Below, one piece after another: positions 1 to 64,000 of a stretch of DNA of 64,000 bases. Within the stretch, counting starts at the first letter, position 1. Every line of letters begins with the position of its first letter. Below the pieces are notes generated by a model, which saw only the letters and a list, made by a program, of their open reading frames with translations, was not told where the DNA came from and searched no databases. The stretch comes from Bacteroidota bacterium (GTDB lineage Bacteria; Bacteroidota; Bacteroidia; Chitinophagales; Saprospiraceae). The position numbers were made by a program, and so were the translations under genes. The stretch lies in the NCBI GenBank assembly GCA_029557915.1, contig JAKQHS010000061.1, positions 1-64,000 of the forward strand, written 5' to 3'.

Positions 1-2
1 TG

Positions 3-929
3 GCCCATTTTCTCCAAAAGAGGCCCGGCGGCAAAACCTATGATTATGATGTGAAACTGGCCCTCTCCGTTGATCAGGGGGCCCATTTCAAGGTTTTCGA
101 AGGACTGCATGATACAGTGCCGGCTGAACATGGATTCGTCACCCTGCTTCCCTTCTCTTTTGATAAAATCCTGGTTACCTGGCTGGACGGCAGCCAAATG
201 AATCCGGGTGTGGACGAGCCTGGTCATGAAGGCCATATGGGACATGAAGGTGCTATGAATCTACGCGCCGCCCTCGTCTCCGTAAGTGGTGAAATCAGTC
301 ACAACGAGGTGATCGATGACCGCGTATGTGAATGCTGCCAGACGGATGCGGCCATGACGGGCCGGGGACCGGTAATCATCTACAGGAACCGCAATGAACA
401 GGAAGAAAGGGACATTTACAGCGTACGATATGTATCCGGACAGTGGACCACGCCCCAACCCGTATTTGAAGACCACTGGAAGATCGGAGGATGCCCAGTC
501 AACGGCCCTACCATTTGCAGCAGGGGAAACCAACTGGCCATTGCCTGGTACACGGAAGCCGGTGGACGGCCCGCGGTCAAAGCAATCTTTTCAAACAATG
601 CAGGAGAAACTTATGGCCAGCCCGTGGAAATCCCATCCGCGAATACCTCCGGAAGGGTGGACATCGCCTGGATCGATGCGGGAAGGGTGGCTGTCAGTCA
701 GCTGGAAAAAACGGATGAAATAAACCAGGGAGATGCGCTGATTAAACTGACTATACTCTCACCGGATGGTCAGGTCCTCTCGGATCATCGACTGGCGGAA
801 ACCTCCTCAATAAGAAAAAGCGGCTTCCCGGTGATTGAATCGAAGGATTCCACCTTATACCTCGCCTATACCCAGGTCCTGGACAGCGTGAATACCAGGG
901 TCATCGTAAAAGAAATCATACTGCCCTGA
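3..929 (+). CDS. Sialidase/BNR-like exported protein, C-terminal part
   Basis: The reading frame is open from the window's first bases, so the gene begins upstream; the GTG at 51 is only an internal codon. The text resembles the exo-alpha-sialidase/BNR beta-propeller superfamily, with repeated strands such as LALSVDQGAHF and AIFSNNAGETYGQ (Asp-box-like S-x-N/D-x-G-x-T/H). About 90 residues after that GTG is a cysteine cluster, RVCECCQT, which I associate with a bacterial subgroup of sialidase-like proteins rather than classical neuraminidases. A His/Gly-rich insertion lies just before it. No catalytic Arg triad can be assigned from this fragment, so hydrolysis of sialic acid is not established. 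It converges on the regulator at 956, with 26 bases between stops. Confidence 0.65.
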   Translation, partial: AHFLQKRPGGKTYDYDVKLALSVDQGAHFKVFEGLHDTVPAEHGFVTLLPFSFDKILVTWLDGSQMNPGVDEPGHEGHMGHEGAMNLRAALVSVSGEISHNEVIDDRVCECCQTDAAMTGRGPVIIYRNRNEQEERDIYSVRYVSGQWTTPQPVFEDHWKIGGCPVNGPTICSRGNQLAIAWYTEAGGRPAVKAIFSNNAGETYGQPVEIPSANTSGRVDIAWIDAGRVAVSQLEKTDEINQGDALIKLTILSPDGQVLSDHRLAETSSIRKSGFPVIESKDSTLYLAYTQVLDSVNTRVIVKEIILP

Positions 930-955
930 TCCTTACGAAGGCATAAAGGATTTGA

Positions 956-1855
956 TCATTGCAGGGATGCGGCAAACCGTTCAAAGGCTTCGATGCCTTC
1001 CAGGCTGAAAATCCGGTCATTCAGGCCCGATTTTTTACACGTCTCCGGGGAGCCGGAAAAATAGATTTTGAGATCAGGGGCATTTTCATGGATCGTTTCC
1101 AGGTAGCCTTTGATTTTTTCCGCGGGGGCACCGGACATAAAGAGCGTAAATAAAAAGCCCGACTTGGTTTGTTTCGCCGTTTCGGCAGCCATTTCAGGCG
1201 GTACCGAGCTTCCGAGATAAACCGTATTTATCCCTTTTTCAAGCAGTATATAATGGGCAAGCAGGAGGGGCAATTCATGGAATTCATCGGGTGGCAGGCA
1301 AAGGACGATCCGGTTTTTCGAATGATCTGCCTGGGGCATCCGGTCAATCTCCGAAAGGACTTTCCTCCGGAGGATGGCTGATGCAAAATGTTCCTGGGCC
1401 GGGGAAATATCATCGATTTGCCAAAGGACGCCGATCTTCTTTAGAAAAGGATAGACGATTTCAACAATGCTGTTTTTCAGCCCGTATTGCTCCACGGCCT
1501 GTGTAAATACCTGGGAAAACCGCTGCTCATCGAAATTCAGCATATGTACCATAAGCCCGTTGATCAGGAAATCGATCTTGCTGCTTCCTTCACTCCGGTC
1601 CATCACCATGCGCACTTCGGCATCCATTTCCTCTTCCGACAACTGGCTGATGTGTGAAATTTTCCACCCGGAATGCAGCAGGGTATTGATGTTGAGCAAT
1701 TTCCTCAGTTGGCAACCGTCATAGCCGCGGATATTGGTACAGCTTCTTTTGGGAGCCAGCAAATTGTACCGCTTCTCCCAAATCCGGATCGTGTGAGGTT
1801 TGATCCCTGTATAATGGGAAAGGTCCGAAATCGAATATTGGGCATTTATGGACAT
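956..1855 (-). CDS. MerR-family regulator with B12-binding domain (CarH/LitR-like)
   Basis: The 299-residue protein has an N-terminal MerR winged helix (about residues 8-75; ISDLSHYTGIKPHTIRIWEKRY). It is followed by a helical bundle and a cobalamin-binding Rossmann domain. The photoreceptor signature W-x9-E-H is present (W145, E155, H156). The lower-ligand motif is at E191-x-H193, although the usual following Gly of ExHxxG is Pro here. Family knowledge: CarH proteins bind adenosylcobalamin in the dark, repress carotenoid and related promoters as tetramers, and release DNA in light. The usual carotenoid neighbours are absent; the next gene on the same strand is upstream at 1915 (a GT2), 59 bases away. 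Function as a light or B12 sensor is inferred from motifs. ATG start at 1855. Confidence 0.8.
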   Translation of the reverse strand: MSINAQYSISDLSHYTGIKPHTIRIWEKRYNLLAPKRSCTNIRGYDGCQLRKLLNINTLLHSGWKISHISQLSEEEMDAEVRMVMDRSEGSSKIDFLINGLMVHMLNFDEQRFSQVFTQAVEQYGLKNSIVEIVYPFLKKIGVLWQIDDISPAQEHFASAILRRKVLSEIDRMPQADHSKNRIVLCLPPDEFHELPLLLAHYILLEKGINTVYLGSSVPPEMAAETAKQTKSGFLFTLFMSGAPAEKIKGYLETIHENAPDLKIYFSGSPETCKKSGLNDRIFSLEGIEAFERFAASLQ

Positions 1856-1914
1856 GATCTCCGGCCTGAATTGGCCAATTTACTAAGCAGCCAACAAATG
1901 GGAAGCCCAAAAGT

Positions 1915-3000
1915 TTACCATTTGTCCCATTTTTTGAATGTGCTGAAAGGCAAAAGATACAGTAAAACCCCTACATATAGGCCCTCGGCCCCAAGCCATT
2001 TACTGGGCGAAAGCGAAACCCCGAAGAGCTCCAGCATGGAACGGACGATCCATTTGAAACTGACCCCCTTGTACCCCCCCCACACCAGCAGCATCAGGGG
2101 AAAATGAAAGGCAGCCACCAGGCCGAACACCCAGGTACCTGCGAGTGACCCGTACCACATCAGCAGCAAAGCCTGATGGCGGAGTCGATAATGACGGGCA
2201 GTGCCGACATGCCTTTTTTTTTGATTCAACCAGGCCTTCCAGTTCTTTTCTGGCAGGCTGTAAACCCAGGAAGGCGGATCATAACGGAAATTTATTTTCC
2301 CCTGCCCGGACAATTCCTGGATGGTAAGGTCGTCATCCCCTGATTTGAGTCCTCTTTGGGCATTCAGATTAAAAGCATGGACCAGGGCAGTTCTCCGGTA
2401 CAACAGGTTCCTGCCCACGCCCATATAAGCCAAATTTCTCCTTGCAAAACCAAAATAAAGCGCCGCCGTGTACGCGGTTTCAAGACGGATCACCTGATTC
2501 AATGGTCCCTCCCGCTGTTCATAGGGAGAATATCCCAAAACGACATCGTACCCTGGATCAAGCGATTCCACCATCAGGGATATCCATTGGTCGGTGGCCG
2601 GCAGGCAATCGGCATCGGTCAGAAGGACCAGTTCCCGGTCCAGTTGCATCAACCCTGTCTCCAGGGCCTTTTTTTTCCCGCAATGCCTGGGCAAGACCTG
2701 CAGACGGATGGATGGAAACCGGGGTATTAAATCCCTGACCATGTCGGCGGTGCCATCCTCGGAAGCATCATCCACAAGATGAATGTCAAAATCAGGGTAT
2801 TTCTGGTTTACCAGGAGGGGCAATAACTTCTCTAGATTTGACCTTTCGTTGCGCCCCACGATCAGGATGCTCAGCGGCGGGGAGGACTTTGAAACGGGCA
2901 CCGTATTTTTACGCAGGGGGCGGATAAAATAACCGAGAAAAAAAACCTGGGCCAGGCAGGCTCCGATAAATAAAAGGCAATTGATGTCTGCAAATACCAC
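1915..3000 (-). CDS. Membrane-anchored family 2 glycosyltransferase
   Basis: GT2 fold with one N-terminal membrane helix (about 8-25), a GT-A domain from about 42, the nucleotide-binding pair D77-D78 (LVDDASEDGT), a metal-binding TDADC (D129/D131), a GDDDL acceptor-loop motif near 221, and QKKRH at 260-264 in place of QxxRW. Further hydrophobic helices follow residue 276. This arrangement is typical of processive or membrane GT2 enzymes acting at the cytoplasmic face on a lipid-linked acceptor. Sugar and acceptor are unknown. The start is GTG at 3000, only 35 bases from the divergent PorU-like gene. It lies outside the main glycan locus and may belong with the regulator downstream. Confidence 0.8.
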   Translation of the reverse strand: MVFADINCLLFIGACLAQVFFLGYFIRPLRKNTVPVSKSSPPLSILIVGRNERSNLEKLLPLLVNQKYPDFDIHLVDDASEDGTADMVRDLIPRFPSIRLQVLPRHCGKKKALETGLMQLDRELVLLTDADCLPATDQWISLMVESLDPGYDVVLGYSPYEQREGPLNQVIRLETAYTAALYFGFARRNLAYMGVGRNLLYRRTALVHAFNLNAQRGLKSGDDDLTIQELSGQGKINFRYDPPSWVYSLPEKNWKAWLNQKKRHVGTARHYRLRHQALLLMWYGSLAGTWVFGLVAAFHFPLMLLVWGGYKGVSFKWIVRSMLELFGVSLSPSKWLGAEGLYVGVLLYLLPFSTFKKWDKW

Positions 3001-3035
3001 AAAACCAAAACTACCTTAAATTCGTTTAATACCGG

Positions 3036-6000
3036 ATGAATGCTTCTGAGACGTATCGGCTCTTAGGATTGATTTGCATCTTTCAATGCCTCCCGGGGTG
3101 GCTGAAAGCCCAGATGGTTCAGGCGGGGGATACCCTGTATGGACCCGAATGGATCAGGTACGATCAGACCTACTTCAAATTTTATATTTCAAAGGACAGC
3201 CTTTATCAGATCCGTTATAATGACCTCATTCAGGCGGGAGTCCCCGCGGGCCAAATCAACGGGGCACAATTTCAGTTGTGGAGGATGGGCCGGGAAGTCC
3301 CTTTGTATGTCTCCAATACCGGGGCCTGGTCGGAAGGGGATTTCCTGCAGTTCTGGGGGATAAAAAACAGATCGGATATGGATGCCTTCCTGTTTTCCAA
3401 CCCGGCCAGGGATATGCTCAACCCGGAATACAGCCTTTATACCGATTCCATGGCTTATTTCCTGACCTGGGTGGCTCCGGGCAACGCGACCAGGAGGGTG
3501 ACGCTAAGGCCATCGAATACCATGTTGTCCGCCCCGGATTACGTGTGGGTTGAGCGCCTTTATGAATTCCACCGCTTGCCTTTTGATCAGCGGTACGATT
3601 TTGAAAATACCGTTTCATACTCCACCTACGATGCCTGCGAAGGGTTTGGCAACGGGGAATCCCGGAATTATATTCAGGTGATCCCCGCCGCCTCGCCTTA
3701 TACAGGCAATATAAATGGTAAACTCAGGATCCGGCTGGCAACCAATGCCCGACAGCATAACCTCAGGATTTCAATCAACGATGCCGTTCAGGTCATTGAT
3801 TCATTCTGGGGCTACCAGGTAAAAAATTACGAATTGGATATCCCGAATGAGACCCTCTCCGGGAATATAAACCTGAAGATTGAAGGACTCGACAGCCCCC
3901 TGGATTATTTTGTACTATCCAATATTCGCTTGGTCTACCCCAAACAGCCCGGCAAACCATTGGCGGTGGGTGAGGTCCTGAAGTCAGCGGGCAGCCCTTA
4001 TAAGACCCTGGTGCCCCCCGGTTTAAGCCAGCCGGTCCTGATTGATCCGGACGGGGCAATCTGGACGCAGGCGATCCGCGAAGACAATCAGGATTATATA
4101 GAGTTGCCCCAGTCTGCGGATAGCGGCCAGGTTTATATCCTGGAGGCCGCTGCGGCTTCCCCTGTTGGAAACCTCGCTAAAATTGAGCTCGCTCCCCTTC
4201 TTTCCGACCCGAATTCGGATTACATCCTAATCCACCACAAATCGCTCCTTACCAGTACCCAGGAATACGCTTCTTATCGCCAATCCTCAGCCGGGGGGGG
4301 ATTCCGAGTGAGGACCGTGGATGTGGATGAGATCTATGATCAGTTTGCCTACGGCATCCCCAGGCATGTCATGGGCCTTAGAAATTTCGGAAATTTCATC
4401 GCCAGGAAATGGGCGGCTCCCAAATACCTTCTTCTGGTCGGAAGGGCGATCAACTACAGGGACCTGAGGGTAAATAACAACATCAATCTATACGGACATC
4501 TCCACCTGATCCCGACCTTTGGATATCCCGGATCTGACAACCTCATTTTCGCCTCTCACAACAGCTCAGTTCCGGTATTGCCTTTCGGAAGGATAGCCGC
4601 CACGAAAAATGAAGAAGTCATCACTTATCTCAACAAAGTGAAGGAATACGAGGGCAAGCTGAAAAATCCCTCGGCCAACGAAGACCTGTATTGGAGGAAA
4701 AGAGTGCTGCATATGGCAGGCGGCAGTCCCCAGGAACGGTTTGACGCCTACCTGGAAAGCATGAAAGAAAAAATAGAAGGCAACGCATTTCATGCCCAGG
4801 TGACCACGGTAACCAAAACTTCCTCCGATCCGGTACAGGGCGGATTGTCTGAAATCGTGAAGAATGCAATCAACAACGGGGTTGCCTTGAAGGTATATTT
4901 AGGACATGGAGCTACGAGTGCAACAGAAATAGGGCTGGATGACCCGGCCCTGTTTGATAATGAAGGAAAATACCCGCTGAGTTTTTCCCTGGGCTGTCTT
5001 ACCGGGAACATGCATACCACCGGCATCAGTCTAAGTGAATCCTTTGTACTCTCCCCGAAGGGCACCATAGGGTATATTGCCTCTTCGGGGTTCGGATATC
5101 CCTACGCCCTCTCCAATTATGGCAATGAATTTTACAATTTGCTCGGCAACAAACAATACGTAGGATCGATTGGGAATATTCACAGGGAATCCCTTAGAAA
5201 ATTTGACCGGTTGAGGGATTTTCCCACCTATTCTCTTAATCAACAATTAACTTTTCACGGGGATCCGGCGGTACAGCTGAATTATTATGAAAGCCCGGAT
5301 TTTACCTTTGACTATTCCAGCTTCAGGTTTGAACCGGCCAATGTTCAATCGGATCAGGATAGCATCCGTTTCAAGGTGGATATCTGGAATATCGGAAAAT
5401 ATTCAGATCAACCGGTAGGGATCAAGGTCGAACACGGTGTGCCGGGAGGCGGCACCTTGGAGTATCGCTTCAGCGTCGTGCTGAAAGGAACGTTTGAAAC
5501 GGTGAGCTTCAGCCTGCCAATGCCTCCAAACGCCGTAGGGATCAATACGCTGAGATGTTTCCTGGACCCCGATAATGATTTCCAGGAATTGCCCGCCCCT
5601 TTTGCCGAAAACAACAATCCATTGCGCGATAACACAGGTCATTCGGAAATCAGCTTCGCGATCTATAGCAATGAAGCGCGGCCGATCTATCCCCGAAATT
5701 TCGGGATCATCAGTGATGCCGACCTGGTGCTTAAAGCTTATTCATCCAATGCGTTCAGTCCGGAGTCGGATTATTATTTTGAAATGGACACCGCCCGGCT
5801 TTTTTCCTCTTCCTTAAAACGCTCAGCCACGGTGCATCAGCGGGGCGGGATGATCCAATGGCGGCCGGGCCTGGCCCTCTCTCCGAATACGGTTTATTAC
5901 TGGCGGGTTGCAGCGGATACCGTAGGCACCAACCGGCCTTTGATCTGGAATGAAAGTTCATTCATCTTCCTACCGGGGCAGGGGCCAGGCTGGAACCAGT

Positions 6001-7994
6001 CTCATGACTATCAATTTAATCAAAACCCCCAAAGTCAACTTATCTTTTTCGACACCCTTCATCATCGTTGGGAAAACAGTCCAGAACAAATAAGCATTGT
6101 CGCATCAAGTATAAACCAAAGTTTAGATCCAGCGGAATATTCTAAAGTATTATTCAACGGAATCAGGCATACCCGGAACAACAGAAATTTTCTTTCTGAA
6201 TTCATTCTCACAATTTGGGATCCAAAAATTGGAATGATCAGAAATCCGGTCGGAGGCCGTGATGGCGCTTTAAATGTATTTGATGTTCCTGCCCCGGGGT
6301 ATTATTTCCCTATGGAAAAAAATACCATAGAAGAAAGAAGTAATCTGATACGGTTTTTGGAAACCGGTATAGAGGACGGACAATATGTAATAGTAATAAA
6401 TCACATTGAGCCGGGAGCGAGCTATTATCCTGAATTTTGGGCTCATGATTCCACCATACTCGGTAAAAATCTATTTCAGGCCTTTGAGTCACATGGCGCA
6501 ACGCTAATTAGAAGTCTTGCAACCGAATTGATTTCCTATCCATATGTCTTCGCGTTCCGAAAAGGACATGAGGTTATAGATGAAAAAGTATCAACGGATG
6601 GCTTGCAAGTCAGATCTTCTTTTTCCTTACCCTTGAGCAGATCCTTTGGCACATTTGAATCACAGCTGGTTGGACCTTCAATTCATTGGCAAAAATTTGA
6701 ATGGTCGGTCAACGATGAAAGAATGGATACTGAAAATACAATGGTAGTATTAGGAAAAAATAATCAAGCCTTTGATACTCTGATCAAAACTTCGGCGAGT
6801 CTGGTTGATCTAACGGGAATAGATCCGAACTCCTATCCTTACTTGAAATTTGAATGGCAGGCCTCGGATACATCCAAATCCGGTTCCCTTAATATGGAAT
6901 ACTGGCGCGTATATTATACAGGTTATGCTGACCTAGCAATGAATTCAAATGAAGACTATGAGTTTTACAAGGACACCGTGGACCGCGGAGAGGATGCCAG
7001 GATCCGTTTCTCATTGGAAAACGTTGGAGATTATCCCACCGATTCCATCCGGGTGACCTTCTCACTCACTGATCCCCAAAATATCACTACCAGGGACACT
7101 TTGAGTACAGGACCTCTGGGCGCCGGCCAGAAGCGTAGCATTTCCAATTCCTTTTCCACCGACCAGAGGTCCAAATTGCAGTCCCTGGTCATCGATGCGA
7201 GGTCGAAAAACGGTTTGCAGGAAACTACCCTTCTCAACAATACCGGCAGTATTTCCTTTTACGTCGCGGATGACCTGGTGCCGCCAACGGTATCGGTCCT
7301 ATTTGACGGTAGGCAGATATTAAACAATGAAATTGTATCCCGGCAGCCCTTTATCCAGATCGATCTGAGCGATAATAAACTCTTCTCACCGGAGGATACC
7401 GCCCAAATCGCGCTGAGTCTGAAATATCCGGGTTCTGATCAGTTCATTCGGATCCCCTCCAGGGAATATACCCTTTCGGTCTCCGGCAGCAAGGCTTCGG
7501 TGACCTACCGGCCCGGTTTTGTGCAAACCGGCAGCTATACCCTGAGGGTCCAGGCCAGGGATCGGTCAAGGAATGAAGCCGGTCGCGTGCCTTATGAAAT
7601 CGATTTTAAAGTGATCACCGAAAACACGGTCTCAGCAGTATTGCCTTATCCAAATCCATTCAGTACCCAATGCCGCTTTGCTTATACTTTGACCGGAGAA
7701 AAACCAGCGGTTTTTAAAATCCAGGTCCTGACCGTAAATGGCCGCGTGGTAAGGGAACTGACCGAATTCGATTTAGGGCCTTTGCGGGAAGGCACCCATC
7801 TCACCGAAGGCGCCTGGGACGGGCACGATGAGTATGGCAACAAACTGGCAAACGGCACTTATCTGTACCGGGTAGTCATGAAAGATAATCAGGGGAAATC
7901 GTATTCCTCGTTTGAAGACTTCGAGGATTCCGGCGGACAGGACGCCCGTCGGTTTTTTACCAAAGGAATTGGTAAGTTGGTAATCTTAAGATAA
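3036..7994 (+). CDS. PorU-like C25 cysteine peptidase with type IX secretion sorting domain
   Basis: The protein has 1652 residues. It starts with a signal peptide (about 1-25, ending LKAQ), then an N-terminal beta-rich region and a gingipain-type caspase-like domain. Catalytic His624 lies in YLGHG and Cys654 in SLGCLTG, with LLVGR and PFGRI strands around them. Ig-like/CARDB-type repeats fill about 780-1480. A C-terminal domain from about 1535 starts PYPNPFS and ends with WDG...LANGTYLYRV-type strands. Family knowledge: PorU is the T9SS sortase that cleaves sorting signals at the cell surface; paralogous PorU2-type proteins of this length are common in Bacteroidota. Both catalytic residues are present. 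An AT-rich stretch (about 6000-6960) contrasts with the GC-richer flanks. Its 3' end overlaps the convergent gene at 7986. Confidence 0.82.
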   Translation: MNASETYRLLGLICIFQCLPGWLKAQMVQAGDTLYGPEWIRYDQTYFKFYISKDSLYQIRYNDLIQAGVPAGQINGAQFQLWRMGREVPLYVSNTGAWSEGDFLQFWGIKNRSDMDAFLFSNPARDMLNPEYSLYTDSMAYFLTWVAPGNATRRVTLRPSNTMLSAPDYVWVERLYEFHRLPFDQRYDFENTVSYSTYDACEGFGNGESRNYIQVIPAASPYTGNINGKLRIRLATNARQHNLRISINDAVQVIDSFWGYQVKNYELDIPNETLSGNINLKIEGLDSPLDYFVLSNIRLVYPKQPGKPLAVGEVLKSAGSPYKTLVPPGLSQPVLIDPDGAIWTQAIREDNQDYIELPQSADSGQVYILEAAAASPVGNLAKIELAPLLSDPNSDYILIHHKSLLTSTQEYASYRQSSAGGGFRVRTVDVDEIYDQFAYGIPRHVMGLRNFGNFIARKWAAPKYLLLVGRAINYRDLRVNNNINLYGHLHLIPTFGYPGSDNLIFASHNSSVPVLPFGRIAATKNEEVITYLNKVKEYEGKLKNPSANEDLYWRKRVLHMAGGSPQERFDAYLESMKEKIEGNAFHAQVTTVTKTSSDPVQGGLSEIVKNAINNGVALKVYLGHGATSATEIGLDDPALFDNEGKYPLSFSLGCLTGNMHTTGISLSESFVLSPKGTIGYIASSGFGYPYALSNYGNEFYNLLGNKQYVGSIGNIHRESLRKFDRLRDFPTYSLNQQLTFHGDPAVQLNYYESPDFTFDYSSFRFEPANVQSDQDSIRFKVDIWNIGKYSDQPVGIKVEHGVPGGGTLEYRFSVVLKGTFETVSFSLPMPPNAVGINTLRCFLDPDNDFQELPAPFAENNNPLRDNTGHSEISFAIYSNEARPIYPRNFGIISDADLVLKAYSSNAFSPESDYYFEMDTARLFSSSLKRSATVHQRGGMIQWRPGLALSPNTVYYWRVAADTVGTNRPLIWNESSFIFLPGQGPGWNQSHDYQFNQNPQSQLIFFDTLHHRWENSPEQISIVASSINQSLDPAEYSKVLFNGIRHTRNNRNFLSEFILTIWDPKIGMIRNPVGGRDGALNVFDVPAPGYYFPMEKNTIEERSNLIRFLETGIEDGQYVIVINHIEPGASYYPEFWAHDSTILGKNLFQAFESHGATLIRSLATELISYPYVFAFRKGHEVIDEKVSTDGLQVRSSFSLPLSRSFGTFESQLVGPSIHWQKFEWSVNDERMDTENTMVVLGKNNQAFDTLIKTSASLVDLTGIDPNSYPYLKFEWQASDTSKSGSLNMEYWRVYYTGYADLAMNSNEDYEFYKDTVDRGEDARIRFSLENVGDYPTDSIRVTFSLTDPQNITTRDTLSTGPLGAGQKRSISNSFSTDQRSKLQSLVIDARSKNGLQETTLLNNTGSISFYVADDLVPPTVSVLFDGRQILNNEIVSRQPFIQIDLSDNKLFSPEDTAQIALSLKYPGSDQFIRIPSREYTLSVSGSKASVTYRPGFVQTGSYTLRVQARDRSRNEAGRVPYEIDFKVITENTVSAVLPYPNPFSTQCRFAYTLTGEKPAVFKIQVLTVNGRVVRELTEFDLGPLREGTHLTEGAWDGHDEYGNKLANGTYLYRVVMKDNQGKSYSSFEDFEDSGGQDARRFFTKGIGKLVILR

Positions 7995-9179
7995 TTTGTT
8001 TTTTAGGAGTATCTCATCATATACATTGAGGTATTTTTCTGCAATCCGGGTTGCTGAAAAACGCAAATAACAATCTTGTTGAATTCTTTTCCGGTCAAAA
8101 TACGAGTAATTCCTCATCATCCACTCCATCCCTTCCGCCAGTCGGATCGAATTTCCCTTGTCAACCAGTCTCCCGTTCACGGACGAAATGATTTCCTCTA
8201 CCCCTCCACACCGGGTGGCAAGTACCGGGATGCCGAAAGCATTTGCTTCAATGACCGTGACTCCGAAAGTTTCATAGTCGCTACATACAACCAAGCAATG
8301 TGAAGCAGACAATAGTTCTTGTTTATGCCCATCGCTCACATGGCCATACCATTGGATTACGTCAGCAATACCTGCTGCTTTTACCTTTTCGATATAAAGA
8401 TTCCTCATCGGGCCCTCTCCTACCATTCTGACAATAAACTCTTTTCCGGATGATCGAAGTAAATGGACGGCATCAATCAGTAAATCAATTCTTTTTCGAG
8501 GATCAAGGTAATGGGAAATGAGTATAAAGCTAAAAGGAGGCCCTGGGATTCTAATTTCAGGAGGAGCCCAGGATACTAAATTGGGAATAACTTGCATATC
8601 CTGAATATCATAAAATCCGAATTTTTTAGCTAAGTCAGCACTGACTGCGATATTTGCTGATGACCGCAAAAAATATTTATTTAGGGTTTCACGGTCATAC
8701 CCATATGATTCAAAACGCGGGTCGGGAAACCGAGATGAGTGTTCAGTAAGAATAAACGGAATTCCGAATTGTTTTGATAATTCATATCCAACGGGTAAAG
8801 ATGGAAATGAAACATGCACGTGTATCAAATCAGGTCTGCATTTCATTCCTCCAACCAAATGAATATGTTTTCGGATCAGTGTATGAATAAAGTTTAGCCT
8901 TGTGATTGGATTAAGCCCAATTGTTTTTGATAATTCGAATAACTCTATAAAAGTTGAGCCTCTGGGTTGCAGTGGAGTTTCATCCTTGAAATATGCATGG
9001 AGGTCTCTCCATAGGTGATGAGGCGATATCCATTTAATTTTATGGGCATGCAAGCCAACCGTATGGTAATGTTGAGGCTGGGACACCTGGATCGATGCAA
9101 TTAAATCAGATATAAACAAGGCAGTGGCAGGATGTTTTCGCGATGGCCACCAAGAAGGTATATGGTAAATATGGGCCAT
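7986..9179 (-). CDS. Family 4 glycosyltransferase
   Basis: A GT-B transferase of 397 residues. The N-terminal acceptor half contains IYHIPSWWPSRKHPATALF and HVHVSFPSLPVG, followed by ILTEHSSRF. The C-terminal donor half contains a predicted retaining E-x7-E-like region, EANAFGIPVLATRCGGVEEII, characteristic of GT4. It is one of the last genes of the long minus-strand locus and is separated by one base from the FkbM methyltransferase upstream, so they are almost certainly cotranscribed. Donor sugar cannot be told from sequence. It resembles the GT4 at 12715 in its opening (IPSW...HP.K/T) and TEHSS motif, so the two may be paralogues. ATG at 9179; its stop overlaps the convergent PorU-like gene by 9 bases. 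Confidence 0.85.
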   Translation of the reverse strand: MAHIYHIPSWWPSRKHPATALFISDLIASIQVSQPQHYHTVGLHAHKIKWISPHHLWRDLHAYFKDETPLQPRGSTFIELFELSKTIGLNPITRLNFIHTLIRKHIHLVGGMKCRPDLIHVHVSFPSLPVGYELSKQFGIPFILTEHSSRFPDPRFESYGYDRETLNKYFLRSSANIAVSADLAKKFGFYDIQDMQVIPNLVSWAPPEIRIPGPPFSFILISHYLDPRKRIDLLIDAVHLLRSSGKEFIVRMVGEGPMRNLYIEKVKAAGIADVIQWYGHVSDGHKQELLSASHCLVVCSDYETFGVTVIEANAFGIPVLATRCGGVEEIISSVNGRLVDKGNSIRLAEGMEWMMRNYSYFDRKRIQQDCYLRFSATRIAEKYLNVYDEILLKNKLS

Positions 9180-9180
9180 A

Positions 9181-10116
9181 TCAGTCCAATGCTCTGAACG
9201 AACAAATCAAATTGAAGGATTCCCCCATCGAAGTGGACATTGAATCATATTTTTTCAAAACTCCCTTTTTACCCACCCGATAAAAAAAACGATATCCTGT
9301 TTGCATCAAAAATGAACTGAGTTGCAAAGCAGTAGAGCCATAGTTGCCAAGAGTATTTTCATTAATTTCAACCAACAAATTAGGGTGGAATTTTATAAGT
9401 GAATCTAACCCGCCCAACAAAACCATGAGCTCCATACCTTCCACGTCTAATTTTATCCAATCCAGTCTGGAAATTTTTTCCTGCCTGACCCAGTCATCAA
9501 GAGTTATAACCCGGATTCGATCTCCCATCAGGGATTGATCAGGATCTAATTTTAAGTTTAGATTTCCATAATTAATTATGCTCGACCGATGCTCAGTGTT
9601 TGGATTTGAGATGGTCGCTTGCGCGGGATATGCACCTAGGGCAATATTCTGGGCTACTATATTCTTAATTTCACGATTTAATTGTATATTCCAATTGAGT
9701 TGCTTATAAAAACAAGAGGGCTCGAAGGCATAAACCCGACCTTCAGGGACCAACTTTGCCAATATCAGAGTCCAGGCTCCGATATTCGCTCCGATATCCA
9801 AAATCACTTCCTTGGGTTTAATTAGCCTTTTTAAAGCCCATATCTCCTTAGCCTCATAAAAACCAGTGTAAAATATAGTGCTTCCAATATGCTCAACCGG
9901 ATTCACACATATTGAAAGGTTATGATCGTAGTTGTGAATAACAATCCAGGCAGAGGGCAATGTTTTCTTAAAGGGCCTCAACAATATATTTAAGCCGTAG
10001 CCCAAAATTCGAAACCTATAGGTATAAATGGATTGACGGGCAATGGTTGCCATAAATTCAATGAAACGGTACCTGCTGGGAATGTTCACAAAATCTGATC
10101 CAACCGTGAAACACAC
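9181..10116 (-). CDS. FkbM-family SAM-dependent methyltransferase
   Basis: 311 residues. The class I SAM-binding motif DIGANIG is at 107-113, an acidic loop YAFEPS at 129-134, and the FkbM hallmark KLDVEGMEL at 222-230. FkbM enzymes O-methylate sugars or polyketides; within a glycan locus, sugar O-methylation is the natural reading. The first GTG (10116) gives a long N-terminal extension; ATG at residue 22 (MATIARQ) is an alternative start. It lies 2 bases after the GT at 10119 and 1 base before the GT at 7986. The base composition is more AT-rich than the mannose/fucose genes upstream. A second FkbM gene sits at 37813. Confidence 0.85.
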   Translation of the reverse strand: MCFTVGSDFVNIPSRYRFIEFMATIARQSIYTYRFRILGYGLNILLRPFKKTLPSAWIVIHNYDHNLSICVNPVEHIGSTIFYTGFYEAKEIWALKRLIKPKEVILDIGANIGAWTLILAKLVPEGRVYAFEPSCFYKQLNWNIQLNREIKNIVAQNIALGAYPAQATISNPNTEHRSSIINYGNLNLKLDPDQSLMGDRIRVITLDDWVRQEKISRLDWIKLDVEGMELMVLLGGLDSLIKFHPNLLVEINENTLGNYGSTALQLSSFLMQTGYRFFYRVGKKGVLKKYDSMSTSMGESFNLICSFRALD

Positions 10117-10118
10117 AT

Positions 10119-11417
10119 TTAATCCCTCCCTAAACGGATTCGATGTGATTCTACATAATTTCTTAGACTTTTAACCAAAATCAGGCTCTGAGAATTCCGG
10201 GAAAAAATATCCTGTTGGCCTGTATCTATTCCTCTGCGGATCAATTTACCTTCAAGCCATTCGCAATACCATTTTTCCAGTTGCGCAGCTCCCTCGGCTG
10301 CCGTTGAACAGGAGGCCCCGGAACCTGTTTCTTCGATCAACCGGTCCAGCCCGTTTTCATCGGAAGGCACGATCAGGATTTTTGCTCCGGACCTCAGATA
10401 ATCATAGACTTTGGTGCTAATGTAACATTTGTACCCCGGCCACCCGTGATACATCAAAATTTGAGATTTCGCCATGATCACAATGGCTTCCCTATACGGC
10501 AATCTTGATTCAACAACCTCCACCTGTTCAAATGGAAGGGTTTCCCTGATAAGATTTACCAACGCCTTTGATCCTGGTGCAATAAATTTTACTTTTACCT
10601 TTTCCGGACGATTTTGAAGGAACACATTTAGGGAGCCCAGGAAGGCATGTATGAATTCCCTTGGGTACAAGGTTCCGATAATGGAAATGGTAAAATCTTC
10701 AAACTCCTTTTGAGGAGGTATCTCATTCCATATTTCACTGTCGAATCCATTGGAGATCATTAATCTTTTATCCGTGGGAATATGGAGTATATCCAACCAC
10801 TCTTTGTTAAGACTGAAAACCAACTGAGCCGATGTTATGCTTCTGCGCATATACCATTTCTCCAACAGAATCTTAACCTTTTTATTAAATGGCAAAAGGC
10901 CGAAATCACGGTACATTTCATGATAATAAAGATCCCTGAAATCAATGACATAGGGCATCCCGTATTTTACAGCGGTTTTAGAAACCAGCCGGACCAGGTT
11001 AGTCGGCCCGGACTCTACCAGGATGATATCCGGTTTATTGGTTTCCAGTACCTGGGCCAGGTATTTCCTGAAATAGGCATTATAGGATTCCTGGCAGGTG
11101 CGCCCGGCAAGCAATTGGATCAGGTAAACCGCCTTCCATAAACCGGTCCGCCTCAGGAACCCCTTTTCATAATACGTAAACCAGGAATTTTTAAAGGGGG
11201 TCCTGTACACATGCACCGCACCCTCTTCACTGATGGAAAATGCCGTGCTCAAGGGCTTGCGGTATTCTTCCGCGCTGGTTTCCTTTCCGCTGAAATGCCT
11301 GGTCAAAACCCGGACTTTCCAGCCCTGTTCCGCCATGGCTTTAGCAAAATACCGGGGCCTGAACCCATTGACGCTCATGGCCGGAGGATAGGTGAAGGTG
11401 ACGATCAGTACGGTCAA
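10119..11417 (-). CDS. Glycosyltransferase (GT-B, family 4-like)
   Basis: 432 residues with a GT4-like N-terminal domain (TFTYPPAMSVNGFRPRYFAK, then VIDFRDLYY near residue 170) and a weaker C-terminal donor domain (STKVYDYLRSGAKILIVPSD). The DFRD motif is shared with the neighbour at 11432, suggesting a common subfamily. No in-frame ATG exists near the expected beginning; TTG at 11417 gives the natural start MTVLIVTFTYPP. The gap to the next gene upstream is a short AT-rich octamer repeat (ATTAAAGA units, about 11429-11452). Sugar specificity is unknown. Confidence 0.8.
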   Translation of the reverse strand: MTVLIVTFTYPPAMSVNGFRPRYFAKAMAEQGWKVRVLTRHFSGKETSAEEYRKPLSTAFSISEEGAVHVYRTPFKNSWFTYYEKGFLRRTGLWKAVYLIQLLAGRTCQESYNAYFRKYLAQVLETNKPDIILVESGPTNLVRLVSKTAVKYGMPYVIDFRDLYYHEMYRDFGLLPFNKKVKILLEKWYMRRSITSAQLVFSLNKEWLDILHIPTDKRLMISNGFDSEIWNEIPPQKEFEDFTISIIGTLYPREFIHAFLGSLNVFLQNRPEKVKVKFIAPGSKALVNLIRETLPFEQVEVVESRLPYREAIVIMAKSQILMYHGWPGYKCYISTKVYDYLRSGAKILIVPSDENGLDRLIEETGSGASCSTAAEGAAQLEKWYCEWLEGKLIRRGIDTGQQDIFSRNSQSLILVKSLRNYVESHRIRLGRD

Positions 11418-11431
11418 CTTTAAATAAATAA

Positions 11432-12709
11432 TTAAAGAATTAAAGAATTAAAGCTTTTGGACAGGTATGCTTCAATCCCCTTGATCTGTTTTGACCAGTC
11501 GTAGGAATCCAGGACTTCCTGGGGAATTTCCTCCACCCTTCCGTTTTGCCTCCATTGCCTGTAATGCCGGAGAATAAACTGCCGGATCAGGTTTTTGTCC
11601 TCCTCCCGGTTATAGGCAAGAAGACTATTGGGCAACTTGCGGTATATTCCTTCAAGTTCCGTATCCCGGTCCCCTTCAATCAGGCAGAGGATGGGTTTGC
11701 GCGCCATCAGGTATTCGTTGAATTTCCCATGGATGATTCCCTTGACGTCGAGGGTGGCCCAGGTGAGGACGAGGTTGATCTGGGCGTTGGTTTGTTTTTC
11801 AAGGGCTTCGTTCACCGGCAGCTGATGACGGATGCTGGCCCAGTCCAGTAACCCATGCTGTTTCATCCAGGTTCGCCAATAGTTGGCATGCAAACCGGAA
11901 TACTGAATCGAAAGCGATTCCGAAAACCGGTCTTCCGTTGCACACAATTCTCTTAATACGTCAAAAAATACCCCAGCCCCCTGGAGGAGGGTATAGATCA
12001 TGCCCGTGTAGTTGATGATGAATTTTTCAGATGGGCTCTGCCGCGGCACTGCCTGCACCGCCTTACCGGGAAGTCCATTGTAAATGACCTCCGCCTTTTT
12101 GCAGTAAACACTGGCCCAGAATTCTGCCACACCACGGGTCACCGCAGTCAGGTGATCCATATCCCGGATCAGGGACCGGATCCATTTTTCCTGGTAATGA
12201 GGGTTTTCCTTCTCCATCCAAAGCACATCCCTGAAATCCCCGATCCAGACCAGGCCGGGATGTTTATGTTTGAGGTCCTGCGCGATAAAATGGTCCGCCA
12301 TGGGGCGATAGGAAGAAAAGAGATGGGTGATGCCGTGGCGCCCGAGAATCTCCAATCCGGTACGCCTGGCCTTATTCAAATAAAAGCCCCCTCCTTCGGC
12401 CAGCCATTTGTTGAAGGGATGAGTCAGCAGCAATTCGTATCCCCAACGGATCCAGCGGCCCGGACGAACGACGGAGGAAGTCACTCCATTCCTCACTCCA
12501 AAAAACATCAGGATCCTGCGATAATCCCAGGCAGATACCGGATGCATTTTAATCTTATCCGGCAAGACCAGGTCGGACGCCATCCTGCCCATAACATGAA
12601 CTTCATACCCGGCATCGGCCAAAGCCTTGCTTAAATAATAATTCCGGGTAGCCGTCAGCGTTTGCTGGTGATAATAATAGGAAATGAATAGGATTTTGAC
12701 TTTTGTCAC
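11432..12709 (-). CDS. Glycosyltransferase (GT-B, family 4-like)
   Basis: 425 residues. The N-terminal half has the GT4 opening ILFISYYYHQQTLTATRNYYLSK, with nucleotide-sugar/acceptor motif WIGDFRDVLW in the middle. The C-terminal half has GKFNEYLMARKPILCLIEGD, a degenerate GT4 donor motif. GTG at 12709 is the start that gives MTKVKILF. It is 5 bases downstream of the GT4 at 12715. Its C-terminus runs into the ATTAAAGA repeat tract. It probably adds one residue of the polysaccharide repeat; neither sugar nor linkage can be assigned. Confidence 0.78.
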   Translation of the reverse strand: MTKVKILFISYYYHQQTLTATRNYYLSKALADAGYEVHVMGRMASDLVLPDKIKMHPVSAWDYRRILMFFGVRNGVTSSVVRPGRWIRWGYELLLTHPFNKWLAEGGGFYLNKARRTGLEILGRHGITHLFSSYRPMADHFIAQDLKHKHPGLVWIGDFRDVLWMEKENPHYQEKWIRSLIRDMDHLTAVTRGVAEFWASVYCKKAEVIYNGLPGKAVQAVPRQSPSEKFIINYTGMIYTLLQGAGVFFDVLRELCATEDRFSESLSIQYSGLHANYWRTWMKQHGLLDWASIRHQLPVNEALEKQTNAQINLVLTWATLDVKGIIHGKFNEYLMARKPILCLIEGDRDTELEGIYRKLPNSLLAYNREEDKNLIRQFILRHYRQWRQNGRVEEIPQEVLDSYDWSKQIKGIEAYLSKSFNSLIL

Positions 12710-12714
12710 CGGTC

Positions 12715-13830
12715 TCAGGCCAAAGGCTTCAGGAACTGTTTATAAATTTCCAGGTATTTGCCGGCCACCACAGGAAAATCAAACCGGGCCAGGAGCTCAG
12801 CACGGGTCAGCCCCATTTGCCCCTTATCGAATTCCCTAATGGCCTGATCAATCCTTTGACTGATATCCAATTCATTGGAAAAAAGCGGCAGAATTTGAAG
12901 GCCGGGTACATGGGGGAATTCGTCAATCCCCCTGTTCTGGAGGGCAACTACAGGCACCCGGCAGGCAAGAGCTTCCAGGGCGGCTACTCCGAAAGATTCG
13001 GACCGGCTCATCAGGAGAAAACAGGATGCGGATTGCAATAAGGGCAACCAGTCCTCCACCTTCTTTTCTCCCCAAAGCAGGATCTTCCCCTTCATGCCAA
13101 GCTGATGTATCAGCTGTTCCAGGTTGTGCCGTTCCGGGCCATCACCAATGATGTGCAGGCAGGCGTCGGGGTATCCCTTTTGCCACTTGGTAAAAGCTTT
13201 GATCCCAAGACCCACTTGTTTGTTTTGGTCGAGGGTATTTACCATCATCAGGTGCCGGGGAAAAGCCGTCCGGCCAGGTTTAAAGACTTTAAAATCAATG
13301 GTATTGGGCATCACGTGGATGTCGTTATGGATATATTCAGCATAACTTTCTTTGAGGTACCGGCTGACTGCAAATACGGGCGCCTGTTTTCCAAGATATC
13401 GCTTGATCAGAAATTGTTCCAAAATATTGATTTTCTTCTCGGCAATTTTAGAACTGTGTTCGGTATACAAAAATGGGATGCCGTATTTTTTTTTAAGAAG
13501 GTGTGCGATGGCAAGTACGGGATAGCTGTGGATGTGAACCAGGTCAGGCCGGCCGTGCAAAGTCAAATATTTTTTAAAAGTGCCTAAATACGACCGGAGG
13601 GAACCCGCATTCCAAATCGGATACAATTGGCCCCTGCCCGGGAAAAAAGAATACCAGATCTCCACTCCAGGTCCTGCCAGGCTGACCGGGGGAAGTTTCT
13701 CGCCAGTCTGGAACAGAACATTGACTTTGATCCCTTCCCTGGCTAGGGCAAGAGCCAGATCCTTCATCGCCTTACCTTTTACCGGATGTTGGGGTGTTTC
13801 GAACCAGGAGGGAATGAAGAGGATGTGCAT
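12715..13830 (-). CDS. Family 4 glycosyltransferase
   Basis: 371 residues, standard GT4 length. Motifs in order: ILFIPSWFETPQHPVKGKAMKD at the N-terminus (with a 20-residue limit I give only its start and end here: FIPSW to GKAMKD), HIHSYPVLAIAHLLKKKYGI, FLYTEHSS, a conserved linker HLMMVNTLDQNKQVGLGIKA, then donor-site ESFGVAALEALACRVPVVA. The E-F-G-x6-E pattern is the retaining GT4 phosphate-binding signature. ATG at 13830. It follows manC by 30 bases and likely shares its transcript. It is probably a mannosyl- or fucosyl-transferase by neighbourhood, which is inference only. Confidence 0.85.
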   Translation of the reverse strand: MHILFIPSWFETPQHPVKGKAMKDLALALAREGIKVNVLFQTGEKLPPVSLAGPGVEIWYSFFPGRGQLYPIWNAGSLRSYLGTFKKYLTLHGRPDLVHIHSYPVLAIAHLLKKKYGIPFLYTEHSSKIAEKKINILEQFLIKRYLGKQAPVFAVSRYLKESYAEYIHNDIHVMPNTIDFKVFKPGRTAFPRHLMMVNTLDQNKQVGLGIKAFTKWQKGYPDACLHIIGDGPERHNLEQLIHQLGMKGKILLWGEKKVEDWLPLLQSASCFLLMSRSESFGVAALEALACRVPVVALQNRGIDEFPHVPGLQILPLFSNELDISQRIDQAIREFDKGQMGLTRAELLARFDFPVVAGKYLEIYKQFLKPLA

Positions 13831-13860
13831 GTTTTGATGCTCCGGAACGACGGCGGTGGT

Positions 13861-14904
13861 TTAAACCGCCGCTACGCTCTTTTTAATCTCCTGCTCATTC
13901 TTCCGCGGGTAAATCAACAAAGCCTCCCCGCTGTCGATCACAATAAAATCTTCCAGGCCACGGATAATGGCCTGCTTGCCTTGAGGAAGGGTGACCAGGT
14001 TGTTGGCGGCCTCCTCCTGCAACAGTTTACCGCCAATGCATACGTTGCCCTGTTTATCTTTATCACTGGCTTCATAGACGGAGGACCAGATGCCCAGGTC
14101 TGACCAGTCAAAGCCGGCCGGGACCGTATAAACGTGCGCCGATTTTTCCATGATTGCGAAGTCGACGGATACATTTTCGGTGAGGGGATACTGGCTGGCC
14201 AGGAAAGCTTCTTCCGCTCCGGTATTGTAATGGCTTTCACCATGGCTAAGAATCTTATAAATACCTGGAGCCAGTGAATGATACTCCCGGATAATGGTAT
14301 TGACATGCCAGGCAAACATACCCGCGTTCCAGAGATATTTTCCGGAGCTCAGATAAAATTTGGCCGAATCCAGGTTGGGCTTTTCCACAAACTGTTCGAC
14401 TTTTTTCACTGAGCCGTCTTGGTTTTCTTCCATTTTGATATAACCGTAGCCCGTCTCCGGCCGGGTCGGTATAATGCCGATGGTGACGATGGCCTCATGC
14501 CTGGAGGCGTATTCCAGGGCTTCCAGGGCATTTTCCCGGAATGCATCCGTATCCCGGATCAGATGGTCTGAGGGTACAAATAGACAGGTGGCTTCGGGGT
14601 CTCTCTTTCTGATTTTCAAGGCTGCCAGCAGGATGCAGGGTGCCGTATTGTTGCGGCTGGGTTCACAAATGATCTGGTCATCCGGAAGGTCCGGCAATTG
14701 TTCGTTGATGAGGCCCCGGTATTTTTCATTGGTGACGATATAGATATTTTGAGGAGGTATCCAGCCTTCAAAGCGCGCGACGGTCATTTGAATAAATGTC
14801 TTTCCGGTACCCAGGATATCCAGGAATTGTTTGGGTTTGGATTCTGTGCTGAGCGGCCAGAAGCGGGTTCCTGCTCCGCCGGCCATGATTATTGCGTGAT
14901 ACAT
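13861..14904 (-). CDS. manC: Mannose-1-phosphate guanylyltransferase
   Basis: The enzyme makes GDP-mannose from mannose-1-phosphate and GTP in the cytoplasm, the precursor for the Gmd/Fcl branch encoded next door. The pyrophosphorylase signature GGAGTRFWPLS is at residues 9-19, followed by K-P-K-Q-F at 23-27 and VEKPNL in the sugar-binding region. I chose ATG at 14904 (MYHAIIMAGG) over the open frame beginning at 14937, because the extra 11 residues precede the conserved start. At 347 residues it is the short monofunctional form without the C-terminal phosphomannose isomerase domain. It lies directly downstream of fcl. Confidence 0.92.
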   Translation of the reverse strand: MYHAIIMAGGAGTRFWPLSTESKPKQFLDILGTGKTFIQMTVARFEGWIPPQNIYIVTNEKYRGLINEQLPDLPDDQIICEPSRNNTAPCILLAALKIRKRDPEATCLFVPSDHLIRDTDAFRENALEALEYASRHEAIVTIGIIPTRPETGYGYIKMEENQDGSVKKVEQFVEKPNLDSAKFYLSSGKYLWNAGMFAWHVNTIIREYHSLAPGIYKILSHGESHYNTGAEEAFLASQYPLTENVSVDFAIMEKSAHVYTVPAGFDWSDLGIWSSVYEASDKDKQGNVCIGGKLLQEEAANNLVTLPQGKQAIIRGLEDFIVIDSGEALLIYPRKNEQEIKKSVAAV

Positions 14905-14940
14905 TAGTAGAAGGTTTGAGGTTTGAGAAAAAACCAAGGT

Positions 14941-15867
14941 TTAAAATTGATCCTTGATTTCTTCGAATACCATTTTGATGCCGTCTTCGAGTTTGATTTT
15001 TGCGGTCCAGCCCATCTGATTGATCCGGCTCACATCCATTAGCTTGCGGGGGGTACCATCCGGCTTGGAGGAGTCATGTACTATTTTTCCCTTGTACCCG
15101 GTAATCCCGGCAATCAGGGCCGCGAGGTCTTTGATCTGAAGGTCCAGGCCGGTGCCGATATTGATATGGCCTTCCTGGTCATAGTGCAGCATGAGAAAGA
15201 CGCAGCCATCCGCGCAATCGTCCACGTGCATGAATTCCCGGTAAGGCGTGCCCGTTCCCCAAAGAACCACCTCAGGGGCCCCGGATTTTACCGCTTCAAT
15301 AAACTTGCGCAGCAAGGCCGGCAAGACATGGCTGGTCTTCAGGTCATAATTGTCATTCGGGCCATAAAGATTGGTGGGCATGGCTGAAATAAAACGGCAA
15401 CCGTACTGGGCCCGGTAGGCATCGCACATTTTAATGCCTGCTATTTTGGCAACGGCATAGGGCTCATTGGTCGGTTCCAAAGGCCCTGTCAGTAAATACT
15501 CTTCTTTCAGGGGCTGCGGCGCCAGTTTAGGATAGATGCAGGAGGATCCCAGAAACAGAAGTTTATTTACCCCATGCTGCCAGGCGCCATGGATCACGTG
15601 GTTTTGCATCATCAGGTTTTCATACAGGAACTGGGCCCGGTAGGTGTTGTTCGCGGCAATCCCTCCAACCCTGGCGGCTGCCATGAATACGTACTCCGGT
15701 TTCTCCCGCCTGTAAAAATCATCCACGGCAGCCTGGTCCAGGAGGTTCAGTTCTGAGGAAGGGGCGTAGACCAGGTTGTTATAACCCAGGCTTTTAAGTT
15801 TTCGGAGGATGGCGCTACCGACCATTCCCCGGTGGCCTGCTATATATATTTTGGAATCCGGCTTCAA
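14941..15867 (-). CDS. fcl: GDP-L-fucose synthase
   Basis: This short-chain dehydrogenase/reductase epimerises and reduces GDP-4-keto-6-deoxymannose to GDP-L-fucose using NADPH. Visible motifs: GHRGMVGS at 11-18 (dinucleotide binding), GSSCIYP at 107-113 with Ser/Cys of the active site, and Y137-x3-K141 (YAVAK), matching the E. coli GMER active-site numbering within one residue. Start is TTG at 15867; no ATG is available upstream of the conserved IYIAGHRG. It is separated from gmd by a repeat-bounded GxxExxY gene, although gmd-fcl are usually adjacent, so that cassette looks inserted. Confidence 0.93.
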   Translation of the reverse strand: MKPDSKIYIAGHRGMVGSAILRKLKSLGYNNLVYAPSSELNLLDQAAVDDFYRREKPEYVFMAAARVGGIAANNTYRAQFLYENLMMQNHVIHGAWQHGVNKLLFLGSSCIYPKLAPQPLKEEYLLTGPLEPTNEPYAVAKIAGIKMCDAYRAQYGCRFISAMPTNLYGPNDNYDLKTSHVLPALLRKFIEAVKSGAPEVVLWGTGTPYREFMHVDDCADGCVFLMLHYDQEGHINIGTGLDLQIKDLAALIAGITGYKGKIVHDSSKPDGTPRKLMDVSRINQMGWTAKIKLEDGIKMVFEEIKDQF

Positions 15868-16148
15868 AGGTCCTTCTGATGGTTTCTCGCAAAGGCGCGA
15901 AGGCGCAAAGATAAGAGGTAGTTTTTAGTGCATAGGAGGGAAGAAATTAGGGGATGTTTCTCGCAAAGACTCGAAGGCGCAAAGTTTGATGGTGTTTCTC
16001 GCAAAGACGCGAAGGCGCAAAGTTTGATCGTGTTTCTCGCAAAGACTCGAAGGCGCAAAGTTTGATGTGTTTTTCGCAAAGGCGCGAAGGCGCAAAGTTT
16101 GATGGTGTTTCTCGCAAAGGCGCGAAGACGCAAAGTTTGAAAGCTGAT
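15868..16148. repeat. Direct-repeat tract, CGCAAAGGCGCGAAGGCGCAAAG family
   Basis: About seven imperfect copies of a roughly 35-base unit built on 'TTTCTCGCAAAG-CGCGAAGGCGCAAAG-TTTGATG' occupy this gap. Each copy itself contains internal 8-9 base near-repeats (GCAAAGGC/GCGAAGGC). Open frames here translate the repeat (RLRAFARN-type strings) and are not genes. The tract abuts the start of fcl on one side and the 3' end of the GxxExxY gene on the other. Confidence 0.85.
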
Positions 16149-16526
16149 TTATAGATTGTTAACGATTCTGGTAATGCCATCTTTAATCAAGGCTTCATTA
16201 AAGTTGACCAGTAATCCCAATTTCATACCGGTCAGTTTCAGATAGGTAAGCATTTGTCTTTTATGTACTGGTAAAACGGTTTCGATTGATTTAATTTCAA
16301 TGATCAGCTTATCATCAACAATCAAATCTGCCCTGAAGCCAATATCCATTTTTTTATCTTTCCAGCGTACCGGGATTCCCTTTTGTCTTTCAACCTTAAA
16401 TCCCATTTGGATCAATTCATAATACAATACTTCTTCATAAACAGATTCAAATAGCCCTGCTCCTAGCTGAGTGTGGATTTGATAACAAAGGTCCACGACA
16501 ATGGTGGCTAATTCGTTTTCAGTCAT
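16149..16526 (-). CDS. GxxExxY protein (PD-(D/E)XK nuclease-like fold)
   Basis: 125 residues, full length for the family. The name-giving motif is G24-L-F-E27-S-V-Y30. A PD-(D/E)XK-like core is present as D67 in RADLIVDD and E77-x-K79 in IIEIKS. Function is unknown; the fold resembles restriction-type nucleases. The gene lies between gmd and fcl and is flanked on both sides by CGCAAAG-type repeats, in the same orientation on the left and in mixed orientation on the right. That context, and its unrelatedness to sugar metabolism, suggest an inserted cassette. Confidence 0.85.
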   Translation of the reverse strand: MTENELATIVVDLCYQIHTQLGAGLFESVYEEVLYYELIQMGFKVERQKGIPVRWKDKKMDIGFRADLIVDDKLIIEIKSIETVLPVHKRQMLTYLKLTGMKLGLLVNFNEALIKDGITRIVNNL

Positions 16527-16825
16527 TTTTCTCGCTAAGAATTTTGTTTCTCGCTAAGGCACGGAGAATTTATTTCTCGCTAAGACGCTAAGGCGCTAAG
16601 AATTTTGAATTTATTTCTCGCAAAGACGCTAAGGCGCTAAGAATTTTGTTTCTCGATAAGGCGCTAAGGCGCACAGATTTTTTATCCTTTTGGGTACAAA
16701 GGCGCTAAACATTTTAATCAAACCTCTTTGCGTCTTTGCGCCTTTGCGACTTTGCGAGCAAACTAATCCATACACCTTTGCGAGCAATCTAATTCAAGCG
16801 CCTCTGCGCTTTTGCGAGAAACCTT
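16527..16825. repeat. Repeat tract right of GxxExxY gene, direct then inverted copies
   Basis: The first part (about 16530-16700) carries copies of 'TTTCTCGCTAAGACGCTAAGGCGCTAAG', the same family as the tract at 15868 but with CTAAG in place of CAAAG. The second part (about 16725-16825) carries inverted copies ('CTTTGCGTCTTTGCGCCTTTGCG', 'TTTTGCGAGAAAC'). Direct and inverted arms could pair into a long hairpin. No gene is seen. Confidence 0.82.
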
Positions 16826-17938
16826 TCACTCAAATTCATTCCTGATCTTCAACCCCGACTCCTTCAACAACTGGTCCCTTCTGAACAGGGCGACATCTGC
16901 CTGTACCATTTCTTTACAAAGTTGTTGAACCGTATAGCGGGGCTCCCAGTCGAGCAGGGTCCTTGCCTTGGTAGAGTCCCCGATCAGCAGTTCCACTTCG
17001 GTGGGGCGATAATATCCGGGATCCACTCGGACCACGGATTTACCTGCCGGGAGCTGGAATTCCGGCAAGTTGGATCGGATCACTACCCCTTTTTCTTCTT
17101 TTCCTTCACCCTGAAACTCCAATTCAATACCCAACTCCGCAAAGGCCATACGTACAAAGTCACGGACCCGGGTAGTCACTCCGGTCGCAATCACCCAATC
17201 CTCGGCCTGATGGTACTGTAGGATTTTCCACATCAGTTCCACATAATCCTTTGCATGGCCCCAATCCCTTTGCGCATCGAGATTGCCCAGGTACAGGGTA
17301 TCCTGAAGGCCCAGGGCTATTTTGGCGGCCGCCCGGGTGATTTTGCGGGTTACGAAGGTTTCGCCCCTGAGGGGGCTTTCATGGTTAAACAAAATCCCAT
17401 TGCAGGCAAAAATATTATAGGCTTCACGATAATTGACCGTGATCCAGTAAGCATACAATTTGGCTACTCCATAAGGCGACCGGGGATAAAACGGGGTTTT
17501 TTCCGTCTGGGGCACTTCCTGCACCAGGCCATAAAGTTCTGAGGTAGAGGCCTGGTAAATGCGCGTTTTCTTTTCCAGGCCCAGGATGCGGATGGCTTCC
17601 AGTACCCGCAAGGTACCTATCCCGTCCACGTCGGCTGAATATTCCGGTTCCTCAAAACTGACGTGCACGTGGCTCATAGCGCCCAGATTATAGATTTCGT
17701 CCGGCTGGACCTCCTGGACGATGCGTATGATGTTTGTGCTGTCGGAGAGATCGCCGTGATGAAGCACAAAACGCTGATTGTCCACATGGGGGTCCTGATA
17801 AATATCATCGATGCGGGCGGTATTGAACAAGGAAGCCCTCCTTTTAATGCCATGGACCTCATATCCTTTTCGTAATAAAAAATGGGAAAGGTAGGCTCCG
17901 TCCTGGCCGGTGACTCCCGTGATTAAAGCTTTTTTCAT
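16826..17938 (-). CDS. gmd: GDP-mannose 4,6-dehydratase
   Basis: The enzyme converts GDP-D-mannose to GDP-4-keto-6-deoxy-D-mannose, the first step to GDP-L-fucose (then Fcl at 14941). It has 370 residues. [10 protein letters not shown] at 8-17 binds NADP; the catalytic set is S132-E134 (STSELYG at 131-137), Y156 and K160 (YGVAK), which matches the E. coli enzyme position for position. [19 protein letters not shown], the tetramer-forming NADP loop, is also present. ATG start at 17938, three bases after the AbiEii-like gene stops. A second, diverged Gmd-like gene lies at 46102. Confidence 0.94.
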
Positions 17939-17941
17939 GCC

Positions 17942-18553
17942 TCAGACAATTTTTTTGTATTCGTTTAGTATAGATTGTTTCATATCATGCCAGGAAATAT
18001 TCTCAAATAGGAAAGGGGGTTGCTGAAGGTCTGCGTCCTTAAAATAACATAGGCTTTTCAAAGCTAAAAACATCGAACCGTCTTCATACTTCGTTTGAAA
18101 AAAACCAAGGATCTCCAATAAAGTATATTTTTTCAACAAATAATACAAATCAATAAAATCCTTTCTGCTTCCCCTGCCCGTAATGGCATTTATTTTCATG
18201 GCGCCGATGTCAGCAGGAGAGGCCATTCGAATGACATCCTCCACAATGCATCCCTCAATCCATGGATATCTGTACTTTACAAAGTCAATTTTTATACCAT
18301 CCAAAAGAAAAATATTGATATTTTTCGATCTGGTGACAGGGACGACAAACCCGTATTGATTCAAAAGCTCCAAAATTTGATCTCCGGACACTTCAGCGTC
18401 GCCAAACAGGTCTATATCCATTGACTTCCTATGGCCGAATTGTAAAGCCAGGGCCGTGCCACCAACCAACCTAAATTCTTTAAGGTCTGGATGTTGCATA
18501 AGGTACCTGATTATTCCCAGAAGTTCGGTTGAAACGGTCTGAGTCTGTAACAT
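17942..18553 (-). CDS. AbiEii/MenA-type nucleotidyltransferase, putative toxin
   Basis: With ATG at 18553 the protein has 203 residues; the frame is open 12 codons further (to 18589) but that part lies within the upstream gene. It has the nucleotidyltransferase core LVGGTALALQFGHR...MDIDLF (GG at 31-32, D46-x-D48) and RGSRKDFIDLYYLL further on, as in AbiEii/type IV toxins. Family knowledge: such enzymes modify tRNA or other acceptors and are paired with an upstream antitoxin. Here the partner is the DUF6922-like gene, overlapping by 43 bases. The pair sits between gmd and a GT2, so it is an accessory insertion in the sugar operon. Confidence 0.8.
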   Translation of the reverse strand: MLQTQTVSTELLGIIRYLMQHPDLKEFRLVGGTALALQFGHRKSMDIDLFGDAEVSGDQILELLNQYGFVVPVTRSKNINIFLLDGIKIDFVKYRYPWIEGCIVEDVIRMASPADIGAMKINAITGRGSRKDFIDLYYLLKKYTLLEILGFFQTKYEDGSMFLALKSLCYFKDADLQQPPFLFENISWHDMKQSILNEYKKIV

Positions 18554-18807
18554 CTGAAATCCTCCGGTTTGAGATCGTATATGGTGCATAAAAAGGTCAA
18601 AGTGACCTCATCCATGGACCGGATCGTTTTACTGATTTCCTTTATCTTTTCCTTTCCATAAACGGCATTGATTATTCTCCAATCGCTTATCAACCCATAC
18701 ATCAACACCTTTTCAACAATCATTTTCTCATGTCTTCCCCATTCCACTCCGGTTCGATCCACGTCCCAGAACAAATGTGGCGACAGGTCAGAAATCTGGT
18801 ATTCCAT
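18511..18807 (-). CDS. DUF6922-like small protein, probable partner of the AbiEii-like gene
   Basis: 98 residues with the conserved-looking N-terminus DLSPHLFWDVDRTGVEW and a short helical body (EKVLMYGLISDWRIINAVYG). I recognise this pattern from small Bacteroidota proteins encoded just upstream of AbiEii-type nucleotidyltransferases; antitoxin or specificity role is inferred from position. Translational coupling is likely because its 3' end overlaps the next gene by 43 bases in another frame. ATG at 18807. Confidence 0.65.
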   Translation of the reverse strand: MEYQISDLSPHLFWDVDRTGVEWGRHEKMIVEKVLMYGLISDWRIINAVYGKEKIKEISKTIRSMDEVTLTFLCTIYDLKPEDFRCYRLRPFQPNFWE

Positions 18808-18992
18808 GAAGGGGTAAAGATAGGGAGATGGAAGTTAGAAGTTAGGAGCTCGAAGTTGGGGCGATGGCTCCTGGCTGCACAGCAGAATTCTTATTCAGCG
18901 AGACACCCTTATTACTGTGAAACATCAAAATGACCAAGAAACCACCAAGCCAAAACGCCCTAACTCCTAACTCCTAACTCCGAGCTCCTTCT
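18808..18992. repeat. GAAGTTAG/GGAGCT repeat-bounded spacer
   Basis: The gap begins with GAAGTTAGAAGTTAGGAGCTCGAAGTT and ends with CTAACTCCTAACTCCTAACTCCGAGCTCC, so its ends are inverted relative to each other. Between them lies a core starting TTGGGGCGATGGCTCCTGG (18856) and ending AAGCCAAAACGCCC, related to the cores in the array at 19740-20551. It looks like a single hairpin unit of the same family. No gene is seen. Confidence 0.7.
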
Positions 18993-19733
18993 CTAGAGAT
19001 ACTGCTTCAACTTACTCAGAGGTTTTTTCCACAGCGTCAACCACTCCGGCTTCAATCCATTCATTGTCCAGGCAGCACGGTCCTGCCGGTTAGCCAGCCA
19101 GCGGGCCTTGAAAGAGCGGTTGCTTGCGCCCCCCGTACGCATGGCCACCAGGGTTTCGGGCAGGTAGTCGCAAGGGAGGCTATGGAGATAAAGCATTCGG
19201 AGCATCAATTCATAATCTGCAGAAATGCTCAACTCCTTCCGGTACAAACCATATTTCAAATAACAGTCCTTTCTCAAAAAGAAAGCCGGGTGCGGCGGCA
19301 TCCAACCTTGTAAAAAAAGTTCTTTTTGAAAGGGGCCGGATTTCCAGGTGCGGATGATTTTGGATGGGTCTTTCCTGCTCACATAGATGAGGTCTCCATA
19401 AACGGAGTCCACTTTTCCCTCCCTAAAGGATTTCATCACGCGGGAAATAACACCCGGCTGGAGATAGAAGTCGTCGGCATTCAGGACAGCGATCACTTCG
19501 CCCGCCGCTCTGTTTATTCCTTTATTGATTGCGTCATAGATGCCTTCATCCGCTCCGGAAAGGATATCTGCCAGGTGAGGAAAGGATCTTGCAATTTCGA
19601 GGGTCCTGTCCATCGATCCACCATCCAGGAGTAGATGTTCAATTTCTGGATAATCCTGGGTTCGGACGCTTTCAAGGCAGTCCCTGATGACCGTTTCATT
19701 GTTCAGGGAGGGAGTGATGATGGAAATGGTCAC
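18993..19733 (-). CDS. WcaE-like family 2 glycosyltransferase
   Basis: GT2 of 246 residues starting at GTG 19733 (VTISIITPSLN). The frame runs on to 19805, but those codons translate the GGAAGCT repeats (PASSFQLP) and precede the conserved GT-A start, so I exclude them. Motifs: LLLDGGSMDRT, ADEGIYDAINKGINRAAGE (the GIYDA-NKGI signature of colanic-acid WcaE-type enzymes) and VLNADDFY, the metal-binding site. It likely adds a residue in the fucose-containing module together with Gmd, Fcl and ManC. The donor is not identified. Confidence 0.83.
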   Translation of the reverse strand: MTISIITPSLNNETVIRDCLESVRTQDYPEIEHLLLDGGSMDRTLEIARSFPHLADILSGADEGIYDAINKGINRAAGEVIAVLNADDFYLQPGVISRVMKSFREGKVDSVYGDLIYVSRKDPSKIIRTWKSGPFQKELFLQGWMPPHPAFFLRKDCYLKYGLYRKELSISADYELMLRMLYLHSLPCDYLPETLVAMRTGGASNRSFKARWLANRQDRAAWTMNGLKPEWLTLWKKPLSKLKQYL

Positions 19734-19739
19734 TGTGAA

Positions 19740-20551
19740 ACGGAAGTTATAAATTGGAAGCTGGAAGCTCGAAGCTGGTAGCTGGTAGCTGGGGAGGAAC
19801 CACAAAACCCCCGGAAATGCCAGGCCAAAACGCCCTAGCTTCTAACTTGGAAGCTGGAAGTTGGGGCGATGGAGCCTGGCCATCCTGTTGTTTTCTTATT
19901 CATTTTTCGATCTTCTGTCACTTTTTTAGTGAAGCGGGTAACCTGGAAGCTGGAAGCTGGAAGCTCGAAGATGGTAGATGGTAGCTGGTAGCTGGTAGCT
20001 GGGGAGGAACCACAAAACCCCAGGAACTGCCAGGCTAAAACGCCCTATCTTCTAACTTCGAGCCTCTAACCTGGAAGCTGGAGGCTAGAAGTTGGAAGCT
20101 AGAAGCTGGAAGCTGGGGAGGGTCTACTAAACCCCAGGAACTGCCAGACCAAAACGCCCCATCTTCTAACTCCGGGCTTCTACCTGGAAGCTGGAAGTTG
20201 GAAGCTGGAAGCTGGGGAGGGTCTACTAAACCCCCGGAAATGCCAGACCAAAACGCCCTAGCTTCTAACTCCGGGCTTCTAACCTGGAAGCTGGAAGTTG
20301 GGAGCTGGGGAGGGTCTACTAAATCACCAGAAATGCCAGGCCAAAACGCCCTAGCTTCTAACTCCGAGCTTCTAACCTGGAAGCTGGAAGCTAGAAGTTG
20401 GAAGCTGGGGAGGGTCTACTAAACCCCCCGGAACTGCCAGGCCAAAACGCCCTAGCTTCTAACTCCGGGCTTCTAACCTGGAAGCTGGGGAGGGTCTACT
20501 AAATCCCCGGAAATGCCAGACCAAAACGCCCTAGCTTCTAACTTCCAGCTG
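19740..20551. repeat. Array of seven hairpin-like repeat units (GGAAGCT arms, conserved core)
   Basis: Seven units share a core of about 45-60 bases beginning GGGGAGG at 19791, 20001, 20115, 20214, 20307, 20407 and 20487. The core continues with (T/C)CTACTAAA or CCACAAAA, CCCCCGGAAATGCCAG and CCAAAACGCCC. Each core is preceded by one to six GGAAGCT/GGAAGTT heptamers and followed by AGCTTCTAACTCCGGGCTTCTAA, which is roughly their reverse complement. Spacing is about 80-114 bases except for the first pair (210), where a different core starting TTGGGGCGATGG intervenes at 19861. Open frames here are repeat translations. There are no unique spacers, so it is not CRISPR. Confidence 0.85.
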
Positions 20552-22279
20552 CTAACTTCTGGTTACCACACAATTCTCCATCACCAGCATATCCATCCTC
20601 GTCCGTAAAAAACAATCCAGCGCCTCACCGGGGGTGTTTACGATGGGTTCGTTTTCATTAAAAGAGGTATTTAGCAGGATGGGCAGTCCCGTTTTTTGCC
20701 GAAATCGTTCGATTAGCTTGTAATAGCGCGGAGCGGTGTTTTTATCCACGGTCTGGAGCCTCCCGCTGCCGTCCACGTGGGTGACTGCGGGGATAAGCGC
20801 TCTTTTATCTTCTCTTATGGGATATACCTTTTCCATGAAAGGCACCTCTCCGTTCCGGGTAAAATATTCCGAGGTGTATTCCTTGAGGATGGACGGTGCA
20901 AAAGGGCGGAAGCTTTCCCTCCTTTTGATTTTGAGGTTGAGCAATTCCTTGGCATGGGGATTGCGCGGGTCGGCCAGGATGGATCGGCCACCCAGGGCGC
21001 GGGGGCCGAATTCGGCCCTTCCCGTAAACCAACCCACCACTCCGGGCTCGATCAATTTATCCGTGACGATATCGTACAACTCTTCATCCTCGTATTTCCG
21101 GAATTCCACCGACTTGCTTTTGAGCAATTGTTCGATATCCGCGTTCGAAAAATGTGCACCGTTGTATGCATGGCGCACCGGCTCTGTTCTTTTGTGGCCA
21201 AGGATATGGTGCCAGGCATACATGGCGCTGCCCATGGAAATGCCGGCATCGTGCCCCGCGGAAGGGATATAGACTTGCCTGAATCCTGTCGCATCCGTCA
21301 ATTTACCATTGGCCACGGAATTCTGAGCCACCCCTCCGGCCAGGCAGAGATTGTCCAAATTTGTCTTTTTTCTCAGGTCTGAGGCGATGTGGAAGATAAG
21401 TTCTTCCGTCACCCGCTGTACCGATGCCGCCAGGTCCTTATGATAAGCGCTCAGCTCTTCTTCTTTTTGCCTGGGAGGGCCGAACAGCTTTACAAATTTG
21501 CCGGAGTAAAGATCGCCTACCCGGGGCACATGATTTTCATACCTGAAGCCGGCTTGTGTTGGATGTACAAAATAAGCCTGGTCCCAGTCAAACAGCCCGT
21601 TGGGAAGAAACCGCAATAATTTTTTCACCTGGTCTGCATACCTCGGCTGTCCATAGGAGGCGAGGCCCATCACCTTATACTCATCCCCGTAATTCGGAAA
21701 GCCCAGGAATTGGGTAAAAGCCGTATAGAACAGCCCGCAGGACACCGGAAAGTCCACACTGTCCAGGACCTGCAGTTTGTAATCTTTCCCAATAGCCCTC
21801 ATGGTGGTAGTAAAATCACCGGATCCGTCCAAAGACAGGACGGCAGCCTGTTCAAAAGGGGAGGGATAAAAAGCAGAGGCCAGATGGCTGCGGTGGTGTT
21901 CAATCAGCATCAGGCGCTTTTTTATTGAAAGCAGGTCGAGGCTGCCATCCACCCCTGCAAGGGCCTGTTTCAGATCAAAAATTACCGACTGGTTTTTTAC
22001 CCGATCAGATAAGTTCAGCAAGAGGGCGGGCTGCCGCACCAGGAGCAGGATTTTTTTCCAAAGTTTGGCTTTAGGATTCCTCCCTATGGTGATAAAATCC
22101 AAGTCCTTTAATTGCTGGCCCTTGTCCCTGAGGCAAAAGCGGATGGATTCCATGGGAAAGCCGGCCCAGTGTTTAATCCGGGTGAAACGTTCTTCTTCGG
22201 CGGCTGCCTGCAGACGGCCATCGATGAAAAGGGCTGCGGAAGAATCGGCATGATACGCGTTGAGGCCAAGAATAGTCAT
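20552..22279 (-). CDS. Carbamoyltransferase (NodU/CmcH family)
   Basis: 575 residues, normal family length. The N-terminal ASKHA-type domain shows GLNAYHADSSAAL at 5-17, IEHHRSHLASAF (126-137) and the nucleotide loop DGSGD (151-155). The C-terminal domain has GRAEFGPRALGGRSILADPR and RESFRPFAPSI, the signature of O-carbamoyl transfer from carbamoyl phosphate via carbamoyl-adenylate. It probably carbamoylates a sugar hydroxyl of the polysaccharide. ATG at 22279. The last codons (AGA-AGT-TAG) run into the hairpin array, and eight GTCAGAG heptamers lie immediately upstream of the start. Confidence 0.9.
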   Translation of the reverse strand: MTILGLNAYHADSSAALFIDGRLQAAAEEERFTRIKHWAGFPMESIRFCLRDKGQQLKDLDFITIGRNPKAKLWKKILLLVRQPALLLNLSDRVKNQSVIFDLKQALAGVDGSLDLLSIKKRLMLIEHHRSHLASAFYPSPFEQAAVLSLDGSGDFTTTMRAIGKDYKLQVLDSVDFPVSCGLFYTAFTQFLGFPNYGDEYKVMGLASYGQPRYADQVKKLLRFLPNGLFDWDQAYFVHPTQAGFRYENHVPRVGDLYSGKFVKLFGPPRQKEEELSAYHKDLAASVQRVTEELIFHIASDLRKKTNLDNLCLAGGVAQNSVANGKLTDATGFRQVYIPSAGHDAGISMGSAMYAWHHILGHKRTEPVRHAYNGAHFSNADIEQLLKSKSVEFRKYEDEELYDIVTDKLIEPGVVGWFTGRAEFGPRALGGRSILADPRNPHAKELLNLKIKRRESFRPFAPSILKEYTSEYFTRNGEVPFMEKVYPIREDKRALIPAVTHVDGSGRLQTVDKNTAPRYYKLIERFRQKTGLPILLNTSFNENEPIVNTPGEALDCFLRTRMDMLVMENCVVTRS

Positions 22280-22283
22280 CGAA

Positions 22284-22339
22284 GTCAGAGGTCAGAGGTC
22301 AGAGGTCAGAGGTCAGAGGTCAGAGGTCAGAGGTCAGAG
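22284..22339. repeat. (GTCAGAG)8 heptamer tandem repeat
   Basis: Eight perfect head-to-tail GTCAGAG heptamers lie between the carbamoyltransferase start and the WcaI-like gene upstream. They occupy the carbamoyltransferase leader region, so a change in copy number would alter spacing before its start codon but not any reading frame. Confidence 0.97.
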
Positions 22340-22365
22340 TGGAACACTATTTTAACTTTTAAATT

Positions 22366-23505
22366 TCATGATTCACTGAACATCTTTTTATACTTTTCAA
22401 TCAGCTCCGTTGTATTGGTATGTACCCTGGCATATTCCTGGGCTCCCCGGCACCAGGCATCGAATTCTTCCTGATCCCAGGATGCAGCTTCTTCCAATTT
22501 CTTGAGCCACTGCCCGGGATCTGAGAGGGGCAAGTCCCAACCCGCCTTAGCTTCCTCCAGGTTTCTCCATGGGGTCTGGTCGCTGATGAGGACGGGGCGC
22601 CCTGATGACAATGCCTCAAGGATGGCATGGCCAAAATTTTCTCCTAAGGTAGGGAGCACAAAAAGATGATTGGACTCCAACCTCGGAGATATTTCATGAT
22701 GAGGAATGTCCCCGAGAAAATCCACATGGATATGTACCGGCAATTGAGATAAAATCTCCTGGCATTTCCGAAAGTATTCCATGTCTTCCACATTCCCTAT
22801 AATGCTGAATTTAACTGGTTGTGCCAGTTGCCTAAGAATTGTGAGGAAATAATGGAGGTTCTTGACGGGGTGTACCCTCGATACCGTAATAATATTTAAT
22901 TGACCTCTGGATTTTCCGATTTGAACCCATTCCGATTTAATTTCCTTGGCCAGATTCCCGATGATGTGCACGCGCACTCCCCCCAATGCTTTCCGGATTT
23001 CTTCCCCCTCCTTGACATTCGTCCCATGAAACTCAATGCCCTTTTGAAGCTGCATCCCTCTTACGGCTTTTATAAAAAGAAACTTTTTAATAAACTTCAA
23101 CCGCAGCGCACTTTCCTTAAGCATACCCCTGGGGGCCACGATGATCCTGGAACGGTGTTTTAACCACCGATGAGCCAGGATGGGATAGAAGGTAAATTTT
23201 ACCGAATATAAACTATTGAGGTAGACCACGTCCGGGTCATATTCACTTATTAGGTGAACCAAGTGCGACAAACGGCCAGGTTTTAATGAATCATAATATA
23301 CTTCCACTCCTGATTCCTGACTGAGCCAGGAATCAGGCCGTATTCCCTGAAGAAGGGCATGCACACCCAAATCATAAGCCCTGGTCACGATTCTCTGGTG
23401 AAAAGTACCTCCAAGCTGCCGGGACATTAAATGTACGGACTGGACTGGTCCTCCGGCCTTATATGCAGGTGGGTACCAGTCGGTGAAAATCAACAACCTG
23501 CGCAA
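22366..23505 (-). CDS. Family 4 glycosyltransferase (WcaI-like opening)
   Basis: 379 residues. It begins LLIFTDWYPPAYKAGGPVQS, the N-terminus typical of GT4 enzymes in colanic-acid-like clusters. It has APRGMLKESALRLK in the linker and HAILEALSSGRPVLISDQTP at the donor site. TTG at 23505 is the only start close to the conserved beginning. It is 22 bases downstream of the beta-helix gene. It probably acts in the same chain as the WcaE-like GT2 and the carbamoyltransferase; the donor is unknown. Confidence 0.85.
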   Translation of the reverse strand: MRRLLIFTDWYPPAYKAGGPVQSVHLMSRQLGGTFHQRIVTRAYDLGVHALLQGIRPDSWLSQESGVEVYYDSLKPGRLSHLVHLISEYDPDVVYLNSLYSVKFTFYPILAHRWLKHRSRIIVAPRGMLKESALRLKFIKKFLFIKAVRGMQLQKGIEFHGTNVKEGEEIRKALGGVRVHIIGNLAKEIKSEWVQIGKSRGQLNIITVSRVHPVKNLHYFLTILRQLAQPVKFSIIGNVEDMEYFRKCQEILSQLPVHIHVDFLGDIPHHEISPRLESNHLFVLPTLGENFGHAILEALSSGRPVLISDQTPWRNLEEAKAGWDLPLSDPGQWLKKLEEAASWDQEEFDAWCRGAQEYARVHTNTTELIEKYKKMFSES

Positions 23506-23527
23506 ATCAAAAAAAGAAAACTTCTAT

Positions 23528-25918
23528 TCACTTAGAAAATTTCAAACCAATCCCCATCCCTTCCATGGAAACTCTCGAAACGGAGATCTGGTTTAAATCA
23601 CCAGGCAATAATCCTTCAACCGGCATTACATTCATACCGGGCTCCATATTGGATAAAATGAAAGCATTCTTATCGGAAATATTATGGAAGCGGTCTTCAT
23701 AGGATTTAAACCCGCCACAATCCAGCTCCCCAGGGAAATTGCAGTCCGTAGTGATGCCCGCGATGGCCACTTGACCTGGATAAGTTTCTTGTGCAAATAG
23801 GCTTGGCCTGGCCACCTGGTTCATGTTTATATTCCAAAGGAAAATCTTTGAGTCCATGGATGGTTTTAGAAGAATCGACCCATACATATACATATTGGCC
23901 AGTGTGACCTTTCCCCGGAAACCTTCAATGGCAATCGTGGTCGTACTGTCCAGTTTATTCGGAGCGCACATCGCTCCATCAATCAGGATCTCCCCGTCCC
24001 CAACCAGGCTTAACGGAATTTTGCGGCTCCCTTCATACCAGCAATCTTTAAATACCGCCCTGGCCCCGTTGAAAACCTGCGTTCCGGCATATTGCCCTCC
24101 AAATGCATGGAACCTTAAGGTGCCCCTGCCTGCTTTTTGTTCATCTCCCCCAATGATGATATTGCCATCGCTGAAAAAGGAGTTGTTCTTTTCAAATAAA
24201 GTATAATTGTAACGGTCTACAAAGACGCTGGTTTCAGCGGGGCAGTACAGCTGATCCATGACCACCCGCGCATTCCTGGTATCTACATTCCTGAAATCAA
24301 TTCCAATGAGTTTGCTCCCTCCTCGAGTTGTATTCCCGACTATATGTAAATCCTGAATGCTGACATTTGTCGGACCACGGACAATAAACAGGGCCTCCCC
24401 TTTAAAGATCTCGGGATTCTCGATTACCAACATGCTTGAGTAAATCAGTCCTTCTCCCCTTAGTTTGATTCGGCTGTGGGCAGGAATGAAAACAGATTTG
24501 TTTAAGGCATACCTTCCATATTCAAACTGAACCACCGGATTTTCTATACCGGATGCAGATGCCCTTTGTATAATCGCCTGAAGTTCATCCGTTGTTGAAT
24601 TTAACGGCACCCGGAATACGGTTTCTTTTAGGACTGGAACGGCCTGAATTCCTGTTTTTTCAAAAGACTCAAGTCCCTCCGAGGAAACGGTATGACCCAC
24701 TTTATCGTCCGCCTGATAAAGCATGCTCGGGTGTGCCGATGAAAACCTAAAGGGGGCAGCATAAAAGAATTTATTCCTCAAGGATAAAATCGTGAAAATG
24801 GAAGGATACCAGCTGCCGTAGGTGACGGAAACCGGGGAAGGATCCATTTGGGGGTCCGGGCTCCTTACTGGATTCTTCCGGTTCAGGGTATCTGCCTGGG
24901 AGCGGTCAATCCGGTTACCGTAAAGACTTAATTTCCCAATATGATGATATTGAATGGGCAATTCCTTAGGTTGTTTCACAATATTGTTTTCAAAAACACG
25001 CTTAAACGGATTGCTGCTGCTCCCCCCATCAACGGAGAAGGCCATGCTGTTTTCAGAAAAACATCCTCTCAAAGAAGTATAATATCCTCCCGTGTTGTGC
25101 ACATCTGCCAGAGCGGATTGTCTGAAATAAGAATTGTACACATGGTAATTCCCATGCCTGCAGTCCACTCCTATAACACAATTCATGAATCTGCAATTCC
25201 ATATCCAATAATCCAGTGCATTGAATCCGGCAATCCTGATTCCCGCGGAGGCACAACCGTCAAATTCGCAATACCGGATGGTCACCTCGCTGTCGTTTGC
25301 TCCGGTCCAATCCCCTGAAGCATAAGACCCGCCCCCCACGCCAACGTCCATGCCCCCGGTAAACCGGCAGTTATTAATTTCAATATTTAAAGATGCGAAA
25401 TGGTTTACCCCTCCTGAAGCCCGGGTGGCCCAATGAATACCAATCCCTTCCATGCCGGTCCGAAATCCACCGTGAAAAGTCAGGTTTGATACCTTAAAGT
25501 AAGCCGAACCGTCAGCCCAAAGCATGGTATCCTTTTCTTTTCCCCTCCATTCCAAAATGGTATGTTGCGGATCTTCACCGATGATCCGAAACCCGATCTT
25601 TCCACGGAGGATCAGGGTTTCGGAAATAAAATATTTACCTCTTTTCAAATGAACGGTGGAATAGGATTTCTTACCCTGGTTAAAGCCTCTTGGGTAAACC
25701 GAAAGTCCATCCATCGCTTCCTGCAATTCATGGGTAATATCCCGATCCGGTTGATCAGCATTAGGGAAAAATTCCAACCCAATGGCCTGCCCGGTCTTTC
25801 CGTCCCCTTCCGGTAAAAGCGCGGGTCGGGAGATCCTACAGGTCGCACAAAGGATAACCAATCCGTATACCAGTATAACGCGGTCTGAACGGATAAGAAA
25901 ATTATAAAACCTGCTCAA
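23528..25918 (-). CDS. Exported right-handed parallel beta-helix protein
   Basis: 796 residues. A hydrophobic segment (about 14-24) followed by CATC suggests an export signal; the lipobox is not canonical, so lipidation is uncertain. Two beta-helix halves can be seen (about 60-340 and 440-720), with ladders such as EINNCRF, TIRYCEFDGC and WIWNCRFMNC, as in pectate-lyase/glycosyl-hydrolase-28-like proteins. No catalytic set is assigned. Its start overlaps the Wzy stop by 4 bases, so it is translationally coupled to the polymerase. It may trim, epimerise or bind the exported glycan. This is inference from position and fold. Confidence 0.75.
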   Translation of the reverse strand: MSRFYNFLIRSDRVILVYGLVILCATCRISRPALLPEGDGKTGQAIGLEFFPNADQPDRDITHELQEAMDGLSVYPRGFNQGKKSYSTVHLKRGKYFISETLILRGKIGFRIIGEDPQHTILEWRGKEKDTMLWADGSAYFKVSNLTFHGGFRTGMEGIGIHWATRASGGVNHFASLNIEINNCRFTGGMDVGVGGGSYASGDWTGANDSEVTIRYCEFDGCASAGIRIAGFNALDYWIWNCRFMNCVIGVDCRHGNYHVYNSYFRQSALADVHNTGGYYTSLRGCFSENSMAFSVDGGSSSNPFKRVFENNIVKQPKELPIQYHHIGKLSLYGNRIDRSQADTLNRKNPVRSPDPQMDPSPVSVTYGSWYPSIFTILSLRNKFFYAAPFRFSSAHPSMLYQADDKVGHTVSSEGLESFEKTGIQAVPVLKETVFRVPLNSTTDELQAIIQRASASGIENPVVQFEYGRYALNKSVFIPAHSRIKLRGEGLIYSSMLVIENPEIFKGEALFIVRGPTNVSIQDLHIVGNTTRGGSKLIGIDFRNVDTRNARVVMDQLYCPAETSVFVDRYNYTLFEKNNSFFSDGNIIIGGDEQKAGRGTLRFHAFGGQYAGTQVFNGARAVFKDCWYEGSRKIPLSLVGDGEILIDGAMCAPNKLDSTTTIAIEGFRGKVTLANMYMYGSILLKPSMDSKIFLWNINMNQVARPSLFAQETYPGQVAIAGITTDCNFPGELDCGGFKSYEDRFHNISDKNAFILSNMEPGMNVMPVEGLLPGDLNQISVSRVSMEGMGIGLKFSK

Positions 25919-27420
25919 TCCAATCGTTGAAGTTTTGGGAACCCTCCATCCCCATACCCCGCATAGGAATCCAATGGCTTGCCCTTGAAAAGTTTCGGGA
26001 AAATTTTATTAAGGATAAATAACAAAAAGGCAATTTTTATAAGCGAATTAAATGCCTGCATGCTGTCGTTCTCCATACAATATATCACCTCATAAAAGAC
26101 AAGCGGTTGCCAGAACAATAACAGGGGAAGCTTTGTGCAGGTGTTGAGAAATACCCGGTTGGCCAGCCCCAGTGCGGTCCCGAAAAAAATCATATAGAGC
26201 ATACCTCCCCATTTGCCGAATGCGCCATAACCTTCACCGATCGGGCCGACATTCATGGAAGTCCGCCGGCTTAATTTCAAAGAGGTATAATATTCGATGT
26301 TAAACCTACCCCCGGCTTCAGGTTTATTGGGCCAAAACAAACGCGGAATAAAACTTGAAACCAGGGTTTTGCCTAATAACCTTCCTCCATCGTGAGGTTT
26401 GCGACCGGGTACATGCTCCATGACCCTGGACAAAAGATATCCCTGGTTTCCTCGCATATAAATAGGAAAAAATGCCCCGTCCAATACCGCCTGATCAATG
26501 TTCACCAGATTTTGCAAAAACAACCTGCTGAATACCCGGATATCCCCGCTTTCGGCCTTATTCACTCTAATCAAATTCCGGTAGTTGGCCTTGGTGTACT
26601 GCATAACCAGCCCAACGATCAAGAGTATTGAGAATACAGCCACTTTACCAGCCATGCTGATCTTCCTTCCAATAAAAAGGAAACCCAGGGAGGCGATGCC
26701 CATATAGACGATCAGGGTAAACATAGTGGATTTAATGGCCAGATAAAACAACCACGCCAGGCCCGTCAGGACCATCACAGTTTTTCCCAGGCCACGCCCA
26801 GGTTGAAAGTATAAATAGAAGAGGCCGGGGATGATCGCCAGGAAACCAAGCTGCAATACATATTGTAAACCGGAAGGCATCCGAGGGCCCAGGAAATAGG
26901 CCATCAATGCGGTTACAATCAAAACCACACCCACCTGTTGGACCCCAGCCAACCTGGTCCTGGCGCTGGTAAACAGGGAGCTTGTAAATGAGATATCATT
27001 GTTTCGCTGCGCATTGAACATGGCTGAAATAAAAAGAATAACGGCAGGAATAGCAAATTCAAAATATTCCTCCCTGGGCACCCTCATATAAACATCGAAC
27101 AAGGTGGAAAGGGGATGTTGGGCGGGATACCTTTGATATCCCCATAGAGGGAAAAGAAGGTATATCATAATGATATAAAAGGCCATCGCTTCAGGAATGA
27201 TGAGTTTATGGCCCAAACCTGAGATCATGTATAAAAACAACAGTACAGCTAATGAGAAAATAACCGGCACTTCGTTTCCGGTAATCCAATAAATTCCCAG
27301 CAATAAGAGCAATAAAAGGGACACCGGAAATTTCAACACATCATTCAACAGAATCTGCGGTTGTGCTGAATGTCCTATAAATCCTTTTGCTTCGGTCAGG
27401 CTGACCTCACTCTTCCCCAT
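25915..27420 (-). CDS. wzy: O-antigen/capsule repeat-unit polymerase (Wzy-like)
   Basis: 501 residues with about ten to twelve hydrophobic membrane helices (for example FPVSLLLLLLLGIYWI, VAVFSILLIVGLVMQY). A large periplasmic loop contains MRGNQGYLLSRVMEHVPGRK and FIPRLFWPNKP, and then GEGYGAFGKWGGM; these fit the O-antigen ligase/polymerase superfamily, notably the oligosaccharide repeat-unit polymerase type. It would join undecaprenol-linked repeat units in the periplasm. The matching flippase Wzx is 16 kb away at 43743. It is followed within 4 bases by the CgeB-like GT upstream. Confidence 0.8.
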   Translation of the reverse strand: MGKSEVSLTEAKGFIGHSAQPQILLNDVLKFPVSLLLLLLLGIYWITGNEVPVIFSLAVLLFLYMISGLGHKLIIPEAMAFYIIMIYLLFPLWGYQRYPAQHPLSTLFDVYMRVPREEYFEFAIPAVILFISAMFNAQRNNDISFTSSLFTSARTRLAGVQQVGVVLIVTALMAYFLGPRMPSGLQYVLQLGFLAIIPGLFYLYFQPGRGLGKTVMVLTGLAWLFYLAIKSTMFTLIVYMGIASLGFLFIGRKISMAGKVAVFSILLIVGLVMQYTKANYRNLIRVNKAESGDIRVFSRLFLQNLVNIDQAVLDGAFFPIYMRGNQGYLLSRVMEHVPGRKPHDGGRLLGKTLVSSFIPRLFWPNKPEAGGRFNIEYYTSLKLSRRTSMNVGPIGEGYGAFGKWGGMLYMIFFGTALGLANRVFLNTCTKLPLLLFWQPLVFYEVIYCMENDSMQAFNSLIKIAFLLFILNKIFPKLFKGKPLDSYAGYGDGGFPKLQRLD

Positions 27421-27423
27421 GAA

Positions 27424-28455
27424 TCAAGTCTTATCCTGTTTTAATCCGAGGTGCTCTAAAATCAAGTCAAACCTTTGGATATAAGTGTGCTTACCCATTA
27501 CCATTTTATTTCCAGCCCTTCGGACCTTATCCGCTTCCAGCGGGTGGTTAAAAATCCATTTTAATTGTTCCGTGATTTTATGAACCTCTGAAAAATAGAT
27601 AACATGCTTCATATTATGGAATGAACCTTCCATTTCCGGGCATGCGGAACTGAGCTGGAGTCCCCCGGCGACAGGAATTTCAAAAAATCTCATGTTGGCA
27701 GACATAAAATGGGTTTGATCCATCACATTCAGGTTTACTTTTGTAGTATTGAAAAAGGTGGCCAGGTCCTTTTCATAAAGCCCTGGTCCTTTTACTCTTT
27801 TCCTTACCTGCCTGTTTTTGCAGTCCCTTTTCCAGTAAGGTCCGTGAATCTCAATGACGAGATCCGGAAAGGCCTCGCAAATTGCGCTTAAAACCTCCTC
27901 TCTTTCCGGCCGCCACCCCCCAACAAATCCGATGTCCCGCAAAAACCCTTGGCTCCTAACTTCCATTGCATGCAAATCAGGATCTGCCGCAAGGGGAATC
28001 CAACGGACATTGAAGAAACCCAATTTATCCAAAACCGCAACACTGGATGAACTGAAAGTAGCGGTGAGATCAACCAATCGCCCATTTAAAATCGTATGGG
28101 TTTCCAGGCTAAGAGGAGGATCCGGCCAGATCCAAACCAATTTAACCTTTGGTCGCAAGGCTTTGATGCTGGCCAATGCCCCCGGCAAAACCCTGGTATT
28201 AGTAAAACATAAAATCACATCGGGTCCAAATGAAATGGCCCTGGAGACCCATTTTCTGTTCATCTTTTTGCTCCAGGCATCGACTGGTAAAAATTTGTGT
28301 ATCAATTGTCCGGCCGATCCACCTTTTAGAAAGGCTTTCTGTTCTTTCAGGGGTTCAAAGACTTCTATAACGAAGCCAGATTTTAAGGCCGCTCTATAAT
28401 ACGACCCTTCAAGGGACCCGACGCCAAACTCACCAATGATCATCATTCTCATCAT
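27424..28455 (-). CDS. CgeB-like glycosyltransferase (GT1_2 fold)
   Basis: 343 residues. It starts MIIGEFGVGSLEGSYYRAAL, has VLCFTNTR-like and LVWIWPDPP strands, then DIGFVGGWRPEREE at the inter-domain linker and NMRFFEIPVAGGLQLSS near the C-terminus. The last is the R-x-F-E-I-P-A/V-x-G-G motif of the CgeB/Glyco_trans_1_2 family. ATG at 28455, six bases from the GT2 upstream. A disrupted relative of this family lies at 31342-32370, so the locus may once have had two such enzymes. Sugar specificity is unknown. Confidence 0.8.
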   Translation of the reverse strand: MMRMMIIGEFGVGSLEGSYYRAALKSGFVIEVFEPLKEQKAFLKGGSAGQLIHKFLPVDAWSKKMNRKWVSRAISFGPDVILCFTNTRVLPGALASIKALRPKVKLVWIWPDPPLSLETHTILNGRLVDLTATFSSSSVAVLDKLGFFNVRWIPLAADPDLHAMEVRSQGFLRDIGFVGGWRPEREEVLSAICEAFPDLVIEIHGPYWKRDCKNRQVRKRVKGPGLYEKDLATFFNTTKVNLNVMDQTHFMSANMRFFEIPVAGGLQLSSACPEMEGSFHNMKHVIYFSEVHKITEQLKWIFNHPLEADKVRRAGNKMVMGKHTYIQRFDLILEHLGLKQDKT

Positions 28456-28460
28456 GCTTT

Positions 28461-29504
28461 CTATCTTCTTTTGACCATTTTATACAAAAGACTTTTGGTG
28501 CGGGTAAAAATAAACAATGGAGTCACTAGTCCAGCCAGGCTGGCCAGGCTGTACCATACCCAAAGCCGAATGGTTTGCATGCCATTCAACAACCCAATAT
28601 CCGGGCTCCGGTGAGGCACCATACCTTGCATTAGGCCTACTGCAGCAGGAAAGGCTCCATGAGTCCTGTAATCCAGTAACCAATAGGGATAGGTCAACGT
28701 ATATATTCTCCTGAATACAAGGTAAGTCCTTGCTTGGTTCAGGACGCCCGCCGCTCTTAATCCTTCTATTAAAACGTGAATCACCGAATGTAAACCGCCG
28801 TTTAACGGCTTATAATCGGTCCATTTCCTGGCAATAGTCTGCAGGTACGAGTTCCTCTCCTTTTGATTCTCCAGCACCAGGTCTTTAATGACCATCGGTT
28901 CTTTTATTGAAAACAAACGGCATCCTCGGGAAATCATCAAAACGGCCAGATATATCTGTGAATAAATACTTCCGTCCTGACTTTCCGAATTAAACCGGTC
29001 AAAACTCTCTTTTTTCCAAATCGTTCCGCCCACAAAACTGAAACAGGAATAATAATTCATGGCCACACCATAACCGCTTCCGAGTATGGCGGTTGCGGCT
29101 GCCCTTTGCACAAATTTTCGTTTAATTTCATCTTCCAGGAAATTGGAAAATCCCAATTCGGGAAAACCGTTATTTTCTATAAAATCCGCCAATTTAAGAA
29201 GAGAAAAGTCTGGATTTATGGTATCATCATTACCGATCACTATCGCATAGTGTCCGCTGGCAAGTTCTATTGATTTTCTAAAGTTGCGATCATATCCCTG
29301 GTTGGATTCGAAACGGTGATATACCAGTTTATGCCTGAAGGTTAATTGAATATCCTGAATACCCAGTTTGGTCTCATCAGACGAACAATCATCGCCTACA
29401 ATGATTTCAAGTTCAGGGTATGATTGGAGTTCAAGGGTTTTCAGGGATTTTTTTAGGTATTCAAACCTATTGAAATGAGGAATGCAAATAGAAAATTTAA
29501 TCAT
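28461..29504 (-). CDS. Family 2 glycosyltransferase
   Basis: 347 residues, GT-A fold: FSICIPHFNRFEYLKKSL at the start, IIVGDDCSSDET as the nucleotide site and IVIGNDDTINPDF at the metal site (NDD instead of DxD). The C-terminal third has a hydrophobic segment (LWVWYSLASLAGLVTPLF), so it may associate with the membrane. ATG at 29504. It follows the methyltransferase gene by 15 bases. The sugar is unknown. Confidence 0.84.
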   Translation of the reverse strand: MIKFSICIPHFNRFEYLKKSLKTLELQSYPELEIIVGDDCSSDETKLGIQDIQLTFRHKLVYHRFESNQGYDRNFRKSIELASGHYAIVIGNDDTINPDFSLLKLADFIENNGFPELGFSNFLEDEIKRKFVQRAAATAILGSGYGVAMNYYSCFSFVGGTIWKKESFDRFNSESQDGSIYSQIYLAVLMISRGCRLFSIKEPMVIKDLVLENQKERNSYLQTIARKWTDYKPLNGGLHSVIHVLIEGLRAAGVLNQARTYLVFRRIYTLTYPYWLLDYRTHGAFPAAVGLMQGMVPHRSPDIGLLNGMQTIRLWVWYSLASLAGLVTPLFIFTRTKSLLYKMVKRR

Positions 29505-29519
29505 TCTTCATTTCCTATT

Positions 29520-30185
29520 TCAAAATGGCTTAAGCGCCTCCAGGTAAACAGACAAATAGGATTCCACATTCCCTTCCACCTCTTTAATACAACTCTCCAT
29601 GTATACACTCTGGCCATACCTGCATTCTTTTAAATCCATAAAACCGGCATGAAGCAGCTTCTCTGATAAACTCCTGCTGTCGTACATATATTTATGCTGA
29701 TGGGGGTATCCTTGAATTTCGAAGATCAGTTTTTTCAAAAAATTCAATTTACCATATTGCCCTTCCCTGTGCAAATTCAATGCCCACAATAATGATTCTG
29801 AGGCCTTTGAGTTTTGATTTTCAAATTCTAAAATGTATTTTTTGCAGAGTTTAAATAAATCCGGGACAACCAATCTGATCACCCCTCCAGGCTTTAAGCA
29901 ACGAAAGCTTTCCCTTAACATTAACCGGGCGGAATCAAGGGTTAAATGTTCATACAAGTGAGAGGCATATACAATATCCACTGAATCATTTCCCCATTTC
30001 CACGTTCTGTTAAGATTCATATAGGTAAGATTATGGTTCTTATAGACTACATGCTTAAATAGAGGAACCACAATTTTTCTCAAAAAGGGACTTCTTTGAA
30101 GATTGGCATTCCAGGAGGAATCAGTATTAATCCACCCCGCAGGTCTTACATGACCACATCCCAGGTTTATTTTGATCAGGTCCAT
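29520..30185 (-). CDS. Class I SAM-dependent methyltransferase
   Basis: 221 residues with INLGCGHVRPAGWINTD (motif I variant common in Methyltransf_11-type glycan-locus enzymes), VDIVYASHLYEHL (motif II/IV) and LKPGGVIRLVVPDL (motif V/VI). A methyltransferase of this type could modify a sugar or cap a chain. It is 11 bases downstream of the GT at 30197 and shares its orientation. ATG at 30185. Confidence 0.84.
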   Translation of the reverse strand: MDLIKINLGCGHVRPAGWINTDSSWNANLQRSPFLRKIVVPLFKHVVYKNHNLTYMNLNRTWKWGNDSVDIVYASHLYEHLTLDSARLMLRESFRCLKPGGVIRLVVPDLFKLCKKYILEFENQNSKASESLLWALNLHREGQYGKLNFLKKLIFEIQGYPHQHKYMYDSRSLSEKLLHAGFMDLKECRYGQSVYMESCIKEVEGNVESYLSVYLEALKPF

Positions 30186-30196
30186 GGTACCGTCTT

Positions 30197-31345
30197 CTAT
30201 GGGGTTATGCGTAATGCATTCTTTTCATTCAATAGCTCCCGAATCAGAGGTTCATAGGTATTTTCGCAAATAAACTCGTTCTTCCGGTATTCTAAGCCGG
30301 AGCGGTCCACCATTGCAGACAAGGATATCCTTTCCAGTTTCTCAAAATCCACAGAACTGATTTTCGGATAAGTCCCCTTGGTAGATAATGTATCCGAGGT
30401 AACCATCTGCTTGGGAAACCATACGTCAAGACCACATACATGATATTCAAAAAGTTTATTGGGAATATTATATGTGTAATTGGGTATATGCCCCTTATAC
30501 AGCACTAAACCGATTCTATACTTTGGAAGAATGTCAGGAAGTTGATCATATTTGACAAAACCCTTAAAATGAATATTCCGGGGAACAACAGAATCCAGAT
30601 ATTGAATGATCTCGGGGGAGTAATTATCGCTATAAATATCCCAATAACACTCAGAAGGTCTCGAAGAAATAAAGTTAGCCATCTCCTTGAAATACATGGT
30701 TTCAGAACTGAGCGCTCCAACATACACAAATCCAATCCTGTTTAACCCATCCTTGATGGTCACAGGGCCTGTCTTCGCCCACGACGCAGGCGGGTAATTG
30801 GGCAGTATATAAGTTTTTGTTGGCGCATCCTTTCCCAAATCTTTTATAAAAAGTCGCATCCGGTCTTCATTGGTATGCGAAACCCAATATGATTTCTTAT
30901 ATAAATGTTTTTCCAACCGGTGTAGCCACCGGTTAAAAATCGGGCCCGAAGAATATTCCCCAGGACTGATGTATTCATGATAGTGAATAAATATCCTGCA
31001 GGAGGAATTCAGCCATCTATTATAAAAATAAGGAGCAGCCGCTGATACCGTTTCATAATATAACAAAGCCGAAGGTTTCACCTTTGACAACCGAAGAAAG
31101 GCACAAATGAAAAACCTTAGATATAAGAACAATCGTGAAGTCCTGCTCATGTCACTTTGCCATTTCGCCTCACGGTGAATATTAACATTTGGAATATACA
31201 TTTTTTGTTTTCCGTTCCCAGCATCAGTAGTGATCAAATGAATTTCAACATGTTGCATATGGGTTGCAGCAAGTAGTCTTGTGAGATTAAAAGCGGGTGG
31301 GTATTTCTCCACCGGCTGAAAATGGAGGATACAAAGTTTCTTCAA
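30197..31345 (-). CDS. Glycosyltransferase (GT-B, family 4-like)
   Basis: 382 residues. CILHFQPVEKYPPAFNLTRLL at the N-terminus (given here as its first and last residues CILHF and NLTRLL), IHYHEYISPGEYSSG in the acceptor domain, RIGFVYVGALSSETMYFKEM in the linker, and YNIPNKLFEYHVCGLDVWFP as the donor-site motif (N-K-x-F-E-Y). This GT-B group usually transfers hexoses, amino sugars or deoxy sugars; which one is not visible. Its start overlaps the end of the disrupted CgeB-like gene by 4 bases, so before that gene decayed they were coupled. Composition becomes AT-rich from here on. Confidence 0.8.
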   Translation of the reverse strand: MKKLCILHFQPVEKYPPAFNLTRLLAATHMQHVEIHLITTDAGNGKQKMYIPNVNIHREAKWQSDMSRTSRLFLYLRFFICAFLRLSKVKPSALLYYETVSAAAPYFYNRWLNSSCRIFIHYHEYISPGEYSSGPIFNRWLHRLEKHLYKKSYWVSHTNEDRMRLFIKDLGKDAPTKTYILPNYPPASWAKTGPVTIKDGLNRIGFVYVGALSSETMYFKEMANFISSRPSECYWDIYSDNYSPEIIQYLDSVVPRNIHFKGFVKYDQLPDILPKYRIGLVLYKGHIPNYTYNIPNKLFEYHVCGLDVWFPKQMVTSDTLSTKGTYPKISSVDFEKLERISLSAMVDRSGLEYRKNEFICENTYEPLIRELLNEKNALRITP

Positions 31346-32370
31346 ATCCGAAATTCGTTGATATCGCTTAAGAACTTCCTTGTTCTGCTAAAATAATCAT
31401 ATCTTTTGCTCAAGGAGAGTCTTCGGGCTCTGCGACCCAGATCTAAAGCGGCCTGGAGTGTCATATTCAAAATGACATTTACCTGTTTGAGGCAGATTTC
31501 GGTATCGGTGAATAGAGTGACCAAGTTGTCGTTGCCGAAATACTCTCTGTGATCAATCCGGATAAAGACCAATACCTCCCTCCGCCGGAATTTCGAAGGA
31601 ACACATATTGTGCGATGTTGGATTGTATGGGCGCATTAAACTCAATTGAACCCTATATCTATAGAATGCTTTCCAGAACTCCTCTCCATACACTGGAGGA
31701 TGCACAGTGATTACTTGATGGTGAGTATGGCGGTCTCAGTGGTTACCATAAACATGCAAAGGTATTGAATCGGCGACTTTTTCCAGAAAATGCACCAGAT
31801 ACTTGTCAGGATTACCAATGAAGCAGGGTTTGAGCACTTCCTCCTGTTTGGTACATCGCTCATACGAGGTTGATGATAATTCAAAGCCAAACGGAAATAT
31901 AAAACAAGGCAGTTTAAACTGGTACAAGATGGTTTTCTGAACACCGCGGTCATAAGTATAATTGATATCATACAGGCTGATCGACCGGGTCACATTTATA
32001 TTTCCACAACCCCTGCTACTGAAATAAAAAGTATTGTCTGGATTGTAATTCACTAGTATAATTCCCTGCTTTATTAGTTGTCTCAAAGTAGAAGGCAACA
32101 ATTCCATTCTTTTAAATACCCAGATCAGATCTGGCTTATCCATTTCGACTAGTTTGTATATATCATCATTAATGGCGTAGATATTTTTTGAAAGTCCAGA
32201 TCTGTATTGGAGTTTATTAAAAAGACTTTCATTGAAGTAATAATAAAATATATCCTCGGCTGTGAATAATTCTGTTTCGATCCCAAAACTATTAAGATGT
32301 TTTTTGTAGATCCTCTCTCCAATGACCATACTTGAATGGTTCCTATAATTAATATTTTTATAATTTTCAC
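31342..32370 (-). pseudogene. Disrupted CgeB-like glycosyltransferase
   Basis: Three reading-frame pieces together resemble one CgeB-family GT. A GTG-initiated start (32370) reads KIIKILIIGTIQVWSLER; then a frame change near 32315, apparently an extra AG in GGAGAGAGG, leads into IYKKHLNSFGIETELF. That frame runs to VYGNH, meets an in-frame TGA at 31736-31738, and continues without shift as HHQVITVHPPVYGEEFWKA and MCSFEIPAEGG. A second frame change near 31560-31575 leads to DHREYFGNDNLVTLFTD and the C-terminus. Three independent lesions make a functional protein unlikely; sequencing error is the alternative. Confidence 0.8.
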
Positions 32371-32420
32371 TAGAAATAATTGATTGTTATTGAATTGAAC
32401 TTAAACTCATTATTTAACAA

Positions 32421-33017
32421 CTAAAATCTCAATTTAATAAATTGACAAGGGTTGCCTGCATAAATACCATCTTTTCTTAAAGCACCCTTAACCACGCTAT
32501 TAGCACCAATTACTACTCCGTCTTCAATAATAGTACCCGGCAATATTAAGCAGCCTCTCCCTATCCACACATTATTACCTATGCTGATAGGATCAGAAGT
32601 ATCCCCTGCAATCTTCATTGGAACATCTTTACGGTCGTAACGATGAGTGGTGTCACGAATAGATGTATACTCGCCAATCTGAACGTCATTTCCAATTTTT
32701 ATTTTAGAATTTACTGCTATCACTACTCCATAAGAGAATAAACAATTATCCCCAACCACTAATTCACTTTCTGATCCAAACTCAATAATAACATTGTCAT
32801 AAATATTTACATTCATCCCACAAAAAACCCTATTTGAAAGTCCATGAATTATAACATTTCTTCCTATTATAACAGTTGAATTATTAAAAAATAACCTACT
32901 ACGTAAAACTCTGCCAATAGGAAATGTCAGCTTTTTATTTAAATAAAACAGGATTTTCCTTGTAAGTCCTTTACCTTTGTGCTTCTTATAAAATTCTATC
33001 GATTTTTTTATTAACAT
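32421..33017 (-). CDS. Hexapeptide-repeat acyltransferase (sugar O-acetyltransferase-like)
   Basis: 198 residues forming a left-handed beta-helix. Hexapeptide turns include VIIGRNVIIHG, VVGDNCLFSYGVVIAV, IKIGNDVQIGEY, PISIGNNVWIGRGCLILPG and GVVIGANSVVKG, ending with the conserved YAGNPCQFIK. This is the maltose/galactoside O-acetyltransferase type, so it probably acetylates a sugar hydroxyl with acetyl-CoA. The active-site His may be in the DTTHRY loop. ATG at 33017. It sits within the AT-rich block, downstream of the GT2 at 33024 by 6 bases. Confidence 0.86.
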   Translation of the reverse strand: MLIKKSIEFYKKHKGKGLTRKILFYLNKKLTFPIGRVLRSRLFFNNSTVIIGRNVIIHGLSNRVFCGMNVNIYDNVIIEFGSESELVVGDNCLFSYGVVIAVNSKIKIGNDVQIGEYTSIRDTTHRYDRKDVPMKIAGDTSDPISIGNNVWIGRGCLILPGTIIEDGVVIGANSVVKGALRKDGIYAGNPCQFIKLRF

Positions 33018-33023
33018 TATTTC

Positions 33024-33941
33024 TTATACAAGTGGATTTTCACCCGAATAATTTCTAAAATAATCTCGCTTTTGAGGCCTTAATATTGATTTGAAATATT
33101 TTATAGGAATAGGATGAATCTTCAAAAGTGAAATTACCTTTGAAAATTTAAAGGTAATCAAAAGTTTAAGGACAAAACGAGAATAACTTCCATAAAGATT
33201 ATTGAGTGCAATTTCTTTCTGTTCATTATTAAGAGGATTATTTTTGTTAGCTAAAAGAGGTACTAAATACTTATAACTATCTATGATAAAAAGGTCAGTA
33301 TTTTGGATAAGTTTTTCAGATGCTTGCCCCTTTCTCCTTCGCCACCAGCTCAATCCATCTTGAATAATGATTGACGGATAAAGCATCCCAATTTTATATT
33401 GAATATATGCATCCCCCATCTTTATTTGCATATTGTCAAAACATCCTGTTTCAATAATGGCGGATTTCTTGAACAGAACCTTGGTGAAATTTCTGCCAAT
33501 TATAGAATTATCGAGATATTCAAATTGATAAAACTGTAGTGGATATATTTTAAAAGGATAACGTATTCTTTCGTCCCAAGGTCTTGCTATGATCATACCG
33601 CAATCTTCATTATTAGTGACATGCCTAACAAATATTTCAAGGCCATAATCATACAAAATATCATCAGCATCTATAAAAATTAACCACTGCCCCTTTGATA
33701 ATGAAATTGCATTGTTCCGGTTTGCATTTTCGCCTATATTAACTTCATTTTTTATCTTTAGAATTCTTGTATCATTATACTCTGAAATTATTTCCCAGGT
33801 ATTATCAGTAGAGTTATCATCACATATGATTAATTCAAAATCTACATATGATTGATTTAAAATACTTTGTATTGAATCCTTAATAAAACGTGCAGAATTA
33901 TAAGAAACCATTAATACAGAAATTACAGGTATAGTCTTCAA
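33024..33941 (-). CDS. Family 2 glycosyltransferase
   Basis: 305 residues, GT-A fold: VISVLMVSYNSARFIKDSI, LIICDDNSTDNTWEII (nucleotide binding) and WLIFIDADDILYDYG (D-x-D metal site). Start is TTG at 33941, since the first ATG would remove the first beta strand. The gene is strongly AT-rich, like its neighbours between about 31.3 and 39.1 kb. Donor and acceptor are unknown. Confidence 0.85.
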   Translation of the reverse strand: MKTIPVISVLMVSYNSARFIKDSIQSILNQSYVDFELIICDDNSTDNTWEIISEYNDTRILKIKNEVNIGENANRNNAISLSKGQWLIFIDADDILYDYGLEIFVRHVTNNEDCGMIIARPWDERIRYPFKIYPLQFYQFEYLDNSIIGRNFTKVLFKKSAIIETGCFDNMQIKMGDAYIQYKIGMLYPSIIIQDGLSWWRRRKGQASEKLIQNTDLFIIDSYKYLVPLLANKNNPLNNEQKEIALNNLYGSYSRFVLKLLITFKFSKVISLLKIHPIPIKYFKSILRPQKRDYFRNYSGENPLV

Positions 33942-33964
33942 AATAAATTATAATAATTTGTAGT

Positions 33965-34885
33965 TTATTTTTTCTGCAGCCACAAACTACCTCCGGAATT
34001 TTTATAACATAAAGGCATTTCTCTAAATGCTTCTGGGTGATGAGTATGTAAATAATGGGCAAACAATTTTATCTTATATTCCGCATTATTCATAAGGAAA
34101 GCATGAATTAAATATATTTCATTCCAATTGAAGCCTCCATACACCCATTCTTTAGGGTATTCGAATGGATAAAATATGTCATGAAAATGTATCAATACAC
34201 CGGAATGTAATTTAGGAAGAATTTCAAAAAGTACGAAGTTGACATCACTCCCTGTTTTTGAAATATGAGAGCCATCAATAAACAGTATATCATTCTCCTT
34301 CAATTGTTCAAAGTATGATTCATCTACTGATTGAATCCCGTCAACTATAATTTCCGTATTTTTCTTATCTTCTTCAGATATCAGTGAATATAGGCGCTCA
34401 GGATACGGTTCTATAAAGCTTAGCTTTATTGATTTCTCAAAATAAATGCTATTAACATCAAGAAATAGAGCAGATGTAAAACCAGACCCGGCTTCAATTA
34501 AACGCCTAGGTTTAAAATGCCTTATAAATGAGTAAAGCATTATACCGTCTGTGTATGAGAAAAGATCGTTTTCAAAATAATATCTTCTATTCTTCTGCTT
34601 TATAGCACTAAACGGAATCCCCTGATAATACTTACCAAATTCATTTAGTAGCAAAAGTTGTTCTTCAGAATCTAAATTTATTCCCGGTATAACCTCAACT
34701 GATTTATTTTTCCAAATTTGAATTTCGTTCCTTTTTATGTCATCCATATTCACTATTGGCGAATAATAATGGCCTGGTTCATAACAGGAATTTTTATAAT
34801 AGTCGGATCTGAATTTATAAAGCGTTTTTATATATGGGAAACGGTTTAATAATCCTGCTAACTTGCTTTTAATATTATTCATCAT
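33965..34885 (-). CDS. Class I SAM-dependent methyltransferase (Methyltransf_24-like)
   Basis: 306 residues. RRLIEAGSGFTSALFLD is motif I, LSFIEPYPERLYSLI the acidic loop, and DILFIDGSHISKTGSDVNF the family signature with FHDIFYPFEYP following. This group methylates small molecules or sugars in exopolysaccharide clusters. ATG at 34885. Its start overlaps the stop of the GT4 at 34882 by 4 bases, so the two are translationally coupled. Confidence 0.83.
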   Translation of the reverse strand: MMNNIKSKLAGLLNRFPYIKTLYKFRSDYYKNSCYEPGHYYSPIVNMDDIKRNEIQIWKNKSVEVIPGINLDSEEQLLLLNEFGKYYQGIPFSAIKQKNRRYYFENDLFSYTDGIMLYSFIRHFKPRRLIEAGSGFTSALFLDVNSIYFEKSIKLSFIEPYPERLYSLISEEDKKNTEIIVDGIQSVDESYFEQLKENDILFIDGSHISKTGSDVNFVLFEILPKLHSGVLIHFHDIFYPFEYPKEWVYGGFNWNEIYLIHAFLMNNAEYKIKLFAHYLHTHHPEAFREMPLCYKNSGGSLWLQKK

Positions 34886-36012
34886 GCATTTAAAACTCTA
34901 TGAATCTGTTGAAAATAATCTGTTGCATTGAAGGTCTCTTCAGCAAAAAGTTTTGCTCGCTTCACTATTTCATTCTTCATATCACTGTTGGTAACAAGAG
35001 CCAGTATCTTTGCACTTAGATCTGACGCATCATTTTTCATAAAAAGTAACCCGGTATATCCATCCTGTATAATATTTTTAGTTTCGCCTGAATTACAACC
35101 AACCACCGGTATACCTACTTTCATGAATTCAATTGTTACTCTTCCAAATGCTTCAAATTCTGAACACATTAAACCAATAGCATTGCTTGCAATATGTTGA
35201 AAAGGATGGATTGCGAAAGACTTGAATTCGACTGCTGTGATAGAATTTGAATCAATGTAATTTGTGATCAATTCAAAATAATCTTTATCAGATACTGATC
35301 CAATTATAGTAAGTCGGGATATATAATTTTTCTTCAGTAAAATTTGATGAGCCTTTATAGCCATAAGCTGCCCCTTTCCAGATTGTATCTGGCCTATCAC
35401 ATATAGATTTATTACCCGCGGATCTAAATTATTCTCTTGAGCTAAAGTTATCGAAGGTTTTGGGACATTCATATTTATAACCTGAAGTTTTTCCTCCTTA
35501 ATAAATGTCCCAAATTTACTTTTTACAAACTTGGAATTTACGAATATCTTTTTGCTTGTATGCGAAATCACTATCGTTGAGAATTTCCATCCATAGTCGA
35601 ATTTCAGTCCATGATCTTCATCTAATAATTCATGTAGAAACCAATAGTGTTTCTTACCAAGGATTTTTGAGGCCAATGCGGCAGCAGCAACAGTTGAAGT
35701 ATTTGAAATTATAAACGCTGGTTCAATTTTTAAAATGTACAGACAGAACTTTAAAATAGCATATAACTGGCTAAATGTTTTTCGAATAATTTTATAATAA
35801 CTAATTTTTTCATAAGAAAAGTGTAACCACCATGGATAAGAAACAAAAATCAATTTACATCCAAGTTCATTAAACATTTGGAAATTTTCTCCTTTGGACG
35901 GCAATGTTATTATTACCTCATATTGCTTCATTAGGCCAGATGCTAATTCATATAAACATCTTTCTGCCCCACCAAGTTTTTGGCTATGAGAAACTAACAG
36001 AATTTTCTTCAT
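34882..36012 (-). CDS. Family 4 glycosyltransferase
   Basis: 376 residues. LLVSHSQKLGGAERCLYELA at the N-terminus is a textbook GT4 opening (GGAER). YVIGQIQSGKGQLMAIKA is the linker, and EAFGRVTIEFMKVGIPVVGC is the donor-phosphate motif with Glu spacing retained. ATG at 36012, overlapping the GT2 upstream by 4 bases. AT-rich like its neighbours. Confidence 0.88.
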   Translation of the reverse strand: MKKILLVSHSQKLGGAERCLYELASGLMKQYEVIITLPSKGENFQMFNELGCKLIFVSYPWWLHFSYEKISYYKIIRKTFSQLYAILKFCLYILKIEPAFIISNTSTVAAAALASKILGKKHYWFLHELLDEDHGLKFDYGWKFSTIVISHTSKKIFVNSKFVKSKFGTFIKEEKLQVINMNVPKPSITLAQENNLDPRVINLYVIGQIQSGKGQLMAIKAHQILLKKNYISRLTIIGSVSDKDYFELITNYIDSNSITAVEFKSFAIHPFQHIASNAIGLMCSEFEAFGRVTIEFMKVGIPVVGCNSGETKNIIQDGYTGLLFMKNDASDLSAKILALVTNSDMKNEIVKRAKLFAEETFNATDYFQQIHRVLNA

Positions 36013-36884
36013 CTAAAAATAAACTTCCATCTACTCCTGAGTTTTAAATTTTGTCTTATTGTTGACTCTAATTTTGTAAGGCAAAATCTATCTCTTAAAA
36101 TCAGCCATACCCTGAAGGAAAGTAATTTAGATTGAATAAATTTCAATTTCCTAAATGCCCCTTTCCTTTTTATAATCATGTTAAAAGCTACATTTCTAAC
36201 AATCAGGTATGGGTTCTTCTTTTTTTGATTTCTATTGTAATATTCTGCTAATTTTTGTGTGTCAGAGGAGATACCTTCTAGATTATAATAGAAAAAGGTG
36301 TCACCTAATATTTTTACTTTGCCAGAGCAGACAACCTGACTGCTCCAGAATAAATCAGCGCCAAAGATGTCGGGATAAATGAAATGCTTTACTTCCGCAG
36401 TTTTCATTACCCCATATAAAATAATATTGCTGTTAACCTTTCTGAAATAGTTTATTACTCTTTTTGAAGGATTATCATCTTCAAGGTTAAGAAATTCATG
36501 TCTGTCTAAAATACCATTTCCATCAAAGAACCTAGTAGTTCCTGTTACTAGAGCATATTCGTTATTTTCTTCTAAAAATGTTATTGTTTTTTCCAAATAA
36601 TCTTCAGAAAGATAATCATCATCGCAAAGCCAGATGAAGTATTTTGTAGTACAAGTTAACATTGTTGCGACAAAATTATTTGTCATTCCAATCCTTGGTC
36701 TTCTGATATATGTTATTCGGCTGTCGTCTGAATATTTACTATTAACAATATTTTCAACATCGTTGTTACTACTGTCGTCTGAAATAATTAAACTAAAACT
36801 TTTAAAGTTTTGATTGAGAACTGAATTAATTGCCCGGGAAATAAATTGTGGCTTATTGTATGCTAATAATCCGATTGTTATCAT
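36009..36884 (-). CDS. Family 2 glycosyltransferase
   Basis: 291 residues, GT-A fold: ITIGLLAYNKPQFISRAI, FSLIISDDSSNNDVENI and YFIWLCDDDYLSEDYL (DDD metal site). The C-terminus is basic and AT-rich in codon use. ATG at 36884, sharing the TAATG junction with the GT17-like gene upstream. Probably one step of the same repeat-unit assembly; the sugar is unknown. Confidence 0.85.
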   Translation of the reverse strand: MITIGLLAYNKPQFISRAINSVLNQNFKSFSLIISDDSSNNDVENIVNSKYSDDSRITYIRRPRIGMTNNFVATMLTCTTKYFIWLCDDDYLSEDYLEKTITFLEENNEYALVTGTTRFFDGNGILDRHEFLNLEDDNPSKRVINYFRKVNSNIILYGVMKTAEVKHFIYPDIFGADLFWSSQVVCSGKVKILGDTFFYYNLEGISSDTQKLAEYYNRNQKKKNPYLIVRNVAFNMIIKRKGAFRKLKFIQSKLLSFRVWLILRDRFCLTKLESTIRQNLKLRSRWKFIFR

Positions 36885-37816
36885 TAAAAATTAATTAATT
36901 GTTTAACAAAACGGTAGAAAGGATAGATTTTGGATTTTTTCACAAATGAATTCCTGTAAAACCAAAACTGATTTCTATAGTACATTACCAGAGAGGTTAG
37001 GTTGAGCCAATATCTGGGGTTTAATAAATTTAAATTTTTTGTAGTCCATTTATTCAATAAACCTAAATCTCTGATAACCTTTAAAAAGTTTGCACTGAAT
37101 TCATTGGAAATATTTACAAACTTGTATTTGACCCATTTTCTATTATATATATCCAAAGCATATTTCAAACAATTATTGATGTTCTCCTTATTCTTGTATT
37201 TAGCTAAATTTAATTCTTGATGAGAAAAGGCTTCTATTTTTTTTTGATATGCATCAATATTTCCTTCAAACATATACGTTAAATGCCAACCATTATTTTC
37301 TATTTGTTGAACAACAAATTGGTAATATGTATACCTATTACCAATATCAATACTTTTTATAAATTTTAAAGGCGTAATTAAATTCACATTAATAACTTCA
37401 GATGCTTTTATGTTCAAAAAATGATAGTAGGTGTCTAACTTAATAAGAGTTGGCACTTTTGTAGCCTTCAAATTTATCTTTTCGATATTTATTATTTCAT
37501 CAACGTCAGATATAACTATCAAATCCTCATCGGAGAATTTATTTATAGAAATTTTTCGGATTTGATCTCTTACATAAAATTCGATACCCCAAGAATCAGA
37601 AAATTTTGGGAATTCATTAATTGGTACGTAAATAATTTTATCCTCAAATTTTAAATATTTATGTTTGACATTTGGAAAAACCAGATTCCTGGTTTGTCCA
37701 GAAAATGTAAAAGAAGATTCTAATATAAGAAAAAAATCAAAATAGTCTTTGTAATAATTCAATCTTAAATCTAAAAGATCTGTCTCGCTGCTCATTAAAA
37801 AAGCATCAATAATCAT
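36884..37816 (-). CDS. Family 17 glycosyltransferase (MGAT3-like)
   Basis: 310 residues. The order of motifs fits GT17, named for eukaryotic beta-1,4-mannosyl-glycoprotein GlcNAc transferase: YKDYFDFFLILESSFTFSG, VRDQIRKI, LIVISDVDEIINIEKI (metal site), GWHLTYMFEG and KIEAFSHQELN. Bacterial members occur in polysaccharide loci and their donors are mostly unproven. ATG at 37816, overlapping the FkbM gene upstream by 4 bases. Confidence 0.8.
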   Translation of the reverse strand: MIIDAFLMSSETDLLDLRLNYYKDYFDFFLILESSFTFSGQTRNLVFPNVKHKYLKFEDKIIYVPINEFPKFSDSWGIEFYVRDQIRKISINKFSDEDLIVISDVDEIINIEKINLKATKVPTLIKLDTYYHFLNIKASEVINVNLITPLKFIKSIDIGNRYTYYQFVVQQIENNGWHLTYMFEGNIDAYQKKIEAFSHQELNLAKYKNKENINNCLKYALDIYNRKWVKYKFVNISNEFSANFLKVIRDLGLLNKWTTKNLNLLNPRYWLNLTSLVMYYRNQFWFYRNSFVKKSKIYPFYRFVKQLINF

Positions 37817-38562
37817 TTATATGCGCTTATTGATGACCAATGATTGCTGTTCGTGAAAACATTAAATCCCTTTCCTTTTAATATTTCAGATATTATTGAA
37901 ATACCATCTTCTTTCTTTATTTCGATTGTGTCATGGATTTCAATGTTTAAACATTCTACAAGATAGAGCCAGTCGATATCTTTCTTAAATATTTGATATT
38001 CTGCTCCTTCGATATCCATTTTCAAATAATCTATTTTTTTTAATCCAAACTTTTTGATCAGGGAGGTCATTGTGATGGATGGAACTTTGGTCCCAATAGC
38101 TGAATCACTTATAGCAAATGATTGTGGATCCTTCCCTTCGTAATGAACCCAGCCATCTTCATTCCATATACCCGCATTGATTAAAAAAATATTTCTAAAA
38201 CTATTAATGTTCTTTTTTGCTATTTCATAATTGTCGAAATCCAACTCAACCCCATAAATTTTTGCATTTTTATACTCCTCGGCATAATCAATTAAAGTTA
38301 GTCCAATGTTTGAACCTAAGTCCACAATAACGTAATAGTCGTTAAATAATTTAACCACACTTCGGTGATGTTTGTGCTGGAACACAGACTCAAAGACTGC
38401 CAGATCAGCTTCATTCTTTCGTAAGAAAAGGTCATTACCATGAAATTGGAAATTAATTTCTTGACCATTACTTTTCCCCAAAAGCTTTAATGAGGTTTTA
38501 ATGCTCGAGGTTAATAAAAACCATTGACAAAATTTTGAAAATTTATTTAGAAGCTTTCCCAT
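37813..38562 (-). CDS. FkbM-family SAM-dependent methyltransferase
   Basis: 249 residues with DLGSNIGLTLIDYA (motif I), IYGVELDFDNYEIA (acidic loop) and DYLKMDIEGAEYQIF (FkbM hallmark). It overlaps wzt by 16 bases at its start (38547-38562) and GT17 by 4 bases at its end. Methyltransferases beside ABC-type O-antigen exporters often cap the non-reducing end and so provide the signal read by the Wzt C-terminal domain; that role is possible here. Confidence 0.86.
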   Translation of the reverse strand: MGKLLNKFSKFCQWFLLTSSIKTSLKLLGKSNGQEINFQFHGNDLFLRKNEADLAVFESVFQHKHHRSVVKLFNDYYVIVDLGSNIGLTLIDYAEEYKNAKIYGVELDFDNYEIAKKNINSFRNIFLINAGIWNEDGWVHYEGKDPQSFAISDSAIGTKVPSITMTSLIKKFGLKKIDYLKMDIEGAEYQIFKKDIDWLYLVECLNIEIHDTIEIKKEDGISIISEILKGKGFNVFTNSNHWSSISAYK

Positions 38563-39767
38563 TTAGATTTGTGAAAAGTTTTAAGAGACTTTGAAAATGG
38601 GGTATGTCTGTCCGAAAAATTTTGATTTGAAACTTCAAATTGCAAAACATTATCAATTTTTTCAATCTCATTTATCATATCAAACCCAACCCATAGCGCT
38701 ATATTATAAATCCCTGGAATAAAATTTAGGTTTTGAATTTCTATGTTAAACTCACCGGGCTTACTGATGGAATTGACTTTATTATCAACATTTAATATTT
38801 GAGTTATGGTCTCGCCAAATTCATTTTTTATGTTTACTGCAATTATCAGATTATTCGGATTATATTTTAACGAATGTGCAATTTTAATTGTTATGCTATT
38901 GCCAATTTGAATTTGATCTTCCTTTAAAATCATTTTTTTGAAAAATAGTCCATCATCATTGGTGTATGTACAGTTTCTTTGAACATTTGTACTGCGTTGA
39001 TAAACCTCGATACATTCTTCCAACGAACTTTGACTAGCCAAAATTCCGTTAGCTAATAATACTCCAGTATTACAAAATGCTCTTAGAGATTCAAATTGAT
39101 GACTCACGAACAACACTGTCCTTCCCTCATTCTTACTCACATCTTCCATCTTGCCCAAACATTTTTTTTGAAATTGTGCATCACCGACGGCCAATACCTC
39201 ATCAACTATCAATATCTCCGGTTCCAAATGGGCCGCTACCGAAAAAGCCAGCCGCACATACATACCGCTGCTATACCGTTTCACTGGTGTATCCAGGAAT
39301 TTCTCCACTTCGGCGAAAGCCACGATCTCGTCAAACTTTTTCCGGATCTCCGCCCGGCTCATGCCAAGAATAGCGCCGTTGAGGAAGATGTTTTCACGGC
39401 CGGTGAGTTCGGGATGGAAACCCGTGCCCACCTCAAGCAGGCTGGCGACCCGGCCTTTGATCGTCACCTTGCCTTCAGTAGGCGGGGTGATCCGGCTGAG
39501 GATTTTCAGGAGGGTGCTCTTACCCGCCCCGTTCCTCCCGATAATGCCAACGCGATCCCCCTGGTTGATCTCAAAATTCAGGTCTTTGAGGGCCCAGAAT
39601 TCTTCCTTAGTTGCCCTGGAGGTGCTTCCGGACCATAAGCTGCCGGGGAAAGAAAAAATCTTTTTCACTCCCCGGGCCATCACATCCCGCAGGGCGGTAT
39701 AACGCTCCCTGGATTCGTGGGCAATCACGAACTTTTTAGAGAGATTTTCGGCGGTTATGACGGGCAA
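38547..39767 (-). CDS. wzt: Polysaccharide ABC exporter ATP-binding subunit with Wzt C-terminal domain
   Basis: 406 residues. The ATPase domain has Walker A GRNGAGKST (77-85), signature YSSGMYVRLAF (165-175), Walker B ILIVDEVLAVGD (185-196) and switch His223. Residues from about 260 form a beta-sandwich Wzt_C-type domain that in known systems binds the finished O-antigen end. The first part (39767 to about 39150) is GC-richer and the rest abruptly AT-rich, so the gene is a mosaic. Its partner permease at 39910 is 142 bases away, an unusually long gap filled with tandem repeats. ATG at 39767. Confidence 0.92.
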   Translation of the reverse strand: MPVITAENLSKKFVIAHESRERYTALRDVMARGVKKIFSFPGSLWSGSTSRATKEEFWALKDLNFEINQGDRVGIIGRNGAGKSTLLKILSRITPPTEGKVTIKGRVASLLEVGTGFHPELTGRENIFLNGAILGMSRAEIRKKFDEIVAFAEVEKFLDTPVKRYSSGMYVRLAFSVAAHLEPEILIVDEVLAVGDAQFQKKCLGKMEDVSKNEGRTVLFVSHQFESLRAFCNTGVLLANGILASQSSLEECIEVYQRSTNVQRNCTYTNDDGLFFKKMILKEDQIQIGNSITIKIAHSLKYNPNNLIIAVNIKNEFGETITQILNVDNKVNSISKPGEFNIEIQNLNFIPGIYNIALWVGFDMINEIEKIDNVLQFEVSNQNFSDRHTPFSKSLKTFHKSKWESF

Positions 39768-39769
39768 TT

Positions 39770-39908
39770 GAGGTTAAGATTAAGGTTAAGGTTGAGGTTG
39801 AGGTTGAGGTTGAGGTTGAGGTTGAGGTTGAGGTTGAGGTTGAGGCTAAGTAACTGACTATTGACTGTTTACTATTGACTATTGACTATTGACTACTGAC
39901 TACTGACC
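39770..39908. repeat. Hexamer (GGTTGA)n and heptamer (TGACTAT)n tracts between wzm and wzt
   Basis: About ten GGTTGA hexamers (39785-39845), some degenerate (GGTTAA, GGCTAA), are followed by about six to seven TGACTAT/TGACTAC heptamers (39852-39906). Together they fill nearly the entire gap between the two exporter genes. No gene is seen. Confidence 0.92.
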
Positions 39909-39909
39909 A

Positions 39910-40731
39910 CTAAATGACATCCGCAAAACTCTTCTCCGTCCTCCTGAAATGCCGGATCCCAATCCATAAAAAAAACAAACAAATGGCCAGTGAGATCAAA
40001 AACCCATCCCTGTAAAAAGGTTCATCCAGGAGGCACCAACGGAATCCGTCGATGACGCCCACCATGGGATTCAGGGAATACCAGAGGCGGTATTGATCCG
40101 GGATGACGGCGCTGCTGTATCCGACCGGTGTGATGTACAATCCAAACTGGATAATAAACGGGATAATATACCTGAAGTCCCGGTATTTGACGTTCAGGGC
40201 TGTCAGGTACAGGCCTGTGCCGAAAGCGGCTATAAAAGCCATCAAAATAAAAACGGGAAGCAATAATACTTTCAGATCCGGCAGGTACTGAAAATAGATA
40301 AACAGGATCACCAGGATCACCAGGGAGATCAACAAGTCGACCAGGGAAGTGATTACGGAACTGGCCGGGATGATCATCCTGGGAAAATAGACCTTGGAGA
40401 TCAGGTTTGAATTGCCCACCAGGCTGTTGCTGGCCTCGCTCAGGGCATTGCCGAAAAACTGCCAGGGCACCATGCCGGCAAAGACCAAAAGGATATACGG
40501 GGCCGCCCCCGGCGATTCGAGTTTGGCGATATTATTAAAGACGATGTAAAAGACCAGGGTGGTCAACACCGGCCGGAGTACACTCCAGGCCAAGCCCAGG
40601 ACCGTCTGCTTATACCTCACCTTGAGGTCCCTCCAACTCAGGATATAAAACAATTCCCGGTAACGCCAAAGATCCATCCAATAATGCCTTTCCACGGAGT
40701 CCGGCGTGATGGTGATTTCGTCAGTTCTCAC
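39910..40731 (-). CDS. wzm: Polysaccharide ABC exporter permease
   Basis: 273 residues of the ABC-2 type permease family. The N-terminal amphipathic helix contains WRYRELFYILSWRDLKVRYKQ, then six hydrophobic helices. Diagnostic motifs are LGLAWSVLRPVL, FAGMVPWQFF and YFPRMIIPAS, as in TagG/Wzm/RfbA proteins. It forms the channel with Wzt and exports a complete undecaprenyl-linked glycan. GTG at 40731 is the start nearest the conserved N-terminus. It is the first of the exporter pair. Confidence 0.92.
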   Translation of the reverse strand: MRTDEITITPDSVERHYWMDLWRYRELFYILSWRDLKVRYKQTVLGLAWSVLRPVLTTLVFYIVFNNIAKLESPGAAPYILLVFAGMVPWQFFGNALSEASNSLVGNSNLISKVYFPRMIIPASSVITSLVDLLISLVILVILFIYFQYLPDLKVLLLPVFILMAFIAAFGTGLYLTALNVKYRDFRYIIPFIIQFGLYITPVGYSSAVIPDQYRLWYSLNPMVGVIDGFRWCLLDEPFYRDGFLISLAICLFFLWIGIRHFRRTEKSFADVI

Positions 40732-40763
40732 TCGGAGGTTTTATTAATAATAGTGAATATTCA

Positions 40764-40814
40764 GGGCTAAAGCCCAATCCTGCTGCTGGGTTTAAGCCCC
40801 AGCCTAAAGGCAGG
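40764..40814. repeat. REP-like double-hairpin element
   Basis: A perfect palindrome GGGCTAAAGCCC (40764-40775) is followed by CCTGC (779-783) ... GCAGG (810-814) enclosing CTGGG-TTTAAGC-CCCAG. So two adjacent stem-loops can form in 51 bases. It resembles repetitive extragenic palindromes in size and layout. Only one copy is present here, so its repetitive nature is not tested. The rest of the 40732-40994 gap has no gene. Confidence 0.5.
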
Positions 40815-40994
40815 GGTTGGGGATGAGTACCTGATCGTCACACGGAGGTTAGGAGATCACGGAGTTAAGCCGTGCAGGCCCTGCCTGACCAGTTCTGTCA
40901 ATAACTTCCATATTGGGCAGGGCATACAGGGACCCAAAAATTAATGAAGTTGCTTTATCTCTATAAGTTATCTAACAATTCCTCTAACTCAATT

Positions 40995-41186
40995 TCACCT
41001 TGCTGTCAAAATAATTTTTAAAGTAGTTGGCTGGACTGGCTTGTGCGCTGGTACGGTAAGCTTTAATCTTTCTCCATGAACTCCTTTATGCAAACGGATA
41101 TGACTGCCTTTTTGTCGAACCACTATCCAGCCCATTCTTTTAAGTGCATTTACAATCTCTATATACGATAGAGAGGGATACTTCAT
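40995..41186 (-). CDS. hicA: HicA-family mRNA interferase toxin, C-terminus probably frameshifted
   Basis: 63 residues with a HicA/YcfA double-stranded-RNA-binding-like fold: ALKRMGWIVVRQKGSHIRL holds the catalytic G-S-H29, and TVPAHKPVQPTTLK follows. The end ...KIILTAR is shorter than usual. Removing one base just before the stop would extend it as REIELEELLDNL (to 40961), a normal HicA C-terminus, so a single-base insertion probably truncated it. Toxins of this family cleave mRNA and are neutralised by HicB, which here overlaps by 4 bases. ATG at 41186. Confidence 0.8.
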   Translation of the reverse strand: MKYPSLSYIEIVNALKRMGWIVVRQKGSHIRLHKGVHGERLKLTVPAHKPVQPTTLKIILTAR

Positions 41187-41383
41187 ATATTAATCTCTTC
41201 AGTGAATGATTCCTCTAATAAGGATTCATCCTCCACTTCTTCAAGGTACAATTCAATAGCCTCTTTAATATTTTGAAGAGCTTCTTCCTTCGAATTGCCT
41301 TCACTAATACAACCTTTTAATACAGGGACATAGACAGTAAATCCCCCATTTTCATTTGGAATAAGCGAAACTCTGAATTTCAT
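41183..41383 (-). CDS. hicB: HicB-family antitoxin
   Basis: 66 residues with the HicB partial-RNase-H-like fold: FRVSLIPNENGGFTVYVPVL, GCISEGNSKEEALQNIKEAI. It is the short form without a C-terminal DNA-binding domain. It lies upstream of hicA, opposite to the classical hicA-hicB order but common in Bacteroidota. ATG at 41383. The pair is bounded by direct repeats. Confidence 0.86.
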   Translation of the reverse strand: MKFRVSLIPNENGGFTVYVPVLKGCISEGNSKEEALQNIKEAIELYLEEVEDESLLEESFTEEINI

Positions 41384-41592
41384 AAAATGGCAAAATATAT
41401 ATACTAAAGTTAAAAGATTTTATGGAACATCCTGAAATGGGGCAATCGGCACAAGGAGGCCAGGAGTAGACGGCGTTCGGCGCACGGAGGATAGGAGGGC
41501 ACGGAGAAAGGAATTTTTATTCCATTGGCTTTAACCCGTATTTTTCTTGTAGCCTCTCATCGCATTTGTTTTCTTATCCTTTTAGGGAAATG

Positions 41593-42657
41593 TTACCCAT
41601 ATATTTCTCCCAGGATCCTGGCAATGGCTTTAGAAGCCGGCTCGGCATAAGTATATAATGGTTTCCAGCTGCCGGCTTCCGGTCCATGCCCAAATACAGA
41701 CCGGAGGCTTTCCGTATCCGGGGCCAACCGGTTCCACTTGTTTTCAAGGGTCTCGACCCACTCGGTTTCAGTCCTCAGGGTGATACAGGGCTTTTTCAGC
41801 CAATAAGCTTCTTTTTGCAGCCCCCCCGAATCGGTGATCAGTTTATAGGAATGGTTCAGGACCTTGAGCATTTCAAGGTATGACAAGGGCCCGGCCAGGT
41901 GTATATTATTTGGCAGTTTTAAGTCCTTCAGGGCTTGCTGGCTGCGGGGATGAACCGGCCAGAAAACCCGCATTCCCAGGGTTCCAACAGCTTCGATCAG
42001 GCTGGCCAGCCTATCCTTGCTCATTGTATTGGATTGCCGGTGGATGGTCAAAAGGATAAATTGTTCACCGGCATCGAAGGGTAAAATATTTTCGAGCCTG
42101 ATTTTTTCTTCTGCAAGAGGCAAATAACGGGTGAGGGCGTCTGCCATCACATCACCCACTTCATATACCTGATCGTCGATGCCTTCCCTTTTCAACCATT
42201 TTACGCCCTGTGCAGAGGAACAGAAAAATATCCGGGACAGGTGATCGGTCAGCACCCGGTTGATTTCCTCCGGCATGGTTTTGTCAAAACTTCTAAGTCC
42301 GGCTTCGATATGTGCCACCGGGATGCCCAGGTTGGCTGCGGCTAAGGCACCGGCCAGGGTCGAGTTGGTATCCCCGTAAACGAGGACCAGCCTGATCTTG
42401 TCCAGGAAAGGCATTAAATAGGCTTCCAGCCGCTCGAGCATGAGAGCGATTTGTTTGCCCGGGCTGGCAGATCCAACATTCAGGTTGATTGCTGGCGATG
42501 GAAGTTCGAGCTCCTTCCAAAAAACCTCACTCATGTTGGCGTCATAGTGTTGACCCGTATGTATGATGTACTCTTCTATACCCAGTTTTTTTAATTCGGC
42601 GGAAACCACGGCGGCTTTGATGAACTGGGGCCTGGCTCCGAGGATGGTGGCGATCAT
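41593..42657 (-). CDS. UDP-N-acetylglucosamine 2-epimerase (WecB/WbpI-type)
   Basis: With ATG at 42657 (MIATILGARPQFIKAA) the protein has 354 residues; the open frame extends 13 codons upstream but lacks conservation. Motifs HTGQHYDANMSEVF, VYGDTNSTLAGALAA and HIEAGLRSFDKTMPEE are those of the GT-B-like 2-epimerase family. Two activities are known: UDP-GlcNAc to UDP-ManNAc (WecB), and UDP-GlcNAc3NAcA to UDP-ManNAc3NAcA (WbpI). Given that all the WbpA/B/D/E activities are encoded nearby, the WbpI role is likely, but the two cannot be separated by eye. Confidence 0.88.
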   Translation of the reverse strand: MIATILGARPQFIKAAVVSAELKKLGIEEYIIHTGQHYDANMSEVFWKELELPSPAINLNVGSASPGKQIALMLERLEAYLMPFLDKIRLVLVYGDTNSTLAGALAAANLGIPVAHIEAGLRSFDKTMPEEINRVLTDHLSRIFFCSSAQGVKWLKREGIDDQVYEVGDVMADALTRYLPLAEEKIRLENILPFDAGEQFILLTIHRQSNTMSKDRLASLIEAVGTLGMRVFWPVHPRSQQALKDLKLPNNIHLAGPLSYLEMLKVLNHSYKLITDSGGLQKEAYWLKKPCITLRTETEWVETLENKWNRLAPDTESLRSVFGHGPEAGSWKPLYTYAEPASKAIARILGEIYG

Positions 42658-42780
42658 TATTGCGGGTTCACACCATTGGATCCCACGAAGACACAAGGCT
42701 CACAAAGAAAAAAAGAAGTATAAAAAATCATTTCTTCGATATCGCCGTGTTCTTTGTGTCTTGGCGGGACACCACAATCA
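42658..42780. repeat. Spacer with inverted CACGAAGACACAAAG / CTTTGTGTCTTGGCG motifs
   Basis: Two inverted motifs, CACGAAGACACAAGG (about 42687) and TTTGTGTCTTGGCGG (about 42752), could pair into a stem around a 50-base loop. They resemble the CTTTGCGTCTTTGCG family at 16725. No gene. Confidence 0.5.
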
Positions 42781-43746
42781 TCACAAATTAAAAGGGTGTT
42801 TGGTCAATGGCTTGGCTGCAAAGGGATGGTAATCCCCTTTCAGTCCGGCCGGCGCCGCATTTCGGATCTCATAGACGGTTTGGATCGAGGGGCGGGCGTC
42901 TTCCAGCCCATAACCTTTCCCGTCCAGGATATCCCGGTAACACAATGTATGCAGTTCCGTAAACCCTTCCGAAAAGTCAACTTCCTCTCCTTCGATGGTC
43001 AGGGAGCGGTAACTGCGGCCGTTTTTCTCCTTAATTTCTTCGGGCAGCGTGGATGCTTCAATACTCAGAAACCAGCGTACCCGGGCTTTTTCCAGGTCCA
43101 AAAAACCGGCCGCCCGGTCATGGGTATGCAGGTGCACGGTATTCTGCCGAACGGGACCAAAGATCCAGCCCAGGACATCAAAAAAATGCACCCCGATATT
43201 GGTGGCAATGCCTCCGGATTTGGTGATATCGCCTTTCCAGCTGGTATAATACCAATGACCCCGGGCGGTGATATAACAGAGATCGATATCATAAATTTTA
43301 TCCGGAGGTCCCTTCAATATCCTGTCTCTGAGTTCGACGATTTTCGGATGCAACCTGAGTTGCAGGATGGTGTTCACACGATGGCCGCTTTCGGTTTCTA
43401 TTTCTTTGAGGGCGTCGATATTCCAAGGATTGAGGACGACGGGTTTTTCGCAGATCACATCGGCCCCCTGCCTCAGTCCGAACCGGATATGGGCGTCGTG
43501 CAGGTAATTGGGGGAGCATACACTTATATAATCCAGTTTTTTTCCCTCCCGTTTTCTTTTCTCCAGGTGACGGTCAAAACGTTCGAATTCCACAAAAAAA
43601 TCGGCACCGGGAAAGAAGCTGTCCATGACCCCGACGGAATCAAATTTGTCGAAGGCTGCCACCAGGACATTTCCAGTGTCTTTGATGGCTTTCAGGTGGC
43701 GGGGCGCCACATAGCCGGCGGCGCCGATGAGGGCAAAGGTATTCAT
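42781..43746 (-). CDS. wbpB: UDP-GlcNAc-uronate 3-dehydrogenase (WlbA/WbpB-like, Gfo/Idh/MocA family)
   Basis: 321 residues. FALIGAAGYVAPRHLKAI binds NAD, then E100-K-P (CEKPVVLNPW), and GGIATNIGVHFFDVLGWIFG carries the catalytic His of this family. The WlbA/WbpB subfamily oxidises the 3-OH of UDP-GlcNAcA; reported members regenerate NAD with 2-oxoglutarate, giving 2-hydroxyglutarate. The 3-keto product is taken by WbpE (54202). ATG at 43746, overlapping wzx by 4 bases. Confidence 0.88.
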   Translation of the reverse strand: MNTFALIGAAGYVAPRHLKAIKDTGNVLVAAFDKFDSVGVMDSFFPGADFFVEFERFDRHLEKRKREGKKLDYISVCSPNYLHDAHIRFGLRQGADVICEKPVVLNPWNIDALKEIETESGHRVNTILQLRLHPKIVELRDRILKGPPDKIYDIDLCYITARGHWYYTSWKGDITKSGGIATNIGVHFFDVLGWIFGPVRQNTVHLHTHDRAAGFLDLEKARVRWFLSIEASTLPEEIKEKNGRSYRSLTIEGEEVDFSEGFTELHTLCYRDILDGKGYGLEDARPSIQTVYEIRNAAPAGLKGDYHPFAAKPLTKHPFNL

Positions 43747-45101
43747 GGTTGTGTGGCGTCTTTATGGTTGTTCGTAAGCGGGAGGCGGGCAGCATCCGAA
43801 TTCCCCTCCATTTCCGATTTTGAATATTTATAACTTATCCAAAGGCTGAAAAGACTTAGCAGGCTGTAATTCAGGGAATAAAACAACACTGCTTTAGATA
43901 CAGATCCCAGTAGATACAGGGAAATATAAAAGATCAGGGCATTGGATATAAAAAGATAGAGATCAATCAACAGGGTGATATACTGTTTATCCACGATGAG
44001 CATGGTCCGGCTGAGGGGACTGGTAGTAAAACGTAAAAAATACATAAGCCCCATGATCCGGGCAAACTGGCCGGCTTCTTCCCAGCTTTCCCCGAATATA
44101 AATACAAATAACCAAGGTGCAAACAGGATCAATAGGGCAAAGGGAAGGATCGAAAACAGGCTTAATGATTTTAAAGTCCATAGAAAGATCCTGGAAAAAC
44201 CGCCCTTCTCCCGGTATGCCTTGGAAGCCCTTTGAAAATATATTTCCCCAATCGGGCCTGAAACCGCTGCCATCGGCAGCCCAAGCATCCGCCTGCTCAA
44301 ATTAAAACTGCCCGCGGCAGCGGGTAAAGACCAGGCATTGAGCATCAGAACAGGGACCTGATGGGTAAAATTATTTATGAAGGAAGCGGGTAAACTGAAC
44401 CTGAAAAAATTGGCATATTTTTTAGCGGTAGCCCATTGATTCAGAAACAACTTTTTGAACAAGAAGGCAGGGTTTTTATATATCGTACCGGAAAACAAGT
44501 ACACACTGTTTGCAAACTGACTGAGCCAAAGGCCAAGAAATAAGCCGGTAAGGTTACGGAACCAAAGTCCAAATCCAATGGAACAAAAAGTGGATACCAT
44601 GGCAGTCAGTATATTGCCGGACGAAATCAATCTTATTTGCCTGATCCGAAGCGCATAACTTCCGAAAACCGAGGCCAGCCCTGTGCATAAAACCGAAAAC
44701 GGAAGCAACCAGAAATAATTAAATGAAAACGGAAGGGGAGGGACGATTCCCGCAAACATCAGCCCCCAGATCAACAGAAAAGACAGGATGCTGCCACCTA
44801 CCAGGAGTTGGGCACAAAGCGTTATGAGATTCACCGCTTCCTCATCATTTTTGGCAACCACGATGGCTTGATTAAACTGTAAAGTGGCTACCAGGCCAAT
44901 CAGTCCAGATATACTTATATACAGACCCACTAAACCATAATCCGAAGGCTGATAAATACGGGTCAGGATAGGTGCAGCCAGGATGGGTGCCACCTGGGAC
45001 AGCAGTGATCCGGTCATTAGTTTTGCGATATCCCTTACGGCGCCGGATGAAGCAGACAGGCGGTATTGGCTCCTCAGCCAGATAACAATCTTTTGAATCA
45101 T
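43743..45101 (-). CDS. wzx: Polysaccharide flippase (Wzx-like)
   Basis: 452 residues with about twelve to fourteen predicted membrane helices. The opening IAKLMTGSLLSQVAPILAAPILTRIYQPSDYGLVGLY (abbreviated: LSQVAPI to PSDYGL) is the typical MATE/MviN-like polysaccharide-exporter signature. It flips undecaprenyl-pyrophosphate-linked repeat units across the inner membrane, to be joined by Wzy (25915). ATG at 45101; it overlaps wbpB and the GT4 upstream by 4 bases each. Confidence 0.9.
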   Translation of the reverse strand: MIQKIVIWLRSQYRLSASSGAVRDIAKLMTGSLLSQVAPILAAPILTRIYQPSDYGLVGLYISISGLIGLVATLQFNQAIVVAKNDEEAVNLITLCAQLLVGGSILSFLLIWGLMFAGIVPPLPFSFNYFWLLPFSVLCTGLASVFGSYALRIRQIRLISSGNILTAMVSTFCSIGFGLWFRNLTGLFLGLWLSQFANSVYLFSGTIYKNPAFLFKKLFLNQWATAKKYANFFRFSLPASFINNFTHQVPVLMLNAWSLPAAAGSFNLSRRMLGLPMAAVSGPIGEIYFQRASKAYREKGGFSRIFLWTLKSLSLFSILPFALLILFAPWLFVFIFGESWEEAGQFARIMGLMYFLRFTTSPLSRTMLIVDKQYITLLIDLYLFISNALIFYISLYLLGSVSKAVLFYSLNYSLLSLFSLWISYKYSKSEMEGNSDAARLPLTNNHKDATQP

Positions 45102-46105
45102 GATAGTGATTTCCGGGCCAGTTCCCGGTACAGTTCGAAATATTGGCCGGCAATGAGGTTCCCGTTAAATCGTTTCACATTGTCAAATCCATTCCTGATT
45201 AATTGATTCCTGTAATCCGGATCAGCAATCACCTTCCGGAAACCATTGCGAATGGATTCAATATCCCAGGGGTCCACCAGGCAAGCGGCATCCGCAGCTA
45301 TCTCCGGCATCGAGGAGGTATTTCCCGTAACCACGACCCGGCCCGTGGCATTTCCTTCGAGGATTGGCATGCCAAAACCTTCCACCGTGGAGGCAAAGGA
45401 TACGATGTCGCAGGATTTATACAAGTCAAACACTTCCGCATCCGTATCCACCCTGTCAATATGTTCGTATTCCAGTTTATGTTTTTTCAACAACGCGGAA
45501 TGCGCTTCCGTCAGCGGGCCAAGGATGCGATAACGGCAGGATAATCCTTCCAGGGCGGGTATGATCCTTTCCAGGTTTTTATTCCGGGCCGTGCCGACCT
45601 GCAATATCAATGGCCTGGCCTCATTAAATGGCTTCTCGCTGGGACGGTACAGGTCGGGGATATTTACATAAATCACCCTGATCCTGGCCGGATCGTAATG
45701 GATGTGCTGCAACAGATCATCCCGGGTCGCCAATGAAATCACGGTGATAAAAGCCGCTTTTTTCGCAGGAAGGGTAAACCAGAAATACTTAAACAGTTTT
45801 AACCTGATGCCGCTCAGTTCTTTAAGCCTTCCGCAATCGAGTATGGTCAGCAAGGTCTTTTTCCGGTTCATCAAAAGGGTCAAAAAATGCACATCGCCGG
45901 TCACATGGTTTACCTGTTTTTGCGAAAAAGCCGCTTCGATGACATTATAGATCCTGCGCCAGAGGCCTCTGGACTCAAACCGGGATATTTTGAGATTTAT
46001 CCGGATATCGGCAGGCGCCAGTTCGCGGATACTTTTAAAATAACTTTCAAGACTGTAGTTGCCGAAGGGCCTGGGTTTTCGTTGAAAATGGACCACTTCT
46101 GTCAT
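45098..46105 (-). CDS. Family 4 glycosyltransferase
   Basis: 335 residues from ATG 46105 (MTEVVHFQRKP), which overlaps the Gmd-like gene's stop by 4 bases; an earlier start at 46198 would lie inside that gene. GT4 motifs: HVTGDVHFLTLL, ISLATRDDLLQH, QVGTARNKNLERIIPAL, and EGFGMPILEGNATGRVVVTG (E-G-F-G...E donor site). Probably transfers a mannose-type or uronic sugar; unproven. Confidence 0.87.
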   Translation of the reverse strand: MTEVVHFQRKPRPFGNYSLESYFKSIRELAPADIRINLKISRFESRGLWRRIYNVIEAAFSQKQVNHVTGDVHFLTLLMNRKKTLLTILDCGRLKELSGIRLKLFKYFWFTLPAKKAAFITVISLATRDDLLQHIHYDPARIRVIYVNIPDLYRPSEKPFNEARPLILQVGTARNKNLERIIPALEGLSCRYRILGPLTEAHSALLKKHKLEYEHIDRVDTDAEVFDLYKSCDIVSFASTVEGFGMPILEGNATGRVVVTGNTSSMPEIAADAACLVDPWDIESIRNGFRKVIADPDYRNQLIRNGFDNVKRFNGNLIAGQYFELYRELARKSLS

Positions 46106-47139
46106 GCCTTCCTGTGGGCTGATTCCCAATGGATAAAATCGATTTCGTCCTCTATAAGTTTCGCGATCAATTCGTCGTTGGACAGCTCGTATTTCCATCC
46201 CAGTTCCAGCCTTGCCTTGGAAGGATCGCCATAGATTTCAAAGAGTTCGTTGGGGCGGTACAGCGCCGGATCGGTTTTGACATACCGCTCCTTGTCAAGC
46301 CCGAGCCGGTTGCAAGCCTTGTCGATCAGGTCATCGAGGGACATGACATTCCCGGAACAAACCAGGAAATCATCGGCAGAATGGTGCTGTAAAATACGGT
46401 GCATGGCTGCCACATAATAAGGCGCGTAACCCCAGTCCCTGCGGATGGCCGTATTGCCCACCGTCAAAGGCTGATCTGTCCATTGCAGCTTTATTTTCAC
46501 CAGGTGGTTGATGATTTTTTTTACCACGTAATTCATGCCACGGAGCGCCGATTCATGATTGAACAGGATCCCATTGGCTGCAAACATTTTCCGGGCTTCC
46601 CGGTAATTGACCACCAACCAATGGGCCGCAGCCTTCGAAATGCCGTAAGGGCTGGCCGGATGGAACATCAGGTTTTCTCTGAGGGGCAGTTTATTCCTGT
46701 CAATGTTTCCAAACATTTCGCTGCTGGAAGCCTGGTAGAATTTAACGGCTTTGTTGGTTTCCAGGATGGCTTCAAGCCAGGACAAAACGCTCAGAATATT
46801 GAATTGTACCGTGGCATAGGGTTGCTCAAAAGAAAGGCCGACCGAACTCTGCGCGGCCAGGTTGTACACTTCTTCCGGACGGACTTCTTCCAGGATGCCG
46901 ACCAGGCTTGCCCTATCCATTTCCCGACATTCAATGAGCCGGACCTGGTCCAGGATGCCCAGGTATTTGAGCCTGAAATCCTGGAAAGTGGTGAGAGACC
47001 GGGTAATGCCGGTCACCCGGTAACCCAATGATATCAGGTATTTAGCGAGGTAGGCGCCGTCCTGGCCTCCGATGCCGGTGATGATTGCCGTCCGGGTTGT
47101 TGAATTGTTGAATTGTCGAATTGTCGAATTGCTTTGCAA
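46102..47139 (-). CDS. Second GDP-mannose 4,6-dehydratase-like sugar-nucleotide enzyme
   Basis: 345 residues from TTG 47139. The first 15 residues (QSNSTIRQFNNSTT) translate an 8-base repeat (ATTCGACA/ATTCAACA) and are not conserved; no ATG or GTG occurs between them and the true beginning TAIITGIGGQDGAYL. Active-site motifs: SSSEMFG at 138-144, Y165-x3-K169 (YGISK), [14 protein letters not shown] and RDWGYAPYYV. The subfamily differs from gmd at 16826 and could make another 6-deoxy or 4-keto sugar. Start codon uncertain. Confidence 0.82.
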   Translation of the reverse strand: MQSNSTIRQFNNSTTRTAIITGIGGQDGAYLAKYLISLGYRVTGITRSLTTFQDFRLKYLGILDQVRLIECREMDRASLVGILEEVRPEEVYNLAAQSSVGLSFEQPYATVQFNILSVLSWLEAILETNKAVKFYQASSSEMFGNIDRNKLPLRENLMFHPASPYGISKAAAHWLVVNYREARKMFAANGILFNHESALRGMNYVVKKIINHLVKIKLQWTDQPLTVGNTAIRRDWGYAPYYVAAMHRILQHHSADDFLVCSGNVMSLDDLIDKACNRLGLDKERYVKTDPALYRPNELFEIYGDPSKARLELGWKYELSNDELIAKLIEDEIDFIHWESAHRKA

Positions 47140-47225
47140 GTATAATTATCAGATATGTTGTTTCATGATATGCTGCCGGGAGCCATTGCCCCAGCTTCCA
47201 GCTCCTATCTTCCAGCTTCTAACTC
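47140..47225. repeat. Inverted copy of GGAAGCT-type repeat unit
   Basis: The gap between the Gmd-like gene and asnB carries CCCCAGCTTCCAGC, CTTCCAGCTTCTAACTCC and a core GCCGGGAGCCATTGCCCC (about 47174-47191). This is the reverse complement of the TTGGGGCGATGGCTCCTGG core at 18856. The tract continues into the last codons of asnB. Confidence 0.75.
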
Positions 47226-49004
47226 CTAACTCCTAGCTTCCAACTTCCAGCTTCCTGCCATTTTGATCGCCCAATACCGGGCCCAGCTGAGCCTGCCCTG
47301 CTTAAACGCCTGAAAGTATTTTTCCTCCTTAGGGGTCTGGGGCCTGACCTGCTCACTTGTTTTCATCCATAATTCAAAAGGAAGGGTGAATCCCTGTTTG
47401 GGCCGGTTCCAAATGGCTTCGGGCAGAATATCTTTACAGGATTCAATGAGCAGAAATTTAGGCTGTCCGGGTTTGAACCGGATATCGGAGGGCATTGTAT
47501 TGACCAGTTCTACAAATTCCTTGTCGAGAAAAGGCACCCGGATCTCCAGGCTATGCCACATGCTCATATAATCTGCATCTTTCAGCAATTGGTTGTGCAT
47601 ATAGGCATGGTATTCGAGCCAACTGGCTTTTTCCAACCGGTCCTCCCCGTTCCAGGAGGCCGTCTGCATGCTGTCGAGCTGGTGTCGGACCTCTGTTTCA
47701 TCCGCTTCCAGGATGTCCGCTATCCGGTCTATGGTATGTAATCCCCGGTAAAACAAATATTCTCCGGTGCTGTTTTTTAAAGTCGCAAATTTTATTTTAC
47801 GGTAACGGTCCGAAGTCCCGAGCGTTGCTAATTCCAGAACAGGGCCAGGACATTTTACCAGCCATTGCCACCAACTGGAATTCTTCACGGAAGGATAACC
47901 TCCAAACAATTCATCAGCACCGATTCCTGAGAGCACCGATTTGAGCCCGGCCCGGTGCGCATAGCCGGATATCATATACACATTGATCGCGTCGGTACTC
48001 GGCTGATCCATGGCTCGCAGCGCATCGGGCAGTTGCAGATCGAAATCCGCGGAGGTTACGACATATTCATGATGCCTGGAGCCGGCCATTTGAACTACCT
48101 GGTCCTGGTATTTTTTTTCGGAATATCCGGATTCGTTAAAGTGGACGGAGAGGGTATGCAAATGCTCCTTTACCCAGGGTTTTGCCAGGAGGGTCAACAG
48201 GCTTGAATCAATGCCTCCACTAAGGAAGATGCCCAATGGGGCGTCTGAGATCAGGTGCCTTCGAATCGCCTGTTCCAGGGTCGAGCGGACCCTTAAAGCC
48301 GCTTCACCGGGTGCAACCTTTTCTTTTATATCATGACCGGGAATAAAGCTATGCAGCTTAATCCTGGACTGGCCGATTTCAAACTCCAGTATGGAACCTT
48401 TAGCCAGGGATTGAACCTGTTGCAGTGTCGTGCGGGGGGCAGGGATATGGCCGAAGGCCAGGAAAAAGATTTTCCAGTTTTTGTCTTCAGGCCAGTCCGG
48501 CTGCAGGGCCCGGAATGCCTTGATCTCAGAAGCGAAATACAGGTTCCCGCCCCGGACAGCGTAGTACAGGGGCTTAATGCCGGCATGATCCCTGGCCAGG
48601 ATCATCGAATTTTTCCTTTTATCCCAGATCGCGAGGGCAAACATGCCGTTCAGCCTGCTGAAACCCATGTTACCCCATTGAAGGTATGCCTGCAGAATGA
48701 CTTCCGTGTCCGATCGCGTTTTAAATTTATGTCCAAGCGCGGTGAGTTCATCCCGCAACGCTACATAGTTGTACACCTCGCCGTTATAAATCAAATGGAC
48801 TTGTCCACCTTCATCCGACATGGGCTGGTGGCCCCCGGGGCCCAGGTCAATAATGGACAGCCGGTTGTGCCCAAGGTAAACCCGGGAATCTTCATCCACG
48901 AAGGTTCCCTGGTCATCAGGGCCGCCCCGGTACATACTGTCCCGCATCCGGATCAGATCGGTAAGCTTGAGACCGGGGTCAATAAAGCCAGCCAGGCGGC
49001 ACAT
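47226..49004 (-). CDS. asnB: Asparagine synthase-like amidotransferase
   Basis: 592 residues. N-terminal class II glutaminase with Cys2 exposed after Met removal (MCRLAGFID), NGEVYNY and RSDTEVILQAY. C-terminal synthetase with FLSGGIDSSLLTLLA (PP-loop) and ADELFGGYPS. In glycan loci such proteins often amidate uronic acids (WbpS-type) rather than making asparagine; here the UDP-diNAc-uronate pathway provides a plausible substrate. The last residues (GSWKLEARS) are read from the intergenic repeat, so the original stop has been replaced. ATG at 49004. Confidence 0.88.
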   Translation of the reverse strand: MCRLAGFIDPGLKLTDLIRMRDSMYRGGPDDQGTFVDEDSRVYLGHNRLSIIDLGPGGHQPMSDEGGQVHLIYNGEVYNYVALRDELTALGHKFKTRSDTEVILQAYLQWGNMGFSRLNGMFALAIWDKRKNSMILARDHAGIKPLYYAVRGGNLYFASEIKAFRALQPDWPEDKNWKIFFLAFGHIPAPRTTLQQVQSLAKGSILEFEIGQSRIKLHSFIPGHDIKEKVAPGEAALRVRSTLEQAIRRHLISDAPLGIFLSGGIDSSLLTLLAKPWVKEHLHTLSVHFNESGYSEKKYQDQVVQMAGSRHHEYVVTSADFDLQLPDALRAMDQPSTDAINVYMISGYAHRAGLKSVLSGIGADELFGGYPSVKNSSWWQWLVKCPGPVLELATLGTSDRYRKIKFATLKNSTGEYLFYRGLHTIDRIADILEADETEVRHQLDSMQTASWNGEDRLEKASWLEYHAYMHNQLLKDADYMSMWHSLEIRVPFLDKEFVELVNTMPSDIRFKPGQPKFLLIESCKDILPEAIWNRPKQGFTLPFELWMKTSEQVRPQTPKEEKYFQAFKQGRLSWARYWAIKMAGSWKLEARS

Positions 49005-49031
49005 TGGAGAATTAAATTAAAGAATTAAGAA

Positions 49032-49595
49032 TTAAGGTATGGGATGCACTTTGTCATTCTCCAGCCGGTAAAGCTGATTTGTTTCCGGACAAGTAGCCAA
49101 TCCCTGGTTATCGAAAAACAGTTTATGCCCGGCCCTGCTCATCCACCCTGCCTGGTATGCCGGATTACCGATGACCAGGGCATAGGGGGGAACGTCGCGG
49201 GTGACGACCGCCCCTGCACCGATGAAGGCATATTCCCCAATCTCTATCCCGCATAGGATGGTGGCATTGGCGCCGATGGTAGCTCCTTTACGGACCAGGG
49301 TTTTCTGATATTCATCTTTCCTTTCAATCGCGCTGCGGGGATTGATTACATTGGTAAAGACCATGGAGGGGCCGAGAAAAACTTCGTCTTCGCAGGTCAC
49401 TCCGGTATAGATGCTGACATTATTTTGCACTTTGACCCGGTCACCCAGCCGCACTCCGGGCATTACCACTACATTCTGCCCCAGGGAACATTCCTTTCCA
49501 ATCACACTTCCGGGCATGATATGGCAGAAATGCCAGATGCGCGTGCCTTCGCCGATGATAGCTCCGGGGTCGATGTAGGAGGAGGGATGGATCAT
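49032..49595 (-). CDS. wbpD: UDP-2-acetamido-3-amino-uronate N-acetyltransferase (WbpD/WlbB-like)
   Basis: 187 residues, left-handed beta-helix acetyltransferase: [21 protein letters not shown] (ends GEGTRI to GSVIG), [19 protein letters not shown], and the subfamily segment [23 protein letters not shown], ending [16 protein letters not shown]. WbpD acetylates the 3-amino group made by WbpE, giving UDP-GlcNAc3NAcA, with acetyl-CoA. ATG at 49595; asnB follows after 27 bases. Confidence 0.9.
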
Positions 49596-49719
49596 GGTTG
49601 AGGCTGAGGATGAGGTTGAGGCTAAGGCTAAGGTTGAGGTTGAGGCTAAGATTAAGATTGAGGGTGAGGTGGAGGTGGAGGTTGAGGTTGAGGTTAACGG
49701 CTCAACCTTAACCTTAACC
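49596..49719. repeat. GGTTGA hexamer tract, ending in inverted AACCTT copies
   Basis: Starting next to wbpD, about fifteen GGTTGAGG/GGCTAAGG/GGTGGAGG units run to 49695 and then reverse into CTCAACCTTAACCTTAACC (to about 49727). The same hexamer family occurs between wzm and wzt and on the other side of the four-helix-bundle gene, in inverted form. Confidence 0.92.
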
Positions 49720-50079
49720 TTAACCTTTTAGAGTTTTAATAATTTTATTCAATTCATGAATGACCTCATTTAAGGATTCGCAAATTTTATTTGTTTCCTC
49801 TTTTTTAAAATATTCAACTCTGAGCCCATATTCCAAACAATTCTGTGTTTCAAACGAAGAATCTCTGGAAACAATGTAATAATATGCTTTATCCCTATTA
49901 TTGTGCCTTCCAAATCCTTCCGCAATATTGTTTGATACGCTTAACGCCGCTCTTCTTATTTGCGAAGTAAGTCCATAATCCTCTGCACGAGGTAAAGATT
50001 TGGTAAGAATAAAAATTTCCGTGGCCACATGCATAGCTTTTTGCCAAACCAACATTTCTTTAAAGGTGATGTATTTCAT
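49720..50079 (-). CDS. Four-helix-bundle protein (S23-type)
   Basis: 119 residues from ATG 50079 ([16 protein letters not shown]). The open frame runs further upstream but translates the hexamer repeat as alternating Arg-Leu, so I exclude it. [19 protein letters not shown] and [14 protein letters not shown] are diagnostic for the family known from intervening sequences of 23S rRNA genes and widespread as free-standing genes. Function unknown. It is enclosed by hexamer tracts in opposite orientation and has no link to glycan synthesis. Confidence 0.88.
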
Positions 50080-50196
50080 AGTGTAGTGTTTTAAAATCCG
50101 TAAAATTTGCAAATATCCCAACCTTAACCTCAACCTCAACCTTAACCTCAACCTCAACCTCAACCTTAACCTTAACCTCTACCTTAACCTCTACCT
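50080..50196. repeat. AACCTC/AACCTT hexamer tract
   Basis: The sequence from about 50118 to 50205 is almost entirely AACCTC, AACCTT and TACCTC hexamers, the reverse complement of the units at 49596-49695. It lies in the leader of the four-helix-bundle gene and touches the stop of lhgO. Confidence 0.92.
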
Positions 50197-51390
50197 CTAC
50201 CCAAGCACCCGGTCTGCGATGGTCTTGCCGATCGACAAACTCGAGGTGGCAGCAGGTGAAGGCGCGTTGACCACATGGAGGAGCTGATCGTTTTCTCGGA
50301 ACAGGAAGTCCTCTACAAGGTTTCCCTGGCGGTCAACAGCCTGGGCCCTTACCCCGGACCCACCCGGTGCCAGGTCTTTGCTTTGTATTTCCGGTACCAA
50401 TTTCTGAAGTGCGTTTACAAAGGCCGGTTTGGACAGCGACCGGTACATTTCAAATATCCCGTCTTTCCAGTATTTGCCTGCCAGCTTTCTGAAACCGGGA
50501 TAGGACAGGGTATCCCAGGTGTCTTTCCAGTTGAAGATTTTCCAGTTATAGGCTTCACGGCCCAGGGCCCAAACCGCATTGGGTCCCGCTTCCACGCCCC
50601 CATGCACCAGGGATGTAAAATGCACCCCGAGGAATGGGAAATTGGGATTCGGTACCGGGTAGATCAGGGTTTTCACCAGGTGATACGCTTCGGGCCTTAG
50701 CGTATAATATTCTCCCCGGAAAGGCAGGATCCGAAGATCATAGGAAGGGTCCGTCATGCGGGCCAGACGATCAGAATGCAGGCCGCCGCAGGAGATCACC
50801 TGGCCGGCTTGCGTTTCTTCTTCAGCTGTTTTTACAGACCAACCTGAATCGTTTTTCTCAATCGTGGTGACCGGAGATCCGCAGATCACCCTGCCCCCCG
50901 CTTCTTCAATTTTTGATTTTAATTTCAGGGCCACCGATTTGTAGTCGATGATGCCCGCCTGGGGCACCCAGATGGCTTCGATACCCTCCGCGTGGGGTTC
51001 AATTTCCTTTAATTGGTCCCGGCCAATGAGCTCCAGGCCTTTCATATCGTTTTGAATTCCCCTTTCGTAGATTTTTTTAAGGCCGGGCCTTTCGGACTCT
51101 TCCGTGGCCACGATCACCTTGCCACAAATTCGATATGGGATGGCATGTTCATCACAAAATTGCAGCATCATTGCATAACCCCTCAGGCAGTTCAGGGCCT
51201 TTTTGCTGCCGGGGCGGTAATAGATGCCGGAATGGATCACTCCGCTGTTGTGACTGGTCTGGTGCATGGCCACGGACTTTTCCTTTTCATATACCCTGAC
51301 CCGGAGATCCGGTCTGGATTGCAACAACTGGTATGCTGTGGCCAGGCCGACAATACCACCGCCAATTATTGTCACGGATTCCTGAACCAT
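50197..51390 (-). CDS. lhgO: L-2-hydroxyglutarate oxidase
   Basis: 397 residues of the DAO/GlpD-type FAD oxidoreductase family. FAD-binding GGGIVGLATAYQL (10-22), then QTSHNSGVIHSGIYYRPGS (the LhgO/L2HGDH signature), VPQAGIIDYKSVA and GGSGVRAQAVDRQG near the C-terminus. It oxidises L-2-hydroxyglutarate to 2-oxoglutarate, passing electrons to quinone or oxygen. Such a gene is at first sight out of place, but it lies between wbpD and the WbpA-like gene, and WbpB-type enzymes produce 2-hydroxyglutarate. Recycling is therefore a plausible role. ATG at 51390. Confidence 0.9.
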   Translation of the reverse strand: MVQESVTIIGGGIVGLATAYQLLQSRPDLRVRVYEKEKSVAMHQTSHNSGVIHSGIYYRPGSKKALNCLRGYAMMLQFCDEHAIPYRICGKVIVATEESERPGLKKIYERGIQNDMKGLELIGRDQLKEIEPHAEGIEAIWVPQAGIIDYKSVALKLKSKIEEAGGRVICGSPVTTIEKNDSGWSVKTAEEETQAGQVISCGGLHSDRLARMTDPSYDLRILPFRGEYYTLRPEAYHLVKTLIYPVPNPNFPFLGVHFTSLVHGGVEAGPNAVWALGREAYNWKIFNWKDTWDTLSYPGFRKLAGKYWKDGIFEMYRSLSKPAFVNALQKLVPEIQSKDLAPGGSGVRAQAVDRQGNLVEDFLFRENDQLLHVVNAPSPAATSSLSIGKTIADRVLG

Positions 51391-51482
51391 TTATGTGTGA
51401 AATAAAGAATTAAAGAAATTAAGAATTAATAAATTAAGGGAGAGTTCTTAATTCTTTAATCCCTTTAATTTTTTTAATCAAT

Positions 51483-52775
51483 CTAAAGTTTCCAATACTC
51501 AAAGCCCTCCCGCCATTCATAAATGATTCCCTTGAGATCCAGCAGGAGTGGGAAGGCCGGGTCGAGCAGGTCTTTATAATACTGGACCGGATTCGATTGA
51601 AACTGCCGGTGGGCCACGGCGACGATGACGGCATCATATACCGGGGTTTCCCGGCTGCTCAATTCGAAGCCATATTCCCGGGAGAAAGCCCCGGGGTCCA
51701 CATTGGGATCCACGGCCTCCACCTGGAGAGAATACTCAAGAAGTTCGTGGATCAAATCGGATACTTTTGAATTGCGGATATCCGAAACGTTTTCTTTGAA
51801 GGTGACGCCCAGGATCAGCACCCGGCAGTTTATAGGATTCTTTCCGGCGGCGAGCAGTTTCTGCACCAGTTTTTTTGCGATATAAGCCGGCATCTCATCG
51901 TTGATCCGCCTTCCGGAGGCGATGACCTGGGGTTCCAATCCGAGCGCCTTCGCCTTATGCAAAAGGTAATAGGGATCCACCCCGATGCAATGGCCACCCA
52001 CCAGCCCTGGATAAAATTTTATAAAATTCCATTTGGTAGCCGCGGCTTCAATCACCTCATGGGTATCGATTTCCATCAAGTCGAAGAGGATGGAAAGTTC
52101 ATTCATCAGCGAAATGTTCAGGTCGCGCTGGATGTTTTCAATGACCTTTGCGGCTTCCGCCACTTTAATGGAAGGAGCCTGGTGCAAACCCGCATGGATG
52201 ATGCTTCCATACAATGCGGTGATATTCTCCAGGGCTTCCTCATCCGATCCCGAGACTATTTTCAAGATGGAAGCCAGGGGCCTCGTTTTGTCTCCCGGGT
52301 TGATCCGTTCCGGCGAATATCCCGCTTTAAAATCCTGGTTCAGGCGAAGTCCGGATACCTCTTCGATGACAGGGATACATTCTTCTTCGGTACAGCCGGG
52401 ATAGACCGTAGATTCAAAGATCACGTAGTCCCCGGGTTTGATCACCTGGCCGATAAAACCGGAGGCGGTGCGCAGGGGTTTGAGGTCGGGCACTTTGTTT
52501 TCATCGATATCCGTCGGCACCGCGACGATATAAACCTGACAGTCGCGGAGGTCATCCAGGACGGAAGTAAAGAGGATGTCCCGGCCTTCAAAGTCAGCCG
52601 CGCGGACTTCACCGGACGGGTCCTCTTTTCCCTGCATCAATGCCACCCGGTCCGGATTGATGTCAAAACCGATGACCCGGAAACGCCTTGCAAACTCGAG
52701 CGCCAGCGGAAGGCCGACATAACCGAGGCCAAGGACGGCAATGGTGGAGTCTTTGTTTTTTACAGATTCAAACAT
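51483..52775 (-). CDS. wbpA: UDP-N-acetylhexosamine 6-dehydrogenase (WbpA/TviB-like)
   Basis: 430 residues. NAD site VLGLGYVGLPLALEFARRF, then FESTVYPGCTEEECIPVIE, and catalytic Cys near residue 263 in LVGGHCIGVDPYYL, with GVTFKENVSDIRNSKV in the C-terminal domain. These match the UDP-HexNAc branch (TviB, WbpA, WbpO) rather than UDP-glucose dehydrogenase, which is separately present at 55341. It oxidises C6 of UDP-GlcNAc twice to the uronate, the first step of the diacetamido-uronate pathway. ATG at 52775. The gap to lhgO is an AT-rich repeat. Confidence 0.9.
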   Translation of the reverse strand: MFESVKNKDSTIAVLGLGYVGLPLALEFARRFRVIGFDINPDRVALMQGKEDPSGEVRAADFEGRDILFTSVLDDLRDCQVYIVAVPTDIDENKVPDLKPLRTASGFIGQVIKPGDYVIFESTVYPGCTEEECIPVIEEVSGLRLNQDFKAGYSPERINPGDKTRPLASILKIVSGSDEEALENITALYGSIIHAGLHQAPSIKVAEAAKVIENIQRDLNISLMNELSILFDLMEIDTHEVIEAAATKWNFIKFYPGLVGGHCIGVDPYYLLHKAKALGLEPQVIASGRRINDEMPAYIAKKLVQKLLAAGKNPINCRVLILGVTFKENVSDIRNSKVSDLIHELLEYSLQVEAVDPNVDPGAFSREYGFELSSRETPVYDAVIVAVAHRQFQSNPVQYYKDLLDPAFPLLLDLKGIIYEWREGFEYWKL

Positions 52776-52783
52776 CGACAGGG

Positions 52784-54112
52784 TCAGGTATAAATCAATT
52801 CCTCAAATCCGTTCAATAAGGGATGATGCACCAGGTTGTTATGCCATAAGGTGACCCATTCTCCCCCGTGTTTTTTACATTGGTCCTTCAGCCTGGTCAA
52901 TCCGGAGTCCACCGGTTTTTTCTGGTAAAAAACCAGGGTCGCATCCATCAGCAGCAGGGGCTTTTCCCGAAGGCGAAGCTTTTTCCTTTCAAGGCAATCA
53001 TATACGGTGAAAGTGTAACAGGTCCCGCAACGGAATCCCGGTTGGCCCGAATAAGCCAGTGAACTCTCCCATTCGAAACCTGCCTGATCCCATAACCTCC
53101 AGGTAAAGGGTACCCTGAACCGCATGAAATGCTGGCGGCCGCTTTTAATTTTTTGACGGACGAGGTTTTGCAGTTCAGCCAGTTCCTGATTAAAAGGTTC
53201 AGGTTCCAGGTATCGGTTATAACCCGGGTGAAAACCAATGGAGTGACCAGCATCCTCCACGGAACGGATCAGAGAGACCAGTCTGTGGTCCTGGCTGGAC
53301 AAGGCTTCGTCGTACTTGCTGCTGCGGCTTATTAAAAAATTAAAATAAACTTTCAAGCCATACCTTTCCGCGAGGTCCAGCATATATTGGTGCTGATCGA
53401 AAGGATCAGGCTGGTTGAAGAAACGGGTCCGGACCAAGCTGCCGAGGTTATCGGAAAACATCCTGAGGTCCCGTCTTTTCAAGAGGTCCCCACCCAGATG
53501 CTTCAGGCTGGTATACCAGTCCGGCCATTGATAAGGTTGGTCCACATCGTGGGTGACCACCGGGGTATACATATGATGTTTTCTTTTACCGACATAACCC
53601 GCTTTCAAAAGGAGCAGCCAGAGCAGGTCGGCGTATTCATTGACTACCGGCCTGTCGAGAAACTGATAACGAAAAGCCAGGGAAAGCGAAGCGGTTGACC
53701 GGTCGTGTTCATCCTTCTGATCGTCCACGACCTCTTCCCAGCGGCTGAGCATAAAATAAGTGGAAGCGATGAGGTCTGCATGAAGGACATAAGCCTCCCG
53801 GGTGTCCTCCAATATTCCTTCGCCATAGATCACCGGCAGGTTTTTTAATGACCATTCCGGGTCAGACCAGGACATGATCGCGCCGGGTATTGCTTCTTTC
53901 CTGATATAACCTTCCGATTCTTCGTACCGGATGAAAAACTGATTTTTGATGATTATCGTTTTCAGGCCCGGTCCTCTGATCTCGAAATCCTTTAATCCCG
54001 CATCCATCCTGAAACTGCAGGAAAGGTCCAGGAATTCTTCCAGCAGGATTTCAAAAGTATATTTTGTTTCCGGATAAAATTTTTGGGGAAGGCAGATTTC
54101 GAGCAATGTCAA
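52784..54112 (-). CDS. Polysaccharide-deacetylase-like protein with N-terminal DUF7033-like domain
   Basis: 442 residues. The N-terminal 170 residues form an uncharacterised domain (VIYGEGILEDTREAYVLHADLIASTYF is represented here by VIYGEG and ASTYFMLSRWEE). A NodB-like barrel follows, with VVTHDVDQPYQW (D189/D191) and HSIGFHPGY (H290, H295) as metal ligands. No signal peptide is seen, so a cytoplasmic or unconventional location is possible. It may deacetylate a lipid-linked sugar. TTG at 54112 is used as start; it is 9 bases upstream of wbpA. Confidence 0.75.
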   Translation of the reverse strand: MTLLEICLPQKFYPETKYTFEILLEEFLDLSCSFRMDAGLKDFEIRGPGLKTIIIKNQFFIRYEESEGYIRKEAIPGAIMSWSDPEWSLKNLPVIYGEGILEDTREAYVLHADLIASTYFMLSRWEEVVDDQKDEHDRSTASLSLAFRYQFLDRPVVNEYADLLWLLLLKAGYVGKRKHHMYTPVVTHDVDQPYQWPDWYTSLKHLGGDLLKRRDLRMFSDNLGSLVRTRFFNQPDPFDQHQYMLDLAERYGLKVYFNFLISRSSKYDEALSSQDHRLVSLIRSVEDAGHSIGFHPGYNRYLEPEPFNQELAELQNLVRQKIKSGRQHFMRFRVPFTWRLWDQAGFEWESSLAYSGQPGFRCGTCYTFTVYDCLERKKLRLREKPLLLMDATLVFYQKKPVDSGLTRLKDQCKKHGGEWVTLWHNNLVHHPLLNGFEELIYT

Positions 54113-54201
54113 TCAGTTTTCATAGGTTAGGCTGTGATCTCCGTGCGTTATTTGCATTTTGCTCCCTTCGCCGTTCGCCTTTCTCCCTTCGCCCTTCAAT
54201 A
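54113..54201. repeat. Spacer with CTTCGCC-type short repeats
   Basis: The segment contains CTCCCTTCGCCGTTCGCCTTTCTCCCTTCGCCCTTC (54170-54198; ends CTCCCTTCGCC and TTCGCCCTTC), a degenerate 7-8 base repeat. No gene; the gap is 89 bases. Confidence 0.55.
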
Positions 54202-55329
54202 TCATTCCGTGTCAATAAAAAATCTCCGGACCGTATCGATCACTTTTTCCTGGTCGTGCGCCTTCATCTCCGTATGGATGGGCAGGGAGATCACCTCCTT
54301 ACAGAGGCGGTCGGTCACCGGGAGGAAATCGACCTTGCCGCGGAAGGGTTTGAAGGCCTCCTGATCATAAAGGGGGACTGGATAATAGATCATATTCGGG
54401 ATGCCCTCGGCAGTGAGGAAAGAAGCCAGGGCATCGCGGCGGCCATCTACCACCTTGAGGGTGTATTGGTGATAAACATGGGTGGAATGCGGGGATTCCG
54501 CAGGAGTGCAGAGAAAGGGAATATCTTTAAACCCTTCGTTGTACGCATAGGCCACGTTCTGCCTGGCCCGGCAATATTCATCGAGATGACCTAATTTGAT
54601 CCTGAGCACGGCAGCCTGGATGGAATCGAGCCGCGAATTCACTCCGATCAGGTCATGATAATATCTTTTGCGTTGGCCGTGATTGGCGATCGTGCGCAGT
54701 TTTTCAGCCAGGGCTTCGTCGCGGCACATCATCGCTCCGCCGTCTCCGTAACAGCCCAGGTTTTTGGAAGGGAAAAAAGAGGTACATCCGATGTGGCCAA
54801 GGGTCCCGGCCTTTTGTTTTTTACCGTCCGCGAATACATAGTCCGCTCCGATAGCCTGCGCATTGTCCTCAATGACGGGGATGTGGAGTTTTCCGGCAAG
54901 ATCCAGGATGCCCTGCATTTCCGCGACCTGGCCAAAAAGATGCACCGGCACGATCGCTTTGGTTTTGGGAGTGATGGCCTGACGGATGAGTTCCGGCGTA
55001 CAATTGAAACTGTCGTAATCCACATCAATCATCACCGGACGGAGTTGCAACAAAGCGATCACTTCCGCGGTGGCCACATAAGTAAATGCAGGTACGATGA
55101 TTTCATCCCCCGGCTTGCAGTCCAGGGCCATCAAGGCGATCTGTAGGGCGTCCGTACCATTGGCGCAGGGAATGACATGGGGGATGTCCAGGTACCTTTC
55201 CAGGGCTTGCTGAAACTCCCTGACCTCAGGCCCGTTTATAAATTGGGCGTGCTCCAGGACATGGAGCACCGCCTCGTCGATTTCCGTTTTGATGCGGTGG
55301 TACTGGGATTTGAGGTCTACCATTTGCAT
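54202..55329 (-). CDS. wbpE: DegT/DnrJ/EryC1-family aminotransferase (WbpE-like)
   Basis: 375 residues, PLP-dependent. ANGTDALQIALMAL, GDEIIVPAFTYVATAEV, IEDNAQAIGA and TSFFPSKNLGCYGDGG, in which K189 forms the Schiff base. GCYGDGG and HHYQYTL-like (VYHQYTLKV) features are shared with WbpE/WlbC, which aminate the 3-keto sugar using L-glutamate and release 2-oxoglutarate. ATG at 55329; the GTG/ATG two codons later (MVDLKSQY) is an alternative. Confidence 0.9.
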   Translation of the reverse strand: MQMVDLKSQYHRIKTEIDEAVLHVLEHAQFINGPEVREFQQALERYLDIPHVIPCANGTDALQIALMALDCKPGDEIIVPAFTYVATAEVIALLQLRPVMIDVDYDSFNCTPELIRQAITPKTKAIVPVHLFGQVAEMQGILDLAGKLHIPVIEDNAQAIGADYVFADGKKQKAGTLGHIGCTSFFPSKNLGCYGDGGAMMCRDEALAEKLRTIANHGQRKRYYHDLIGVNSRLDSIQAAVLRIKLGHLDEYCRARQNVAYAYNEGFKDIPFLCTPAESPHSTHVYHQYTLKVVDGRRDALASFLTAEGIPNMIYYPVPLYDQEAFKPFRGKVDFLPVTDRLCKEVISLPIHTEMKAHDQEKVIDTVRRFFIDTE

Positions 55330-55340
55330 AACATACTGTT

Positions 55341-56657
55341 TTATAAGGTTGAAATGGTTTTTCGGCCAATGCTCTCATAATAAAACCCAGGGGGAATATC
55401 GTCCAGGTCATACAGATTCCGCCCGTCAAAAAGAGCCGCCGTTTTCATAAGGGATTTGATCCGATCAAATTCCGGGGCGCGGAACAGGCTCCATTCGGTC
55501 GCGATCACCAAAGCATCTGCCTGGTCCAGGACTTCGTATTCGTTTTCCCCATACTGGATTTGATCCCCATACCTGTCTTTTACATGGTCCATGGCTTCAG
55601 GGTCAAAGACCCTCACCTTTGCTCCCCGGGCAAGCAGATCATCAATCACCGTCAAAGCCGGCGCTTCCCGGATATCGTCGGTATTGGGTTTAAAGGCCAG
55701 GCCCCAGATGGCAATTTGCTTCCCTCCGAGGTTTTGCATAAAATATTTTTCAAGCTTTGCCGTCAGGATGTGTTTTTGATCCTGGTTGGTTCTGACCACC
55801 GAATTCAGGATATTCATTTCATAATCAAATTCCCGGGCCGTCTGGATGAGGGCCATCACATCCTTGGGGAAACAACTTCCGCCATAACCGATTCCGGGAA
55901 ACAAGAACCGTTTACCTATCCGGTTGTCGCTTCCAATCCCCCTGCGCACCATATCCACATCGGCTCCTGCCCGTTCACAGAGGTTGGCGATTTCATTCAT
56001 AAAGGTGATGCGCGTGGCCAGGTAAGCGTTGGCTGCATACTTGGTCATTTCCGCAGACCTGAGGTCCATGGTCAGAATGGGATTGCCCTGGCGTACAAAA
56101 GGGTCGTACAAATGTTTCATTCTTTCCAGGGCTTTTTCGCTGCTGCTTCCTATGACCACCCGGTCCGGTTTCATAAAATCCTCCACCGCCACCCCTTCCC
56201 TTAAAAATTCCGGGTTGGAAACGACATCAAACAAATTATTATCCAGTTTATCTCCCAGCACAGCAGCCACTTTTTCAGCGGTGCCCACAGGTACCGTGCT
56301 TTTATTGACCACGATCGTATATTTTTGAATCAGGTCCCCCAGTTGATCCGCAGTCATGATGATCGCGCTGAGGTCGGCGGAGCCGTCTTCTCCCGGCGGA
56401 GTAGGCAAGGCAAGAAATATGATTTCGGCGTGATCAACCGCTTTTTTCAGTTCGGTGGTAAAAGTCAGGCGTCCCTGGCGGGTGTTCCTTTCAAAAAGGT
56501 TTTCCAGCCCTGGTTCATAAATCGTGATCCTTCCCTGGTTCAACCGGCTGACCTTTTGGGCGTCGATGTCCACACAAATCACCTGATGCCCCATTTCCGC
56601 AAAGCAGGTACCCGTGACAAGGCCTACGTATCCGGTGCCGATTACTCCAATGTCCAT
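55341..56657 (-). CDS. ugd: UDP-glucose 6-dehydrogenase
   Basis: 438 residues. NAD site IGVIGTGYVGLVTGTCFAEM, NKSTVPVGTA, and catalytic Cys262 in GYGGSCFPKDV; IAIWGLAFKPNTDDIREAP in the C-terminal domain. It makes UDP-glucuronate from UDP-glucose with two NAD. Unlike the enzyme at 51483 it carries the GSCFPKD motif of Ugd. ATG at 56657. It is the first sugar enzyme of the locus after the regulators. Confidence 0.93.
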   Translation of the reverse strand: MDIGVIGTGYVGLVTGTCFAEMGHQVICVDIDAQKVSRLNQGRITIYEPGLENLFERNTRQGRLTFTTELKKAVDHAEIIFLALPTPPGEDGSADLSAIIMTADQLGDLIQKYTIVVNKSTVPVGTAEKVAAVLGDKLDNNLFDVVSNPEFLREGVAVEDFMKPDRVVIGSSSEKALERMKHLYDPFVRQGNPILTMDLRSAEMTKYAANAYLATRITFMNEIANLCERAGADVDMVRRGIGSDNRIGKRFLFPGIGYGGSCFPKDVMALIQTAREFDYEMNILNSVVRTNQDQKHILTAKLEKYFMQNLGGKQIAIWGLAFKPNTDDIREAPALTVIDDLLARGAKVRVFDPEAMDHVKDRYGDQIQYGENEYEVLDQADALVIATEWSLFRAPEFDRIKSLMKTAALFDGRNLYDLDDIPPGFYYESIGRKTISTL

Positions 56658-56691
56658 TTTATTTTAATTAAGGAATTAAAGAATTAAAGAA

Positions 56692-57051
56692 TTAAGGAGA
56701 CGAGATCTGCTTGGAAGATTTTAAAATTGCATTTAATATCCTAATAATTTCTTCTGCATGCGTTAAAAGTCCCGTTGCCTTTTCTTCATCCAGGTATCCT
56801 GAATCTTTTAACAGCCTGATCCAATAATGGACTTCTTTTGCTTCTTTATAGGATATCTGGAATCTTGCAATAAAATCCCTTTTGCTATGCCCGGCTAATC
56901 CTTCCTCAATATTTGCACCTATCGAAGTGGCACATCTCAAAAATTGTTTTGATAATATAAATTCCTTCTTATCAACAATTAGTATCTTATAAATCCGGAT
57001 AGAATCCAAAGAGAACTGATAGGATTTCTCTCTTATAATATTGTCCTTCAT
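56692..57051 (-). CDS. Four-helix-bundle protein (S23-type)
   Basis: 119 residues: FSLDSIRIYKIL, FLRCATSIGANIEEGLAGHS (the diagnostic R-x3-SIxANIxEG region) and SYKEAKEVHYWIRLL. It belongs to the same family as the gene at 49720 but is a different subgroup. It lies between upxY and ugd, flanked by ATTAAAGA-type repeats (56658-56695) and an AT-rich ATTAATTTTTAAT repeat (57085-57120). Function unknown. ATG at 57051. Confidence 0.87.
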   Translation of the reverse strand: MKDNIIREKSYQFSLDSIRIYKILIVDKKEFILSKQFLRCATSIGANIEEGLAGHSKRDFIARFQISYKEAKEVHYWIRLLKDSGYLDEEKATGLLTHAEEIIRILNAILKSSKQISSP

Positions 57052-57190
57052 AGTGGGTGTGTTCTTTCAGCGAATAAATATCCATTAATCCTTAATTTTT
57101 AATTATTAATTTTTAATTTTTTCCATGGCTTCGCCCCCGATCTGTCGCAGTGGAAGATCGCAAGGAAGAATATCCTTCAATGACCGGGGA
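57052..57190. repeat. AT-rich repeat and spacer below upxY
   Basis: It contains AATCCTTAATTTTTAATTATTAATTTTTAATTTTTT (ends AATCCTTAAT and TTTAATTTTTT, about 57088-57122), a run of near-identical TTAATTTTT units. No gene. The remaining bases down to the upxY stop show nothing I recognise. Confidence 0.7.
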
Positions 57191-57724
57191 TCACCGAAGG
57201 CTGCGGAGATGGGCCGGATCGATTTGGATACGTAATCCAAATCCGATGCGGTCCAGTTCGATCAACAGCTCGTTTTTACCGAGCGAGCGGATCAGTTTGC
57301 CCCTGAGTCCGGTCAGGTTGCCCAAGACCACTTCGACTGCCTCCCCGGGGCTGAAAGGCCGGTTTTCAAGAGAGATCCCGTTGATTTCTCCCGTTACGCG
57401 CTGGAGCCATTCGATTTCCTGGTCCGGGATGGCAATCAGGTTTTTATTGAAGCGGACAAAGCCTTCCACATGCTGGGTTTCCAGCACGGGCACGTACTCG
57501 GCTTTGCGGATGTGGACAAAAACGTAGCGGTAGATCAGCGGGAGCATCTGGGTCCTTTTTTTACGGGTGTACACCCGGACCACTTTTTGGAGGGGAATAT
57601 AATTTTTAATACCTGCCCGGGTCAACGCCTGGCTCACCGCTTTTTCGGCCTTCACCCTCGTGAGGACGGCAAACCATTTGGTGGTATCCGGGGACAAATC
57701 GTTCTGGCAGGCCGCTGCAATCAT
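57191..57724 (-). CDS. upxY: UpxY-family transcription antiterminator
   Basis: 177 residues. NusG N-terminal domain with KWFAVLTRVKAEKAVSQAL and YIPLQKVVRVYTRKKRTQMLPLIYRYVFV (given in parts: WFAVLTRVKAEK; LPLIYRYVFVHI). It ends with a KOW-like domain, FSPGEAVEVVLGNLTGLRGK. Family knowledge: UpxY proteins act on the nascent leader of their own capsule operon and prevent premature termination. It lies at the head of a 50-kb unidirectional locus, one base downstream of the winged-helix gene. ATG at 57724. Confidence 0.92.
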   Translation of the reverse strand: MIAAACQNDLSPDTTKWFAVLTRVKAEKAVSQALTRAGIKNYIPLQKVVRVYTRKKRTQMLPLIYRYVFVHIRKAEYVPVLETQHVEGFVRFNKNLIAIPDQEIEWLQRVTGEINGISLENRPFSPGEAVEVVLGNLTGLRGKLIRSLGKNELLIELDRIGFGLRIQIDPAHLRSLR

Positions 57725-57725
57725 A

Positions 57726-58304
57726 TCAGGGGTTTAATTCATTTTGAGGATTGACTGGATGAGGCTCCAGGTAGGGCGCGGACCAGATCAGATATGGCTC
57801 CGGATGAAAGGAACTCCAGCCAATCCTAAGCTCCTCCTCATTATCGTAAATCACGTAACGGATCTTGCGTTTTATCAGTTTTTCGGATTTTTCCACGAGC
57901 TGGATCAGGTAGGACTTGTCCAACTGGCCGACCAGGATCAGATCAATCACCCCACTATCCCTGCCCTGTGCGAAAGTACCGGTAAGAAAGGCCCGCTCCA
58001 GCAGGCCCAGTCGTTTGAGGATGTTGTCCAGGATCTGGTCGATCCCAATATATTTAAGAAGGATACTGTGGATCTCCTGGTACAAGGGATAGAGGGGATT
58101 GGCTTTAAAATACTTTTTGTTGCCTTCCTGGAAGGAGTTGAGCATACCCGCATCTTCCATCTTATTGAGTTCCAGCCGAATGGCATTGGTAGATTCTCCA
58201 AACTCCGATTCCAGGCTGCGCAGGTAGGAGGTCGTATTGCTGTTGAGGAAAAACTTCAACAACAGTTTAATACGGGTTTTGGAAGAGATCAGGTCCTCAA
58301 TCAA
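57726..58304 (-). CDS. Winged-helix regulator with nucleotidyltransferase-like domain
   Basis: 192 residues. Residues 1-75 form an ArsR-like winged helix (SKTRIKLLLKFFLNSN, YLRSLESEFGESTNAIRLEL). Residues 100-180 resemble a nucleotidyltransferase core, LTGTFAQGRDSGVIDLILVG, in which the G-S motif is G-T and the catalytic D-x-D is D-L-I, so catalysis is unlikely. It precedes upxY by one base and is the first gene of the locus; it is probably an autoregulator. TTG at 58304 is the only start after an in-frame TAA. Confidence 0.78.
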   Translation of the reverse strand: MIEDLISSKTRIKLLLKFFLNSNTTSYLRSLESEFGESTNAIRLELNKMEDAGMLNSFQEGNKKYFKANPLYPLYQEIHSILLKYIGIDQILDNILKRLGLLERAFLTGTFAQGRDSGVIDLILVGQLDKSYLIQLVEKSEKLIKRKIRYVIYDNEEELRIGWSSFHPEPYLIWSAPYLEPHPVNPQNELNP

Positions 58305-58306
58305 GA

Positions 58307-58332
58307 TTGAGTAGTTTTATTACTCAAATATA
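58307..58332 (-). promoter_or_regulatory. Candidate locus promoter and operator palindrome
   Basis: On the minus strand TATATTTG (58332-58325) exactly fits the Bacteroidota -7 consensus TAnnTTTG. It overlaps a perfect 7-bp inverted repeat, TTGAGTA-N7-TACTCAA (58307-58327), that ends just before the TTG start at 58304. No clear -33 TTG is seen. The palindrome covers the expected transcription start, so binding there should repress. The binding protein could be the adjacent winged-helix protein; this is inferred. Confidence 0.45.
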
Positions 58333-58343
58333 AATGGAAATCT

Positions 58344-59441
58344 TCAGGATTTTATTGCTTCATGGACCAGATTCTTTCCCAGGATCCAGGCCGAGGCTAA
58401 AACCCCGCCCAGGATCAGGCCCATAAGGAGTTGACGGAGCCGGTTTGGGGCCTGGGCGTCCAGGGGAGGAAATGGACGGTCTATCTCCCGGATAAAAGGC
58501 GTACTGTTTTTAAGGGCGTAATCCGCAATTTCCAGGTTTTTCAGCGCCTCCCCGTAGGCAATGGCATACATGTTGGATTGTTTGCTTTGAATGGTCTTCC
58601 GGGTGCGGTCGGTTGGAGCCCAGAGAGCGCCTTCCGACTCGTCCATGTTGCTGATGGCGTACTCCGAACTGGTCCACCTTTCGTAGATCGAATCCGCCTT
58701 GGCTTTCACCAGGTCGAAGGTTTGTTTTTGTTTATCGCTGGATTGCTGGATGTAAAACCGGGAAAGGTGGTAAAAAATCCGGTCGGTGAGGGCCAGGGAA
58801 AGTTCTTCGTTTTCGGTCTGAGAGCTAAGCGAAAAGATAGTGCTTTCGGGTTTATAGGTGCAAGACAGCAAACCCGACTTTTCCCCTCCTACGGTAAATC
58901 CATAAACCCTTTTCAGGGCCGCGTTTTCAAGCAAACTGAATCCGGCCAGTGAATCGGAGCGGAACCGGAAATCCCTATAGGCTTCATCGGCCTCAGCCCA
59001 TTTTGTATCCAGTGCATAGATCCGGATGATGTGGTTTGCGAGGAAATCTTCCGTTCCCCCCACCGCCGCCTTATCAAACAAGGCCGCATTGACAATGCGC
59101 ATGGACCTGGACAATTCCACAATCTTATCCAGGGAGACCTTGCCGGTGCCGCTGCCCCCCAGCCCAAACTGGCCCAATAAACCGCTGATGGAACTGTATC
59201 CCAGATTTTCCCCTTCGTTCAGGGCAAAAGTGAGTGTCGCATTAAAGGTGACCGGTTGGAACCGGGCTTTTAAATACATCAGTGTTCCGGTCAGGAGGGA
59301 CAGTACGAGTATCAGATACCTTCCTTTCCATAAAAGCAGGACGAATCCCTTTCCTTTGACGATGATGTCTTTTAAACTGAGGTCCTGGTCGTAATATGCG
59401 CCTGGGATCTTTGGATCGTTTATATTGATTTGCTCAGGCAT
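58344..59441 (-). CDS. wzz: Wzz-type polysaccharide chain-length/co-polymerase protein
   Basis: 365 residues with two membrane helices (about 41-57 and 335-352) enclosing a large periplasmic domain. The N-terminal region [20 protein letters not shown] precedes TM1, and a Pro-containing [14 protein letters not shown] segment precedes TM2, as in Wzz/PCP proteins. No cytoplasmic kinase domain, so it is the short form. It would set glycan length with Wzy. Its ATG overlaps the metH stop by 8 bases, so it is probably expressed from the metH transcript rather than from the locus promoter at 58325. Confidence 0.85.
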
Positions 59442-62400
59442 CGTAATTTAAAAGCGGGGAAAGCCATTTTTCCGTAAGACTAATATCCTGGTTTTTCCGG
59501 AGTGCATACTCTTCCACCTGGTCCCGGCCGATGTTGCCGAGGCCAAAATATTTAGACTGGGGATGGCTGAAGTACCAGCCGCTGACGGAAGAGGCCGGAT
59601 GCATGGCCATGCTTTCCGTAAGGTTCATGCCGATTTTACTCTCTACGCCAAGCAGGTCAAACAGGGTTTGTTTTTCGGTATGGTCCGGGCAGGCGGGGTA
59701 GCCGGGTGCCGGCCGGATGCCCTGGTATTTTTCAGCGATCAGTTCTTCATTGGTCAGCTTTTCATCACTGTAAGCCCACCACTCCGTCCGCATCCGGTAA
59801 TGCATACATTCCGCAAAGGCTTCCGCCAAGCGGTCTCCCAGGGATTTGAGCAGTATGGCATGGTAATCGTCGTGTCCGGCCTGCAATTCCCGGACTTTTT
59901 CATCGAGACCGATCCCTGCCGTGACGGCGAAACCTCCGATATAATCGGTTTTCCCGGATGACTTCGGCGCAATAAAATCGGCCAGGGACAAATAAGGGAT
60001 GCCGGCTGACTTTTCCCGCTGCTGCCTGAGGTGGTGGGCTACCGCGACGACCTCCCCGGCTTCATTCCGGATTTCGATATCATCGGTTTCCAGGCTGTTC
60101 GCTTTGAAAATACCCACGATTCCTTCCGCCCTGATCCATTTTTCATCAATGATGCGCCGAAGGAGGCTTTGGGCATCCAGGTAAAGTTTTTTGGCTTCCA
60201 CGCCCACCAGGGGATCTTCAAAGAGGGCGGGATATTTGCCATTGAGTTGCCAGGAAGAAAAGAAAGGAGTCCAGTCAATAAAATCACTCAGTTCTTCCAG
60301 GGAGTAATCCAGCAGGACTTTGGTCCCCAGCCACTTTGGTTTGGGAGGTTCGTAACGGTCCCAGTCGATGCCCAGTTTTTGTTTGCGAGCAGTCTCCAGG
60401 GAAACGTAGGTTTTGGTGGTCTCCCGCTCCGACCGCGATTTCCTCACCTGGGTGTATTCATCCCTGGTCTTTTCAATAAAAACCTGGCGGCCCACTTCAT
60501 CCTTGCTCAACAGGGCGCTTACGACAGCCACACTGCGGGAGGCATCCAGGACGTGGATGACCGGAGCAAGGTTATACTGGGGTTCAATTTTGATCGCCGT
60601 GTGCAGTTTGGACGTAGTGGCGCCACCGATGAGCAAAGGCAGGTTCATGCCCCGGCGTTGCATTTCTTTTGCCACATACACCATTTCGTCCAGGGAAGGG
60701 GTGATCAGGCCGCTCAGGCCGATGATATCCACCTTCTCCGCCAGGGCAGTTTCCAGGATCTTGTCGCAGGGTACCATCACCCCCAGATCCACAATGGTAT
60801 AGTTGTTGCAGCCCAGCACGACGCCCACGATGTTTTTTCCGATATCGTGCACGTCGCCCTTTACGGTAGCCATCAGGATCTTGCCTTTGGAACTGTCCCC
60901 GGCGGATTGTTTCTGGGCTTCGATGAAAGGGGTGAGATAAGCCACCGCCTTCTTCATCACCCGGGCGCTTTTGACCACCTGGGGCAGGAACATTTTACCG
61001 GATCCGAAAAGGTCGCCTACCACGTTCATGCCTTCCATCAGCGGCCCTTCGATGACGGACAGGGCCATGGGGTATTCCTTCCGGATCTCTTCGGTGTCCG
61101 TCTCGATGTACTCGTCAATCCCTTTTACCAGGGAATGGATCAGGCGCTGGCGCACCGGTTCCTTTCGCCAGGATTCATCCTTCTGCAACACTTTGCCGCC
61201 CCCTTTGATCCGGTCGGCGTATTGAATCAATGCCTCCGTGGCCTTTTCATTCCGGTTAAATAAAACATCCTCCACCAGCTTGAGCAGGTCCTTGGGAATT
61301 TCTTCATAGACTTCGATCATACCGGCGTTCACGATACCCATATCCATGCCTGCCTGGATGGCATGGTACAGGAAGGCCGAATGCATGGCCTCCCTGACGT
61401 GGTCGTTTCCGCGGAACGAAAACGAAAGGTTGCTCACGCCCCCGCTGACCAGGCTGCCCGGGCAGAGTTTTTTGATCTGGCGGGTGGCTTCAATGAAATT
61501 GATGGCATATTCATTGTGCTCTTCGATGCCGGTGGCGATGGCAAAAATATTTGGATCAAAAATGATGTCCTGGGGTTTGAATCCCACTTGTTTGGTCAGG
61601 ATGTCATAGGCCCTTTTGCAAATCGACACTTTCCGTTCAACGGTATCGGCCTGTCCCTGCTCGTCAAAAGCCATGACCACGGCGGCGGCGCCATAACGGT
61701 GTACCAGTTTGGCTTGCCGGATAAACTCCGCTTCCCCCTCTTTCATGGAAATCGAATTGACAATGCCTTTGCCCTGGAGGCATTTAAGGCCGGTTTCGAT
61801 GACCTTCCATTTGGAGGAATCCACCATAATGGGCAGGCGCGCGATTTCCGGTTCGGCGGCGATCAACAATAAAAACTTTTTCATGGCCGCTTCCGAATCG
61901 AGCAAACCTTCATCCATGTTGACATCAATCACCTGGGCCCCGCCTTCCACCTGCTGGCGCGCCACCGACAAGGCTTCGGCGTATTTGTCTTCTTTTATCA
62001 GGCGGGCGAAAGCTTTAGACCCCGTGACATTGGTGCGTTCGCCGATATTGACAAAATTAAGGTCGGGGTGAAAAATCAATGGCTCCAGGCCGGACAGTTC
62101 CGTGTATGGAGGCACCTTGGGAATGTTCCGCGGTTTTAACCCTTTCACGCTTCGGGCCATGACCCGGATATGGTCAGGCGTGGTCCCGCAGCAGCCCCCC
62201 ACGATATTGACAAAACCGTTGTCCGCAAAGTCGCGCATATAACTTTCCATTTCCTCAGGGGTTTGATCGTAACCCCCCAATTCATTGGGCAGGCCGGCAT
62301 TGGGATAGGCGCTCAGGTAACAGTCCGCCACTTTGGACAAGGCTTCTATATGCGGCCGGAGTTCTTTGGCACCCAGTGCGCAATTGAGTCCCACACTGAA

Positions 62401-63111
62401 AAGGTTGGCATGTTTTACAGAAATCCAAAAGGCTTCTGCAGTCTGGCCCGACAAGGTGCGTCCGCTGGCATCGGTAATCGTACCGGATACCATGAGCGGA
62501 AGCAGCTTGCCGGTGTCCTCCAGATATTGCTGAACGGCAAAAAGGGCTGCTTTGCAGTTTAAGGTATCAAATACGGTTTCCACCAGCAGGAGGTCGACTC
62601 CCCCGTCCACCAATCCCCGGATCTGCTCGTAATATATGGTGACCAGTTCGTCAAAATAGATGGACCGGAATCCCGGATTGTTGACATCGGGAGAAAGGGA
62701 GGCCGTTTTATTGGTCGGCCCGATGGCGCCCGCCACAAAACAGGGACGGTAGGGATGGGAGGCCAGGTATTCTTCCACCGCATTTTTCGCCAGTTGTGCT
62801 GAACAGAGGTTCAACTCATAAGCCAGGCCCTCCATATGGTAATCGGCCAGCGAAACCGCATTCGCATTGAATGTATTGGTTTCAATAATGTCTGAGCCGG
62901 CTTCCAGGTAGGCCTTGTGGATGTCCCGGATGATCTTGGGCTGGGTCAGGCTGAGCAATTCGTTATTGCCTTTTACGTCATAGGCATAATCCTTGAAGCG
63001 TTCGCCGCGGTATCCTTTTTCGTCCAGGGCATGTTTCTGGATCATGGTGCCCATAGCGCCGTCAAGAACCAGGATGCGTTGTTTGATGATCTCGTGTATG
63101 GAGTCGCTCAT
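59434..63111 (-). CDS. metH: Cobalamin-dependent methionine synthase
   Basis: 1225 residues, full length. Domains in order: homocysteine-binding with the zinc ligands GGCCGTT (about 307-308) and an upstream Cys in GLNCALG; pterin-binding ([34 protein letters not shown]); cobalamin-binding with [11 protein letters not shown] (His ligand near 754); and AdoMet reactivation ([16 protein letters not shown] represented by [11 protein letters not shown]). It methylates homocysteine using 5-methyl-THF. A candidate -7 element TACCTTTG lies at 63129-63122, only about 10 bases upstream. ATG at 63111. Confidence 0.96.
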
Positions 63112-63322
63112 TTTGGGTGAGCAAAGGTAAGGACTTGAATGCTATTAAACTATGGACTTTGGTCCCTGTACCTTTTATCTATCTCCTTGGATAGTTGGCC
63201 GGCAGAATGTCCCTGACCGGTTTTAAAGCCGTGGTCCATTCACTCCCTTGCCATGGCCAAATATGCCTCGCGTGAAGAATAAGTTAGGAACATGCTTTGA
63301 GCATCTTTTTTTACGAACCCGT
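63112..63322. other. Non-coding spacer upstream of metH
   Basis: Short open frames here have no recognisable motif. TACCTTTG (minus strand, 63129-63122) fits the -7 consensus but would give an almost leaderless transcript. I see no SAM or cobalamin riboswitch signature, and no repeats. Confidence 0.5.
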
Positions 63323-64000
63323 TTACAACTGAAAAGTATGCACAACCTTCAACAGGAGGGCCCGGTATTCGGAATAAGGGAGATGGGGGTCTTTCAGGCC
63401 AAGGTCGTTAAGGCTTTCGTTGTAGACCAGGTAAAATCATTTCCGTCCTTTGTATTGTAACGGAGGCGGAAATTCAGGGCCTTGACGCGGGTCAATGAAT
63501 TGACCTGCACAAAAGTGTTGATGCTCAGTTTCACATTCAGGGAAGTGGCGATCTTCATGCGGGCAACATGGGCTATATAATCGGGGGATGCTTTAAACCG
63601 GATTTGGTTAAATTGGTAAAATCCACTCAGGGTCAGGTATTTCGAAAAGATGCAGAGGGGACGGTCAATTGAAAACGAAGGCTGCTGAAAGGGATGCGTG
63701 CTTCCATCATCCATCCTTCCCCATTCCTTGTGACCTTGGCCTCCCAATACGAATTCCAGGACAGATCCACGGAGAGTTCGCCCTGCCCGTCATTACTTAC
63801 ACTCACATCGATGCGGAAACCGGTCGGGGAAACCACAAAAAGCAATCCGTTTTCCTGGTCTTTATAGGTATCCAGCAATATGGCGATCTGCTCCATGGAC
63901 AGCCCCCATTTATCCCGTTCAAAATAGGATCCCTGGATCTGGCCCGGGTCATCGTAACATATGGCGGAGAAATAAAGATATTTTTCATCGTAAGCCATGC
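63323..64000 (-). pseudogene. Decayed DUF5916 protein, internally deleted
   Basis: Reading from the right edge: AYDEKYLYFSAICYDDP, SYFERDKWGLSMEQIAIL, LLFVVSPTGFRIDVSVSNDG, WNSYWEAKV and PFSSLRFQ form the carbohydrate-binding-like N-terminal domain of DUF5916 proteins. The frame then closes at 63633. In another frame RPLCIFSKYLTLSGFYQFNQIRF, YIAHVARMKIATSLNVKLS and FRLRYNTKDGNDF match the family's C-terminus, with several hundred residues missing between. After GNDF a further frame change continues as LVYNESLNDLGLKDPHLP to a TAA at 63323. The gene extends beyond the window. Confidence 0.8.

Follow-up and report, generated by a model that had tools for sequence, protein, structure and literature searches.

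Genome G000 of a Bacteroidota bacterium (5.04 Mb, 209 contigs) harbors a palindromic, hairpin-forming repeat, seven copies of which form an array between a carbamoyltransferase gene and a family 2 glycosyltransferase gene on contig C162. Probably, this repeat is a lineage-specific, non-autonomous intergenic element working like REP/BIME elements, with heptamer-microsatellite arms placed around a core. Because of its unit size, its heptamer arms, and the missing link to a transposase, we describe it as working like a REP rather than as a REP element proper. The whole stretch of DNA analyzed, positions 1-64000 of contig C162 (64,000 nt), is referred to as the window; within it, the array occupies 19755-20556 on the + strand. 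The features are as follows.

18822-18992, + strand: single variant element (core C), directly past the glycosyltransferase stop codon
18993-19733, - strand: family 2 glycosyltransferase gene (PF00535), downstream neighbor, GTG start at 19733 assigned by eye
19755-19790, + strand: left heptamer arm of unit 1 (GGAAGCT/GGTAGCT), from sequence and TRF
19791-19835, + strand: core of unit 1 (GGGGAGGAACCAC...CGCCC)
19836-19856, + strand: right arm of unit 1, short, running into heptamers of the left-arm type
19857-19944, + strand: interposed variant segment of ~88 nt between units 1 and 2
20001-20045, + strand: core of unit 2
20115-20159, + strand: core of unit 3
20214-20258, + strand: core of unit 4
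20307-20351, + strand: core of unit 5
20407-20452, + strand: core of unit 6
20487-20531, + strand: core of unit 7
20532-20556, + strand: terminal right arm, containing the carbamoyltransferase stop codon
20552-22279, - strand: carbamoyltransferase gene (PF02543, PF16861), upstream neighbor on the transcribed strand

A preliminary description had reported an array of seven repeat units in the spacer of these two same-strand genes, and both points were confirmed: seven cores were found together with left and partly complementary right heptamers, and the arm pattern (RGAAGYTNGAAGYT) occurred 196 times in the genome as compared to 2 occurrences of a reversed-pattern control. The spacer comprises 818 nt. 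From unit 1 to unit 7 (repeat family D3), core starts are 210, 114, 99, 93, 101, and 79 nt apart; TRF gave a score of 620 over 20088-20488. The units abut, so the array was also correctly described as having no unique spacers, apart from the one insert of ~88 nt between units 1 and 2; on this ground, a CRISPR array was also dismissed by eye. The start of this insert (19857-19880) resembles core C at 18852-18974 (92%, E = 0.012), and the core C element has arms of the array type and the same 3' core end. The array is traversed by two open reading frames, of 126 and 127 codons, but the spacings are generally not multiples of 3; protein coding was rejected, in agreement with the earlier claim. 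Integron attC sites were dismissed by eye, as there are no cassettes, and a tRNA scan of the window returned nothing.

The array is probably transcribed, since it sits between two same-strand genes of conserved order; its orientation is antisense to both. Heptamer-type repeats are present in three spacers of this gene cluster, namely the array, 18822-18992, and the next spacer, where eight perfect GTCAGAG copies were found at 22284-22339. Another repeat family, of the CTCGCAAAGACGCGAAGGCGCAAAG type, was located at 15955-16140, 16566-16648, and 16726-16808 around a small reading frame (16149-16526), and its motif also adjoins heptamers in locus L128.

Each unit of about 80-115 nt contains a core of 45-48 nt closed by a short stem (AGCT-GGG / CCC-TA-CTTC), which continues into the heptamer-microsatellite arms. 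The cores differ in their 5' half: past GGGGAGG, units 1-2 read AACCACAAAA and units 3-7 read GTCTACTAAA. Further variation affects GGAAATGCCAG, which is exact in three of the seven units (1, 4, and 7) and appears as AGAAATGCCAG in unit 5 and as GGAACTGCCAG in units 2, 3, and 6. In the left arms, 75 of 100 heptamers counted were TGGAAGC. The 181 right-arm heptamers, read on the other strand, were mainly TAGAAGC/TAGAAGT (125) and TCGAAGC/TCGAAGT (45). With TGG-type heptamers on the left and TAG/TCG-type heptamers on the right, the arms are not mirror images; the heptamers reported on either side are present, but the right ones are partly complementary to the left ones and not their full complement, as had been stated. 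Their heptamer number does vary, as had been stated, from 0 to 13 in left arms and from 0 to 6 in right arms by simple count. TAG is part of the right-arm heptamers and 7 is not a multiple of 3; therefore, three repeats give a stop codon in every frame. The left-arm heptamer TGGAAGC contains no stop codon.

The preliminary description had made its case depend on further genomic copies of the core, and these exist. A BLAST search with a two-unit query yielded 62 matches in the genome, window included. A profile search of 17 fetched loci and the window gave 68 hits of at least 28 bits, and one more was found at C23 (L127). Subtraction of L040, L033, and a duplicate in L025 and addition of L127 left about 66 units with core A, 7 in the window and about 59 elsewhere, which are distributed over about 13 loci as single units or as arrays of up to 10 or more. 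Five variant or degenerate loci, whose elements reached about 11-28 bits against the core-A profile, carry core B (C9+C50 and C167), core D (C150), an interrupted element (C88), and core C (window 18822-18992); variant cores included, the genome has about 18 loci. The arms recur around cores A, C, and D, which also have a 3' end of the GCCAAAACGCCC type but different 5' halves; in core B, this resemblance is weaker. Core C has no other full-length match in the genome; many core-A units correspond to it over its 3' end, roughly positions 94-121.

In counting loci, C94/C69 and C50/C9 were each taken as one, and C112/C127 were joined by inference. Several arrays run to contig ends. Contig C94 overlaps with C69, and C50 with C9, by exactly 141 nt; a stretch of 140 nt identical to the array of C28 is found in C44, and likewise one in C17. 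These exact overlaps and blocks point to the k-mer limit of the assembly and make copy numbers uncertain; the blocks common to C28, C44, and C17 may partly be chimeric, i.e. assembly effects. The repeat probably explains why several contigs of the assembly break off within arrays.

Distribution of the repeat in other genomes was narrow. No repeat match was found in the one genus-mate examined, G001 (93% complete), and BLAST against 149 other genomes of the family detected no core but a single heptamer match of 27 nt in G116. A search of Bacteroidota genomes with a covariance model had been proposed; model R1 matched genome G000 and none of 395 other family or 394 other phylum genomes under strict filters (positives 1/396 and 1/395, G000 both times). 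In these searches, 13 candidates were scored per genome, the matches listed for G000 itself number only 13, and the family and phylum samples overlap. Of 398 family genomes, 18 contained heptamer triplets; G000 is one of them and had 84 matches, followed by G213, the next richest, with 20. Inverted heptamer pairs 30-60 nt apart were restricted to two of 395 class genomes, namely G000, with 41, and G915, with 2 that overlap at a single locus. Genome G915 belongs to another family, and at this locus (L174) the segment between the inverted arms differs and one arm, by eye, directly follows an apparent gene end. Plasmids and phages did not match the core at E = 1e-5 (102-nt query), nor did viral contigs contain an exact match to one degenerate core pattern. 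No Rfam family reached its gathering score for the array in a scan of the window, in line with the preliminary description, which had called the element undescribed, and among the papers listed in a literature search we noticed none describing this heptamer-armed core, which is no proof of absence.

The spacer in the window was compared with that of 80 relatives fetched via the carbamoyltransferase, whose homologues are mostly from Chitinophagaceae and other Bacteroidota records. The glycosyltransferase gene lies downstream in 59 of them. Judged from the sequence of the two closest relatives, L120 (69% identity) and L041 (68%), which have spacers of 1 and 9 nt, the 818-nt spacer looks like an insertion. 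A spacer of 15 nt or less was present in 23 of the 59 relatives having both genes (in one, L071, by extrapolation). The other 36 have longer spacers, some of 700 nt or more; a long spacer is thus not unique to this genome. At a cut-off of E = 1, the repeat profile had no match in any of the 80 relative loci.

For the most part, the element is found at gene ends. In 15 of the 18 loci, no more than 25 nt separate the edge of the element from a stop codon, or the terminal arm itself contains one; for this count, edges were set by eye and stop-to-stop frames of at least 120 codons were used, some of them perhaps spurious. The exceptions are C28 (49 nt), C17 (ambiguous), and C150 (none), the latter being the one locus with an element between divergent reading frames. 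This closeness is partly forced because gene spacers are short. The flanking genes are unrelated: the 20 neighboring proteins scanned include SHMT, 2-oxoglutarate dehydrogenase, RsmG, aldehyde dehydrogenase, and an M29 peptidase. Relative to the adjacent gene, 7-8 loci are sense, 4-5 antisense, and 4-5 lie between convergent genes. In locus L030 (2931-5114), a glycosyl hydrolase-like gene (PF14871) was observed between two element arrays of the same orientation, a possible site of deletion or duplication by recombination.

Location in 3' UTR positions would also suit a structured regulatory RNA, in which the + strand hairpin would protect the 3' end of the mRNA or cause pausing or attenuation, with the core under selection for this role. 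We consider this unlikely. Two alignments of units were analyzed. Alignment A1 comprised 61 of the 68 hits; dropped were L040 (core D), L033 (the same unit as in L027, contig overlap), two units of L025 (the overlapping duplicate and a truncated one), two of L030 that were degenerate or fused, and one L031 unit with an internal duplication. For alignment A2 (57 rows), 5 near-duplicate rows were removed and L127 was added. RNAalifold predicted an arm stem only, with 10 pairs and a covariation term of -0.13 for A1 and 8 pairs and a term of -0.04 for A2. Covariation in the arms, which had been named beforehand as one criterion, is largely absent: changes on both sides occurred at 2 of 10 pairs (A1) and 1 of 8 pairs (A2), in a single sequence each, and the left-arm variant TGGTAGC of units 1-2 has no counterpart in the right arm. 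A mutual-information scan of the core found no covarying helix, the top paired columns resting on one sequence. A structured RNA family was not supported, double changes being confined to single sequences and no Rfam family reaching its gathering score in the window; nor was the suggestion that the core is kept as RNA, the mixed orientation counting against it as well.

Folding energies favored the + strand in part. For three units, RNA folds gave z-scores of -3.1, -5.5, and -5.6 for the + strand and of -0.7, -4.1, and -3.6 for the - strand as compared to shuffles. The mean z over 60 distinct units was -2.5 (+) versus -1.3 (-), with lower values on the + strand in 48 of 60, and at one arm position 52 of 61 units of A1 form G.U pairs; both observations are in line with a regulatory RNA. 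However, in terms of raw energy the + strand came out ahead for only 32 of the 60 units when folded as RNA and for 34 when folded as DNA, and DNA folds of three units (z -1.9, -4.2, and -3.4 for +; -0.05, -3.4, and -4.6 for -) revealed no constant strand preference. The asymmetric arms and the mixed orientation to transcription, with the window array antisense to both its neighbors, argue against a strand-specific RNA element.

The core had further been said to barely change, which proved too strong. By parsimony, loop columns changed 3.45 times on average and the 16 stem columns 1.5 times, a difference reached in 36 of 20000 permutations; this contrast favors the regulatory RNA but is biased toward this result, because RNAalifold picked the stem columns and thereby favored conserved ones. 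Per-column rates were overdispersed (2.58 versus 0.90-1.00 in a uniform-rate simulation), which also speaks for such an RNA; this heterogeneity could reflect selection on the core itself, be it as DNA or as RNA.

The REP/BIME-like reading agrees with how the units are related to each other. The sequence nearest to a unit came from its own array in 29.8 of 57 cases; after shuffling, this number averaged 5.7 and never exceeded 13.3 (300 shuffles). Units resemble their array-mates above chance, which indicates local tandem amplification; near-identical cores were also found in different arrays. Single units would have been copied to gene ends; slippage and unequal recombination, both at the arms, would then have lengthened and shortened the arrays, and some exchange between arrays may have taken place. 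If the array has an effect, for instance by protecting mRNA 3' ends or attenuating the glycosyltransferase downstream, this would be incidental, and the array is most likely tolerated rather than kept for function.

Another reading is a REP element proper, mobilized in trans by a REP-associated Y1 transposase (RAYT/TnpA-REP) of this genome; three Y1_Tnp genes (L124, L125, and L126) score at or above the Pfam threshold, L126 by a narrow margin. The motifs NHVH and YIHNNP are present in L126; three motifs, including these two, are given in the literature passages available for Bacteroidetes subclass 2.6, whose repeats are described there as atypical structures. Nevertheless, no heptamer clusters were found in stretches of 4-5 kb around the three genes, each of which has other palindromes within 400 nt. 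L126 is flanked on both sides by palindromes of its own, such as GTTTCAGGCGGGGACGCCTGAAAC and GCTTTAGGCGCCCTCGCCTAAAGC (GTTTCAGG..CCTGAAAC, GCTTTAGG..CCTAAAGC), which may represent a REP family in its own right. A RAYT link is therefore not supported, and we regard this explanation as highly improbable. No transposase was among the 20 neighboring proteins of the element that were scanned, with part of the 196 arm matches listed, and target-site duplications are not definable because the heptamer arms blur the element edges.

Two arrays are apparently interrupted by insertions at TA. One of them, in L035 from about 1577 and L031 1-120, has similar ends (24 of 33 identical) and holds the start of a reading frame beginning MAKRTTIEISPEELVELKTV; we assume it to be possibly IS630-like. 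The second was seen in L036.

Alternatively, the element may owe its distribution to heptamer microsatellite dynamics without any mobile step: slippage would generate tracts where genes end, and the core would be moved about as these tracts recombine. One-orientation heptamer tracts without core do exist (L129, L130, L132, and window 47190-47255), and the heptamer triplets in other family genomes, the inverted pair around another segment in G915, and the blocks common to several arrays fit this explanation. Yet slippage alone cannot explain a common core at some 13 unrelated sites; moreover, the inverted arms are of two distinct types and a one-orientation tract is thus no ready acceptor. We rate this account as conceivable but on the unlikely side. 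It does not exclude the REP/BIME-like reading, so the likelihoods given here do not sum to one. Very doubtful, finally, is a novel type of mobile frame, made of heptamer arms and 3' core end, which could carry varied inserts, would be aimed at stop codons, and could replace gene ends harmlessly; its right arm (TAGAAGY) would offer stop codons in every frame and in either reading direction.

REP/BIME elements are among the closest known systems. According to the available parts of PMC3733652, they are located at 3' ends, may supply stop codons, have G.T stem pairs, and are few between divergent genes. Likewise, the element described here is an intergenic palindromic unit with many copies in one genome, is found at gene ends, and rarely lies between divergent genes. 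The same source describes REP elements between unidirectional or convergent genes, singly and in clusters, with some families species-specific, which resembles our case. In contrast, REP elements measure 20-40 nt (PMC3733652, as far as available), whereas the present unit (window spacing 79-114 nt without the gap of 210) has heptamer-tract arms of variable length, a large conserved loop, and tandem arrays of one orientation, and no Y1 transposase gene flanked by it was found. In A1 and A2, no GTAG/CGTC tetranucleotide was seen by eye at the foot of the variable-length arm stem; GGAG and, on the other strand, GTAG occur inside the core.

Heptamers of Xanthomonas and Nostoc also form intergenic tracts nearer the preceding gene and convergent inverted pairs, with opposite-orientation tracts close together in 70 (Xcc) and 75 (Xac) cases; they differ in being GGGAATC of the G-quadruplex type, and the accessible text describes no shared core or unit arrays (PMC4692102). 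The BrickBuilt MITE of Porphyromonas gingivalis (19 copies) is likewise a species-limited, non-autonomous, dispersed intergenic element of Bacteroidota containing variable-number tandem repeats. It is built, in the part of the paper at hand, from a 23-nt direct repeat with a leader and a tail carrying small inverted-repeat ends, (PMC4596501), whereas here the unit is palindromic, its arms are heptamer tracts, and a distinct leader or tail was not recognized. TAACTGA heptamers of Beggiatoaceae, Cyanobacteria, and some Bacteroidetes resemble it in their intergenic tracts and patchy distribution, but are direct repeats, mostly just upstream of start codons in the best-described genome, and no core or hairpin unit is described in the excerpts available (PMC4679880). 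With regard to MITEs, which have terminal inverted repeats matching an autonomous transposon, the arms of our element are inverted but of two heptamer types. Other heptamer repeats are the cyanobacterial STRR repeats and the P6b heptamers of the tRNA-Leu intron.

The element illustrates how a repeat family has multiplied within one lineage, where it fills gene spacers at stop codons without a recognized transposase, and how a core and heptamer microsatellites can join to form a palindromic unit. The mobilizing step, if found, would add a route for the spread of REP-like elements.
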